Translations under genes and position numbers: made by a program
Source of the DNA: an uncultured Oscillospiraceae bacterium
GTDB lineage: Bacteria > Bacillota > Clostridia > Oscillospirales > Oscillospiraceae
Reading direction: 5' to 3'
Length of the DNA: 42,254 bases
Assembly: GCA_947631845.1 (NCBI GenBank)
Contig: CANRMY010000017.1
Location: forward strand, 1-42,254
The notes under the pieces: generated by a model
Told to the model about the DNA's origin: nothing
Seen by the model: the letters and a program-made list of their open reading frames with translations, nothing else
Database searches by the model: none
Shown: positions 1 to 42,254 of the stretch, piece after piece
Layout: every line of letters begins with the position of its first letter
How positions within the stretch are numbered: the stretch's first letter is position 1

Positions 1-313
1 CCGTGGGCGGCTCTGTGGGGGGCGTAGTGTCCTCCGTGGTGTCCGGCTCCGTGGAGGGCTCCGTATCGGCGGTGGTGTCCGGCTCCGTGGAGGCCGTGGT
101 ATCCGGCGCGGTATCCTCCGTGGAGGGCAGGTCATCCCTGTCGTCCGGGCCGCCGGTGTCGGGCGTGGACGAGTCCGTATCGGGGACCTGGATCCCGGAG
201 AGGCCGGCGCCGTAGTCGGCGGTGTCCTCCGCCGTGTCACCGCCCGTCCCCGCGCAGGAGACCAGCGACAGCGCCAGGGCCGCCAGCATGAGGAGAGTCG
301 TTATCTTTTTCAT
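1..313 (-). CDS. Asp/Thr-rich lipoprotein (3' end beyond window)
   Basis: The C-terminus lies beyond the left window edge, so only about 104 residues are visible. The ATG at 313 follows a GGAGGAAAGGG ribosome site. Residues 1-20 form a lipoprotein signal (MKK, hydrophobic stretch, lipobox LVSC with Cys20), so it should be anchored on the outer face of the membrane. From about residue 25 the chain is low complexity, with repeated Asp-Thr, Glu-Pro-Asp-Thr and Ser-Thr-Glu units, like the linkers of two other proteins in this window (13154-14302 and 15692-16234). It is the last visible gene behind an MBOAT/AlgX-like pair, 28 bases after the preceding stop, and is probably co-transcribed. The functional domain, if any, is outside the window, so no function is assigned. 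Confidence 0.75.
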   Translation of the reverse strand, partial: MKKITTLLMLAALALSLVSCAGTGGDTAEDTADYGAGLSGIQVPDTDSSTPDTGGPDDRDDLPSTEDTAPDTTASTEPDTTADTEPSTEPDTTEDTTPPTEPPT

Positions 314-341
314 ATCCCTTTCCTCCGAATGATCAAAAGCA

Positions 342-1673
342 TTAAACGGCTTTATACGCCGTGAGTACGCCGTTTTGATAGAAGGCAAAGCTCCAGGGGC
401 CGTTCGCGGCGGGCACAAGGGCGGTGAAGCCGTCCCCGGTGAGCACCGCCTCATAGACCCCCTCCCCGTTGGAGATATATACCGGGGAGGTATCGTCGGG
501 CGCGGCCGGCAGGGCCGCCGACACGACGGCATAGCCGGACACGTCGGCGTTGTCCGCGTAGACCCGCACCTCCCCCGCCGTGAGGGCGGGGAGCGCGACC
601 TCCCGCCGGGGGGCCACCAGCACCGGCGGATACGCAACAAGGTAGCCGATGTTGCGCTCCACCAGCTCCACCACCACCGTGTCCGCGCCCAGCTCCGAGG
701 CCGCCGTCAGATCGTACTGGGGCGCTCTGCTGAAGCGGGCCGCGCCGAAGGAGGCGGCCAGATACGGGTAGAGGGCGTTGCCAAAGGAGTCGCGATAGCA
801 CAGGAGCGTGCCGTCGCCGGCGCTCTCGGTATTGATGGTGATGCTGTCCGGCCTGGTGCCGCCGCTGCCGAAGGTATATGCCGGCGGATCTGTCGGGACA
901 AGATCCGGCTCGCCGTCCACAGCCGCCGGGTAGACCATGGCGAAGATGTCCCCGGTGTGGGCCTCCGGGACGAACTCTCCGGCGAAGAAGCGGCTCTCCC
1001 GGCCCAATGCGCCGTTGATGGCGTCGGCGGCCAGGGCCGCGCCCCGGCTCGTCCAGTGGGAGTCGTGGGCGAAATACAGCGTCTCCTCCCGGTCGTTGAA
1101 AACGGCGTAGAGATCAAGATACGCCGTCCCCATGCCGTCCAGGAGCTTATAAAACCGCTCCGCGTCCCGCTCCCCTTCCCGCAGGGTGGGGCGCATATGT
1201 TCGGGATAGAGGGAATTTTTATTGGGGGCCAGGGTGAAGACAAAGGCGATCCCCCGCTCCCGGCAATATTCCTCCATCAGGGCCGTGTTTTTGGCGGCGG
1301 CGTAAAGCGCCCGGTCCGTCAGGCCGTTGACGCCGGCGTAATCGTCCAGCGTCTCGGCGTAATAGAGCCACCCGTCCCGGCCGGCGGCCACGCTCTCGGC
1401 GTTGACGGAGCCGAAGATCCCGGCGGACAGCTCCCGTCCCCAGGTGATCAGCTGATTGCGGCCAAAAAATCTGTCCTCCACATAGTTCACCGTGTCCTGG
1501 AGCACCGCCGGATTGATACCGTCCCCGTCGCGAAGCTCCGGCTTTTGGGCCAGGATCTCGTTGGGTCCCGGCTGGGAGGGGCCGAAGACGGACATGCCCA
1601 CGGAGGGAAGGAGGCAGAGGACCAGGATCACCGCCACGAATACGGCGGAAACGATTTTCTCTCTCTTTTCCAT
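342..1673 (-). CDS. AlgX/AlgJ-like SGNH-family acetyltransferase-associated protein
   Basis: 443 residues with one N-terminal membrane segment (about 8-30) followed by an extracytoplasmic domain. The sequence matches the DHHW/ALGX-type SGNH fold: His-Asp-Ser-His-Trp at 203-207 supplies the Asp-x-His pair (Asp204, His206) and Arg-Asp-Ser-Phe-Gly at 294-298 places a candidate nucleophile at Ser296. Family members work with an MBOAT partner to move acetyl groups onto extracellular polysaccharide or wall polymers. The MBOAT gene lies directly upstream, 9 bases away, which supports the pairing. The acceptor polymer cannot be read from the sequence; alginate is not expected in a Gram-positive, so a teichoic acid or secreted glycan is more likely. 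The conserved catalytic residues argue for an active enzyme. Confidence 0.85.
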   Translation of the reverse strand: MEKREKIVSAVFVAVILVLCLLPSVGMSVFGPSQPGPNEILAQKPELRDGDGINPAVLQDTVNYVEDRFFGRNQLITWGRELSAGIFGSVNAESVAAGRDGWLYYAETLDDYAGVNGLTDRALYAAAKNTALMEEYCRERGIAFVFTLAPNKNSLYPEHMRPTLREGERDAERFYKLLDGMGTAYLDLYAVFNDREETLYFAHDSHWTSRGAALAADAINGALGRESRFFAGEFVPEAHTGDIFAMVYPAAVDGEPDLVPTDPPAYTFGSGGTRPDSITINTESAGDGTLLCYRDSFGNALYPYLAASFGAARFSRAPQYDLTAASELGADTVVVELVERNIGYLVAYPPVLVAPRREVALPALTAGEVRVYADNADVSGYAVVSAALPAAPDDTSPVYISNGEGVYEAVLTGDGFTALVPAANGPWSFAFYQNGVLTAYKAV

Positions 1674-1682
1674 CCCGCCACC

Positions 1683-3104
1683 TCAAAAACGCGCGTAGAT
1701 AAAGGGCGTAAAGCCCCCCGCCGCCAGCTCCGTGAGACACAGGGCGAACAGGGCGGCGTATACCCCCAGCCGGACGGCCCGGAACCAGCCGGCGTCGCGC
1801 CGCCAGGAGAGCTTGTCCATCCAGGGGAAACAGAACAGCACCCCTAAAACCAGGAGAAATACCGTTCTGCCGTCAAAGGCCCGCAGCAGCAACGCCGTCC
1901 CGGCGGGGGTGAAGGAAAAACCGGTAAACAGCGCGCCGATGAGGGAGAAGCCCTGTCCGGCGCTGCCGGCGCGGAACATCACAAAGCCCAGAACTACCGC
2001 CAGAAGCGTATAGACACGGCCGGCGGCCGCGCCCATCCGGCTCCCGCGCCAGCGGGGCACATCCAGCACCTTCAGGCTCTCCAGCCCCGCCAGCAGGCCG
2101 TGCCAGACGCCCCAGAGAAGGTAGGTGAGGCCGAAGCCGTGCCACAGGCCGCAGAGGGCAAAGACGGCGAATTTATTCAGCGCCGTGCGAAGCCTCCCCT
2201 TCCGGTTGCCGCCCAGGGGGATATAGACGTAGTCCCGGAACCAGCCGGACAGGCTCATATGCCACCTGCGCCAGAAGTCCGTAATCGACACGGCGGCATA
2301 GGGGTAGTTGAAGTTCTCCGGCGAGGTGAAGCCGAAGGCGCCGGCAAGGCCGATGGCCATATCGGAATAGCCGGAAAAATCAAAGAAGAGCTGCAGGGTA
2401 AAGCACACGGCCCCCGCCCAGGCAAGGCGCATATCCGCCGGGCCCGTATAGGCAAAAACGGCGTCGGCCACGGCCCCCGAAGCGCCGGCCAGAAAGAGCT
2501 TTTTGGCAAGGCCCCGGATGAACCGGCAAAAGCCCTCCGCCGCCCGCTCCACCGTGACGCGCCTGCCCGTCAGCTGGGGGGCGAACTCCCGGTACCGGGA
2601 GAGGGGCCCGGAGACGATCTCCGGGAAGAAGGTGGCGTGGAGCAGGAATTTTCCAAAGCTCCCGGCGGCGTTTTTCGGATCTTTGTATGTATCGACGGTA
2701 TAGGAGACGCACTTGAAGGTGAAGAAGGAGATCCCCAGCGGGGCGGTCAGCGCCGCCGGCGCGGAGGAGGCGAACAGGAGCTTTGTCCAAAAATCGCTCC
2801 CCGCCAGCCGCACCGTGAAGATCTCAACAGTCTTGAAAAATGCCAGAACGCCCAGGTTCAGGACCACCGCCGCGATGGCCGCCGCCTTCGCCCCGCGCCC
2901 GCGGGCCATCAGCCGCCCCAGGGCGTAGGTGAGGCCCGCCAAAAGCAGGACAAGCAGCAGATCGAAGAGCCTCCCCAGGGAGTAGAACGCCAGACCGGCG
3001 GCCAGCAGGAGCACGTTTCGCGCCCGCTCGTTCCGCACAAGGGCGTAGATCACAAACACAAGGGGGAAAAAGCAAAACAGGAAAAAGGCCGAGTCAAAGC
3101 TCAC
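1683..3104 (-). CDS. MBOAT family membrane O-acyltransferase (AlgI/DltB-like)
   Basis: 473 residues from a GTG start at 3104, chosen because AAGGG lies 7 bases upstream and the product then begins directly with the first membrane helix. A start at 3149 would add 15 polar residues and has a poorer ribosome site. The protein is hydrophobic throughout with about ten membrane segments. The family signature is clear: the DFSGYSDMAIG stretch, then the FWRRWHMSLSGWFRDY segment with His282, and the second invariant His322 in LWHGF. MBOAT proteins of this subgroup pass acetyl groups across the membrane to an SGNH partner, which is encoded immediately downstream. A promoter is visible at 3173-3201. Substrate unknown. 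Confidence 0.92.
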   Translation of the reverse strand: MSFDSAFFLFCFFPLVFVIYALVRNERARNVLLLAAGLAFYSLGRLFDLLLVLLLAGLTYALGRLMARGRGAKAAAIAAVVLNLGVLAFFKTVEIFTVRLAGSDFWTKLLFASSAPAALTAPLGISFFTFKCVSYTVDTYKDPKNAAGSFGKFLLHATFFPEIVSGPLSRYREFAPQLTGRRVTVERAAEGFCRFIRGLAKKLFLAGASGAVADAVFAYTGPADMRLAWAGAVCFTLQLFFDFSGYSDMAIGLAGAFGFTSPENFNYPYAAVSITDFWRRWHMSLSGWFRDYVYIPLGGNRKGRLRTALNKFAVFALCGLWHGFGLTYLLWGVWHGLLAGLESLKVLDVPRWRGSRMGAAAGRVYTLLAVVLGFVMFRAGSAGQGFSLIGALFTGFSFTPAGTALLLRAFDGRTVFLLVLGVLFCFPWMDKLSWRRDAGWFRAVRLGVYAALFALCLTELAAGGFTPFIYARF

Positions 3105-3172
3105 GATCTCACCCTTCGCGCGGCGTAGTTTTGGGGTGCAAACCGGCATCCGCCCATAGCACGCTTATTATC

Positions 3173-3201
3173 ATTATGGGCCTTTTTCCCGAAAATTGCA
3201 A
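3173..3201 (-). promoter_or_regulatory. Promoter for the MBOAT/AlgX-like operon
   Basis: On the minus strand TTGCAA (3196-3201) and CATAAT (3173-3178) are separated by exactly 17 bases within an AT-rich stretch. Predicted transcription start is near 3166, giving a leader of about 60 nt before the GTG at 3104. This is a sequence match only. Confidence 0.6.
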
Positions 3202-3253
3202 CATTTTTTTGTAATTCAGCAAGATTTATCATTTTTTCGAATCATTCAAACGT

Positions 3254-3296
3254 AAAAAATCGTTTTATGTCAACATATGGGTTAACATAAAACGAT
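3254..3296 (-). terminator. Rho-independent terminator after the fumarase beta gene
   Basis: A 16-bp inverted repeat with one mismatch (3259-3274 and 3281-3296, 6-base loop) is followed on the minus strand by six T residues (3254-3259). The stem is AT-rich, unusual in this GC-rich sequence. It lies 30 bases past the stop at 3328 and just ahead of the next operon's promoter, so it insulates the two. Confidence 0.75.
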
Positions 3297-3327
3297 CAAT
3301 TCCCTGCTATGGTAAATCGGTGAACTG

Positions 3328-3885
3328 TCAGACAGTCCTGTACCGCCGGACGCCCTCCTGGAAGATGTCGCCGCCGTGGGCGTCTATGCCCACTAAAAGG
3401 GGCATTTTCTCCACCTCCAGGCGTTTGACGGACTCACAGCCCAGCTCGGGGAAGGCGATCTCCTCCATGGAGCGGATGGACTTGGCGATGAGCGCCCCCG
3501 CGCCGCCCACGGCGCACAGGTACACGGCGCCGTTTTTCACGATGGAATCGCGCACCGCGCCGGACCGGAGGCCCTTCCCGATCATCCCGGCCAGGCCCAG
3601 ATCCAGAAGCCGGGGGGTGAAGCCGTCCATGCGGCTGGAGGTGGTGGGGCCGCAGGCCCCGGTGGGCAGGCCGTCGTGGCCGGGGGTGGGGCCGGCGTAA
3701 TAGATCACGGCGTCCTTGAGGGGAAAGGGCGTGGGCTCGCCGGCGTCCAGGAGTCGGAAAATGGCCATATGGGCCTGGTCCCGGGAGGTGTAGACCGTCC
3801 CGGAGAGCAGTACCCGGTCGCCAAAGCGCATATGGGGCGCGTATGTTCTGAGCTCCTCCGCTCGGATGTCAAAAATGTTCTGCAA
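3328..3885 (-). CDS. Class I fumarase / tartrate dehydratase beta subunit
   Basis: 185 residues matching the C-terminal (beta) domain of Fe-S class I hydro-lyases. The typical GDRVLLSG segment near the N-terminus, YYAGPTP, and the SGPTTS-type motif (GACGPTTSSRMD) are all present, followed by GLAGMIGKG and the GAGAL segment. In two-subunit fumarases this domain pairs with an alpha subunit that carries the 4Fe-4S cluster and catalyses fumarate to malate hydration. No alpha subunit gene is adjacent: upstream is a DivIVA-like gene, downstream a terminator. The start is TTG at 3885 with GAGGA 8 bases upstream, overlapping the end of the preceding gene's ribosome region. Substrate may be fumarate or tartrate; the alpha subunit is presumably elsewhere in the genome. 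Confidence 0.85.
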   Translation of the reverse strand: MQNIFDIRAEELRTYAPHMRFGDRVLLSGTVYTSRDQAHMAIFRLLDAGEPTPFPLKDAVIYYAGPTPGHDGLPTGACGPTTSSRMDGFTPRLLDLGLAGMIGKGLRSGAVRDSIVKNGAVYLCAVGGAGALIAKSIRSMEEIAFPELGCESVKRLEVEKMPLLVGIDAHGGDIFQEGVRRYRTV

Positions 3886-3888
3886 CGG

Positions 3889-4335
3889 TCATTCCTCGCT
3901 TATCCTCAGTCTGTCGCCGATCTCCTCCAGCCGCTCCCCCGCCGCTCCCAGGGCGGCCTGGATCCCGGAAAGGCGTGCGGAGACGGTCTTGAGCTCCCCC
4001 TCGGCCTGGGCGGCGTTGATCTTCACGTCGGCGCACAGGGCGTCATATTCCCCTTTCACCGAGCGCAGAAGCGCCCGCGCCTCCTCCAGCGCGCCGGCGA
4101 TCTCCCGCCGGCGCTCCTCGGCGCCGTCCGGCTCCTCCGGCGCGGAGGAACGCTCCTCCAGCTCCCAGAGGCGCTCCCGGAGCTCCTGATTTTCCCGGCT
4201 CAGGGCGTTGCGCTCCATGGCCAGGGACTCGATGTAGTCGATGACGTCCTGCCGGTCAAAGCCGCCGAATACACGGCCCCGAAAATTGCCCTTCTCCTGT
4301 TCCACGGCACGATCACCGTCCTCTCTGTCACGCAA
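3889..4335 (-). CDS. DivIVA-like coiled-coil protein
   Basis: 148 residues. Residues about 17-40 (NFRGRVFGGFDRQDVIDYIE) resemble the N-terminal DivIVA membrane-targeting motif, in which an F-x-G-Y/F-x-x-x-x-V-x-x-Y/F pattern precedes a coiled coil. The rest is Glu/Arg/Leu-rich and predicted coiled coil, with alternating charged heptads to about residue 145. DivIVA/GpsB proteins sit at curved membrane or division sites and recruit partners. The start chosen is TTG at 4335, with AAGGA 8 bases upstream; a GTG ten codons in is an alternative. It is 3 bases from the following fumarase beta gene and shares its promoter at 4356-4384. It is shorter than classical DivIVA, so a role in division versus another scaffold function is open. 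Confidence 0.65.
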   Translation of the reverse strand: MRDREDGDRAVEQEKGNFRGRVFGGFDRQDVIDYIESLAMERNALSRENQELRERLWELEERSSAPEEPDGAEERRREIAGALEEARALLRSVKGEYDALCADVKINAAQAEGELKTVSARLSGIQAALGAAGERLEEIGDRLRISEE

Positions 4336-4355
4336 ACCGCGTTTCCTTATATCGC

Positions 4356-4384
4356 ATCATAGCACATCCGGCGGAATAAAACAA
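4356..4384 (-). promoter_or_regulatory. Promoter for the DivIVA-like/fumarase beta pair
   Basis: Minus-strand TTGTTT (4379-4384) and TATGAT (4356-4361) with a 17-base spacer, about 15 bases upstream of the ribosome site AAGGA. Confidence 0.6.
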
Positions 4385-4429
4385 CCGGAAATGAGAAAAA
4401 TCACGAATTTCAGTCAAGATCCGCGCATG

Positions 4430-4463
4430 AAAAAAGCGGTGAGAACCCGCGTTTTCACCGCTT
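4430..4463 (-). terminator. Rho-independent terminator of the MarR/glycolipid operon
   Basis: 13-bp arms (4434-4446 and 4451-4463, one mismatch) with a 4-base loop, followed on the minus strand by a T6 run (4430-4435). It begins 11 bases after the PAP2 stop codon. Confidence 0.85.
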
Positions 4464-4473
4464 ATACCGTTTT

Positions 4474-5175
4474 TTACATGCGCTGACGCTCCCCCGCCGC
4501 CCTCTTTTTCCCGTAGGCGAAAATGTACGCCAGGGCGCAGACGGGCACGGCCGCCAGCAGATCCAGGACGGAGTGCTGTTTGATAAAGACCGTGGAGACG
4601 GAGATCAGCACGGCCATGACGCAGAAGACCGCCCGCCAGACCGGGGTCCGGAAGTCCCTGCTGTCCCAGGCCGCGAACATCACCGCCGCCGAGCCGATCA
4701 CGTGGATGGACGGGCAGACGTTGGTGTTGGTGTCGAATTCATAAAACCGCGCGATGAACCGGGTGAGAACGTTGTCCCGCTCAAAGGCCGGGGGCCGGAG
4801 CTGCTGGCAGTTGGGAAAGAGCATATAGATCAGGATCGCCGCCGAGTAGGAGACGATGATGAACCGCATCATCCCCTTGAAGGCCCGGGTGTCCAGCAGG
4901 AGCGTATAGAGGAGCATCCCCACTAAGAATACGAACCAGAAGAGGTACGGGATCAGAAAGATCTCGCAAAAGGGGATGGCGTCGTCCAGGGCGCAGTGGA
5001 CGGGGGCGTAGCTGTCCCGGATCCAAAGCCGCTCCACCGTCAAAAACAGCAGGCCGTACACGGGCCAGAAAAGGAGATATTTCAGGTGCTCAAACTCCGG
5101 GGTATTCAGCTTGCTGAACCGGAACTGCCGGTAATCCACAAGCTTTCTTTTTTCCGCATGGATGGTGGTGTTCAC
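4474..5175 (-). CDS. PAP2-superfamily integral membrane phosphatase
   Basis: 233 residues with about six membrane helices. The family motifs are partly variant: CPSIH at 154-158 corresponds to the PSGH motif, and KQHSVLD at 199-205 supplies the second catalytic His201 and Asp205, giving the PAP2_3 / phosphatidylinositol-ceramide-synthase-like pattern. Members remove phosphate from lipid phosphates such as phosphatidic acid or transfer head groups. Its ATG overlaps the stop of the glycosyltransferase by 4 bases, implying coupled translation as last gene of the operon. A plausible role is supplying diacylglycerol to the upstream lipid glycosyltransferase; this is inferred from neighbourhood only. 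Confidence 0.85.
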   Translation of the reverse strand: MNTTIHAEKRKLVDYRQFRFSKLNTPEFEHLKYLLFWPVYGLLFLTVERLWIRDSYAPVHCALDDAIPFCEIFLIPYLFWFVFLVGMLLYTLLLDTRAFKGMMRFIIVSYSAAILIYMLFPNCQQLRPPAFERDNVLTRFIARFYEFDTNTNVCPSIHVIGSAAVMFAAWDSRDFRTPVWRAVFCVMAVLISVSTVFIKQHSVLDLLAAVPVCALAYIFAYGKKRAAGERQRM

Positions 5176-6281
5176 TTGCTAAGCTCCTCATAGATCCGCC
5201 GGGCGCCGTTGGGCTGGTCATACTCCCGCAGAGCCCGCCGCATCCTCTCAAGCTCTTCGTCGGAGGCCAGGAGCCGGAGGCATTTCCCGGCCAGGCGCGG
5301 GATGGACGGGTCGGTGATGGCCGCCCCCATCCCGGTGAAAAAGTCCATATTGTATTTCTCACAGCCCGAAACGGCGTCCACAAACACCATGGGCAGTCTC
5401 TTGGCGGCCGCCTCCGTGACGCCGATGCCGCCGGGCTTTGTCAGGTACAGGTCCGCGGAATCCATGTAGAGGGAGATGTCGTCGGCGTACCCCGCAATAT
5501 GTACCCGCTCGTTATCCCTGTATTGCTCCGCCAGCTTCTCCCGGAGGCGCTCATTGGTGCCGCAGATGACCGACACCTCCAGATCCGGCGGGAGCTGCCG
5601 CGTCAATTCCTCCAGAAGGTCGACGATGGGGCCGCAGCCCATGCTGCCGCACATCAGCAGCAGGTGCTTGTGTTGGAGGCTGATATGGAGGGCGGCCTTG
5701 GCCTCCTCCTTTTCCTTGCCGGTCCAGAACTGCTTCCGGACGGGTATGCCCGTGACGACGGCCCGCCGCCGGAAGAGCTCGTTGTCCCGGTATACGCCCT
5801 CTAAGGAGCCGCAGGGCAGGAAGTGCTTATCCACAAAGCAGGATCCCGTCCCCGGACAGCAGGTGTAGTCCGTGGCCACAAAGGCCGTTTTCACCGGCAG
5901 GGGCGTCTTTTTCATCAGCTCCGACACCATCAGGGCCGAAAACATGTGGGTGCAGATGACCGTGTCGTATCCGCCCGTCTCCAAAAGCTCCCGCAGACGC
6001 CCCGTCCCCCTCTTCAGGAGCCAGATCATGGGCGAGCCCTCCTTCAAAAGGCCGGGGTGCTCCTCGTTGACGCGGTAGCCCCATCGAAAAAAGCCGGGGA
6101 GATATCTGTACATAAAGCTGTGGCCCCAGGACACGAACCGGGAGACGCCGGGAGAGATGAGCGCCAGGCCGTCGCGGATATCGCACCGCACGCCCTGTTC
6201 CTCAAAGGTCTCCCGGATGGCCTCCGCGCAGGAATTATGTCCCTGTCCCGTATGGCAGCTCAAAATAAGCACTTTATTCAT
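5172..6281 (-). CDS. MGDG-synthase/UgtP-like lipid glycosyltransferase
   Basis: 369 residues of the GT28-type fold. The N-terminal half has the MGDG-synthase pattern (SCHTGQGHNSCAEAI at about 9-23, with the glycine-rich acceptor loop). The C-terminal half has GSMGCGPI near 213 and the nucleotide-sugar motif LTKPGGIGVTEAA near 285. UgtP/YpfP-type enzymes transfer glucose from UDP-glucose to diacylglycerol at the inner membrane face, making glycolipids and lipoteichoic acid anchors; plant relatives use galactose. The stop of the preceding acyltransferase-like gene and this ATG overlap by 4 bases, and the PAP2 gene overlaps by 4 at the other end. Sugar and acceptor are not determined by sequence; the flanking lipid-modifying genes support a lipid acceptor. 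Confidence 0.85.
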   Translation of the reverse strand: MNKVLILSCHTGQGHNSCAEAIRETFEEQGVRCDIRDGLALISPGVSRFVSWGHSFMYRYLPGFFRWGYRVNEEHPGLLKEGSPMIWLLKRGTGRLRELLETGGYDTVICTHMFSALMVSELMKKTPLPVKTAFVATDYTCCPGTGSCFVDKHFLPCGSLEGVYRDNELFRRRAVVTGIPVRKQFWTGKEKEEAKAALHISLQHKHLLLMCGSMGCGPIVDLLEELTRQLPPDLEVSVICGTNERLREKLAEQYRDNERVHIAGYADDISLYMDSADLYLTKPGGIGVTEAAAKRLPMVFVDAVSGCEKYNMDFFTGMGAAITDPSIPRLAGKCLRLLASDEELERMRRALREYDQPNGARRIYEELSK

Positions 6282-6748
6282 AAGCTCTCTTTTGCCTTTT
6301 CTCTCTCAAGGATACGCACAAGCTTGGGGCGGTTATAGCGCTGGATGAGGATGTCCGGGAGATTCCCCAGCAGATAGAGGACGGAGACGGCCCAGCCCCA
6401 GAACCCCTTCCAGATAAAGACGCACCCGAAGCCCAGGATACACAAAAGGCCGTGGATCCACTCGGCCACGCACGTCTCCTGGACCATCCGCTCCACATGC
6501 TCCGCCGTGGGGTTTTGGGGCAGCTTCTTGGAGGGCATCACCCAGGGGAGGATGGCGCTCATATCCGGCACCTTTTCCTTCCACCGGCGAATGCCGATCC
6601 GGTTGTAGATCTTCCCCTCCTGCTCCCAGGCGTACAGGCGGAAGGGAAACCGGCCGGCGCGGAACAGCCGCTTGGGCATGAGCCGCCCCAGCAGGAAGCC
6701 GGACGCCCCGATCAGGGCTAAATACACAAGGCACCTGACAAGCCTCAT
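6278..6748 (-). CDS. CrtO-family (glycosyl-carotenoid acyltransferase-like) membrane protein
   Basis: 156 residues from ATG at 6748, which overlaps the MarR stop by 4 bases (ATGA). It has hydrophobic segments at about 3-22 and two near 112-145, and a central stretch RIGIRRWKEKVPDMSAILPW typical of the CrtO family named after staphylococcal glycosyl-4,4'-diaponeurosporenoate acyltransferase. That enzyme esterifies a fatty acid to a sugar on a carotenoid. No carotenoid genes are visible here, so in this operon it more likely acylates a glycolipid made by the adjacent glycosyltransferase; this is inference. The reading frame stays open for some distance upstream, but that part overlaps the MarR gene in another frame and is not coding. 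Confidence 0.75.
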   Translation of the reverse strand: MRLVRCLVYLALIGASGFLLGRLMPKRLFRAGRFPFRLYAWEQEGKIYNRIGIRRWKEKVPDMSAILPWVMPSKKLPQNPTAEHVERMVQETCVAEWIHGLLCILGFGCVFIWKGFWGWAVSVLYLLGNLPDILIQRYNRPKLVRILEREKAKESL

Positions 6749-7209
6749 CCCGCCACCTCCGCGCCCCGCTGGAAGGCGCGCATCTCCTCTTTCAGAAGGG
6801 AGATGTACTTTCTGAAAACCGCCGCGCAGACGGTCCGCTCCTCCTCCGGGAGCTTTTCCAGCGCCCTGCGCTCGGCGTTGAAAAGAGGCCGTACGACACC
6901 CTCGCCGTACCGCTTCCCCGCCTCCGTCAGGCAGATCCTTTTCCTGTTGCGGGTGCCGGGGATCACCGTGAGAAAGGCGAAGCCCTTGCGCACCATATGG
7001 CCGACGATGGTGTTCACCGTCTGCTTGGAGAGGGACAGGATGCCGCAGATATCCTGCTGGGAATAGCCGCCGTCCAGGGCGATCAGCGCGTACCAGATCC
7101 AAAACTCGTTTTCCGACATGCCGAACCGCCCCACGGCGCTGCGGTAGATGCCGATGAAGTCCTGGATCTCCAGATTGAGCATCTCCGGCGCTCTTATATC
7201 CTTCTTCAC
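6745..7209 (-). CDS. MarR-family transcriptional regulator
   Basis: 154 residues with a winged helix: helix-turn-helix at about 48-75 (GGYSQQDICGILSLSKQTVNTIVGHMVRKGF) and wing around IPGTRNRKRICLTEAG, flanked by dimerisation helices. Length is typical of MarR. The start is GTG at 7209 with a GGGGGG-type ribosome site. It is the first gene of a four-gene operon with CrtO-like, UgtP-like and PAP2 genes, joined by 4-base overlaps. A 17-bp palindrome overlaps its -10 box, which fits autorepression relieved by a small ligand, as known for the family. The ligand is unknown; a membrane-active or lipophilic compound would suit the gene set. Confidence 0.9.
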   Translation of the reverse strand: MKKDIRAPEMLNLEIQDFIGIYRSAVGRFGMSENEFWIWYALIALDGGYSQQDICGILSLSKQTVNTIVGHMVRKGFAFLTVIPGTRNRKRICLTEAGKRYGEGVVRPLFNAERRALEKLPEEERTVCAAVFRKYISLLKEEMRAFQRGAEVAG

Positions 7210-7242
7210 ACGCGTCCCCCCTGTCCCCGGAGTAGAATCCGA

Positions 7243-7259
7243 AATAGGACTCTCCTATT
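7243..7259. promoter_or_regulatory. Candidate MarR operator
   Basis: Perfect palindrome AATAGGA-nnn-TCCTATT overlapping and immediately downstream of the -10 box of the MarR operon. Position and dyad length fit a MarR dimer site blocking its own promoter. Confidence 0.6.
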
Positions 7260-7285
7260 GTAGCCCAATACGGACAACTTGTCAA
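7257..7285 (-). promoter_or_regulatory. Promoter of the MarR/glycolipid operon
   Basis: Consensus TTGACA (minus strand, 7280-7285), 17-base spacer, TACAAT (7257-7262). The predicted start lies about 40 bases upstream of the GTG at 7209. Confidence 0.75.
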
Positions 7286-7328
7286 TCATTTAACGGATCA
7301 ATAATTTAATGGCAATGTCAGAGCGCCT

Positions 7329-7354
7329 GTACGGGCCGGACACCGGCCGGCCCG
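7329..7354. repeat. REP-like GC palindrome
   Basis: Stem CGGGCCGG/CCGGCCCG with a GTAC-containing edge. The 26-base sequence is the reverse complement, differing by one base indel, of an element at 34508-34534, showing a dispersed repeat. It sits directly after the DUF1349 stop, with no T run. Confidence 0.6.
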
Positions 7355-7355
7355 G

Positions 7356-7961
7356 TCACTCTTTGTCCGGCGGCTGACCGTCGTGGGCCGGCCACTGACA
7401 CGCGGTCAGGGCCATATCGGTAAAGACCGCCCGGAAGGAGGAATCCTCCGGACTGCAGGCGTAGACGCCGAAGCGCACCTCCCCCGTGGCCGCGGCCAGG
7501 TGGCACACGCGCATCTGGGAGAAGGTCACCCCGTCCTGAGAGCACTCCAGGCGGAAATCGTCCTCCCGGCGGCTCAGGCGGTACCACATGGTCTTAACGG
7601 AATCGTCGATGACGGTGGTGGCCCAGTCCGACCAGCCGTTGTTGGTGACGACGCTCCCCAGATGCTGGATCCGCCCGTCCTCGTACTCCACGGACGCCTT
7701 CAGCCAGTTCTCGCTGTCCAGGTACAAAACCACGCCGCACTGGTCGAATCGCCGCTGACTGTCAAAGGCCGTCTTCACCGTGAAGGAGAAATATTTCTCC
7801 TCCGTGGTCATCTGAAAGACCGGCGCGTTGTCGTTCCGGAAGCGGTAATACGTCCTCTGCCACAAATCCGTGCGGGGCCTTGTGACCACCTCCACTGCGC
7901 CGTCCCGGATGAGGCATTCGGCGGGCTGTCTTGTCCATTCAAATTTTTCAAGCTCCAGCAT
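7356..7961 (-). CDS. DUF1349 family beta-sandwich protein
   Basis: 201 residues with no signal peptide, matching the DUF1349 family, a concanavalin-like lectin fold found in bacterial cytosolic or hydrolase-attached proteins. Typical family segments are visible: FEWTRQP near the N-terminus, RTYYRF, FSFTVKTAF, DQCGVVLYLDSENWLKASVEYEDG, GSVVTNNGWSDWA and RVCHLA...VRFGVYACSPE. Length matches stand-alone members. It starts 27 bases after the aldo/keto reductase and has an AGGAGG ribosome site, so it is probably the third gene of that operon. Biochemical function is not established for the family; carbohydrate binding is only a structural suggestion. Confidence 0.85.
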   Translation of the reverse strand: MLELEKFEWTRQPAECLIRDGAVEVVTRPRTDLWQRTYYRFRNDNAPVFQMTTEEKYFSFTVKTAFDSQRRFDQCGVVLYLDSENWLKASVEYEDGRIQHLGSVVTNNGWSDWATTVIDDSVKTMWYRLSRREDDFRLECSQDGVTFSQMRVCHLAAATGEVRFGVYACSPEDSSFRAVFTDMALTACQWPAHDGQPPDKE

Positions 7962-7988
7962 AGCGTTTCCTCCTGTATTATTCTTCCC

Positions 7989-8846
7989 TCAAAGCTCCCT
8001 GCTCGTCCAATTTTTGGACGACTCCACCCGCTCGGGCGTTGTGGCCGTGCCGATCATGGGGGCGTCGTTGTCCACAAGGGCCAGCGCCGCCATCTCCGCC
8101 TCCGTCAGGGAGAAATCGAACACGTCGAAGTTTTCGCGTATCCGCTCCGGGCGGACGGATTTGGGGATGACCGCGATCCCCTGCTGGATCAAAAACCGCA
8201 GCGCCACCTGGACCGGCGTCTTGCCGTGGGCCCTCGCCGCCGCCTGGACAGCCGGCAGGGCGAACATGTCGTTGACGCGGCTCTGGCCCAGCGGGGCGTA
8301 GGCCTCATGGACCACGCCGTATTTGACCATCCACCGGTGGGCGGTCTTCTGCTGGCAGTAGAGATGCGTCTCCACCTGATCCACGGCGGGGGTCACCTGG
8401 CTCCAGTTGATCAGATCCACCAGCCTGTCCGGCGAGAAGTTGGACACGCCGATGGCCCGCAGAACGCCCTCCTGATAGAGCGCCTCCAGATCCCGCCACG
8501 CCGCGTACACATCCCCGAAGGGCCAGTGGATGAGCATCAGATCCAGATAGTCCAGGCCCATCCGCTCCAGGGACCGCCTGACGCTTTTGGCGCACTCCCC
8601 GCCGGCGTGGTTGCGGAACCACACCTTGGAGGTGATAAAAAGCTCGCTTCTCGCAACGCCGCTCGCCCGCACGGCCTCCCCTACGGCGCGCTCGTTGCCG
8701 TAATTCTGGGCGGTGTCTATGAGCCGGACGCCCGTCTCGATGGCCGTGGCGACGCTCCGCCGGCACGCCTCCGGATCCGTGATCTGATAGGTGCCGAAGC
8801 CCAGAAGCGGCATCGTCACGCCGTTGTTCAGTCTGATTTCCGTCAT
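7989..8846 (-). CDS. Aldo/keto reductase
   Basis: 285 residues, full length for the family. The catalytic tetrad is in place: Asp44 and Tyr49 (LIDTAQNYGNE), Lys74 (ITSKVW) and His107 (LIHWP). NADPH-binding residues near the C-terminus include IPKSVRPERIREN at about 225-240. Members reduce aldehydes or ketones to alcohols in the cytosol; the most similar subgroup by eye is the 2,5-diketogluconate reductase-like one. The start overlaps the stop of the upstream lipoprotein hydrolase by 4 bases, implying translational coupling. The physiological substrate cannot be read out. Confidence 0.93.
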   Translation of the reverse strand: MTEIRLNNGVTMPLLGFGTYQITDPEACRRSVATAIETGVRLIDTAQNYGNERAVGEAVRASGVARSELFITSKVWFRNHAGGECAKSVRRSLERMGLDYLDLMLIHWPFGDVYAAWRDLEALYQEGVLRAIGVSNFSPDRLVDLINWSQVTPAVDQVETHLYCQQKTAHRWMVKYGVVHEAYAPLGQSRVNDMFALPAVQAAARAHGKTPVQVALRFLIQQGIAVIPKSVRPERIRENFDVFDFSLTEAEMAALALVDNDAPMIGTATTPERVESSKNWTSREL

Positions 8847-9748
8847 TTTGTTCCTCCTTCGTAAGTGTGCGTCTCTAAAAATGAGAGGACCTTGTCCACC
8901 GCTGTCGTCAGGGCCGCGCCGCCGAAGCCGTGGCCGGCGCCGGGGATCACCGTCAGCGCCACCCGCTCCTGTCCGTAGGCGGCCACAGCGCCGTCAATAT
9001 ATTTTTTCGCCACCAGGGCGTCCCGGTCGCCCCAGACGATGCACACATCCCCGCCGTAACCGCCTATGACCGCGAAGGGGTCCAGCTCCCGAATGGAGCC
9101 GATATATTCCGCGCCGATGGAGTACCCCATCAGCGGCGTATCCCGGACGGGCGCGGCGCGCCAGTCGTCGGGGATGTTCATGGCCGGGAAATACATAGCC
9201 AGGGCCGCGACCCTGTCCTTCAGCTCCGCCGCCGCCAGCGCCGCCACCAGGCCCCCCTGACTGCCGCCCAGGAGAAAGATCTGGCTCCCGTCCACATACG
9301 AAAGGCCCCCGATGTCCGCCACCGCCGCCGACAGATCCTCCACCATGGTGTACGGCGTATACGCCCGGGCGTCCCGTCCCGTGCTCTTGCCGCCCGCCTG
9401 CGCCCCGCAGAAGTCGAAGGCATAGCACACATACCCCCGGGAGGCGAACCGGCGGCATTCCGTGAGAAAGTCTGTGTAGTGCCCGTTGAAGCCGTGGCAG
9501 AGGATCACCGCGGGGTAGACCCCCTCCGCCTCCGGCCTCCAGATCTGTCCGTACAGGGCGATCTCACGCCCCTGGCTGTCGGTGTACGCCGCCGTATGGC
9601 TCTCCGTTGTGATCGTATAAGTAAAATCGTCAGGCAAGTCCCTGATCTTTCTGTCCACCGCGCTCCCCTCCCCGCGCCCGCAGGCGCTCATGATCCCCGC
9701 CACGGCCAGAACGGCCGCGACGACGCCGGGAAATCGTCTTGATCTCAT
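8843..9748 (-). CDS. Alpha/beta hydrolase lipoprotein
   Basis: 301 residues. A lipoprotein signal with lipobox IMSAC places Cys23 as the anchored residue, so the enzyme is expected on the cell surface. The hydrolase fold is clear: oxyanion region CHGFNG near 84-89, nucleophile elbow GGSQGG with Ser163, acidic residue at Asp241 or Asp243 (WGDRDALV), and His273 (GAGHGF). This is the dienelactone-hydrolase/peptidase-S9-like type acting on esters or peptides. It is first in a three-gene operon with the aldo/keto reductase and DUF1349 protein, and a consensus promoter lies at 9777-9805. Substrate unknown; a surface esterase is the simplest reading. Confidence 0.88.
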   Translation of the reverse strand: MRSRRFPGVVAAVLAVAGIMSACGRGEGSAVDRKIRDLPDDFTYTITTESHTAAYTDSQGREIALYGQIWRPEAEGVYPAVILCHGFNGHYTDFLTECRRFASRGYVCYAFDFCGAQAGGKSTGRDARAYTPYTMVEDLSAAVADIGGLSYVDGSQIFLLGGSQGGLVAALAAAELKDRVAALAMYFPAMNIPDDWRAAPVRDTPLMGYSIGAEYIGSIRELDPFAVIGGYGGDVCIVWGDRDALVAKKYIDGAVAAYGQERVALTVIPGAGHGFGGAALTTAVDKVLSFLETHTYEGGTK

Positions 9749-9776
9749 ATCCGCGCCCCCTTTTTCTCTTTAAAAA

Positions 9777-9805
9777 ATAGTACCATCATCAGCCTGCTTT
9801 GTCAA
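9777..9805 (-). promoter_or_regulatory. Promoter of the hydrolase/reductase operon
   Basis: Minus-strand TTGACA (9800-9805), 17-base spacer, TACTAT (9777-9782), about 28 bases upstream of the ATG at 9748. Confidence 0.75.
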
Positions 9806-9862
9806 CGCCTCCCTCCCCGCCGCGCGGAGGAATCGTGCCCCCCAAAAAAGTCCTTCGCGCCC

Positions 9863-9891
9863 TTGCGAATTTCAACAAAAAATGGTATACT
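9863..9891 (+). promoter_or_regulatory. Promoter of the SLH-anchored peptidase gene
   Basis: TTGCGA (9863-9868), 17-base spacer, TATACT (9886-9891); the gene starts at 9924 after an ACGGAGG ribosome site. It diverges from the hydrolase promoter. Confidence 0.7.
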
Positions 9892-9923
9892 TGTGAAATG
9901 AACGCTGTAACACGGAGGCATCT

Positions 9924-12272
9924 ATGAAAAAGCTTATTTCTCTGCTGCTCATCATCTGTCTGACGCTCTCCCTGGCTCCCGCGTCTCTGGCCGCCGAGGG
10001 CGTCGACTCCGCCGAAGGGGACGGCACCCGGTATTTCGTTGACCAGTACCACGATCAGGACATCGACCTCAAGACCCTGGAGGTCACGCCCGTCACCCAG
10101 GCGGACGCGGACAGGCTGTGTGCCGCGCTGAACGCGCTCCTGGCCGATCCCAACGCCACAGACGAGGCCGTGGACGCCGCCTTTCAGGCCATCGACACGG
10201 CCCGCGCCACCGCTCTGACCAACTATGAGTTCCTGTACTTCCGCAGTACCCTGGATGTGAATGACGCCTCGGCTGCGCGGCAGTCCTCCGACTACTACAA
10301 CCTGGGCGTCGCCATCAGCGACATGCAGAGAACGGCCATTCGGGATATTCTCGCCTCCTCCCACGCCGCCTATTTCATCGAGGCCGAGGCGCTCACTGCC
10401 GCGCAGGTAAGCTACTACCGGAATTACGAGCCCATGACCGACCAGGAGAAGGCCCTCATCGCCCAGCTGAACGACATTGAGCCGGAATACAACGCCGCCT
10501 ACGTCAACGGCATCCCCGTGACCTGCGAGGGGGTGGAGTACACCTTCGAAAGCCTGGACGAGGCCTACGCCGCCGGCCAGGTAGACGCCGATACAGCCAA
10601 CACAATCTACGCGCTTCTGGTGGACGCCACAACCCGGGGCCTCGGCCAGCTCTACCTCAGGATGCTGGATGTGACCGGACGCATCGCCGATCTCTACGGC
10701 TATGACAACTACGCCGATTACGCCTATCCCAACGAGTACGGCAGGGACTTCACCCCCGAGGAGATCCAGGTCTACTTCGACGCCGTCAAGGAGTACATAG
10801 CGCCTCTGGCCGTGAAGCTCAGGCAGATCCGGGAAAATGATTTCACCGATTTTTATTTCTCCGGCGAAGAGGCCCAGGCCATCTACAACGGCGACTACAC
10901 CGGCGAGGACACGCTGGACGACATTGAGGCCTGTCTTTCGGAGCTCAGCCCCGAGCTTCTGGAGTCCTTCCAATACATGCGCGAGCACAACCTCTATGAT
11001 ATTCAGCCGGACGCGGGCAAGAAATCCGGGGCCTACACCTCCCTCCTGGAAAGCTACGGCGCTCCCTACCTCTTTTCCTCCCCCGACGGGTATATGGGAG
11101 ATCTCTCCACCGTCGTCCATGAGTTCGGCCATTATAACAACTTCTACTGGCATCCCTGCGGCTGGAACGACGCCACCGCCAACACCGATATCGCCGAAGT
11201 CCACTCCCAGGGTCTGGAGCTTCTATTCGCCCAGTTCTATGAGGACTTTTTCGGGAAGGAGGGCGCGGAGCTGGCCGAGGACACGCTGATGGACAGCCTT
11301 GTCACCTACGCCATCCTGTACGGGGCCTTCTTCGGCGAGCTGGAGCTGTACGCCCACACCACCCCCGGGGTCACCTACGAGGACATCTGTGACAAGTTCG
11401 CGGAGCTCAGCGGGGAATACCTGCTGGACGATCCCATGGACTGGCAGTCGCTGCCGCATCTCACCGTGCGGCCCCTCTATTATGTGAGCTACTCCGTCTC
11501 CGCCGCCGGCGCCGCCGCCTTCTGGCTGGAGGCCCAGGAAACAAGCTATGACGCGGCCCTGGATAAGTACCTCAGCTTTGTGGCGCTGGATCCCGCCATG
11601 GACTTCCAGGCGCAGTTCGAGGCCCTGGATCTGCCCGATCCCCTGTCCGCGGAGTTCATAGAGCAGCTGGCCGATGATTTGAGCGAGGCCCTGGACGTGG
11701 ATGAGCGGGTGTATCCCAAGCTCTTCAGGGACGTGCCTGTGGACAGCGAATACTACGAATATATCACCTACCTCGCCCTTCGCCACTACCTGAACGGCGA
11801 CGGCACGGGACGCTTCGATCCCGACGGCCCCGCCGACCGGGCCCAGATGATCCAGATGCTCTACAACTGCTTCGCCCTGAAGGGGGAGGAGAACACCAAT
11901 CCCCTCACCGACATCGACGGCAAATGGTACGAGGACGCCGCCGCGTGGGCCTATACACGTCAGATCACCACCGGCTTTATCGACCCGGATACCGGAACTC
12001 TGGTCTTCGGCGGCGGCGACATTTTGGACAGGCAGACCATGTTCACCCTGCTCTGCCGGACGCTGGAGCGGTTCGGCATCTCCTGCGAGCCCGCGGGCTC
12101 CTATACATATACCGATCAGGTGGCCGGCTGGGCCCGGGACGCCGTGGACTTCCTCTATGAAAACAACATCATCGAGGCGGATGAGAACGGCGTCATCGGC
12201 GCCGCCGAGCCCGTGACCCGGGGCGACCTGGCGACGTACATCTACTGGCTCTTCCAGGTGGTAAACGGCTGA
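9924..12272 (+). CDS. M3-like zinc oligopeptidase with three SLH domains
   Basis: 782 residues. A Sec signal peptide covers 1-24 (cleavage after SLAA). The body resembles M3 oligoendopeptidases: helical throughout, with the zinc motif HEFGH at 399-403 and a downstream Glu424 in DIAEVHSQ as likely third ligand. Three SLH modules follow at about 601-650, 660-712 and 727-778; SLH domains bind pyruvylated wall polymer and hold proteins on the surface. Most M3 enzymes are cytosolic, so an exported, wall-anchored form with SLH domains is uncommon and points to degradation of peptides outside the cell. It has its own promoter and a strong terminator, so it is monocistronic. The first SLH keeps the FDPDGPADRAQM core. 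Confidence 0.9.
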   Translation: MKKLISLLLIICLTLSLAPASLAAEGVDSAEGDGTRYFVDQYHDQDIDLKTLEVTPVTQADADRLCAALNALLADPNATDEAVDAAFQAIDTARATALTNYEFLYFRSTLDVNDASAARQSSDYYNLGVAISDMQRTAIRDILASSHAAYFIEAEALTAAQVSYYRNYEPMTDQEKALIAQLNDIEPEYNAAYVNGIPVTCEGVEYTFESLDEAYAAGQVDADTANTIYALLVDATTRGLGQLYLRMLDVTGRIADLYGYDNYADYAYPNEYGRDFTPEEIQVYFDAVKEYIAPLAVKLRQIRENDFTDFYFSGEEAQAIYNGDYTGEDTLDDIEACLSELSPELLESFQYMREHNLYDIQPDAGKKSGAYTSLLESYGAPYLFSSPDGYMGDLSTVVHEFGHYNNFYWHPCGWNDATANTDIAEVHSQGLELLFAQFYEDFFGKEGAELAEDTLMDSLVTYAILYGAFFGELELYAHTTPGVTYEDICDKFAELSGEYLLDDPMDWQSLPHLTVRPLYYVSYSVSAAGAAAFWLEAQETSYDAALDKYLSFVALDPAMDFQAQFEALDLPDPLSAEFIEQLADDLSEALDVDERVYPKLFRDVPVDSEYYEYITYLALRHYLNGDGTGRFDPDGPADRAQMIQMLYNCFALKGEENTNPLTDIDGKWYEDAAAWAYTRQITTGFIDPDTGTLVFGGGDILDRQTMFTLLCRTLERFGISCEPAGSYTYTDQVAGWARDAVDFLYENNIIEADENGVIGAAEPVTRGDLATYIYWLFQVVNG

Positions 12273-12281
12273 GTACACATC

Positions 12282-12318
12282 TTTCCCTCTCCATAGGAAT
12301 ATGGAGAGGGAAAATTTT
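12282..12318 (+). terminator. Rho-independent terminator after the SLH peptidase
   Basis: A 14-bp perfect stem (12282-12295 and 12300-12313), GGAA loop, then A-TTTT. It begins 10 bases past the stop. Confidence 0.9.
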
Positions 12319-12360
12319 AGGAGAGATTGATATTTAATTAACAATTTTTCATGAAACCTG

Positions 12361-12389
12361 TTGACATTCGCCGCGCTGTCTGCTATAAT
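12361..12389 (+). promoter_or_regulatory. Promoter of the Crp/Fnr regulator and ABC importer region
   Basis: A full consensus promoter: TTGACA (12361-12366), 17-base spacer, TATAAT (12384-12389), 41 bases ahead of the ATG. Confidence 0.85.
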
Positions 12390-12400
12390 CATTAAAAAGC

Positions 12401-12414
12401 GTCTCATATGAGAC
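12401..12414. promoter_or_regulatory. Candidate Crp/Fnr operator
   Basis: Perfect 14-bp palindrome GTCTCATATGAGAC starting about 12 bases after the -10 box, inside the leader of the Crp/Fnr gene. The dyad spacing fits a Crp/Fnr-type dimer, and its location downstream of the start suggests autorepression. Confidence 0.55.
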
Positions 12415-12430
12415 AGTTTGGAGGGGAGCT

Positions 12431-13072
12431 ATGACAAGCGCCCAGTTGGAGATCCTACAGGGGACGTTCCTGTTCCGGGGGCTTGAGGCGGACGAAATTG
12501 AGAAGCTTCTGGCAGGTCAGGCGCAGATCGGCGTCTACCGCAAGGGCGAGGTGGTCTACTCCCCCTCCCGCTTCCGCCGGGAGCTGGGGATCCTTATGCG
12601 GGGGGCTCTCACCGTGACCAAGGGGAGCCTGACCGTCAGCGAGCTTGGCCCGGGGGATCTTTTCGGCGCGGCGGCGCTGTTCACCGACGAGGAGCGCTAC
12701 GTCTCCACCCTCACCGCCGCGCACCACTGCGAGGTGCTGTTCCTCTCCCAGGAGAGCGTCAGCCGGCTCATTGATGAGAGCGCGGCGGTACGGGAAAACT
12801 ATCTGCGGTACCTGGCCCAGCGCATCCGCTTTCTCTCCGCCAAGGTGGACGCCCTGTCCTCCGGCTCCGGGGAGCGGAAGCTGTCGGGCTTTCTGCTGAC
12901 CAACGCCGGGGAGGACGGCGTCATCACCGTCAAATCCCTGACGGACCTGGCCTCCCGGCTGGGCGTGGCCCGGGCCACGCTCTATCGGGAGCTGGATAAG
13001 CTCATGGACGCCGGCGTCATCGCCAAGTCCGGGAAGACCATCACCGTGTTAAAGCCGGAATCCTTAAAATAA
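12431..13072 (+). CDS. Crp/Fnr family transcriptional regulator
   Basis: 213 residues. An N-terminal cyclic-nucleotide-binding-type beta roll (about 12-125, with GDLFGAAALF as the characteristic turn) joins through a dimer helix to a C-terminal helix-turn-helix at about 165-200 (SLTDLASRLGVARATLYRELDKLMDAG). There is no N-terminal cysteine cluster, so it is not an Fnr-type iron-sulfur sensor; the roll lacks an obvious cAMP phosphate-binding Arg-Ser pair, so the ligand is unknown. An ATG with GGAGGGGAG upstream sets the start. It is 81 bases upstream of the ABC importer substrate-binding gene in the same direction, making the importer a probable target. Confidence 0.9.
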   Translation: MTSAQLEILQGTFLFRGLEADEIEKLLAGQAQIGVYRKGEVVYSPSRFRRELGILMRGALTVTKGSLTVSELGPGDLFGAAALFTDEERYVSTLTAAHHCEVLFLSQESVSRLIDESAAVRENYLRYLAQRIRFLSAKVDALSSGSGERKLSGFLLTNAGEDGVITVKSLTDLASRLGVARATLYRELDKLMDAGVIAKSGKTITVLKPESLK

Positions 13073-13089
13073 ACGATTAAAACAATTGT

Positions 13090-13116
13090 CGGCCAAAGGC
13101 CATCCGGCCTTTGCCG
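13090..13116 (+). other. Intergenic GC hairpin
   Basis: A stem of about 11 bp with one bulged C (CGGCCAAAGGCC pairing with GGCCTTTGCCG, 4-base loop) between the regulator and the importer lipoprotein. No T run follows, so it is more likely an mRNA processing or stability structure than a terminator. Confidence 0.45.
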
Positions 13117-13153
13117 GCAGTTCAATAGGTTCCGTCTGGAAAGGATATAAAAA

Positions 13154-14302
13154 ATGAAAAAGGTACTCATCTTACTGCTCACCCTCGCCCTGACCCTGTC
13201 CCTGGCCGCCTGCGGCGGGACGGGAAAGGACACCACGGACACATCGGACGACACAGCCTCAGACACCTCTGCCGACACCTCGGCCGATACGACGGAGGAT
13301 ACCTCTGCCGACACGACGGAGGATACCGCCGCCGACACCTCGGCGGATACGACGGAGGACACCGCCGGGCAGACGACGCCCACCGCCTATGATGTGAACT
13401 TCGCCGTGCTCACCGGCCCCACGGGCGTGGGCGCTGTCAGCCTCATGGAGAAAAACGACGCCGGCGAAACGCTCAACCGCTACACCGTCTCGGCCGTGGC
13501 GGACAACAGCCAGATCCAGAACGGCCTCATCAACGGCGACTATGACATCGCCGCCGTGGCCACCAACGTGGCCTCCGCCCTCTACAACAAGACCCAGGGA
13601 CAGGTACAGGTCGTCGCCATCAACACGCTGGGCGTGCTGTACATCCTGGAGCGGGGCGACACCGTCCACGCCGTGGCGGATCTGAAGGGCAAGACCGTTT
13701 ACTCCCCCGGCCAGGGCGCCAACCCCGAGTACGCCCTCCGGTATATCCTCACCAAGAACGGCCTCACCGTCAGCACCCCCACCGAGGAGGTCAAGGACGC
13801 GGACGTGCAACTGGTCTTTGAGGACGCCAGCGTCATCCAGACCAAAATGGCCGCCGGCGAGATCGATCTCTGTATGCTCCCCGTCCCCGCCGCCACCGCC
13901 GTGCTGATTCAGAATCAGGACGTGCGCTCGGCCCTGGATATGACAAAGGAATGGGACGCGCTCCAGACCGGCGGCCAGCTGACCATGGGGTGCGTGGCCG
14001 TCAGGACTGCCTTCGCCCAGGAGCATCCCGAAGCGGTCAAGCAGTTCCTCACCGACTATGAATCGTCCATCAGCGCCGTGAAGGCCGACGTGGAGCATGC
14101 CGCCGCCCTCTGCGAGCAGTACGGCATCGTCCCCAAGGCGGCCATCGCCAAGAGGGCCATCCCCGACTGCTCCCTGACGTTTATCGCCGGCGCGGATGTG
14201 CGCGCCACTCTGGAGCCCTACTATCAGGTGCTCTTTGACGCCAACCCCGCTTCGATTGGAGGGGCAATGCCCGATGACGCCTTCTACTGGCAGGCCGACT
14301 GA
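13154..14302 (+). CDS. ABC importer substrate-binding lipoprotein (SsuA/ThiY-like)
   Basis: 382 residues. A lipoprotein signal has lipobox LAAC (Cys20). Residues about 25-72 are a low-complexity Asp-Thr-Ser/Ala linker. The binding domain then runs from about 78 (YDVNFAVLTGPTGVG) to the end and follows the NMT1/SsuA/ThiY pattern: GDYDIAAVATNVASALYNK near 130, DLKGKTVYSPGQGANPEYALRYIL near 182, and an ITLAMxx-like EHPEAVKQFLTDYESS near 295. It would capture an organic solute outside the cell for the permease and ATPase encoded next. It overlaps the permease start. The ligand is unknown; sulfonate, nitrate and thiamine-precursor binders share this fold. The AAGGA ribosome site precedes the ATG. 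Confidence 0.88.
   Translation: MKKVLILLLTLALTLSLAACGGTGKDTTDTSDDTASDTSADTSADTTEDTSADTTEDTAADTSADTTEDTAGQTTPTAYDVNFAVLTGPTGVGAVSLMEKNDAGETLNRYTVSAVADNSQIQNGLINGDYDIAAVATNVASALYNKTQGQVQVVAINTLGVLYILERGDTVHAVADLKGKTVYSPGQGANPEYALRYILTKNGLTVSTPTEEVKDADVQLVFEDASVIQTKMAAGEIDLCMLPVPAATAVLIQNQDVRSALDMTKEWDALQTGGQLTMGCVAVRTAFAQEHPEAVKQFLTDYESSISAVKADVEHAAALCEQYGIVPKAAIAKRAIPDCSLTFIAGADVRATLEPYYQVLFDANPASIGGAMPDDAFYWQAD
13229..13366 (+). repeat. In-frame Asp-Thr repeat tract
   Basis: Degenerate tandem units of 12-24 bases built from GAC/GAT-ACC/ACG-TCG/GCC codons, encoding the lipoprotein linker. Its repetitiveness makes it prone to length change by slippage. Confidence 0.7.
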
Positions 14303-15044
14303 GAAAAGAAAGAATAAACTGTTGAAGCTCCTGGCCCCAGCCGTCTTTTGGCTGGGGCTGTGGCAGCTTGCGGCCATGGCGGTGGGCCAGTCCCTGCTGC
14401 TCCCCTCCCCCCTTCAGGTGGGGGCGCGGCTCTGGGAGCTGGCGGGGACGGCGCTTCTGTGGCAAAGCGCCCTGGCGACGCTTTTCAGGATCGTGGCGGG
14501 GACGCTTCTGGGCGTGGCCGCCGGCGCGGCGCTGGCCGTGCTGACCCATGTGAGCCGCCTGGCCGATATCCTCCTCTCCCCCGCCGTGCGGGTGCTCCGG
14601 GCCGCCCCGGTGGTCAGCTTCATCGTTCTGATCATCCTCTGGGCGGGCGCGGACAAGGTGCCCGTCATCATCTGCGCCATGATGGCGGCGCCGGTGGTGT
14701 GGGAAAATCTGCGGACGGGCCTGGCCTCCCCCTCCCCGGAGCTTCTGGAGATGGCGGCGGCCTACCGGATGGGCCCGCTCCGGCGGGCGCGGTACATCTA
14801 TTTGCCGGCGGCCCTGCCCTATCTGCGCAGCGGCGTTCTCAGCTCCATCGGTCTGGCCTGGAAATCCGGCGCGGCGGCGGAGGTGCTCTGCACTCCCCGG
14901 CGGGCGCTGGGGAGCCAGATCTACTGGTCGAAGCTGTACCTGGAGATACCGTCCCTGTTCGCCTGGACGGCGGTGGTGGTGGCCCTGTCCCTGGCGGTGG
15001 AGGCGCTGGTGCGGCGGGCGTTGGAGAGAGGAGGCGGCAAATGA
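14274..15044 (+). CDS. ABC importer permease (SsuC/ThiX-like)
   Basis: 256 residues from the ATG at 14274, supported by GGAGGGG 9 bases upstream, inside the end of the substrate-binding gene. About six membrane helices. The inner-membrane permease signature (EAA loop) is present near residues 160-190: ELLEMAAAYRMGPLRRARYIYLPAALPYLRSG. It would form the channel of the importer with the ATPase encoded by the overlapping next gene (ATGA overlap). A longer reading from 14196 would overlap the coding sequence of the lipoprotein by another 78 bases and lacks a ribosome site. Confidence 0.87.
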   Translation: MTPSTGRPTEKRKNKLLKLLAPAVFWLGLWQLAAMAVGQSLLLPSPLQVGARLWELAGTALLWQSALATLFRIVAGTLLGVAAGAALAVLTHVSRLADILLSPAVRVLRAAPVVSFIVLIILWAGADKVPVIICAMMAAPVVWENLRTGLASPSPELLEMAAAYRMGPLRRARYIYLPAALPYLRSGVLSSIGLAWKSGAAAEVLCTPRRALGSQIYWSKLYLEIPSLFAWTAVVVALSLAVEALVRRALERGGGK

Positions 15045-15631
15045 GGCTGGAGCACGTTTTCTTCTCCTACGGGGGCAAGACGATCCTGGACGGATTCACT
15101 CTTGAGCTTCCTGATTCGGGCGTCACGGCCCTGTCCGGCCCCTCCGGGTGCGGCAAAACCACCCTTCTGCGGCTTCTGGCTGGCCTGCTGACGCCCCAAC
15201 GCGGGCGCGTCGAGGCGCCGGGCCCGGAGCGGACGGCCATCCTCTTCCAGGAGGACAGGCTCCTTCCCGGCTTCTCCGCCGCGGCCCAGCTGAGGGCCGT
15301 CCTGCCCAGGGGTGCCGGTTTCCGGGAGGCCCTGGAGGCCGTGGGGCTGGCCGCCGAGGCGGATACCCCGGTGGAGGCGCTGTCCGGCGGGATGAAGCGG
15401 CGGGTGGCCCTGGCCCGGACGCTGGCCTACGCCCGGGACAAGTCCCTGCTCCTGCTGGATGAGCCCTTCACCGGCGTGGACGCGGACAACGCAAGGCGCG
15501 TCATGGCGCGTCTGCGCGCCCTCCGGATCCCCATCCTCCTCTCCGCCCACGACGCGGAGTCCCTGGCCCTGGCGGACAGCGTGATTCGCCTTTCCGGCCC
15601 GCCCCTTTCGGTAATATCCGACAAAATTTGA
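15041..15631 (+). CDS. ABC importer ATPase (SsuB/NrtD-like, short form)
   Basis: 196 residues from ATG at 15041, overlapping the permease stop by 4 bases. All ATPase motifs are present: Walker A GPSGCGKTT (33-41), Q-loop near FQEDRLLP, signature LSGGMKRR, Walker B LLLLDEPF and the switch His in SAHD. The protein is about 50 residues shorter than typical SsuB/NrtD ATPases, lacking most of the C-terminal regulatory tail. It powers uptake through the permease encoded upstream. It is last in the operon; no T-tract terminator is visible, and an unusual hairpin/promoter follows at 15642-15684. Confidence 0.92.
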   Translation: MRLEHVFFSYGGKTILDGFTLELPDSGVTALSGPSGCGKTTLLRLLAGLLTPQRGRVEAPGPERTAILFQEDRLLPGFSAAAQLRAVLPRGAGFREALEAVGLAAEADTPVEALSGGMKRRVALARTLAYARDKSLLLLDEPFTGVDADNARRVMARLRALRIPILLSAHDAESLALADSVIRLSGPPLSVISDKI

Positions 15632-15641
15632 TAAGAATCTC

Positions 15642-15670
15642 TTTACCGGCCCCCCGTTTACTGTTATAAT
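15642..15670 (+). promoter_or_regulatory. Promoter of the Asp/Thr-rich membrane protein
   Basis: TTTACC (15642-15647), 17-base spacer, TATAAT (15665-15670). The -10 box lies in the loop of an 11-bp inverted repeat. Confidence 0.6.
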
Positions 15671-15684
15671 AAGGTAAACGGGGG
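15651..15684 (+). promoter_or_regulatory. Inverted repeat enclosing -10 box and ribosome site
   Basis: Perfect arms CCCCCGTTTAC (15651-15661) and GTAAACGGGGG (15674-15684) with a 12-base loop holding TATAAT. The right arm's GGGGG is the ribosome site, 7 bases from the ATG at 15692. RNA reading through from the ABC operon would hide the ribosome site, while RNA started at the local promoter would lack the left arm. It may instead be a protein operator. Confidence 0.55.
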
Positions 15685-15691
15685 TGTTATT

Positions 15692-16234
15692 ATGGACATT
15701 TTCAAAAAATGGTGGTTCTATGTGATCGCGGGGGTGGTCATTTTACTGCTCCCCTTCGCCATCAAAACCGCCCTGGAGGATCCGGCGGACACGGCCCCGA
15801 TCTCCCAGGATACCGCCGCCCAAGACACCGCAGCGCCGGACACCAAAGCGCCGGACACCACCCCGCCCGACACCGCCATCCGGGACACGGCGCCGGCAGA
15901 TACCGCGAAGGACGACACTACCCCGCCGGATACGGGCGCGGCGGATACCTCGGCGTCCGATACCTCAGTTCCCGACACTTCAACTCCCGATACTTCAACT
16001 TCCGACACCTCAACTTCCGACACCTCAACGCCTGATACCGCTCCCCCGGACACCGCCGCTGAAACGCAGTCCACGGAGATCACCTATATTCTGAACACCA
16101 ACACGAAGAAATTCCATCTCCCCGGCTGTTCCAGCGTGAAGGATATGAAGGACAAGAACCGGCAGGATTCCACCCTCACCCGCCAGGAGATCATCGACCT
16201 GGGCTACTCCCCCTGCGGGCGGTGCAAGCCGTAA
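15692..16234 (+). CDS. Membrane-anchored protein with Asp-Thr-Pro linker and Cys-rich C-terminal domain
   Basis: 180 residues. One membrane helix (about 8-25) is followed by a long low-complexity linker (31-125) of Asp-Thr-x-Pro units, then a compact domain (about 130-180): TYILNTNTKKFHLPGC..., ending in CGRC. His142, Cys146, Cys175 and Cys178 could bind a metal. This C-terminal module occurs at the ends of secreted nucleases and competence-type proteins in Firmicutes, where it is thought to bind zinc, resembling the Ada metal-binding fold. With the helix first, the linker and domain should face outward. No enzyme domain is present, so it may be a surface binding protein. Function not assigned. 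Confidence 0.8.
   Translation: MDIFKKWWFYVIAGVVILLLPFAIKTALEDPADTAPISQDTAAQDTAAPDTKAPDTTPPDTAIRDTAPADTAKDDTTPPDTGAADTSASDTSVPDTSTPDTSTSDTSTSDTSTPDTAPPDTAAETQSTEITYILNTNTKKFHLPGCSSVKDMKDKNRQDSTLTRQEIIDLGYSPCGRCKP
15782..16066 (+). repeat. In-frame tandem repeat encoding Asp-Thr-Ser-Thr-Pro units
   Basis: Fifteen-base units (for example TCAACTTCCGACACC) repeat most regularly at about 15965-16035, encoding five-residue periods in the linker. Confidence 0.7.
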
Positions 16235-16266
16235 GCGACCAGACAGCCAAAAGGAATGGGGCTCTG

Positions 16267-17889
16267 TTATGCCGATTTTAGACAGGGTATCGTCGGTTGC
16301 AAATCGTACACCTGGGTAAACTGTTTCTGCCGTTCCGGAGCGAGGTGGTGGCTGACCAGGATCAGCGTCAGCTCCGGGTTTGCCAGCAGGCTCTCCTCCA
16401 CGATGCCCGCGTTCTTCTGATCCAGGGCGCTGGTGCCCTCGTCTACAAGGAGGATGGAGCGGTCGTGGATCAGCGCCCTGGCGATAGCCACACGCTGTTT
16501 CTGCCCGCCGGAGAGATTACTGCCGTCCTCGCCCACGATGGTATCCAAACCGTCCGGCATGGAGGCCAGATCACCCATGAGGGCACTGTCCCGCAGGGCC
16601 TTCTCCATCTGCTCGTCGGTAAACGTCTCGTCCAAAGTGATGTTATCTCGGATGGTGGAATTAAAGAGGAATACGTTCTGCTCAATGTAGCTCATCTGCT
16701 CCTGAAGCTGCTCCGGCGTGAACTCATGGGCGTCCGCGCCGTCGAATTGAATGGTTCCGCTGTAATCCGGCAGCCAGCCCAGCAGGAGCTTCAAAAGCGT
16801 GGACTTGCCGCACCCGGAGGGGCCGGTCAGAGCGTACTTGCCGCCCTTTCGGAAAGTGAGGGACAGGTCCCGGAGGACGGGTTTCTCGTCGTATTTGAAA
16901 GTAAGGTCATTTACGGTGATGGAGCTGTTGATTTCAGGAAGGCCGTTGCTTTCTTCGGCCTGAACACTGTCGCTATGAACGGTGATTTTTTCAAAATAGG
17001 GCTTTGTGGAGGAGAAGGACAGCAGGTACTGGGCCAGGCTGCCGACGCTGTTGGAGAGACCTCCCACCAGATTTCCCCCGCCCATCAGGGCGCCCTGGAG
17101 GATCACGCCCCGGATGGACAGCAAGCCGATCAAAAGATTGATGAGCATCTGACAGCCGACGTTTACACAGCCGAATCCGGCGGTTATGAAGGCCTTCACA
17201 GTTCTCAACCTGAACCTGGGCTTTTCTATCTGTTCACTGGCGCCCTCCGCGCCCTGGCGGAAGCGCGGTTCCCTGCCAAAGGCGCGCAGGACGTCGTACC
17301 CCGCCAGAATGTCCTTCAGCTTGCTTGTGGCCTTGGCTTGCTCCGTCTCACAGGCTTCGCCCAGCCTTTCCATGCGCCTGGTGAAAAGCTGTGGGGCAAA
17401 CAGCATAACGGCCGCGTTTATAAGCGCCGCCACCAGCAGAGACCAGTGGAGCGTCAGCAGAGCGGCGACGCAGAAGATGGCGGTGGCCGCCAGATCCACA
17501 CACTGATAGAAGGGGGTCCACGCCAGATCCTCCATCTGATTGACGTCGCTCACGAACCAGGACAGGTATTCCCCCGTGTCTTTCCCGTGGAACTCCACAT
17601 GGGACTTATGAAGCAGCGTCGCCGCTATGTCCCTTCGGACCGCGTTATTCATGGCCCTGATGGCGCGGGCCTGGAAATAGTCCCGCAGACTGCCGATCCA
17701 CAACAGGAGGACCCAGGCGCCCACCATCATCAGCATCCAAAAGATGAAATCGCTGAGATCGCGGTCGATGATGCCCTCAAAGGCCCGCATCATCAAAAGA
17801 TCGTTTCCGACATCCAGGGCGCACACCACAAGCCCCGGCAGGATCGCCAAAAGATTGGCGCCCCAATATTTTTTCAGATAATAACGCAT
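16267..17889 (-). CDS. ABC exporter, fused membrane and ATPase domains
   Basis: 540 residues in the half-transporter layout: six membrane helices over about 10-290, then an ATPase with Walker A GPSGCGKST (356-364), signature LSGGQKQR (459-466), Walker B ILLVDEGTSALD (479-490) and a His switch (LVSHH, near 515). It exports lipids, peptides or drugs as a homo- or heterodimer. No partner half-transporter gene is adjacent, so a homodimer is likely. It lies 27 bases behind the XRE regulator gene with an AAAGGAG ribosome site, and is probably co-transcribed and controlled by it. Codon third positions are less GC-rich than in neighbouring genes, hinting at a separate origin. Substrate unknown. Confidence 0.92.
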   Translation of the reverse strand: MRYYLKKYWGANLLAILPGLVVCALDVGNDLLMMRAFEGIIDRDLSDFIFWMLMMVGAWVLLLWIGSLRDYFQARAIRAMNNAVRRDIAATLLHKSHVEFHGKDTGEYLSWFVSDVNQMEDLAWTPFYQCVDLAATAIFCVAALLTLHWSLLVAALINAAVMLFAPQLFTRRMERLGEACETEQAKATSKLKDILAGYDVLRAFGREPRFRQGAEGASEQIEKPRFRLRTVKAFITAGFGCVNVGCQMLINLLIGLLSIRGVILQGALMGGGNLVGGLSNSVGSLAQYLLSFSSTKPYFEKITVHSDSVQAEESNGLPEINSSITVNDLTFKYDEKPVLRDLSLTFRKGGKYALTGPSGCGKSTLLKLLLGWLPDYSGTIQFDGADAHEFTPEQLQEQMSYIEQNVFLFNSTIRDNITLDETFTDEQMEKALRDSALMGDLASMPDGLDTIVGEDGSNLSGGQKQRVAIARALIHDRSILLVDEGTSALDQKNAGIVEESLLANPELTLILVSHHLAPERQKQFTQVYDLQPTIPCLKSA

Positions 17890-17916
17890 TGTAAGGACTC
17901 CTTTCTGTGATTTTCG

Positions 17917-18810
17917 TCATTCAGGTATTTTTGCTGCGTCTTCCCATTTTTCATCCGGCCCAAAGAGCGGCACCGGTTCGTACAGCCTAAAATAATTGGA
18001 CTCCGACTGCATCAGGGTTCGCGCCAGCAGGAGGAACGGGATGAGCTTCCAAGGCTCCGCCGCTTCAAAGACGTGGGTTTCGCCGTCCTCCAGCTCCAAC
18101 TCCATGGAGGACAGCAGCCCCACCGCCGCCAGCGATTCCAGGAGCGATTCCACATCCTCGTGGGGCAGGTCCAGGTGCTTCGTCACGACGCTGGACGAGA
18201 ACCACCCGATTTTCCGATTGCAGACATACTCCAGCAGTTCGAGACAGCCAGGCCTGGCCAGGACCGAAAAGAGCGCGCGGCAGTCCTCCTTCGGCGCCAG
18301 CCACGGAGCCCAGCCGCCCTTCGGCCTGGGCCAGAGCGTCACGAAGGACAAATCCTCGGCGTGCACGTCGAAGAAAATGCCGCCCTGGGTCACGATCTGC
18401 GAGAGCATCAAAAGCTCACCGCCGTCGCCGTAAGCCAGTTTGCACGTCTCGGGGTAGTCCGTCTTCGGGAGTACGATCTCGCCGTCCGCCTCAGAGAGGA
18501 AATACTGCTTCGTGCGCCACACGAGATGACAGAATTGGTTCAGCCGTTCCTTGGCGGGGAACCCACGCAGCCACCGGCCCACCGCCTCCGCCGGGTCCTC
18601 CCGCTCCCCGCCCTCCATGCCAAAGAGGGCGTCGATGGTTACGCCCAGCTGCCGTGACAGCACTGGCAGCAGCTCCACATCCGGCGTGCCGCCCTTTTCC
18701 CACTTGCTCACGGCCTGGGCGGATACGCCCACCATGGTTCCTAACTGTTCCTGTGTGAGTCCGCGCTCTTTTCGTAGAGCGGCGATCCGCTCGCTCAATT
18801 CATATGCCAT
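17917..18810 (-). CDS. XRE-family regulator with C-terminal sensor-like domain
   Basis: 297 residues from the ATG at 18810, whose AAGGA site is 11 bases away; a GTG three codons upstream sits too close to that site. Residues about 5-60 are a clear lambda-Cro-type helix-turn-helix (ERIAALRKERGLTQEQLGTMVGVSAQAVSKWEKG). The remaining 230 residues have no family I recognise; they include a winged-helix-like stretch around VVTKHLDLPHEDVESLLESLAAVGLL, which may aid dimerisation or sensing. It is directly upstream of the ABC exporter, and three direct repeats overlap its promoter, suggesting autoregulation and control of the exporter. Confidence 0.87.
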   Translation of the reverse strand: MAYELSERIAALRKERGLTQEQLGTMVGVSAQAVSKWEKGGTPDVELLPVLSRQLGVTIDALFGMEGGEREDPAEAVGRWLRGFPAKERLNQFCHLVWRTKQYFLSEADGEIVLPKTDYPETCKLAYGDGGELLMLSQIVTQGGIFFDVHAEDLSFVTLWPRPKGGWAPWLAPKEDCRALFSVLARPGCLELLEYVCNRKIGWFSSSVVTKHLDLPHEDVESLLESLAAVGLLSSMELELEDGETHVFEAAEPWKLIPFLLLARTLMQSESNYFRLYEPVPLFGPDEKWEDAAKIPE

Positions 18811-18832
18811 ACAAAGCACCGTCCTTTCGTCT

Positions 18833-18910
18833 TGATGGTTGAATTATATCAAAAATGATGGTTGTATTCAATGGAGGCGTTTTTGAAAATTTTCAACTGT
18901 TGGTTGTATT
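18833..18910. repeat. Three direct repeats at the XRE promoter (candidate operators)
   Basis: The 13-base unit TGATGGTTGTATT occurs at 18833-18845, 18856-18868 and 18898-18910, with one or two changes. Spacings are 23 and 42 bases, near two and four helical turns. The first covers the -10 box and the second the -35 box. Confidence 0.6.
18843..18871 (-). promoter_or_regulatory. Promoter of the XRE/ABC exporter operon
   Basis: Minus-strand TTGAAT (18866-18871), 17-base spacer, TATAAT (18843-18848), about 33 bases upstream of the ATG at 18810. Confidence 0.75.
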
Positions 18911-18921
18911 TCTTAAACAGC

Positions 18922-18950
18922 AAAGGCGCGGCCGGGGGGCCGCGCCAATT
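18922..18950 (-). terminator. Terminator after the ABC exporter/CPBP fusion gene
   Basis: 9-bp GC stem (18925-18933 and 18938-18946) with a GGGG/CCCC loop. The minus strand then reads TTTGCTGTTT, a weak T tract. It lies 45 bases past the stop at 18994. Confidence 0.65.
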
Positions 18951-18993
18951 TGTTTATCTGTATTTGCCCCGCGCACGGCGGGTTTTTTGCGCT

Positions 18994-21624
18994 TTATACC
19001 AGGAACATCAGAACGATGGAGGCCAGGCAGATGGCGGTAAAGGCGGTCATGCCGGGATTCAGCCACACCGCCCGGAGGCGGCCCCGGCGGGGGAGCTCCT
19101 GAGGGGCGGGGTCAAAGGAGGCGCGGCGGAACCGGACACAGAAGAGCACAAGACCGGCAACGAACAGCACCAGGATCACAAAGCCGAAGGCCATCAGGGG
19201 CAGGAGCTGATTTCCCAGCTCCAGGATGGCGGCGGTGTCGGACAGATCCAAATTGGTCAGCGCCTCCGGATCCACCCGTCCGATCACCCAGGGGGCCAGA
19301 ACGCCGCCCAGGAAGTTGATGAGCATATGGATGGAGACGGAGAAGCGCAGGCGGCCTGTCTTCAGGTACACATACCCCAACACCAGGCCCAGGGCAAAGG
19401 CGTAGAAGAACTGGCTCAGATTGCCGTGGAAGAGGCCGAACATCAGCGCCGATGTGACCGCCGCCAGCCGTTCTCCATAGACGTTCATCCGGTCGATGAG
19501 CTGTTTGCGGAAGACGTATTCCTCGATGAGCGGGGCCAGGATCACCATGACCAGCGCCTGCAAAAGCGGGTACTCGCCGCCGGTGAAGGTATCCAGGGGA
19601 TTGGCCGAGGCGGCCCCGGAGGCGGACTGGAGGAGGCTCAGGAGCAGCGTTCCCGCAAGGTTGCTGGCGTACATCACAAAGACGGCGATGATGGCGATGA
19701 TGGCGAAATGCCCCGCGCCCAGGGGCTTTTTCTCCCGGGGCGACGCGGGGACCTTCCGGATCACCAAAAGCCCCAGGGGGACGGCCAGGACGTACATGGG
19801 CGCGAAGGTGGTCAGCCACAGCATCCAGCCTGGCTCGCCGCCCTCCGGCCAGATGAGGTAGGTCACAACGCCGAAGAGGAGCTGGAAGACGGCGGCGGAG
19901 GCATAAATGACGAACGCGCCCAGCCCTAAGCGGGAGAACCGTTTTTTGGCCTCGTTCAGATCCCCGTCGCCGGCGGCTCTCACCTTTCCGCCCTTGGGGT
20001 CGATGAAGATCGGCGCCAGGGCGAAGAAGATCAGGCCCAGGGCCACGTTGCAGAGCGCCGCGCACAGGATGGCCGCGGGGGCGGCGTGGAACACCGTCAT
20101 CCCCACCACAGCGATGACCGCGTCCGGCAGGAGGCCGAAGTAGATGAACATGATCTGAATGACCTGCTTGAGCATCTTCCCGGCGGAGACGGGCACGGAG
20201 AGATTGATGAAGACGCCCACGGCGGTGGCATAGAAGTCCACGGAGACGATGGCGGGCACCGCCAGCAGGGCGTAGAGCAAATTTGACCCGCCCAGGATTG
20301 CCCCCAGGAGCATAGCCGGAAGCACATCCAGGGCGCAGCAGACGGTACTCCCCATCAGCGACCAGAACAACTTGGCCCAGGTGGACTCGGGGATCAGCAG
20401 GAAGAAGCCCATGCCCGTGTCCTGGGCCAGGGGGTTGCCCAGGGACCGGAAGAAGGCCAGCGCCCCCACGGTCAGGGCCATGGGGATCAGAGGGTCGGTG
20501 TGGGCGGCGAACCGGCACACGGCGGCCACCAGCAGGGCGGCGGCGATGTACGTCTCCATGGTCTTGGTGAGAAAGCCCAGGTGGGCGAAGCGGCGGCGGT
20601 TATACATGGTCTTCCAGAAGTAGATGTTGGCGCCGCGTCCCCGGTTCAGGCCGTCCCGCAGAAGCTTTTCGTTCCGGTCCTTCTTGCGCCGGACGGCCAC
20701 GCCGGTGGCTTCGGACTGGGCGGCGGCCATCAGCTCCGCCCGCTCCTCGCTCTTGGCCATGGCGTCCTCGTAGAAGTCGGCCTTGATGTTCCAGATGATA
20801 TAAATGAGCAGGCCGCCGCCCACAAGCAGGGCCAGCAGGGACAGGAGCGCGCCGGTCAGATCCCCCCGGACGGCGAAGCCGGCAAAGCCCTTGATCCAGC
20901 CCCAGAAGGGGATGAAGCGGGTGACGGGGGCGTTGAAGAAGCTGTTTGCCGCCGCCAGCCACCCCTCCTCCGTCCGGGAGGCGTAGAGGATGAAGGCCAC
21001 GGCGATCGCCGCCACCAGCAGGTAGAGCCCCCGGCGGAGATTGCGCTTCACGGCGGGATAGGTGGCGGAGAGAGTGTAGAGGGCCAGCTGGATCAGCACG
21101 CCGAAGGCCACGGTGAGGCACCAGGCCGCTATCAGCGCCAACGCCGACCACAGGCTGAGGCCCAGGTTCATTACCAGGTTGGGGAGTTGAAAGAGCATAT
21201 AGACGCTCCCTAAGATCCCCACGCCCATTTGGGTGGCCAGCCGGAACATCAGCACCGACTGGGGCCGCATGGGCGACGGAAACAGCAGATTCACGTCCGC
21301 CGGCTGGAAGATGGCGCTGCCGTTCATGTCCGCGTTCAGGGCATAGAAGAAGAAAATCACCATCACAAGGGCGCCCGCCGCCAGCTCCACTATAGCGGCG
21401 GCTTCTTCAGGATCCGGCGTCTCGGCGGGATCCTCTATTTCGCCGGCGATCTCCCCCTCCGGGGGCAGATCCTCCGGCTCTTCGCCGTCCACCAGCGCCG
21501 CGATCAGGCCGATGGCCACACCCAGCACGACGCAGACCAGGAAAAACACAAGCACCCAGGTCTTAAAGAGCTTTTTCAGCTGGTTTTTGAAGGTGTGGAG
21601 GGCGTAATATCCGAAAAAGCTCAT
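18994..21624 (-). CDS. Putative ABC exporter membrane protein fused to a CPBP intramembrane metalloprotease
   Basis: 876 residues and at least 14 hydrophobic segments. The N-terminal 550 residues resemble the putative ABC exporter membrane family, with a large extracytoplasmic acidic loop at about 46-78. The C-terminal third (about 560-800) is a CPBP/Rce1-type protease: EExxxR at Glu701, Glu702 and Arg706, FxxxH at Phe729 and His733, and HxxxN at His766 and Asn770, the full set of catalytic motifs. CPBP proteins cleave within membranes and can process or protect against peptides. Its ATG overlaps the stop of the ABC ATPase by 4 bases, so the two form one transporter. A joint export-and-processing role is inferred; substrate unknown. 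Confidence 0.85.
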   Translation of the reverse strand: MSFFGYYALHTFKNQLKKLFKTWVLVFFLVCVVLGVAIGLIAALVDGEEPEDLPPEGEIAGEIEDPAETPDPEEAAAIVELAAGALVMVIFFFYALNADMNGSAIFQPADVNLLFPSPMRPQSVLMFRLATQMGVGILGSVYMLFQLPNLVMNLGLSLWSALALIAAWCLTVAFGVLIQLALYTLSATYPAVKRNLRRGLYLLVAAIAVAFILYASRTEEGWLAAANSFFNAPVTRFIPFWGWIKGFAGFAVRGDLTGALLSLLALLVGGGLLIYIIWNIKADFYEDAMAKSEERAELMAAAQSEATGVAVRRKKDRNEKLLRDGLNRGRGANIYFWKTMYNRRRFAHLGFLTKTMETYIAAALLVAAVCRFAAHTDPLIPMALTVGALAFFRSLGNPLAQDTGMGFFLLIPESTWAKLFWSLMGSTVCCALDVLPAMLLGAILGGSNLLYALLAVPAIVSVDFYATAVGVFINLSVPVSAGKMLKQVIQIMFIYFGLLPDAVIAVVGMTVFHAAPAAILCAALCNVALGLIFFALAPIFIDPKGGKVRAAGDGDLNEAKKRFSRLGLGAFVIYASAAVFQLLFGVVTYLIWPEGGEPGWMLWLTTFAPMYVLAVPLGLLVIRKVPASPREKKPLGAGHFAIIAIIAVFVMYASNLAGTLLLSLLQSASGAASANPLDTFTGGEYPLLQALVMVILAPLIEEYVFRKQLIDRMNVYGERLAAVTSALMFGLFHGNLSQFFYAFALGLVLGYVYLKTGRLRFSVSIHMLINFLGGVLAPWVIGRVDPEALTNLDLSDTAAILELGNQLLPLMAFGFVILVLFVAGLVLFCVRFRRASFDPAPQELPRRGRLRAVWLNPGMTAFTAICLASIVLMFLV

Positions 21625-22352
21625 TCCGGCGTCCCCTCCTCCGGCGCGCCGGCGCTCTGCCCCTCGGTCACGTCAAAGAAGAGCTGCTCCAGCGTCTCGC
21701 CCCGCTCCGCCAGCTCCTCCCGGCCCACGTTGGCCCGGATCTGTCCGGCGTCCATGATGAGGGCCCGGTCCCACAGCATATCCACGCTGTCGATGATGTG
21801 GGTGCTGACCAGGAGGGTACAGCCCCGAGAGCGCAGCTCCTCGATGATGAGCTTCAGCTCCTTGATGGCGTGGGGGTCCAGGCCGATCATGGGCTCGTCC
21901 AGGAGGATGACACGCGGCTCCGGCAGGAGGCCCAGGCAGATGTTCAGCTTCTGCTGCATCCCCTTGGACAGCTCGTCGCCGAATTTGCGCCGCTTGTCCT
22001 CCAGCTCGAAGCGGCGAAAAAGCTCGTCGATGCGGCCCTTGTAGTCCGTCAGCTTATAGGCCCGGGCCAGGAACTCCATGTGCTCGGACACCGTCAGGTT
22101 GGGGTACAGGGACGGCATCTCCGGGATGTAGCCCAGCAGGCGGCGGGCCTCCACCGTCTTGTTGGGGTATCCCCCCACGGTGATGGCGCCCTCAAACTTG
22201 AGAAAGCCGATGACGGACTTCATCAGGGTGCTTTTCCCCGCGCCGTTGGGGCCTAAAAGCACCGTGACACTCCCCGGCTCCAGGCGAAAGCTCACGTCGT
22301 CGCAGGCCGTGACCTTGCCGTATTTTTTGGTGACATGGGAAACTTCAAGCAT
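21621..22352 (-). CDS. ABC transporter ATPase, partner of the exporter/CPBP fusion
   Basis: 243 residues from ATG at 22352 with ACGGAGG 10 bases upstream; a longer in-frame reading back to 22481 runs through the terminator hairpin and leader and is not used. Walker A GPNGAGKST (34-42), Q-loop YIPEMPSLY, signature LSKGMQQK, Walker B ILLDEPMIGLD and the switch His in VSTHI are present. The C-terminal tail continues for about 40 residues, as in CcmA/NatA-type exporters. It is transcribed first, followed by a 4-base overlap with the membrane component. The leader at 22392-22571 suggests premature-termination control of this operon. Confidence 0.93.
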   Translation of the reverse strand: MLEVSHVTKKYGKVTACDDVSFRLEPGSVTVLLGPNGAGKSTLMKSVIGFLKFEGAITVGGYPNKTVEARRLLGYIPEMPSLYPNLTVSEHMEFLARAYKLTDYKGRIDELFRRFELEDKRRKFGDELSKGMQQKLNICLGLLPEPRVILLDEPMIGLDPHAIKELKLIIEELRSRGCTLLVSTHIIDSVDMLWDRALIMDAGQIRANVGREELAERGETLEQLFFDVTEGQSAGAPEEGTPE

Positions 22353-22391
22353 CAGGTATACCTCCGTTCTTTTCCGTAGGCCGGACCACAC

Positions 22392-22420
22392 AAAAAAACG
22401 CGCGGCAATTACGCCGCGCG
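22392..22420 (-). terminator. Terminator-like hairpin inside the ABC operon leader
   Basis: On the minus strand an 8-bp stem (22413-22420 pairing with 22399-22406, 6-base loop) is followed by seven T residues (22392-22398). It lies between the operon promoter and the ATPase start codon. The sequence GGGCCGCG just upstream (22428-22435) could pair with the CGCGGC of the first terminator arm, giving an alternative antiterminator. Confidence 0.7.
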
Positions 22421-22444
22421 CGAAAAACGCGGCCCGACCTTCTG

Positions 22445-22538
22445 TTGCCACACAGTTACATCCAGACAGGAATGCGGTCAAGGCATACGTTTTTACCCAT
22501 AGTATGCCCGTCTGAATGTGTATTTAACTGTGTGGCAA
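22445..22538 (-). ncRNA. Candidate structured 5' leader RNA of the ABC exporter/CPBP operon
   Basis: A 94-base region folds as a long composite hairpin on the minus strand. P1 is a perfect 14-bp helix (22525-22538 with 22445-22458). P2 is 9 bp with one G-T pair (22510-22518 with 22459-22467), separated from P1 by a 6-base bulge on one side only. P3 is 7 bp (22502-22508 with 22482-22488) closed by a 13-base loop, and an asymmetric 1-by-14 internal loop separates P2 and P3. Transcription from the promoter at 22543-22571 should start right at P1. A terminator hairpin then precedes the ribosome site. This is the layout of a riboswitch or other attenuator; it does not match a class I know. A miniature inverted-repeat element is the main alternative. 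Confidence 0.55.
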
Positions 22539-22542
22539 ATTC

Positions 22543-22571
22543 AATATAGCACATTTTGTCAAATTTGTAAA
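22543..22571 (-). promoter_or_regulatory. Promoter of the ABC exporter/CPBP operon
   Basis: Minus-strand TTTACA (22566-22571), 17-base spacer, TATATT (22543-22548). The expected start is at the first bases of the structured leader. The interval 22353-22668 holds no gene: it contains this promoter, the leader RNA, its terminator-like hairpin and the terminator of the SLH remnant. Confidence 0.7.
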
Positions 22572-22631
22572 GGACACAGAACGCGAAAAGATGTCCGCTT
22601 GAAACATTTTTCTGTGGCGCACAGCAACAAA

Positions 22632-22657
22632 GCGCCCCCGCCGGACGACGGGGGCGC
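22632..22657 (-). terminator. Terminator after the SLH gene remnant
   Basis: 9-bp stem GCGCCCCCG/CGGGGGCGC with an 8-base loop. The minus strand continues TTTGTTGC, a short T tract, 11 bases past the stop. Confidence 0.7.
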
Positions 22658-22668
22658 ATCTATAAAAG

Positions 22669-23194
22669 TTACTTTTCCATGGTCAGGTACGCGGTCAGGA
22701 TCTTGGCCAATTCACAGCGTTTGGCGTTTCCGGCGGGGTCGAAGGCGCCATCGTCCTTGCCGTTGACGATCTTGTTCATACTGCACCAGGCCACCGCCTC
22801 GTAGGCCCAGGCGCTCACCTTGGCGCTGTCGGAGAACGGCAGCGGGAACATCCACGCGCCGGTGAAGCCGCCGCCCTTGTACTGCTCGTAGCGGTAGAGC
22901 ATCGCCGTCAGCTCCTCGCGGTTCACCGGCCTGTCGGGCCGCAGGGTGCCGTCTTCATAGCCGTCTATGATGCCCTCGCTGGCCGCCCAGCGGACAGCCT
23001 CGGTGTACCACTGGCCCTCCTTCACGTCGCTGAACTGCATCAGGTAGTCCACAACGGGGTTTTTCTCCCGGTTCCAGAGGGTCATGATCACGGCGGCGCG
23101 GGTAACGGCGCCGTTGGGATCGAAGAGGCCCCGGTCGTTGCCGTGCATCAGGCCGTTTTCGATGACGTAATCGGTGTATTTGTGGTTTTTTCAT
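22669..23194 (-). pseudogene. SLH-domain protein with broken N-terminus
   Basis: The frame ending at 22669 encodes three SLH modules: a partial first (HKYTDYVIENGLMHGN...FDPNGAVTRA), a second (FSDVKEGQWYTEAVRWAASEGIIDGYEDGTLRPDRPVNREEL) and a third (FSDSAKVSAWAYEAVAWCSMNKIVNG). The ATG at 23148 lies inside the first module and has no ribosome site. A textbook start (AGGAGG, then ATG-AAA-AAA at 23194) lies 46 bases upstream in a different frame, joined through an A6 run, and a stop closes the SLH frame there. A signal peptide is missing. Either a deletion removed it or a one-base change in the A run broke the gene. Without repair the product could not be exported. Confidence 0.7.
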
Positions 23195-23232
23195 AGGTAT
23201 TCCTCCTGGTTCCGTTATGAAAGACCATCGTA

Positions 23233-23251
23233 CCATTGTGGAACACAATGG
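23233..23251. other. Short perfect palindrome between GGDEF gene and SLH remnant
   Basis: CCATTGTG-nnn-CACAATGG, 8-bp arms, 40 bases upstream of the SLH ribosome site and 43 bases after the REC/GGDEF stop. Could be an operator or a transcript hairpin; no T run follows. Confidence 0.45.
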
Positions 23252-23293
23252 GCGCGAAATGCCGCGGGACGGGGATCTCCCCGTTGACGCCGG

Positions 23294-25342
23294 TCAGCAC
23301 CACCGCGGCGGCGTCCATGCTTCCGGCATGGTATCCTTATCGTAGAAGCGGTACCGGTGCTTTCCCCCCTGCTTTGCGGCGTACAGCGCCGCGTCCGCCG
23401 CCCGGTAGAGCCTGTCGTACAGGGCCCCTTCGGCGGCGGAGAGCGCCACGCCCATAGAGACGGTGATGCTGCGCCCCTCTATCTCAAAGCAGAGGTTGTT
23501 GTAGATACGGTCGATGGTGCTCTCGATCCGGCCGTTGTAATCCAGGAACAGAAAAAACTCCTCCCCGCCCGCGCGGCAGCAGATATCGGAGCTTCGGACG
23601 CTGTGGCTCATGCGCCGGGCCAGCTCCCGGAGCACCTGGTCGCCGAACATGTGGCCCAGCTGGTCGTTGACACGCTTGAAATCGTCGATGTCGATCTCCG
23701 CCAGGGCGAAGCGGCCATGGGGCTCCTCTTTCATCCGCAGCTCGATCTGCTCCCTGGCGCTGCCCCGGTTCAAAAGTCCCGTCAGGGAATCCCGGGTCGC
23801 CTTTTGGGTGAGCTCCTCCATCTTCAAATGGGCGTCATGGATGTCCATGACGATCCCCAGGACCCCCTCACAGAGGGGCACGTCGTCGGTGGACCAGAGC
23901 GTCTGTGCCACGACCCGGTGCCAGCGGGAGGCGCCGTTGTAGTGCAGGACGCACTCCACCCGGACCCGCGGATTTTCGGGGGTGGTGGATCTGAAATGCT
24001 CCTCCAGATCCTCCCAGCCCCCCTTCCCCAGCACACGGGTCAGGGCCTCATCCCGGGCGGGGTTCACGATGGTTTCATTCAGTCCCAGCTTTTTCGCGCC
24101 CCACTCCGAAAGGGTGATCATGGGAGGAAAAGCGGTATACTCGAACCGGATCGCCTCTGTCATGGCGGCGTAGAAGCTGTTGCGTACCCGCTCCTTGTCC
24201 AAAAGCCGGAGGGTCCTCTCGGAGGCGCTTCCGCCCACCCTTTTCACCGTCTCCGTGGTGACGCTCCGGAGCTTTCTGCTCCTGGCATCGGCGATGGAGC
24301 CGGATCGGAGGGCCGCGCGGATCTGGGCGGAGTGCTCCCGGAGGCACTCCAGAAGAAGCGGGTTGAAGGATCCGCATTCGCCGCCCACGATCATCTCCAC
24401 GGTCTTTTCATGGGTAAGCGCCGGCTTGTAGACCCGCGTGCTGGTCAGCGCGTCGTAGACGTCCGCCAAAGCGACGATCTGGGCGGAGATTGGGATGTCG
24501 TCGCCCCGCAGGCCGTCCGGGTAGCCGCGCCCGTCCCAGCGCTCGTGGTGCCAGCGGCAGATCTCACAGGCCACCCGCACCAGCTTTTCATCCTTGTACC
24601 CCGGCAGGCCGCTGAGCATCTCGGCCCCGATGGCGGAGTGCTTTTTCATTTCCGCGAATTCCTCCGGCGTCAGCCGTCCGGGCTTATTCAGGATATTCTC
24701 ACTGATGGCGATCTTCCCGATGTCGTGGAGGGCCGAGGCGGTGCTGATGATGGAGATGTCGTCGGAGGTGAGGTTGTATTTGTCCGACTTCTCCAGGACA
24801 TAGCCCAGCAGCAGATCCGTGAGCTTCCGCACGTGGATGATGTGCGGGCCGCTCTCACCGTTGCGGAACTCCACGATATGGCTGAGGATATCGATCACCA
24901 GGTCGTTGTTCTTTTCCTTCTCGTAGATCTGTTCCTCCACCATGCCGAGGAGCTGTTTCCGCTTGGCGTACAGCAGCAGGGTGTTGATGACCCGGCGCCG
25001 GACCACCAGGGTATCAAAGGGCCGGGCGATAAAATCCGCCGCGCCCAGCGCGTAGGCCCGCTCCACCTGGGGGGAGGCGTTTTCGGCGGAGATGATGATC
25101 ACGGGGAGATCTTCGATCCAACGGTTTTTCTTCATGGCCTCCAGCACACCGAAGCCGTCCAGATGGGGCATGACGATATCCAGAAGCACCAGCGACAGCT
25201 GTGCGTGCGTTTTCTTCATCATGGTAATGGCCTGCAGGCCGTCCTCCGCCTCTACGACGTCGTACCCGTCGCACAGCATATCCGCCAGAAGTGAACGGTT
25301 CATCTCCGAATCGTCTACGATCAGTATTTTTTCCTTCTTCAT
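23294..25342 (-). CDS. Response regulator with HD-GYP, PAS and GGDEF domains (c-di-GMP turnover)
   Basis: 682 residues from the ATG at 25342, after which the receiver begins at once; a start at 25426 would add 28 unstructured residues. Receiver at 1-125 with phosphoacceptor Asp55, although the usual Lys near 107 is Arg. HD-GYP phosphodiesterase at about 140-330: HD at 206-207 (HDIGK) and HHERWDGRGYPDGL at 265-278. PAS-like region at about 395-505. GGDEF cyclase at about 515-672, active-site GGEEF at 592-596 with an intact inhibitory RxxD site (Arg583, Asp586) five residues before it. Both making and breaking c-di-GMP look chemically possible. It follows the pilus genes in the same direction, 137 bases on. 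Its output may be switched by phosphorylation and PAS ligand. Confidence 0.92.
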   Translation of the reverse strand: MKKEKILIVDDSEMNRSLLADMLCDGYDVVEAEDGLQAITMMKKTHAQLSLVLLDIVMPHLDGFGVLEAMKKNRWIEDLPVIIISAENASPQVERAYALGAADFIARPFDTLVVRRRVINTLLLYAKRKQLLGMVEEQIYEKEKNNDLVIDILSHIVEFRNGESGPHIIHVRKLTDLLLGYVLEKSDKYNLTSDDISIISTASALHDIGKIAISENILNKPGRLTPEEFAEMKKHSAIGAEMLSGLPGYKDEKLVRVACEICRWHHERWDGRGYPDGLRGDDIPISAQIVALADVYDALTSTRVYKPALTHEKTVEMIVGGECGSFNPLLLECLREHSAQIRAALRSGSIADARSRKLRSVTTETVKRVGGSASERTLRLLDKERVRNSFYAAMTEAIRFEYTAFPPMITLSEWGAKKLGLNETIVNPARDEALTRVLGKGGWEDLEEHFRSTTPENPRVRVECVLHYNGASRWHRVVAQTLWSTDDVPLCEGVLGIVMDIHDAHLKMEELTQKATRDSLTGLLNRGSAREQIELRMKEEPHGRFALAEIDIDDFKRVNDQLGHMFGDQVLRELARRMSHSVRSSDICCRAGGEEFFLFLDYNGRIESTIDRIYNNLCFEIEGRSITVSMGVALSAAEGALYDRLYRAADAALYAAKQGGKHRYRFYDKDTMPEAWTPPRWC

Positions 25343-25435
25343 GATGGCAGGGGTTCCTTTCTCCCGACTTCCCGGCTTGGAATTTATTTGAGCTCCTCCG
25401 TCCCGTATTTTCGCCTTGCCCCCCATCCCCCGCTG

Positions 25436-25465
25436 TATCCCGGAGGCAAAAACGCCCCCGGGATA
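25436..25465. other. Hairpin between the last minor pilin and the c-di-GMP gene
   Basis: 12-bp arms (one mismatch) around a 6-base AAAAAC/GTTTTT loop, starting 14 bases after the pilin stop. No T tract follows on either strand, so transcription may continue into the c-di-GMP gene, with the hairpin adjusting mRNA levels. Confidence 0.5.
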
Positions 25466-25479
25466 TCCGGTATTCCATA

Positions 25480-26028
25480 TTATTCAAACATCGGCGAGGC
25501 GGAGACTTCGCCCGACCACAGTTCGTCGGAGTAGTCGCTGAACACCGTGAAGGAGAATGTGACAACGGTTTTTTCGTCCCCTGCTCCTGAAACCTCAAAT
25601 TTCAGCTCCTTCAGCTTCAAAACGCCCCTGGCGCCGTAGATGTCGCTGTAGGCGTCCCGGGACAGGACCTGTTTTGTGACCGTCGTTGTACCTCCGGAAC
25701 TATTCTCATATGTATACTCCGCCGCCAGCTTGCCGTCCTCCAGCTTGATTTCGGCGTTCTCGCCGGAGAACGCGCTTTTTTCCAAAGCAAGTGTACCGCC
25801 AGCGGTGTTATCCTTATCGACTTTCCCCAGCCTTATCTCGTTGGAGACGGCCTCGATGACGGTGGAGGCCAGGATCTCGGCGTTGGCCGCCTCGGTCATG
25901 CGGTTGTAATGGGACATCACGGCGCTGGCGGCGGCCACGCCGCCGGCGGTCACCATGGACATGATGAGCAGGGCCGCCAGCATTTCCAGGATCGTCATGC
26001 CCCGTCGGGCTTTGAGCTTCCTTCTCAT
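25480..26028 (-). CDS. Minor type IV pilin, PilW-like
   Basis: 182 residues. A short basic leader ends RRG, cut before Met-Thr-Ile-Leu-Glu, so the mature protein has Glu5 and a hydrophobic helix (LLIMSMVTAGGVAAASAV). The C-terminal part is beta-rich with a likely pilin globular fold (KLKELKFEVSG...VTFSFTVFSDYSDE). PilW/GspJ-type minor pilins prime pilus assembly at the tip. Its ATG overlaps the preceding PilV-like gene by 4 bases. It is the last pilin of the operon; a hairpin and then the c-di-GMP gene follow. Confidence 0.85.
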   Translation of the reverse strand: MRRKLKARRGMTILEMLAALLIMSMVTAGGVAAASAVMSHYNRMTEAANAEILASTVIEAVSNEIRLGKVDKDNTAGGTLALEKSAFSGENAEIKLEDGKLAAEYTYENSSGGTTTVTKQVLSRDAYSDIYGARGVLKLKELKFEVSGAGDEKTVVTFSFTVFSDYSDELWSGEVSASPMFE

Positions 26029-26339
26029 GGCGTCTCCTTATACAGGGCAAGGCTGTTGTCCTCGGATCTATAGATTTCGACACTCGTCGAATCAACAACG
26101 GTGTCAGCGTCGTCGGTAATAACGACCGTATACGTGCCGCCGGCCTTTGTAGAATCCGTCAACGCCTCCACCCGGCTCAGCGCCTCATAAAACTCATCAT
26201 CCTTCCGCCGCGCGGTCAGGTTGATGCCGGCGGAGGCCGTGGACATGGTCGCCAGGAGCAGCGCAGCCAGGGTGATAATGAGCAGCGCGATCAGGACCTC
26301 GGCCAGCGTCTCGCCCCGGCGGGATCTGAATTTTCTCAT
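26025..26339 (-). CDS. Minor type IV pilin, PilV-like
   Basis: 104 residues: basic leader RSRRG, then Glu-Thr-Leu-Ala-Glu (Glu5 kept; first mature residue Glu instead of the usual Phe or Met), and a hydrophobic helix VLIALLIITLAALLLATM. The small C-terminal domain ends with a beta pattern TYTVVITDDADTVVDSTSVEIY. The family (PilV/GspI) forms the minor-pilin core with PilW, PilX and relatives. It overlaps the following PilW-like gene by 4 bases. Short but complete. Confidence 0.83.
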   Translation of the reverse strand: MRKFRSRRGETLAEVLIALLIITLAALLLATMSTASAGINLTARRKDDEFYEALSRVEALTDSTKAGGTYTVVITDDADTVVDSTSVEIYRSEDNSLALYKETP

Positions 26340-26357
26340 GAACAGTCTCCTTTCGGC

Positions 26358-26501
26358 TCAGGCGGGAGCCTTCTCAAAGGTGATCTGACGGTCCGCCCCG
26401 GACCAGGCGAGGGTCAGCGTCACCGTCGTGGTGGTCTCGCGCGTACCCGTTTCGGCGGTTCCGGAAGTCACTACTTCCGGTTCCTCCATCTTCGTTTCGA
26501 C
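26358..26501 (-). other. In-frame continuation of the PilX-like gene beyond an amber stop
   Basis: After the TAG at 26502-26504 the same frame stays open for 47 sense codons to TGA at 26358, with GC-rich third positions as in neighbouring genes. The end reads TVTLTLAWSGADRQITFEKAPA, a beta-strand pattern like a pilin C-terminus. This looks like the original end of the preceding gene. Readthrough, nonsense mutation or sequencing error are all possible. Confidence 0.6.
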
Positions 26502-27116
26502 CTAACCGGGCCACTCCACCTTCAACGGGTACGCGCTGCCGTCCTTGGTGGACAGGTACGCGATCAGGTTAAATGGCCCGTCAGCAGTCCCGTTTCTCAT
26601 GTTAACGTTGACCTCGTAAACGGAATCGGCCCACTCGGCATCCGCTAACCCCGATCTGTCCAGGTCGATGGTATAATTCTTATCGACATCTGTGGGAACG
26701 ACCCCAAACGAAGTCGGGTCTATATTGTCCCGCCACCCGGCGGGCAGACAGTTTTGGAGCATCAAATTCTGAAAATAAGTAATACCCGTACTCGGGTCTA
26801 ATGTGATCTCGTATTTTGGATCTTCAAACTCCGTTACCCCTGCTGCGTTAACAGTCCACTTCACCGTCTCCTTACGCGTCACCTCAATTGTGACCTTGCC
26901 CTTATCGCTGTTCATCCACCCCTGCAGGACCTTCAGCGCGGAGGCGGCGGAGAAATACTGTCGCTGCTCGTCCTCCAGGTGGGTGTAGCGGCCCACGTTG
27001 GAGGAGGCGGCGGTCAGGGCCGCGGTACCGGCCAGCAGGCACAGCAGGAACACCAGCAGGGCGAAGACCATGGAGGCGCCCCGGCGGCTTTTCAGCTTCT
27101 CAGAGATGCGCTTCAT
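26502..27116 (-). CDS. Minor type IV pilin, PilX/GspK-like (possibly truncated)
   Basis: 204 residues. Leader KSRRG followed by Ala-Ser-Met-Val-Phe and a hydrophobic helix ALLVFLLCLLAGTAAL. It lacks Glu5, a hallmark of the GspK/PilX-like subunit thought to sit at the very tip. The globular domain is larger than that of neighbouring minor pilins. The ATG overlaps the stop of the large GLUG pilin by 4 bases. The gene ends at an amber codon but its frame continues as an apparent C-terminal strand (26358-26501), so the natural product may be about 47 residues longer. Confidence 0.8.
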   Translation of the reverse strand: MKRISEKLKSRRGASMVFALLVFLLCLLAGTAALTAASSNVGRYTHLEDEQRQYFSAASALKVLQGWMNSDKGKVTIEVTRKETVKWTVNAAGVTEFEDPKYEITLDPSTGITYFQNLMLQNCLPAGWRDNIDPTSFGVVPTDVDKNYTIDLDRSGLADAEWADSVYEVNVNMRNGTADGPFNLIAYLSTKDGSAYPLKVEWPG

Positions 27117-29380
27117 GCGTTATCCTCCTCCTGCTCCCGGTAGAGGGCATAGCCGAAGATCTCCCGCTCCAGCCAGTCGCCGTAGTGGAGCATGGGGGTG
27201 TCGGCGGTGGCAGACAGCATGGGATAGGGATAGGGCGTGGTGAGGTCCGCCGTGTCAGCCGTCTGCTTATACGGGAAGGCGGCATAGGCGGGGTTTTCAG
27301 GGTCGGGGCTGGGGCTGTACCAGGTACCGCCCAGAGTGAGAGTGCCAGTGCCGGACTTCATCCCGGAGAGCTGCTTGGGGGTCAGGCCATTGCCGCTGTC
27401 ATCGGCATACTTCACCCCTGCCTGACGGACGTAGTAGGCATCGGTGGACTCAGCCGCGCCGTAGACGGTGACGGAACCGTCCCTGCTGCCACTGGCAACA
27501 GCGGAGCCGAGGCGGGTGACGGAGTAGCTGTTGTTGATACTAAGAGATCTGTCCGCTTCGGCCACGAGGCCGCCAACAGCGCCGGAGGCGTTGGCGATAA
27601 CGCCGGCGGCATAGGAATTGCTGATCGTGCCAACTCCTTCTTCTTTGCCCGTGAGGCCGCCCGCACACCCGTTACTATCAATATAGCTTGCGGCGTATGA
27701 AAAGCTTATCACGGATGTGCCGGTAGACGCGCCGACAAGGCCTCCGGCGGCGGCGTCCGCTCCTTCAGCCTTGATCGCGGTGGAGGCAAAGCTGTTGGAG
27801 ATTTCACAACCGTCGGCGGCGCCCACAAGGCCGCCAACGGTTTCGCCGGTGATCAGGGGGGCGCCATCAGCATCAGCAGCCGTAAAACCGGTGTCATTAT
27901 CATCCATCAGGTAGACCCGGCAGTTGAGAATGTTGAAATTTACAAGCCTCGCCGCAAGAGCGCCGCCGGCGCCTGTTGTGTTGACAAGGACGATATTCTC
28001 AAGCTTAGAATATCTACCGGCAGGGGCGGTCAGGGTGTCGAACATGCCGCCGGAGGCGCCCGCTTTCGCGGTCAGGTTCTTAATGGGCAGACTGTTCCCG
28101 TTGTAACCTTCCAGGTACTCGTTGTTAATGGGGGTGAAGTTTATAGCGGGGTATGTAGTCTTCCAGGAATATACAGATTCCTCCCCTGACGCGGGAGCCC
28201 TATTAAAGTCGATCTCCTGAAGCTGAACGGCTTTTGTGATATTATCTTTTACGCCGGAGGCGGCCTCGTTCAGATTCTGGAGATGCCGTCCGTAGGCGAT
28301 GCGGGCGGTTTTTGTAGTATCCTCGATGGACGCGAAGAGGCTGTTGGTGGTGGCGGTGGCGGTCTGGGAGAGGTACTGCAAGCCCGGATCGGTGCAGTAG
28401 GCCGTTACGGTGATGGTGATGTCCTCACCGGGGATAAGTGTATTATCATCGTTCCAAGCACTGAACGCTTTGCCGTATTCCCAGCCGGCGCCGCCTGTAT
28501 GCATCGCGGCATCTTTTCCGGTATATGATTTGAACGTGTCCAGCACGAGATCGCCCGTCCGGTCAAGACCAAGTTTAACCCATTTGCTCGCGTCGTTACT
28601 TTTCGCGAAAAGAACTTTTGTCTCCTTGCTGGATTGACCGGTTATGGAAATCGCAAGTCCGATTTTACCGTCAATTTCAGTCTTGTCAGATTCCGGCATC
28701 TTGATCCGCAGCACCAGCTCTTCGCCGTTGAGGACGGTAAGCTGGGGGATGGGCATCTGGCCCACCTTGGCGTAGTCGGTGCCGGAGCCGCCGCAGCAGC
28801 CCAGGCGATAGTTCAGCTTCAGGCGGTCGTCGAACGCGCGGGGCTCGTGGGTAAAATCACCCTCGTCTTTAAACTCCTTCTCGTCGGAATACCAGACGGC
28901 GTAGACCGCGCCGGTCTTGCGGTTGTACTCCACGATATAGCGCCCGTTCTCCAGCTCCCTGTCGATGGAGCCGCCGGGGAGGATGCGCTTGAGGGCGTCC
29001 TGATGGGCGGGTGCTATGGAATCCAGGAAGCGGAGATCTTTGGGGTCGCCGTGGCTCGGATCGGGCGCTTCCGCTCCGGAGGCGTCCGTTATTTTCGGAA
29101 AATCGGAGGGGGCAGGAACTTCACCGGATATATGATTCCCATCCGCATCCTTCGCGAAGTCCTCCAGCTCCCCGTTGCCGGCCATGGCGGTCAAGCTGTT
29201 TTGGGCGGCCAGAAAGATGGACTGAGCGGAACCGTCCATTTTTTTCAGATCAACGCGCTTGACGGCGCCGGCGACGGCGGGCACGCCGACCGCAAGGACA
29301 AGGGCGACGATCGCCACGACCACAACAACTTCAACCAGCGTGAAGCCCTTGCGGGATCTTCTGTTCCCCTTCAGGCCCAT
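27113..29380 (-). CDS. Large prepilin with GLUG repeats, candidate pilus tip adhesin
   Basis: 755 residues from the ATG at 29380, which has GGGAGG 9 bases upstream; a TTG three codons earlier is too close to that site. The leader RSRKG is followed by Phe-Thr-Leu-Val-Glu (processing after Gly12, Glu17 equals mature Glu5) and a pilin helix (VVVVVAIVALVLAVGVPAVAG). The next 320 residues are unrecognised but contain a pilin-like N-terminal segment. From about 362 the sequence has four GLUG-type repeats (GGLVG...ISNSYA-like at about 514-533, 544-565, 572-593 and 601-621), a repeat seen in secreted adhesin/protease proteins that builds a beta-helix. Size, repeats and location among minor pilins suggest a surface adhesin carried by the pilus. 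Confidence 0.85.
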   Translation of the reverse strand: MGLKGNRRSRKGFTLVEVVVVVAIVALVLAVGVPAVAGAVKRVDLKKMDGSAQSIFLAAQNSLTAMAGNGELEDFAKDADGNHISGEVPAPSDFPKITDASGAEAPDPSHGDPKDLRFLDSIAPAHQDALKRILPGGSIDRELENGRYIVEYNRKTGAVYAVWYSDEKEFKDEGDFTHEPRAFDDRLKLNYRLGCCGGSGTDYAKVGQMPIPQLTVLNGEELVLRIKMPESDKTEIDGKIGLAISITGQSSKETKVLFAKSNDASKWVKLGLDRTGDLVLDTFKSYTGKDAAMHTGGAGWEYGKAFSAWNDDNTLIPGEDITITVTAYCTDPGLQYLSQTATATTNSLFASIEDTTKTARIAYGRHLQNLNEAASGVKDNITKAVQLQEIDFNRAPASGEESVYSWKTTYPAINFTPINNEYLEGYNGNSLPIKNLTAKAGASGGMFDTLTAPAGRYSKLENIVLVNTTGAGGALAARLVNFNILNCRVYLMDDNDTGFTAADADGAPLITGETVGGLVGAADGCEISNSFASTAIKAEGADAAAGGLVGASTGTSVISFSYAASYIDSNGCAGGLTGKEEGVGTISNSYAAGVIANASGAVGGLVAEADRSLSINNSYSVTRLGSAVASGSRDGSVTVYGAAESTDAYYVRQAGVKYADDSGNGLTPKQLSGMKSGTGTLTLGGTWYSPSPDPENPAYAAFPYKQTADTADLTTPYPYPMLSATADTPMLHYGDWLEREIFGYALYREQEEDNA

Positions 29381-29418
29381 ACTTTCCAACCTCCCATCAA
29401 AAGGACAAAACCCGACGG

Positions 29419-29997
29419 TCAGTTTTCCGCGGTCCCGTCGGCGCGGACATATTCATAAAACGTCACGACCCCGCTGACTCTCAGGCGGCCTCCGTAAAGG
29501 CTCTCCTCCAGGGGGGTCATGGTGAAGCTGTTCAGCAGGCAGCGCCAGCCGGTGCCGGTCACGTCCCGCAAAAGGCGGCGGGCGTCCTGATAGCTCTCCG
29601 CGGTACAGGTGAAGCTGATGGAGCGGGCGGCCACGTTATCGCGGACGCTGGCCTGGCCGAAGCTGAAATCCGGGCCGGTGCCGGCAAAGATCACGTCCAG
29701 CTTGCGCATGAGCGTCTCGATGTTGCTGTAGGCGGGCATGACGCTGATCTGGTCCTGGGGCCGAGCGAGGATCCGGTCAAGCTCCGTCTTCATGTTGGAA
29801 TACTCCGCGGCCTTGACCGCGGCCTCGGACAGCCGCTTATCCACTTTCTCGGACTCGTGCTCGATCTGCTCCATGCGGTTGACGATGGGATAATGGACCA
29901 CCAGGAAATAGAGGGCCACGAGCACCGCCAGCAGCAGCGCCAGGAGGATCAGCTTTTCCCGGCGGGTAAACGAACGGTTCAGGAAATCAGACATCAC
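29419..29997 (-). CDS. pilO: Type IV pilus assembly protein PilO-like
   Basis: 192 residues. A short cytoplasmic N-terminus, one membrane helix (about 15-35, LILLALLLAVLVALYFLVV), a coiled coil (about 40-80) and a ferredoxin-like C-terminal domain fit PilO of the inner-membrane alignment complex PilMNO. It overlaps the PilN-like gene by 4 bases. Sequence conservation is low in this family, so the call leans on topology and gene order. Confidence 0.8.
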   Translation of the reverse strand: MMSDFLNRSFTRREKLILLALLLAVLVALYFLVVHYPIVNRMEQIEHESEKVDKRLSEAAVKAAEYSNMKTELDRILARPQDQISVMPAYSNIETLMRKLDVIFAGTGPDFSFGQASVRDNVAARSISFTCTAESYQDARRLLRDVTGTGWRCLLNSFTMTPLEESLYGGRLRVSGVVTFYEYVRADGTAEN

Positions 29998-30620
29998 CGC
30001 TCGCCTCCTTCGTCAATTTCGGCATTTTTAAATACGATGGTCACGGTGGCGTAGGGGCGCAAGTTGGCGGCCTCGCCGCCGGCGGCGGATCTGTCGTCGT
30101 TATAGCCGGCGGTGGAGACGGTGACCCGGTCCACCAGGGGGTTGGCCTCCAGCCGGGCGATCATGGTGGACACCTCATTCAGCGTCAGGCCCGTGAGGGT
30201 GGTGGAGAAGACGTTGCCGGTGACGGAGACGGACTGGGTCTCGCTGTAGGGGATGATGTCGGACTCCAGAAGGTCCAGGATCTCCTGCCGGTCGGCGATG
30301 GTGTTGTCAAAGCCCTCGCAGGTGTACCGGTTATACTGCTCCTTCACCTGGTCATAGTCGGCGTAGGAGGCCTGGAGGGCCCGGAGGGTGGCCTGGCGGT
30401 TGGCCAGCTCGTGCTCGGCGGCTCTCAGGCGCGCGCAGCGGTCGGCCACGGCGAATTTGCCGATCACCAGCGCCAGAACCGCGATGATGAGGACGGCGGG
30501 GATCACGCGGCTGAGACGCAGCGCGCTCTTCTCCTTCATCACCAGGTTCAGCGTGGTTTTGGACGGCACGGTCTGTTTGCCGCGCCTGGCGCGGGGCTTG
30601 CTTTCGGTTTTGACGCTCAT
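29994..30620 (-). CDS. pilN: Type IV pilus assembly protein PilN-like
   Basis: 208 residues from ATG at 30620 (AAAGGAG upstream). The basic N-terminal region contains TLNLVM, comparable to the PilN motif that binds PilM, then one membrane helix (about 38-58), a coiled coil (about 62-92) and a periplasmic-type domain. In Gram-positives it would face the cell wall. The frame is open further upstream, but that part overlaps PilM in another frame and is not coding. Confidence 0.8.
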   Translation of the reverse strand: MSVKTESKPRARRGKQTVPSKTTLNLVMKEKSALRLSRVIPAVLIIAVLALVIGKFAVADRCARLRAAEHELANRQATLRALQASYADYDQVKEQYNRYTCEGFDNTIADRQEILDLLESDIIPYSETQSVSVTGNVFSTTLTGLTLNEVSTMIARLEANPLVDRVTVSTAGYNDDRSAAGGEAANLRPYATVTIVFKNAEIDEGGER

Positions 30621-30634
30621 GCTGCCGTCTCCTT

Positions 30635-31660
30635 TCACTGTAAGGCCGCGCCCACGGCGGAGGCCGCCAGAGACGCGTCTGTCTCCAGGTTGCCGGGCAG
30701 GTCGGGCCAAAATTCCGTCATGCTCACAAGGGGCAGATTCAGCGTGGCGCGGAGGGCCTCGATCAGCTCCTGATTCCGGATGCCGCCGCCGCAGCAGTGG
30801 ATGTGCAGCGGCTCCTGGCCGCCGGAGCTGAAGCGCTGGAAGTTCACGGCCTTCAGCACCTCCACCGCGATGGCGTTGTACACGTCCCGGCACCGGGGCA
30901 GGGCCAGACAGCCCTCGTGGCCGGTCTCCCGGTAGGTGACGGCGGTGTGGAGATCCACGTTGAATTCCTCGGCGATCACGTCGTCCAGGGCGGAGAGACC
31001 GTAATCCAGGGTGCGCAGGCCCTCGAACCGGTCGCCCTCGAACATGTAAAGGCGCACGGCGCTGTGGCCCAGATCCAGGATGCAGTGCCTGTGGCCGGTC
31101 TCACCACCGAAGCGGGCCAGATTGATGAGGGCCAGCTCGTCCGGGACGGCGGTTTTCAGCCGGAAGCCGGCCCGGTGGAAGGCGGCGGCGTAGTCGGCCA
31201 TATCCCGCTTGGACACGGCGGCGGCCATCAGATCCAACCCCTCGGCCTCCCCTGCCTCCCCTTCCCCGCCGCCGTCCCGGAGGGCGAGGGCGGTGGAGCT
31301 GACCAGGGCGTAGTCGTAGAAGTAGTCCTCCCGGGCGCCGGTGATGTACTCGTGGAACTCATAGGGGAGGTTGAACCTGAGCTGCTTCTCCGTCATGAGA
31401 GCGGTGGTGAAGCGCCGGCAGCAGCACACATCGGGAGGCAGCACAAGCGCCGCGTCCCGGACGCGGACACGGTGCCGGCGGCGAAGCTGACGCATCAGGT
31501 CGCTGAGCGCCTCATAGGAGAGGATCCTCCCGTCCCGAACAAGGCCCTCGGGCAGGGCCTCGGAGATCACGGCCCTGATGGCGCCGTTCTCGACCACAGC
31601 CACATGGATATCGCGGCTGCCGATCTCAACGCCTGCGCGTTTTCCTCTTTTTGGATTCAT
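30635..31660 (-). CDS. pilM: Type IV pilus assembly protein PilM-like (actin-fold ATPase)
   Basis: 341 residues of the FtsA/PilM actin-like fold. The first phosphate loop GVEIGSRDIHVAVVENG is near 10-26, the second phosphate loop ILDLGHSAVRLYMFEG near 194-209, and the adenosine motif CCGGGIRNQELIEALR near 287-302. PilM is cytosolic and binds the N-terminus of PilN to organise the assembly platform. It is 57 bases downstream of pilD and 14 bases upstream of pilN, in the usual Gram-positive pil order. Confidence 0.87.
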   Translation of the reverse strand: MNPKRGKRAGVEIGSRDIHVAVVENGAIRAVISEALPEGLVRDGRILSYEALSDLMRQLRRRHRVRVRDAALVLPPDVCCCRRFTTALMTEKQLRFNLPYEFHEYITGAREDYFYDYALVSSTALALRDGGGEGEAGEAEGLDLMAAAVSKRDMADYAAAFHRAGFRLKTAVPDELALINLARFGGETGHRHCILDLGHSAVRLYMFEGDRFEGLRTLDYGLSALDDVIAEEFNVDLHTAVTYRETGHEGCLALPRCRDVYNAIAVEVLKAVNFQRFSSGGQEPLHIHCCGGGIRNQELIEALRATLNLPLVSMTEFWPDLPGNLETDASLAASAVGAALQ

Positions 31661-31717
31661 ACTTGTCTCCTTTCACAGCCAGTAACGCGCCGTCGGCGCA
31701 TTATTCTCAGGAAAAAT

Positions 31718-32506
31718 CTATACAAACAGCCCCATATACCACTCCACCAGCGCCGGGCCCCAGAGCAGGGCGGGGACGGCGGCGGCGGCGATAGTCGGTC
31801 CAAAGGGGAAGGGCTGTCCGCGCCGGGCGCGGACGCGTCCAAAAACGAGGCCCAGAAGGCAGGACGCCAGCACCAGCACCAGATCCACGGCGGGGCCGGC
31901 GTAGAGGCCCAGCATGGCGAAGAGCTTGATGTCGCCCCCGCCCATGGTCTCCCGCTTCATGAGCTTATCCATCAGCAGGACAAAGAGGAGCAGGAGCCCG
32001 CCCGGAAGGAGGCCGCCCAGGAGCCCGCGCGTGAGGCTTTTCAGGGGATCCGGCTCCAGGGGCAGGCACACCGCCCACAGGAGCGCGCCGAAGGCCAGCG
32101 GGAGATTGGGGATCTCCATGGTCTCCAGGTCGATGAGAGCCAGCAGCAGCAGGAGGGCGAAGAGCAGGCAATATTCCACGGTCCGCTGGCTCAGGCCGAA
32201 CCGGACAGCCGCCGCCGTGAAGGCCAGGGCCAGCAGGAGCTCGGTCAGCGGGTACCGGGCGGAGATCTTCTCCCCGCAGAAGCGGCACTTGCCCCGCAGG
32301 CACAGCCAGCTGACGATGGGCGCCAGGTCCCGGACCCCCAGGGTGTGGCCGCAGGCCATGCAGTGGCTGCGGCCCCGGGCCAGCTTCTCCCCCCGGACCC
32401 GCCGGGAGGCGGCGCAGTTGACGAAGCTGCCGCCGCAGGCCCCGCAGAGGAACACAAGCAAAATGAGGTACGCCCCGGCGGCGGGGGGCATGGCGGAAAT
32501 GGGCAT
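31718..32506 (-). CDS. pilD: Prepilin peptidase PilD
   Basis: 262 residues with about seven membrane helices. Two CxxC pairs in the N-terminal cytoplasmic loop (Cys49/Cys52 and Cys74/Cys77) should bind zinc, and the two catalytic aspartates are Asp126 (LIDLETMEIPN) and Asp192 (GGGDIKL). It cleaves the leader of prepilins after Gly and methylates the new N-terminus in bifunctional members; the complete N-terminal domain suggests bifunctionality. It starts 10 bases downstream of the third pilin with AAGGAG ahead, in the pilus operon. Confidence 0.94.
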   Translation of the reverse strand: MPISAMPPAAGAYLILLVFLCGACGGSFVNCAASRRVRGEKLARGRSHCMACGHTLGVRDLAPIVSWLCLRGKCRFCGEKISARYPLTELLLALAFTAAAVRFGLSQRTVEYCLLFALLLLLALIDLETMEIPNLPLAFGALLWAVCLPLEPDPLKSLTRGLLGGLLPGGLLLLFVLLMDKLMKRETMGGGDIKLFAMLGLYAGPAVDLVLVLASCLLGLVFGRVRARRGQPFPFGPTIAAAAVPALLWGPALVEWYMGLFV

Positions 32507-32516
32507 ACTTTTCTCC

Positions 32517-33071
32517 TTATACCGGAACCAGATCCGCCTCCAGGCTGGCCACGACCGCCTGGACGGTGTAGACCGTGTTCCGCAGTCCGTTTGTCAGGCC
32601 GCTGGACGGCGTCACGCGGGAGAAGGGGTCCGACCGGTTCATCTTCTCCGGGACAGGGTAGAAGGTATCGGAGGACCCGGCGAGGATGGGGGCCGTCACG
32701 GTCCCCTCGGCGATGCCGTTCACGTAGGCGGCGATATCGTCCACCACGAAGAGTTCCAGGGAGACGATGTTCTTGTTCCCGTCCATCCGGGCAAGGGCCA
32801 CCCAGCCGGTCCTCAAGCCCTCGTTGATCCGCCGGGGCGGGTCGCTGGCGTCCAGACCGCCAATACCGGCCTGGATCTGTATCTTGGCCTCGGTCAGGAC
32901 CCTGTTCACGTTGGCCCGGTTCTCCCGCCAGCGCATGTCGGCGGCGAACCACCGGCACAGGGGGACGGCCAGGGCGATGAGCAGGGCGATGACGACGAGC
33001 ACCGCCGCCACCTCCACGAAGGACACCGGGTCACCCCGGCTCAGCTCCAGCTTTTCCTTTTGACCGGTCAT
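32517..33071 (-). CDS. Divergent type IV pilin-like protein with proline at the cleavage site
   Basis: 184 residues with a perfect AAAGGAGG ribosome site. The helix VSFVEVAAVLVVIALLIALAVP aligns with the pilin motif (F-T-L-V-E), keeping Glu (residue 20), but position -1 is Pro15 where the peptidase needs Gly; Gly13 sits two residues too early. The body and C-terminus still resemble the two pilins upstream: NRANVNRVLTEA, VYTVQAV and an acidic tail. It is therefore a paralogue that probably escapes normal processing, perhaps remaining membrane-bound. It lies between the pilins and pilD, 125 bases after pilA2 and a strong hairpin. It could be a regulator of assembly or a decaying duplicate, though its reading frame is intact. 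Confidence 0.8.
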   Translation of the reverse strand: MTGQKEKLELSRGDPVSFVEVAAVLVVIALLIALAVPLCRWFAADMRWRENRANVNRVLTEAKIQIQAGIGGLDASDPPRRINEGLRTGWVALARMDGNKNIVSLELFVVDDIAAYVNGIAEGTVTAPILAGSSDTFYPVPEKMNRSDPFSRVTPSSGLTNGLRNTVYTVQAVVASLEADLVPV

Positions 33072-33140
33072 AGGGGCCTCCTTTCCGGTGAGGTGTGATG
33101 AAACGGGGGAAAAGGGCCGGGCTCCGGTCCCTTTCCCCCG

Positions 33141-33165
33141 CCCCCGGCGGAACCTCCGCCGGGGG
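33141..33165. other. Strong GC hairpin between the second and third pilin genes
   Basis: 11-bp perfect stem CCCCCGGCGGA/TCCGCCGGGGG with a 3-base loop. The T6 run adjoins it on the plus strand only, where no gene would need it. On the pilus transcript it has no T tract and could act as a 3' stability hairpin that lets pilin mRNA accumulate above that of downstream genes. Confidence 0.6.
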
Positions 33166-33196
33166 GCGGTTTTTTCATGTTGTTAAAGGGTCCGGT

Positions 33197-33721
33197 TCAG
33201 TCCACCGGATCGAGGTCGGTAATGACAGCCTGGACGGTGTACACTTTGTTGCCGTCGCCAGTCGTCGGCTTGATCGTGGCAAAGGGATCGGTAGAAACGT
33301 CCGACAGCTCGGCAAAACCGCTCGCTCCATCGATTCCATTGGATGAGCCGGCAATGTCACCTGGCGCGATCCCATTTTTATTTGCGTCTTTATTGACCAC
33401 ATAGACTGTCAGATCCGTAACGTCACCGTTGTTATTTACATTGGCGATCGCGATCCACTGTTTGTCGGCCGCGAGACCCTGATTAAGCTTCGTCTCGCCT
33501 TTAGCGGAATCGGCCTCATCCAACCGGGTCAGGATATGGGCCACGCCGGCGGAACGGACGGTGCGGACGTTGGCCTGGTTCACGCGGAGGTTGGCGTCGG
33601 CCACCATGCCGGAGAACACCGGGACCGCGATGGCGATCAGGATGGCCAGGATGGCGATGACCACCAGCAGCTCGGCCAGGGTAAAGCCACGGCTGTTGTT
33701 CTTCCGGAACAGTTTCTTCAT
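33197..33721 (-). CDS. pilA: Type IV pilin, second tandem copy
   Basis: 174 residues. Leader MKKLFRKNNSRG, cut before Phe-Thr-Leu-Ala-Glu, then helix LLVVIAILAILIAIAVPVFSGM. The first 45 mature residues are nearly identical to the copy upstream (33752-34312), while the globular domains diverge except for the shared C-terminal VQAxITDLDP. No cysteine pair is present. As one of the two canonical pilins it is a candidate major subunit. 30 bases separate the two genes. The N-terminal block is also very similar at DNA level, suggesting recent duplication or gene conversion. Confidence 0.92.
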   Translation of the reverse strand: MKKLFRKNNSRGFTLAELLVVIAILAILIAIAVPVFSGMVADANLRVNQANVRTVRSAGVAHILTRLDEADSAKGETKLNQGLAADKQWIAIANVNNNGDVTDLTVYVVNKDANKNGIAPGDIAGSSNGIDGASGFAELSDVSTDPFATIKPTTGDGNKVYTVQAVITDLDPVD

Positions 33722-33751
33722 GTTATGATTTCTCCTTTCAGAATGATTGAT

Positions 33752-34312
33752 TTACTCTGCGGGGTCGAGGTCCGTGATCTCGGCCTGGACCCAGTAGACC
33801 TTTTCGGCGCCGTCGGAGCCGGAGGAGGGCTTCAGCGTGGCAAAGCCGGAGGTCACGTCGTCCGACATCGCGTAAAACCCTTCATAGGCTTCACCGGGAG
33901 CTGCCCACTTTGGAAAATCCGGCTGCCGCGTATAGATGCCATTATAGGTCGAACCACCCGTGATCTTATGGCTCACAAACACCTTGAGATCGGAAACGTC
34001 GCCGCTGTTGTTCACCGCGGCATAGGCAACCCAGCAATTACCGGGATCCAAACCCTTGTTGAGCTTTAGAGCCGCTCCTCCAATATCCCCCCGGTCATCA
34101 TCCTCATCCAAATTTGTCAGGATGTGAGCTACGCCGGCGGATCGGACGGTGCGGACGTTGGCCTGGTTCACCCGCAGGTTGGCGCCGGCCGCCATGCCGG
34201 AGAACACGGGCACGGCGATGGCGATGAGGATGGCCAGGATGGCGATGACCACCAGGAGCTCCGCCAGGGTAAAGCCCTTGTTCCCGCTGGGTTTTCTTTT
34301 GAATGTTCTCAT
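33752..34312 (-). CDS. pilA: Type IV pilin, first tandem copy
   Basis: 186 residues. Leader ending NKG, then Phe-Thr-Leu-Ala-Glu and the same hydrophobic helix as the next gene. The globular domain is about 12 residues longer than in the second copy (an extra GIYTRQPDFPKWAAPGEAYEGF segment). Both carry VRTVRSAGVAHILT after the helix. Ribosome site AAGGAGG precedes the ATG. The 276 bases upstream contain clustered palindromes but no clear promoter, so it is likely transcribed with pilBTC. Which copy is the main shaft subunit cannot be told from sequence. Confidence 0.92.
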   Translation of the reverse strand: MRTFKRKPSGNKGFTLAELLVVIAILAILIAIAVPVFSGMAAGANLRVNQANVRTVRSAGVAHILTNLDEDDDRGDIGGAALKLNKGLDPGNCWVAYAAVNNSGDVSDLKVFVSHKITGGSTYNGIYTRQPDFPKWAAPGEAYEGFYAMSDDVTSGFATLKPSSGSDGAEKVYWVQAEITDLDPAE

Positions 34313-34440
34313 GTTCGGGTATTCCTCCTTCTTGTTTTTCCCGGCGGGCTGTGCCCGGGCGGGCGCATTGGATATTCATTTCACACCCGGGATCGTGACG
34401 AAAGGGATCGGGGGCGATTGGGGCCCCCATCGGAAATTCG

Positions 34441-34584
34441 CGGGCCGCCGCCCTCGGCGGCCCGTACGGCGTTTTGGGAAAGAATTTCGGAAAATTCGTC
34501 GGTGCGTCGGGCCGGCCGGGTGTCCGGCCCGTACGAAGGGTGCAATCAACGCATCCGTAGGGGCCGCACACCGGGCGGCCCGTA
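34441..34584. repeat. Cluster of three REP-like GC palindromes
   Basis: Three related palindromes with arms of 8-10 bp and a GTAC or GTAT edge: 34441-34464 (CGGGCCGCCG/CGGCGGCCCG), 34508-34534 and 34556-34584 (GGGGCCGC-ACACC-GGGCGGCCCG). The middle one recurs almost exactly, inverted, at 7329-7354. They fill the gap between the pilin and pilC genes (34313-34588), which holds no other gene or clear promoter. No neighbouring mobile-element gene is seen. Confidence 0.65.
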
Positions 34585-34588
34585 TAGA

Positions 34589-35803
34589 TCAAACCCCAAA
34601 GCCCTGATACATGCTGAACATGGGCATGTAGATGGCGATGACGATGAAGCCCACGAAGACGCCCAGGATAACGGTGAGCATGGGCTCGATCATGGCCAGG
34701 GCCTGGTCGGAGGCGCGCATGGCCTCCTCCTCGTAAAACTGCCCCACGGTGCCCAGGGTCTCCTCCAGGGAGCCGGAGGTCTCGCCGATACCGGCCATCT
34801 CCACCAGCATTTCAGGCAGGTCGGGCACGTCCCGCAGGGTATCCAGCAGGGTCTCGCCGGCCTCCAGCCGGGGGACGCAGCGCTCCAGGTCCCGGGCCGC
34901 ACAGCGGGCATACAGCACGCGGCTGACGATGCCGGTGGCGCGGCTGACGGGGAGGCCGGCGGCCAGCAGAGTGGTCATGGTGTTGGCCGTCTGGGCGGCG
35001 GTGTTCATGCGGGAGATCTTGCCCAGCACCGGCAGCTTCAGGCGCAGATGGGAGAAGAACAGCTTGCCCCGCTCGGTGCGGCCGAAGAGAGTCCCGCCCA
35101 CCGCCAGGACGCAGAAGCCGCCCAGAAGCCAGGGCCAGAATTTGACGAGGAAGTTGGAGATGGCGATGAGGATCCTGGTGGGCGCGGGAAGCTCGGCGCC
35201 CAGCTGAGCGAAGGAGTCGATCATATCCGGCACCAGCTTCACCATGACGATGGCCACGGTGACGATGGCCAGGAGAATGACGATGACGGGGTAGGTCAGG
35301 GCGCGGCGGACCTTGGCGCGGGTCTTGTGGGCCCGGTCGTAGTAGATCTTCAGGCGCTCGAAGGAGCGCTCCAGGGTACCGGATTCCTCGCCGGCCCGGA
35401 CCGTCTCGATGAAGACGGCGGGGACCTTGCTTCCGAATTTCTCCAGGCTCCCGGCCAGGCCGCAGCCCGCCGCCACGTCCTCGGCGCAGCCGTTGAGGAT
35501 GCGCTTCATGAGCTTGTCGGAGGTCTGGTTGGCCACCAGCTCCACCACCCGGTTCATGGGCAGGCCCGCCCGGAGCATGATGGCGAACTGGCTGGACACC
35601 AGGGAGAGGGTCCTGTCGGAGAGGGTCATGGGCTCGTTGAGGGTAAGGGGGACCTTGCGCTTTGCCCCCACGGGGGTGATGTTGTCGATCACCGGGTAGG
35701 TGCGGCGCAGCTCCTCGATGGCTGCGTACTCGTCATACGCCTCCACCACGCCGGAGCAGGATTTGCCGTCCACACCCTGGGCACGGTATTTGAATGTGTT
35801 CAA
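34589..35803 (-). CDS. pilC: Type IV pilus platform protein PilC (GspF family)
   Basis: 404 residues with two T2SSF domains: about 66-190 (LSLVSSQFAIMLRAGLPMNRVVE) and about 268-395 (MNTAAQTANTMTTLLAAGLPVSRAT). Membrane helices follow each domain (near 168-190, 215-240 and 375-400). This inner-membrane platform connects the ATPases to the growing pilus. It begins 19 bases after pilT. C-terminal GxAxxxxxPMFSMYQGFGV ends in the usual family way. Confidence 0.95.
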   Translation of the reverse strand: MNTFKYRAQGVDGKSCSGVVEAYDEYAAIEELRRTYPVIDNITPVGAKRKVPLTLNEPMTLSDRTLSLVSSQFAIMLRAGLPMNRVVELVANQTSDKLMKRILNGCAEDVAAGCGLAGSLEKFGSKVPAVFIETVRAGEESGTLERSFERLKIYYDRAHKTRAKVRRALTYPVIVILLAIVTVAIVMVKLVPDMIDSFAQLGAELPAPTRILIAISNFLVKFWPWLLGGFCVLAVGGTLFGRTERGKLFFSHLRLKLPVLGKISRMNTAAQTANTMTTLLAAGLPVSRATGIVSRVLYARCAARDLERCVPRLEAGETLLDTLRDVPDLPEMLVEMAGIGETSGSLEETLGTVGQFYEEEAMRASDQALAMIEPMLTVILGVFVGFIVIAIYMPMFSMYQGFGV

Positions 35804-35822
35804 GGCCTGTCGCCTCCTTTGA

Positions 35823-36881
35823 TCAAAAGTGCGTGCCGCGCTTCACATACTCCTGGTCGCGGGCGGCCTTGCGGGCCGTCTCCGCGGTGATGACGCGGCC
35901 GCGGCAAAGCTGGATGAGGCTGTTGTCCATGGTGATGGAGCCCTCCGAAGCCGAGGTGGACAGCGCCGAGGCGATCTGGGGGGTCTTGCCCTCCCGGATC
36001 AGGTTCCGGATGGCGGGGGTGACCATCATCAGCTCGCAGGCGGCCACGCGGCCCTTCTCCCGCCGGGGCAGGAGCTGCTGGCTCAGAACGGCCATGAGGG
36101 TGGTACTGAGCTGCAATCTGATCTGCTTCTGGCGGGCCTCCGGGAACACGTCCACCATGCGGTCGATGGCCTCGGGGGCGGAGTTGGTGTGGAGGGTGGC
36201 GAAGACCAGGTGGCCGGTCTCGGCCGCCGTCAGGGCCGTCTCGATGGTGTCCAGGTCCCGCATCTCGCCGATGAGGATCACGTCCGGATCCTCGCGGAGG
36301 GTGGCCCGGAGGCCGTCGGCGTAGGAGCGGGTGTCGGCTCCGATCTCCCGCTGGTTGATGACGCATTTGTCGGGGGTGTAGATGTACTCGATGGGGTCCT
36401 CCAGGGTTATGATATGCGCCCGCTGCGTGTGGTTGATCCTGTCCAGCATAGCCGCCAGGGTGGTGGATTTACCGGAGCCGGTCTCGCCGGTGACCAGGAC
36501 GATGCCCCGGTTGAGCTCGGGCAATGTCTGGACGGCGGGGGGAAGCCCCAGGCTGTTCAGCTCCGGGATGGTCTCCGCCAGGATTCGGATGGCGGCGGAC
36601 ACCGCCCCCTGCTGGCGGAACAGGTTGATACGGCAGCGGATACGGCCCTGGAAGGTGAGGGCCAGGTCCAGCTCGCCGATCTGGGCCATCGCCTCATATT
36701 CCTCGCCGGCCATGGTACGGGCGTAGGCCTCGCAGTCGGCGGGGGTCAGGGGGTCGGCGCCGGGAATATCGGTGAGAACGCCGTCTACCCGCATCCGGGG
36801 CGGAAGGCCCCAGACCAGGTGGATATCGGAGCCCCTGGCGCCCCGGGCGGCGGCGATCAGTTCTTCCATCGTAAAACGCAT
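35823..36881 (-). CDS. pilT: Type IV pilus retraction ATPase PilT
   Basis: 352 residues. N-terminal PAS-like domain (SDIHLVWGLPPRMRVDG), Walker A GETGSGKST near 130-138, Asp box/Walker B LREDPDVILIGEMRD near 198-211, His box (TGHLVFATLHTNSA) and the PilT-specific AIRNLIREGK motif near 287-296. It drives pilus disassembly for twitching or uptake. 13 bases separate it from pilB, so assembly and retraction motors are expressed together. Confidence 0.95.
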   Translation of the reverse strand: MRFTMEELIAAARGARGSDIHLVWGLPPRMRVDGVLTDIPGADPLTPADCEAYARTMAGEEYEAMAQIGELDLALTFQGRIRCRINLFRQQGAVSAAIRILAETIPELNSLGLPPAVQTLPELNRGIVLVTGETGSGKSTTLAAMLDRINHTQRAHIITLEDPIEYIYTPDKCVINQREIGADTRSYADGLRATLREDPDVILIGEMRDLDTIETALTAAETGHLVFATLHTNSAPEAIDRMVDVFPEARQKQIRLQLSTTLMAVLSQQLLPRREKGRVAACELMMVTPAIRNLIREGKTPQIASALSTSASEGSITMDNSLIQLCRGRVITAETARKAARDQEYVKRGTHF

Positions 36882-36894
36882 CGGGTTCCCCCTC

Positions 36895-38580
36895 TCAATC
36901 GACCGTGGTGTTCAGCACGCGCACAGCCTCGGAGGCGGTGGTCACACCCTTCAGAACCAGCTGGGCGGCGCCCTCGGCCAGGGAGGAGTACCGCTCCCGG
37001 GTGGTCAGCTCCAGGATGCCCTCCCGGTGGCGGCCCTCGCCGATGGCGCGCTTCAGGCCCCGGTCCAGCATGAGGACTTCAAAGACGGCGGTGCGTCCCC
37101 GGCAGCCGGTGTGGTAGCAGTTGGGGCACCCGTGCCCGCGATAGAATTTCATGCCGGGCTCCCGCTTTAAGTGGAGGCCGGCCAGCTCCGCGTCGGTGGG
37201 CTCGTACTCCTCCCGGCAGTCCGGGCAGATCCGGCGCACCAGGCGCTGGCTGATGATGCCGTTCAGGGCCTCGGCGATGATGTAGGACGGCACGCCGATA
37301 TCCACAAGGCGGTCGATGGCGGAAATGGCGTCGGCGGTGTGGACGGTGCTCAGCACCAGGTGTCCGGTCATGGCCGAGCGCATGGCGATCTCCGCCGTCT
37401 CGCCGTCGCGGATCTCGCCCACGGCGATGATGTCCGGGTCCTGGCGCAGGATGGCGCGCAGGCCGTTTGCGAAGGTCATGCCGGTCTTTTCGTTGATCTG
37501 GACCTGGTTGACGCCGTCGATGTCGTACTCAACAGGGTCCTCCAGGGTCACCAGGTTGACCTCCTCCCGGTTGAGGGAGCGGATCATGGTGTACATGGTG
37601 CTGGATTTACCGGAGCCGGTGGGGCCCACGATGAGCACCATGCCGGCGGCGTTGGCCAAAAGGGCGTTGTAGCGCTCCAGGTTCTCGCCGGTAAGGCCGA
37701 TGGCGTCGGCGGTCAGCAGCTGGGCGTTCTTATCGAAGAGACGGACGGCCACCTTCTCGCCGTAAATGGTGGGCAGAGTGGACAGACGCAGGTCGATGTC
37801 GCTGCCCTTGACGCGGACGCCGGCGCGGCCGTCCTGGGGGACGCGGCGCTCGGAGACGTTCATGCCGCCCATGACCTTCAGGCGGGCGGTGACAGGGGCC
37901 TGCAGCTCCTTGGGGACGGTGAGGATATTGCGGAGCATACCGTCGATGCGCATACGGACGGCGATCTCGCCGCCGCGGGGCTCCAGATGGATGTCGCTGG
38001 CGCGCTCGGCCACGGCGCGCTCGATGATGTTGTTCACCAGGCGCACGGTGGGGGCGGTCTGCAGATCCTCGTCGATGCTCTCGTCTGCGGGCGCCGGCAG
38101 CTCCGGCAGGGCGGCCTCGCCGCGCATCTCCTCGATGGCGCGGGTGGCGCCCTCACTGCCGTAGAGGGCGGCGATGGCCCGGGCCACGGCGGCGGCGGAG
38201 GCGATGCCCACCCGGACGCGCTTGCGGGTGGCGGCGCGGACATCCTCGATTGCCACGTAGTTCAGGGGGTCCTCCATGGCCAGCAGAAGCTCGTCCTTCA
38301 CCAGGCGGACCGGGACTACGTTGTGCCGCTTGGCGATGGTCCGGGGCAGAACGCGGGCCATCTCCGTGGGGATCCGGACCTTGCCAAGGTCAATGAAATC
38401 AATGCCGAGCTGGATCTCCAGCGTCTCCATCAGCTGCTGTTCGCTGATGATCCCCTCCTCAATGAGCACGGTTCCCAGACGCTTGTGGGTCCCCTTCTGG
38501 GCCTCCAGAGCCTGCTGGAGCTGCTTTTCGGTGATGATCCCCGCGGAAATGAGCATATCGCCAAGCCGCATATATGCCAT
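36895..38580 (-). CDS. pilB: Type IV pilus assembly ATPase PilB with MshEN c-di-GMP-binding domain
   Basis: 561 residues from ATG at 38580 (GGAGG 9 bases upstream). Two 24-residue motifs at 5-28 and 34-57, spaced by five residues, match the published MshEN c-di-GMP pattern: Arg-Leu-Gly at 5-7 and 34-36, Gly14/Gly43, Leu21/Leu50, Leu25/Leu54 and Gln28/Gln57, with hydrophobic pairs at the expected sites. The ATPase core has Walker A GPTGSGKS (319-326), Walker B DPDIIAVGEIRD (381-392), His box, and a tetracysteine zinc site (Cys452, 455, 485, 488). It powers pilin addition and is first in the pilus operon. Direct control by c-di-GMP is predicted, and the c-di-GMP enzyme gene closes the same cluster. 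Confidence 0.95.
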   Translation of the reverse strand: MAYMRLGDMLISAGIITEKQLQQALEAQKGTHKRLGTVLIEEGIISEQQLMETLEIQLGIDFIDLGKVRIPTEMARVLPRTIAKRHNVVPVRLVKDELLLAMEDPLNYVAIEDVRAATRKRVRVGIASAAAVARAIAALYGSEGATRAIEEMRGEAALPELPAPADESIDEDLQTAPTVRLVNNIIERAVAERASDIHLEPRGGEIAVRMRIDGMLRNILTVPKELQAPVTARLKVMGGMNVSERRVPQDGRAGVRVKGSDIDLRLSTLPTIYGEKVAVRLFDKNAQLLTADAIGLTGENLERYNALLANAAGMVLIVGPTGSGKSSTMYTMIRSLNREEVNLVTLEDPVEYDIDGVNQVQINEKTGMTFANGLRAILRQDPDIIAVGEIRDGETAEIAMRSAMTGHLVLSTVHTADAISAIDRLVDIGVPSYIIAEALNGIISQRLVRRICPDCREEYEPTDAELAGLHLKREPGMKFYRGHGCPNCYHTGCRGRTAVFEVLMLDRGLKRAIGEGRHREGILELTTRERYSSLAEGAAQLVLKGVTTASEAVRVLNTTVD

Positions 38581-38599
38581 CGTCTCGTCCTCCTTTAAC

Positions 38600-38615
38600 G
38601 CGCCGGAGCCGGCGC
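38600..38615 (-). other. Hairpin just upstream of the pilB ribosome site
   Basis: 7-bp arms GCGCCGG/CCGGCGC with a 2-base centre, ending 5 bases before the AAAGGAGG ribosome site in the pilB leader. It could influence translation or stability. No known c-di-GMP riboswitch motif is recognisable in the leader. Confidence 0.5.
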
Positions 38616-38632
38616 ATTGATTTGTTTCTGAA

Positions 38633-38662
38633 TTTAAACCTATAAAAAGCAAAAACCGTCAA
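38633..38662 (-). promoter_or_regulatory. Candidate promoter of the pilus operon
   Basis: Minus-strand TTGACG (38657-38662), 18-base spacer, TTTAAA (38633-38638), about 50 bases ahead of pilB. It is a moderate match; the surrounding bases are AT-rich in an otherwise GC-rich region. Confidence 0.5.
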
Positions 38663-38860
38663 CATCCGAGATAACAGCTGCCCCCCGCCATATGTTGTAT
38701 GGCAGTGGAACCTCCCTGTGTCACCACATTATGCAGAGAATGCGGCGGGAGTTCTTCTCCCCGTCAGCGCGGCGCGGGCCGCTCCTTCAGCGTAAGGTTC
38801 CTCTCCTCCGGGTTGAAGGGGAGCTCCCGTCAGCTATACTCTTTTGCCTGTCAGGCCCTC
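38663..38860. other. Gene-free region with repeated GC motifs upstream of the pilus promoter
   Basis: No supported gene. The minus strand contains GCTGACGGGGAG (38757-38768) and GCTGACGGGAG (38824-38834), a GGGAG/CTCCC hairpin at 38747-38761 and a CCATA/TATGG hairpin near 38688-38702. Such CTCCC/GGGAG-rich segments resemble dispersed intergenic repeats of Oscillospiraceae, but this is from memory and not confirmed here. It could also contain regulator sites for the pilus operon. Confidence 0.4.
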
Positions 38861-38863
38861 CCT

Positions 38864-38902
38864 AAAATAAGAGCGCGGGCCGCCTGGTGGGGCGGCCCGC
38901 GC
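38864..38902 (-). terminator. Rho-independent terminator after the D,D-carboxypeptidase
   Basis: A 12-bp GC stem (38873-38884 and 38891-38902) with a 6-base loop, then TCTTATTTT on the minus strand. It starts 8 bases after the stop. Confidence 0.85.
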
Positions 38903-38910
38903 GGTTTACG

Positions 38911-40146
38911 CTATTTTTCTCCGAAGAAGAGGAGCCTCAGCATGGATTTGGCCACGTCCCACCAGGTCAGGCGGGCCACGGCGTCGCCGGCCACGATGGG
39001 CGTCTCGGAGAGGACGGCGCCGTTGAGGGTGACCGTCATGACGCCCACCTCCTGGCCCGCCTCCACGGGGGCCTGGAGCGTCTCGTCCGTCTCCACCTTC
39101 ACCTCCAGGGCGGAGGCGTCTGTCTTTTTCACCAGAAGGCCGGGGGTCTCCGGGATCACCGGCTGGACGAAGCCGGCCCTGCCCAGGGTCACGGGGATGG
39201 GCGGCAGGACCTCCGCGGGCTGCGGATCGGCCAGCGTGTAAGCCCCGAAGGCGTAGCTCAGGAGCGTCTTGGCGCTCTCGAACCGGTCGGCGGAGGAGCC
39301 GCAGTGGAGGACCACGGCGATGTACTCCACGCCGTCCCGTTCCGCCGTGGCGGAGAGACAGTGGCCGGCGGCGGAGGTGTAGCCTGTTTTCAGGCCCGTG
39401 GCCCCCTGGTAGAAGCGCACCAGCTTATTGGTGTTGGACAGGCCGAACTGGCCGCCGCGCACCGTGTCCATCCAGATGGTGGTGTACTCCTTGATCCAGT
39501 CGTGGCGGATAAGCTCCCGGCTCATGATGGCGATATCCCGGGCGGTGGTCAGATGCTCCGGATCGTCCATAAGGCCGGTGCAGTTGGTAAAGTGGGTGTT
39601 CACCATGCCCAGCTCGGCGGCCCGCTCGTTCATCCGGGCGGCGAAGGCCTGCTCGGACCCGGCCATGTGCTCGGCCACCGCCACGGCGGCGTCGTTGGCG
39701 GAGGACACCACGATGCACTTGAGCATCTCCCGGAGGGGCATCTGCTCCCCCTCCTCCAGAAAGACCTGGCTGCCGCCCATGCCGGCGGCGTAGGCGGAGC
39801 AGGTGATGGTATCGTCCAGGCTCAACGCGCCGGAATCCACCGCCTCGACAATAAGCAGGATGGTCATGACCTTGGTGACGGAGGCGGGACGAAGGCGCTC
39901 GTCGGCGTTCTTCTCCCACAGCACCGTGCCCGTCTCCTTCTCCATCAGGATCGCCGACGGGGCCGGCACGTCCAGCCCCTCGGCGGTGGTGGGGATGACC
40001 CCCTCCTCAAACAGCCCCACCGGCAGCTCCTCCTCCGGCTCGGACTCCATGGTCTGCTCCAGCGTCGGATCGGCCCCGGCGGCATACGCCGTGCCGGTCA
40101 GAAGATATAGGGCGGCGAGGACCCCCGCCAATATTTTTGTCCGCAT
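38911..40146 (-). CDS. D-alanyl-D-alanine carboxypeptidase (PBP5/DacF-like)
   Basis: 411 residues with a signal peptide (1-23, TGTAYAAG). The S11 active-site motifs are intact: SxxK at Ser89-Lys92 (PASVTK), SxN at Ser149-Asn151 and KTG at 253-255. The catalytic domain spans about 60-320. A C-terminal beta domain (about 325-400) and an amphipathic end (WWDVAKSMLRLLFFGEK) suggest membrane association, as in PBP5. It trims the terminal D-Ala from peptidoglycan stem peptides. It is monocistronic, transcribed away from the pilus promoter region, with a terminator behind it. Confidence 0.94.
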   Translation of the reverse strand: MRTKILAGVLAALYLLTGTAYAAGADPTLEQTMESEPEEELPVGLFEEGVIPTTAEGLDVPAPSAILMEKETGTVLWEKNADERLRPASVTKVMTILLIVEAVDSGALSLDDTITCSAYAAGMGGSQVFLEEGEQMPLREMLKCIVVSSANDAAVAVAEHMAGSEQAFAARMNERAAELGMVNTHFTNCTGLMDDPEHLTTARDIAIMSRELIRHDWIKEYTTIWMDTVRGGQFGLSNTNKLVRFYQGATGLKTGYTSAAGHCLSATAERDGVEYIAVVLHCGSSADRFESAKTLLSYAFGAYTLADPQPAEVLPPIPVTLGRAGFVQPVIPETPGLLVKKTDASALEVKVETDETLQAPVEAGQEVGVMTVTLNGAVLSETPIVAGDAVARLTWWDVAKSMLRLLFFGEK

Positions 40147-40203
40147 AACACGTCCCTCCTTAAGCTACAGGAGAATATGTCCGTAAATTTTCAAATATTC
40201 CTC

Positions 40204-40232
40204 TTGAAATTATCCGGGAACTGTGTTATACT
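40204..40232 (+). promoter_or_regulatory. Promoter of tRNA-Gly
   Basis: TTGAAA (40204-40209), 17-base spacer, TATACT (40227-40232), 11 bases before the mature tRNA 5' end. Confidence 0.8.
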
Positions 40233-40243
40233 AACCGAGCAAT

Positions 40244-40317
40244 GCAGATATAGTTCATCGGTAGAACGACGGCTTCCCAAGCCGTAGAGGTGGGTTCGAT
40301 TCCCATTATCTGCTCCA
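40244..40317 (+). tRNA. tRNA-Gly (anticodon CCC)
   Basis: 74 nt including an encoded CCA. Acceptor helix GCAGATA/TATCTGC, D-arm GTTC/GAAC, anticodon helix ACGGC/GCCGT with loop TTCCCAA (anticodon CCC), T-arm GTGGG/CCCAT with TTCGATT loop, and discriminator base T, as expected for glycine. It has its own promoter and terminator and reads GGG codons. Confidence 0.97.
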
Positions 40318-40318
40318 T

Positions 40319-40350
40319 AAGAAATCCCCGCCGAAAGGCGGGGATTTCTT
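40319..40350 (+). terminator. Rho-independent terminator of tRNA-Gly
   Basis: A 14-bp perfect stem (40319-40332 and 40337-40350) around a GAAA tetraloop; the 3' arm ends TTTCTT. It starts two bases past the tRNA. Confidence 0.85.
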
Positions 40351-40365
40351 ATGGAGATATTTCAA

Positions 40366-40427
40366 TATGAGGGGGAACTCTGATAGTTCCCCCTCATGGA
40401 CCCCTTCCTTCCGGTCTACGGAAGGAT
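40366..40427. repeat. Two-hairpin repeat, copy 1
   Basis: About 62 bases with two hairpins: GAGGGGGAAC/GTTCCCCCTC and CTTCCG/CGGAAG. It is closely similar to copy 2 at 40538-40600. It lies beyond the tRNA terminator in a gene-free stretch (40351-40610). Confidence 0.75.
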
Positions 40428-40510
40428 AAAGCAATTCATTACATCCATGTCTCTATTCAATTCAATATCCAATCCGATCCATTCTTCCCTTCCGTTGGGC
40501 GGCCCTTTTT

Positions 40511-40528
40511 TGGAGCAGATAATGGGAA
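40511..40528 (-). other. Inverted copy of the tRNA-Gly 3' end
   Basis: 18 bases (TGGAGCAGATAATGGGAA on the plus strand) are the exact reverse complement of the tRNA-Gly T-arm/acceptor end including CCA (40300-40317). It lies 194 bases downstream, between the two copies of the two-hairpin repeat. It looks like a remnant of a duplicated tRNA end or an integration scar. Confidence 0.65.
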
Positions 40529-40537
40529 AACATTTTA

Positions 40538-40600
40538 TATGAGGGGGAACCCTGACGGTTCCCCCTCATGAACCCCTTCCCTCCGGGCTACGGAGGGATT
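40538..40600. repeat. Two-hairpin repeat, copy 2
   Basis: Same arrangement as copy 1, with compensating changes in both stems: GAGGGGGAACC/GGTTCCCCCTC and CCCTCCG/CGGAGGG. It ends 10 bases before the ABC ATPase stop codon at 40611, so on the minus strand it may act as that operon's 3' end, with a weak T-rich tail TATAAAATGTTTT. Confidence 0.75.
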
Positions 40601-40610
40601 GGTAGACATT

Positions 40611-41405
40611 TTACCCCAACAGCAGCTTGTCGCCGGCCTCGGTGGAACCGGTGGTCTGGCCGAATTTGGCCAGCAGGTCCTCCACGGTCAGGTGTTTCTT
40701 GTCCTCGCCGGAGATGTCCAGGACGATCTTCCCCTCAAACATCATAATAAGGCGGTTGCCGTGGTCGATGGCGTCCCGCATGTTGTGGGTGATCATCAGG
40801 GTGGTCAGGTTGTCCTTTCTCACCACCCGTTCGGTGGCCTCCAGCACCTTGGCGGCGGTCTTGGGATCCAGGGCGGCGGTGTGCTCATCCAGGAGCAGCA
40901 GGTCGGGCCGCCGGAGGGTGGCCATCAGCAGCGTCAGCGCCTGGCGCTGGCCGCCGGACAGGAGGCCCACCTTGGCGGTCAGCCGGTCCTCCAGCCCCAG
41001 ATCCAGGAGCTTCAGCATCTCCTTATACTCGCCCCGCTCCTTGGCGGTGATGCCGCGCTTTAAGGTGCGGCGCTGGCCGCGGCGGGCCGCCAGGGCCAGA
41101 TTTTCCTCGATCTGCATGGAGGCGGCGGTACCCATCATGGGGTCCTGGAAGACCCGGCCGATGTATTTGGCGCGCTTATGCTCGGCCAGGTGTGTCACGT
41201 CCACGCCGCCGATGGAGATGGAGCCCTCGTCCACGGGCCAGACGCCGGCGATGGCGTTGAGCAGGGTGCTCTTACCCGCGCCGTTGCCGCCGATGACGGT
41301 GACAAAATCCCCGTCGTCCAGGTGGAGATCCAGGCCCCGGAGGGCCGTCTTTTCGTTGACGGTGCCCGCGTTGAAGGTCTTGCGGACGCCTGTGACGTCA
41401 AGCAT
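40611..41405 (-). CDS. ABC transporter ATPase (COG1101-like amino-acid importer type)
   Basis: 264 residues. Walker A GGNGAGKST (about 39-47), Q-loop VFQDPMMGT, signature LSGGQRQAL, Walker B LLLLDEHTAALD and switch His in MITHNM. The pattern of FQDPMMGTAASMQIEENL and the DEHTAALDPKTA segment fit the COG1101 ATPases that work with a branched-chain-type permease and a TrpX/TyrX-like binding protein. It overlaps the permease gene by 8 bases. The binding-protein gene is expected upstream, beyond the right window edge. Substrate not established. Confidence 0.92.
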   Translation of the reverse strand: MLDVTGVRKTFNAGTVNEKTALRGLDLHLDDGDFVTVIGGNGAGKSTLLNAIAGVWPVDEGSISIGGVDVTHLAEHKRAKYIGRVFQDPMMGTAASMQIEENLALAARRGQRRTLKRGITAKERGEYKEMLKLLDLGLEDRLTAKVGLLSGGQRQALTLLMATLRRPDLLLLDEHTAALDPKTAAKVLEATERVVRKDNLTTLMITHNMRDAIDHGNRLIMMFEGKIVLDISGEDKKHLTVEDLLAKFGQTTGSTEAGDKLLLG

Positions 41406-42254
41406 GGCTCCGGCCCCCTTTCTTTGCGGTTTTGGAGAAATATTTCTTTTTGAAATGCGGGATCGCCAGGAACACGGCCACCACGGCGGCGGTCAGGAGC
41501 TTCAGGTCCGTGGACTCCAGCCCCAGGCGCAGGACCAGGGTGATGACCATGTAATAGATGATGGCGCCCAGCACGGCGGAAAGCAGCTTCAGGGCGAAGT
41601 TGCGGAAGACCTTTTTGAAAAGCACCTCGCCGATGATGACGGCGGCCAGGCCGATGACGATGGCGCCGCGGCCCATGTCAATGGTGTTGCTGCCGGAATA
41701 CTGGGCCAGCAGGGCGCCGGACAGGGATACCAAGCCGTTGGACACCACCAGGCCCAGCACCTTGGTCTTGTCGGTGTTGATGCCCTGGGCGCGGGCCATA
41801 TGGCCGTTGGAGCCGGTGGCGCGCAGGGAGGAGCCCAGCTCCGTACCGAAGAACCAGTACAGAAGGCCGATGACAGCCGCCACGGCCAGGACCAGCAGGA
41901 TCAGCGGGTTATTCAGCCCCAGACTGCGCACGAAACGGGAGGACACCAGCAGTGTGTTCCTGTCCGGGCTCAGCGCCAGGGACGCCTTGGTGGCCGACGT
42001 GTCGCCGATGGCCATGATGCGCAGGTTCAGCGAGTAGAGGGCCAGCTGTGTCAGTATGCCCGCCAGGATCGCCGGTATTCCGCACGCCGTGTGGAGAAGG
42101 CCCGTGACGAGGCCGGCCAGCATCCCGGCGATGACCGCCATCAGCAGCGCCAGCCAAGGATCCCACCCCAGGGTGATGAGCACGGCGCACACCGCGCCTC
42201 CCGTGGTCAGCGAGCCGTCCACCGTCAGATCGGCGATGTCCAGGATCTTATAGG
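41398..42254 (-). CDS. ABC transporter permease (5' end beyond window)
   Basis: The frame is open to the right window edge, so the first part of the protein is missing; the visible 285 residues include LDIADLTVDGSLTTGGA, the conserved N-terminal segment of COG4120 permeases. About eight hydrophobic helices follow, with LRATGSNGHMARAQGI as the cytoplasmic coupling segment. The GTG at 42222 is an internal codon. The C-terminus is basic (HFKKKYFSKTAKKGGRSHA). It pairs with the overlapping ATPase gene for uptake of an amino acid or related solute. Confidence 0.9.
   Translation of the reverse strand, partial: YKILDIADLTVDGSLTTGGAVCAVLITLGWDPWLALLMAVIAGMLAGLVTGLLHTACGIPAILAGILTQLALYSLNLRIMAIGDTSATKASLALSPDRNTLLVSSRFVRSLGLNNPLILLVLAVAAVIGLLYWFFGTELGSSLRATGSNGHMARAQGINTDKTKVLGLVVSNGLVSLSGALLAQYSGSNTIDMGRGAIVIGLAAVIIGEVLFKKVFRNFALKLLSAVLGAIIYYMVITLVLRLGLESTDLKLLTAAVVAVFLAIPHFKKKYFSKTAKKGGRSHA

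Follow-up and report, generated by a model that had tools for sequence, protein, structure and literature searches.

The stretch of DNA that we analysed (the window; 42,254 nucleotides of contig CANRMY010000017.1 from an uncultured Oscillospiraceae bacterium) carries on its minus strand genes for an ABC exporter ATPase and for a putative ABC exporter permease fused to an Rce1-like CPBP domain, preceded by a promoter, a structured RNA element and an intrinsic terminator (Table 1). On the same strand, directly upstream of the element, lie genes for an SLH-domain protein and for a response regulator that contains both an HD and a GGDEF domain (22669-23148, 23294-25426). At 25480-29389 several frames have, by eye, prepilin- or pseudopilin-like starts, i.e. 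a short basic stretch and then a hydrophobic helix.

Table 1. Predicted features of the leader RNA and of the genes behind it (positions in the window)
Feature	Position	Strand	Basis and remarks
Promoter	22543..22571	minus	-35 TTTACA 22571-22566, 17-nt spacer, -10 TATATT 22548-22543; read from sequence
Entire leader RNA element	22392..22539	minus	Match of covariance models R1/R2
P1 5' strand TTGCCACACAGTTA	22525..22538	minus	Sequence and pairing across 87 copies
P1 3' strand TAACTGTGTGGCAA	22445..22458	minus	Sequence and pairing across 87 copies
P2 5' strand	22507..22519	minus	13-bp version of the minimum-energy fold; final two bases overlap P3
P2 3' strand	22458..22470	minus	Base 22458 is common to the 14-bp P1
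Strand a (P3 5' strand GGCATAC)	22502..22508	minus	Comparison of 13, then 87 copies; alignment-free pairing
Strand b (P3 loop and 3' strand) GGTAAAAACGTATGCCTTGACC	22476..22497	minus	Proposed anti-antiterminator; covariation, alignment-free pairing
Strand c AGAAGGTCGGGCCGCGTTTTTC	22422..22443	minus	Antiterminator 5' arm (GCCGCG 22433-22428) and U-tract pairing with b
Strand d (terminator 5' arm)	22412..22420	minus	Doubles as antiterminator 3' arm (CGCGGC 22418-22413)
Strand e (terminator 3' arm and T7)	22392..22407	minus	Arm 22407-22399, T7 22398-22392; sequence and pairing across 87 copies
Shine-Dalgarno-like GGAGG of the ATPase gene	22361..22365	minus	Read from sequence
ABC exporter ATPase, PF00005	21621..22352	minus	ATG at 22352; domain match
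Putative ABC exporter permease (PF16962) fused to Rce1-like CPBP domain (PF02517)	18994..21624	minus	Domain match

The original prediction had read a TTTACA-17-TATATT promoter, a composite hairpin and a T7-bearing stem before the ATPase ribosome site, and we recover all three. The promoter is sigma-70-like, P1 is a perfect 14-bp pairing, six nucleotides are looped out on the 5' side between P1 and P2, P3 pairs 22508-22502 with 22488-22482 around a 13-nt loop, and the terminator stem (22420-22399) runs directly into the T7 tract. The helices had been drawn correctly, but the minimum-energy fold of the single RNA sequence makes P2 13 bp long and has a weaker 5-bp hairpin (GGGUA with UGCCU) where P3 would be; the 7-bp P3 is found in a fold with DNA parameters and in the alignment of relatives. 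The leader RNA as a whole is markedly stable (fold z-score -5.4, with none of 200 shuffles equally stable), and the terminator is present in minimum-energy folds of window RNAs of at least 140 nt. An upstream arm had further been suggested to pair with the terminator, and GCCGCG is indeed able to pair with the terminator 5' arm, a pairing that is conserved among relatives and has weaker support in the independent set described below. New with respect to that prediction is that GGUAAAAACGUAUGCCUUGACC, from the loop and 3' side of P3, is complementary to the antiterminator arm.

The genome of the window has a single copy of the leader. A nucleotide search of 34 genomes of the genus gave 13 copies in 12 genomes (71-100% identity over the aligned part), all 13 directly preceding ABC ATPase genes, of two types, and more diverged copies were found with a covariance model in genomes G003 and G013. 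In G014 and G018, both about complete, no copy appeared in the family and order searches. Covariance model R1 gave matches in 97 of 400 family genomes (E<=0.01). A second model, R2, built from 87 diverse copies, matched 118 of 345 sampled order genomes and 87 of 341 sampled class genomes (both E<=1e-5), while in the phylum sample the own genome was the only match among 348. With 13 copies in the genus and many more in the order and class, the element is more than a chance arrangement. Copy numbers from these searches are lower bounds, as seven candidates per genome were scored in the family and eight in the order, class and phylum. Scoring 15 genomes in depth (E<=1e-4) gave 0 to 30 matches each, for instance 30 in G998, 28 in G964 and 23 in G783, and 2 and 0 in G017 and G014 of the own genus; the highest counts belong to the genus coded g265. 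Among the matches listed for a pattern of strand c (at least 120), the sources included Oscillospiraceae, Ruminococcaceae, Ruminococcus, Ruminiclostridium, Eubacterium, Monoglobus and "Clostridia bacterium", and many came from ruminant, deer and rabbit guts. One copy (L235, 6409-6579) sits close to the end of a viral contig of 6.7 kb from IMG/VR. In L270 (1795-1977) a Gut-1 RNA (RF01706) lies just upstream of the leader copy, scoring 72.7 bits on the minus strand (above the gathering score) and 38.8 bits on the plus strand (below it).

After removal of 3 of 111 model rows (one cut by the end of its locus, two short), 108 copies were combined with 98 and 83 others into a set of 289, of which 272 are distinct, 264 segmentable and 192 non-redundant. 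A same-strand frame with a ribosome site begins within 60 nt in 199 of the 258 distinct copies that have at least 300 nt downstream, and on the opposite side such a frame is present in only 13 of the 199 copies with enough upstream sequence. The promoter consensus of 196 non-redundant copies consists of a TTG -35 and a tgTGnTAnaaT -10 box; in 118 of these 196 the -10 box stops 3 nt short of the model start, and both boxes are found in 161, compared to 86 in shuffled upstream sequence. Judged from sequence, the element is a leader at the start of messages with its position tied to genes, and an intrinsic terminator lies between promoter and gene, as in an attenuator.

The genes behind the leader are diverse. 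Of the 211 non-redundant proteins encoded downstream, 149 were scanned with Pfam after truncation to 300 residues, and this gave BspA-type LRR_5 (22), AMP-binding (7), DZR double zinc ribbon (6), ABC (4), SLH (3) and HTH_3 (3) domains. By simple sequence criteria 37 of the 211 are lipoprotein-like, and another 76 contain a signal or a membrane stretch. In G998 (30 matches) we read 19 copies by eye, some of them quite diverged; the first frame looks secreted in 14 (seven of them BspA-like), starting more than 100 nt away in five of the 14, and a small AbrB-type-regulator-like protein follows three other copies. PADLOC and NCBIfam scans of the downstream proteins gave no clear function. We also observed 11 same-strand tandem pairs with a gap of less than 400 nt, one of which (L293) has a gene between the copies; tandem copies on one strand occur in L048, L053, L128, L139, L145, L181, L192, L238, L245 and L281. 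A further pair, in L265, is outside the count of 11 (it was removed by de-duplication) and has a ribosome site and start codon between the copies, as if leader and gene start had been duplicated.

The helices were examined by covariation in the 87 copies. When all column pairs were ranked by mutual information, pairs of P1, the terminator and P3 came out on top, and the b:c pairs 94-172, 101-164 and 93-173 ranked 11, 20 and 38, with non-structural pairs in between. P1 columns are 97.3% paired, with double changes in 11 of 13 pairs, and the lower helix of P3 is 81.9% paired. For P1, P3 and the terminator together 89.6% of cells are paired (slid controls 33-54%) and 403 cells carry double changes against 120 in shuffles, which ignore shared ancestry. 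For b:c, 91.3% of cells are paired (slid controls up to 65.5%), with 50 double-change cells against 19.6, and for c:d 85.5% (slid controls up to 72%), with 37 against 13.6, shared ancestry being ignored in both. Each of the three sets exceeded 500 shuffles for paired cells and for double-change cells; the number of pairs with a double change was reached by 30 of the 500 shuffles for b:c and by 37 for c:d.

As an independent set we took class-level rows dissimilar to the training copies (95 of 104); the model behind them does not include b:c. For b:c (A5/U5 and four core pairs), 846 of 855 cells are paired (816 when shuffled, maximum 827) and there are 57 double changes (5.9 when shuffled, maximum 38; shared ancestry ignored), with 73% still paired when the helix is slid by -2 columns. 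For c:d the support is weaker, with 883 of 947 cells paired (869, maximum 879) and 27 double changes (16.3, maximum 28). The CUC:GGAG part is uninformative here (368 of 379 paired, 367 in shuffles), because loci L115-L234 were fetched by a pattern that fixed parts of strand c, GGAG included. Without alignment, own partners pair better than mismatched ones for a:b in 185, b:c in 180 and c:d in 149 of the 192 non-redundant copies, and the four bases adjoining the A5/U5 tracts form 636 Watson-Crick pairs out of 768, compared to 523 +- 8 in 2000 permutations (maximum 554). P2 was tested in this way only, since its MAFFT columns are unreliable, and its own partner beats those of others in 184 of 186 copies.

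Some variants read by eye (L309, L296, L097, L103 and L105) keep two helices simultaneously. In L296, L299, L307 and other G998 copies the terminator loops are, again by eye, enlarged and contain a GGAG complement, as if it were kept for antiterminator pairing. In alignment A4, columns 146-159 and 149-156 covary, joining the 3' strand of P1 to the linker that follows P1 (UUGY..RCAA; Fisher 0.002 and 2e-7, ancestry ignored), and a small alternative hairpin is possible there.

These comparisons support, as predictions, six helices (P1, P2, a:b, b:c, c:d and d:e) and the placement of the element as a leader. The putative c:d pairing, an alternative that would exclude the terminator as in an attenuator, appears conserved, less strongly so in the independent set. 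Because strand b is common to a:b and b:c, strand c to b:c and c:d, and strand d to c:d and d:e, the five strands allow two consistent states, a:b with c:d and b:c with d:e. We consider it likely that the element in the window is a member of a family of cis-acting leader RNAs, apparently not yet described, which act as five-strand transcription attenuators. Transcription would start at or adjoining P1, after which strands a, b, c, d and e would compete. The polarity we infer is that in the ON state a:b forms, leaving c free for d, so that the terminator would be blocked and the gene read, and that in the OFF state b would capture c, the antiterminator arm, so that d pairs with e and transcription would stop. 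An input acting on the P1-P2-P3 domain would make the choice. With P1 intact, b:c is a pseudoknot across P1. On average the a:b, b:c and c:d duplexes have similar energies (-16.2 kcal/mol each in the 192 non-redundant copies; -18.1 kcal/mol for b:c in the window), and the terminator is stabler than the antiterminator in 155 of the 192, which fits a kinetic switch during transcription. Against this model, strand a has no U-tract in the clade of the window, so that a:b has only 7 bp; the single-sequence RNA fold lacks a:b, and the minimum-energy folds from 140 nt on contain the terminator.

The covariation also bears on an opposite polarity, in which the A-rich P3 loop kisses the U-rich antiterminator loop (AAAAAC:GUUUUU) and stabilises the antiterminator, making the P3 contact the ON state. 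The AAAAAC loop is unpaired in P3 in the clade of the window and could kiss, and the A5/U5 pairs of b:c could form alongside c:d. However, the covariation extends past the U-tract to columns 170-172 (196-198 in the independent alignment), which are inner antiterminator pairs and incompatible with c:d, so that b:c is more than a kissing contact, and in many copies a U-rich strand a would, by eye, close the loop; we regard this polarity as unlikely. A stronger contender, though still rather unlikely, is that a dedicated RNA-binding protein or a modified polymerase factor, and not a small molecule, reads the leader. In its favour, P1 holds sequence identity beyond what pairing needs (TGC.AC..AA) and one element serves many unrelated genes. 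A protein of an uncharacterised family may be the reader, but none of three known candidates fits the 12 carriers scanned: CAT_RBD, the host protein domain of LicT/SacY antitermination, was found in none of them, LoaP above its curated cut-off also in none (a weaker NusG-like match occurs in 11, and also in 13 of 14 control genomes), and ANTAR in seven, hence not as a partner common to all.

A MITE-like inverted repeat, the main alternative raised originally, or a mobile promoter cassette, in either case a dispersed repeat devoid of regulatory function, would explain the many copies at unrelated sites with their promoter included, and the 11 closely spaced same-strand pairs. Copies at unrelated sites with target duplications had been named as evidence for it, and the former indeed exist, whereas target duplications left no signal (the mean longest flank repeat is 4.16 compared to 4.12 in permutations), the leader position is fixed, orientation and distance are tied to genes, the competing helices covary and the genome of the window has one copy; we judge the repeat highly improbable, cassette-like spread and function being compatible. 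A stand-alone small RNA, placed before genes by chance, would account for the promoter and terminator of each unit and for the tandem units, but it would need the terminator only, and the antiterminator arm is conserved as well; together with the gene and ribosome site so often found within 60 nt on the same strand, this makes the small RNA quite improbable. An amino-acid or antibiotic attenuator with a translated leader peptide, in line with a terminator and antiterminator before ABC exporters and with a short ATG frame seen by eye in the window leader, is extremely improbable: a frame of at least 8 codons preceded by a ribosome site and closed inside the leader is present in only 6 of 192 leaders, and the ATG frame is, by eye, not conserved.

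The sensor and terminator/antiterminator geometry proposed originally is supported by the homologues upstream of ABC operons, which the suggested covariance search retrieved and which covary. Riboswitches that act through a terminator and antiterminator include those for purines and SAM (SAM-I). Like these, the leader has a promoter-proximal structured domain, an antiterminator opposed to an intrinsic terminator and a gene close by; unlike them it has no Rfam 15 match, and an extra strand, b, can capture the antiterminator arm. In trp-type attenuators the strands alternate as 1:2, 2:3 and 3:4, and neighbouring strands of the leader compete in alternating pairs as well. The leader differs in having a fifth strand, in the nesting of its strands within a P1-P2 domain and in the lack of a conserved leader peptide. 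T-box leaders also exert antiterminator/terminator control before many genes, as does this leader, but no T-box match was found in Rfam scans of the window and 44 loci, and no amino-acid biosynthesis or tRNA-ligase family is among the 25 commonest downstream families. The class had not been recognised in the original prediction, and scans of the RNA in the window and the 44 loci (gathering and E-value modes) brought no Rfam 15 family up to its gathering score; the matches below threshold were weak, for example ncS54 (25.8 bits, against 43) and Hrs12 (25.5, against 70).

Stav et al. (2019, PMC6429828) describe, in the accessible part of their publication, the SLH motif, a riboswitch candidate that precedes genes for surface proteins in Clostridia and other groups, Synergistaceae and Negativicutes included. 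They report 80 examples, roughly 60% of which stand before SLH-domain genes, and propose that the signal relates to the cell wall, c-di-GMP being one possibility. The leader likewise precedes surface-protein genes in Clostridia. In contrast to that description, SLH domains occur in 3 of the 149 scanned proteins behind the leader, and the phylum sample yielded the own genome only (Synergistaceae lie outside the search). Identity with the SLH motif is unlikely on the basis of the published description, as opposed to a sequence model. In the open literature searched, including the accessible parts of PMC6429828, PMC11109978 and PMC8040213, no description of the leader RNA was found, and the family is apparently undescribed; an unnamed entry in the tables of PMC8040213 could be this RNA.

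Given the surface proteins downstream and a gene beside the leader that holds the only GGDEF match of the own genome, c-di-GMP was an attractive ligand. No Rfam match to a c-di-GMP riboswitch was found. Of 38 chosen carriers, each with a completeness of 94% or more, 17 have no GGDEF match, including the 30-copy genome G998 and G227, which has 9 copies, so that c-di-GMP made by GGDEF proteins is unlikely as a general signal. The downstream genes are too mixed to name a ligand or factor, and conserved AUA, GG.AAAAA and GCARCAA in the leader may at most be suggestive of ligand binding. Our leading guess for the input, in which we place slightly less than even confidence, is that the RNA binds a small molecule or an ion; a protein or other factor comes next. 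It is similarly possible, though somewhat short of probable, that the leaders form a new class of riboswitch, common in gut Clostridia with as many as 30 matches in a genome. Such a class would sense a common signal other than c-di-GMP and switch a dispersed regulon rich in surface and secreted proteins by a five-strand exchange, with a P3 strand capturing the antiterminator arm.

The covariance model is available for annotating further genomes, and the question of the signal becomes testable by ligand screening on a single RNA. The leader may unite surface proteins, lipoproteins, exporters and small uncharacterised proteins in one regulon under one input. With up to 30 matches in a genome and no Rfam entry found, it points to a large unseen regulatory layer in gut bacteria.
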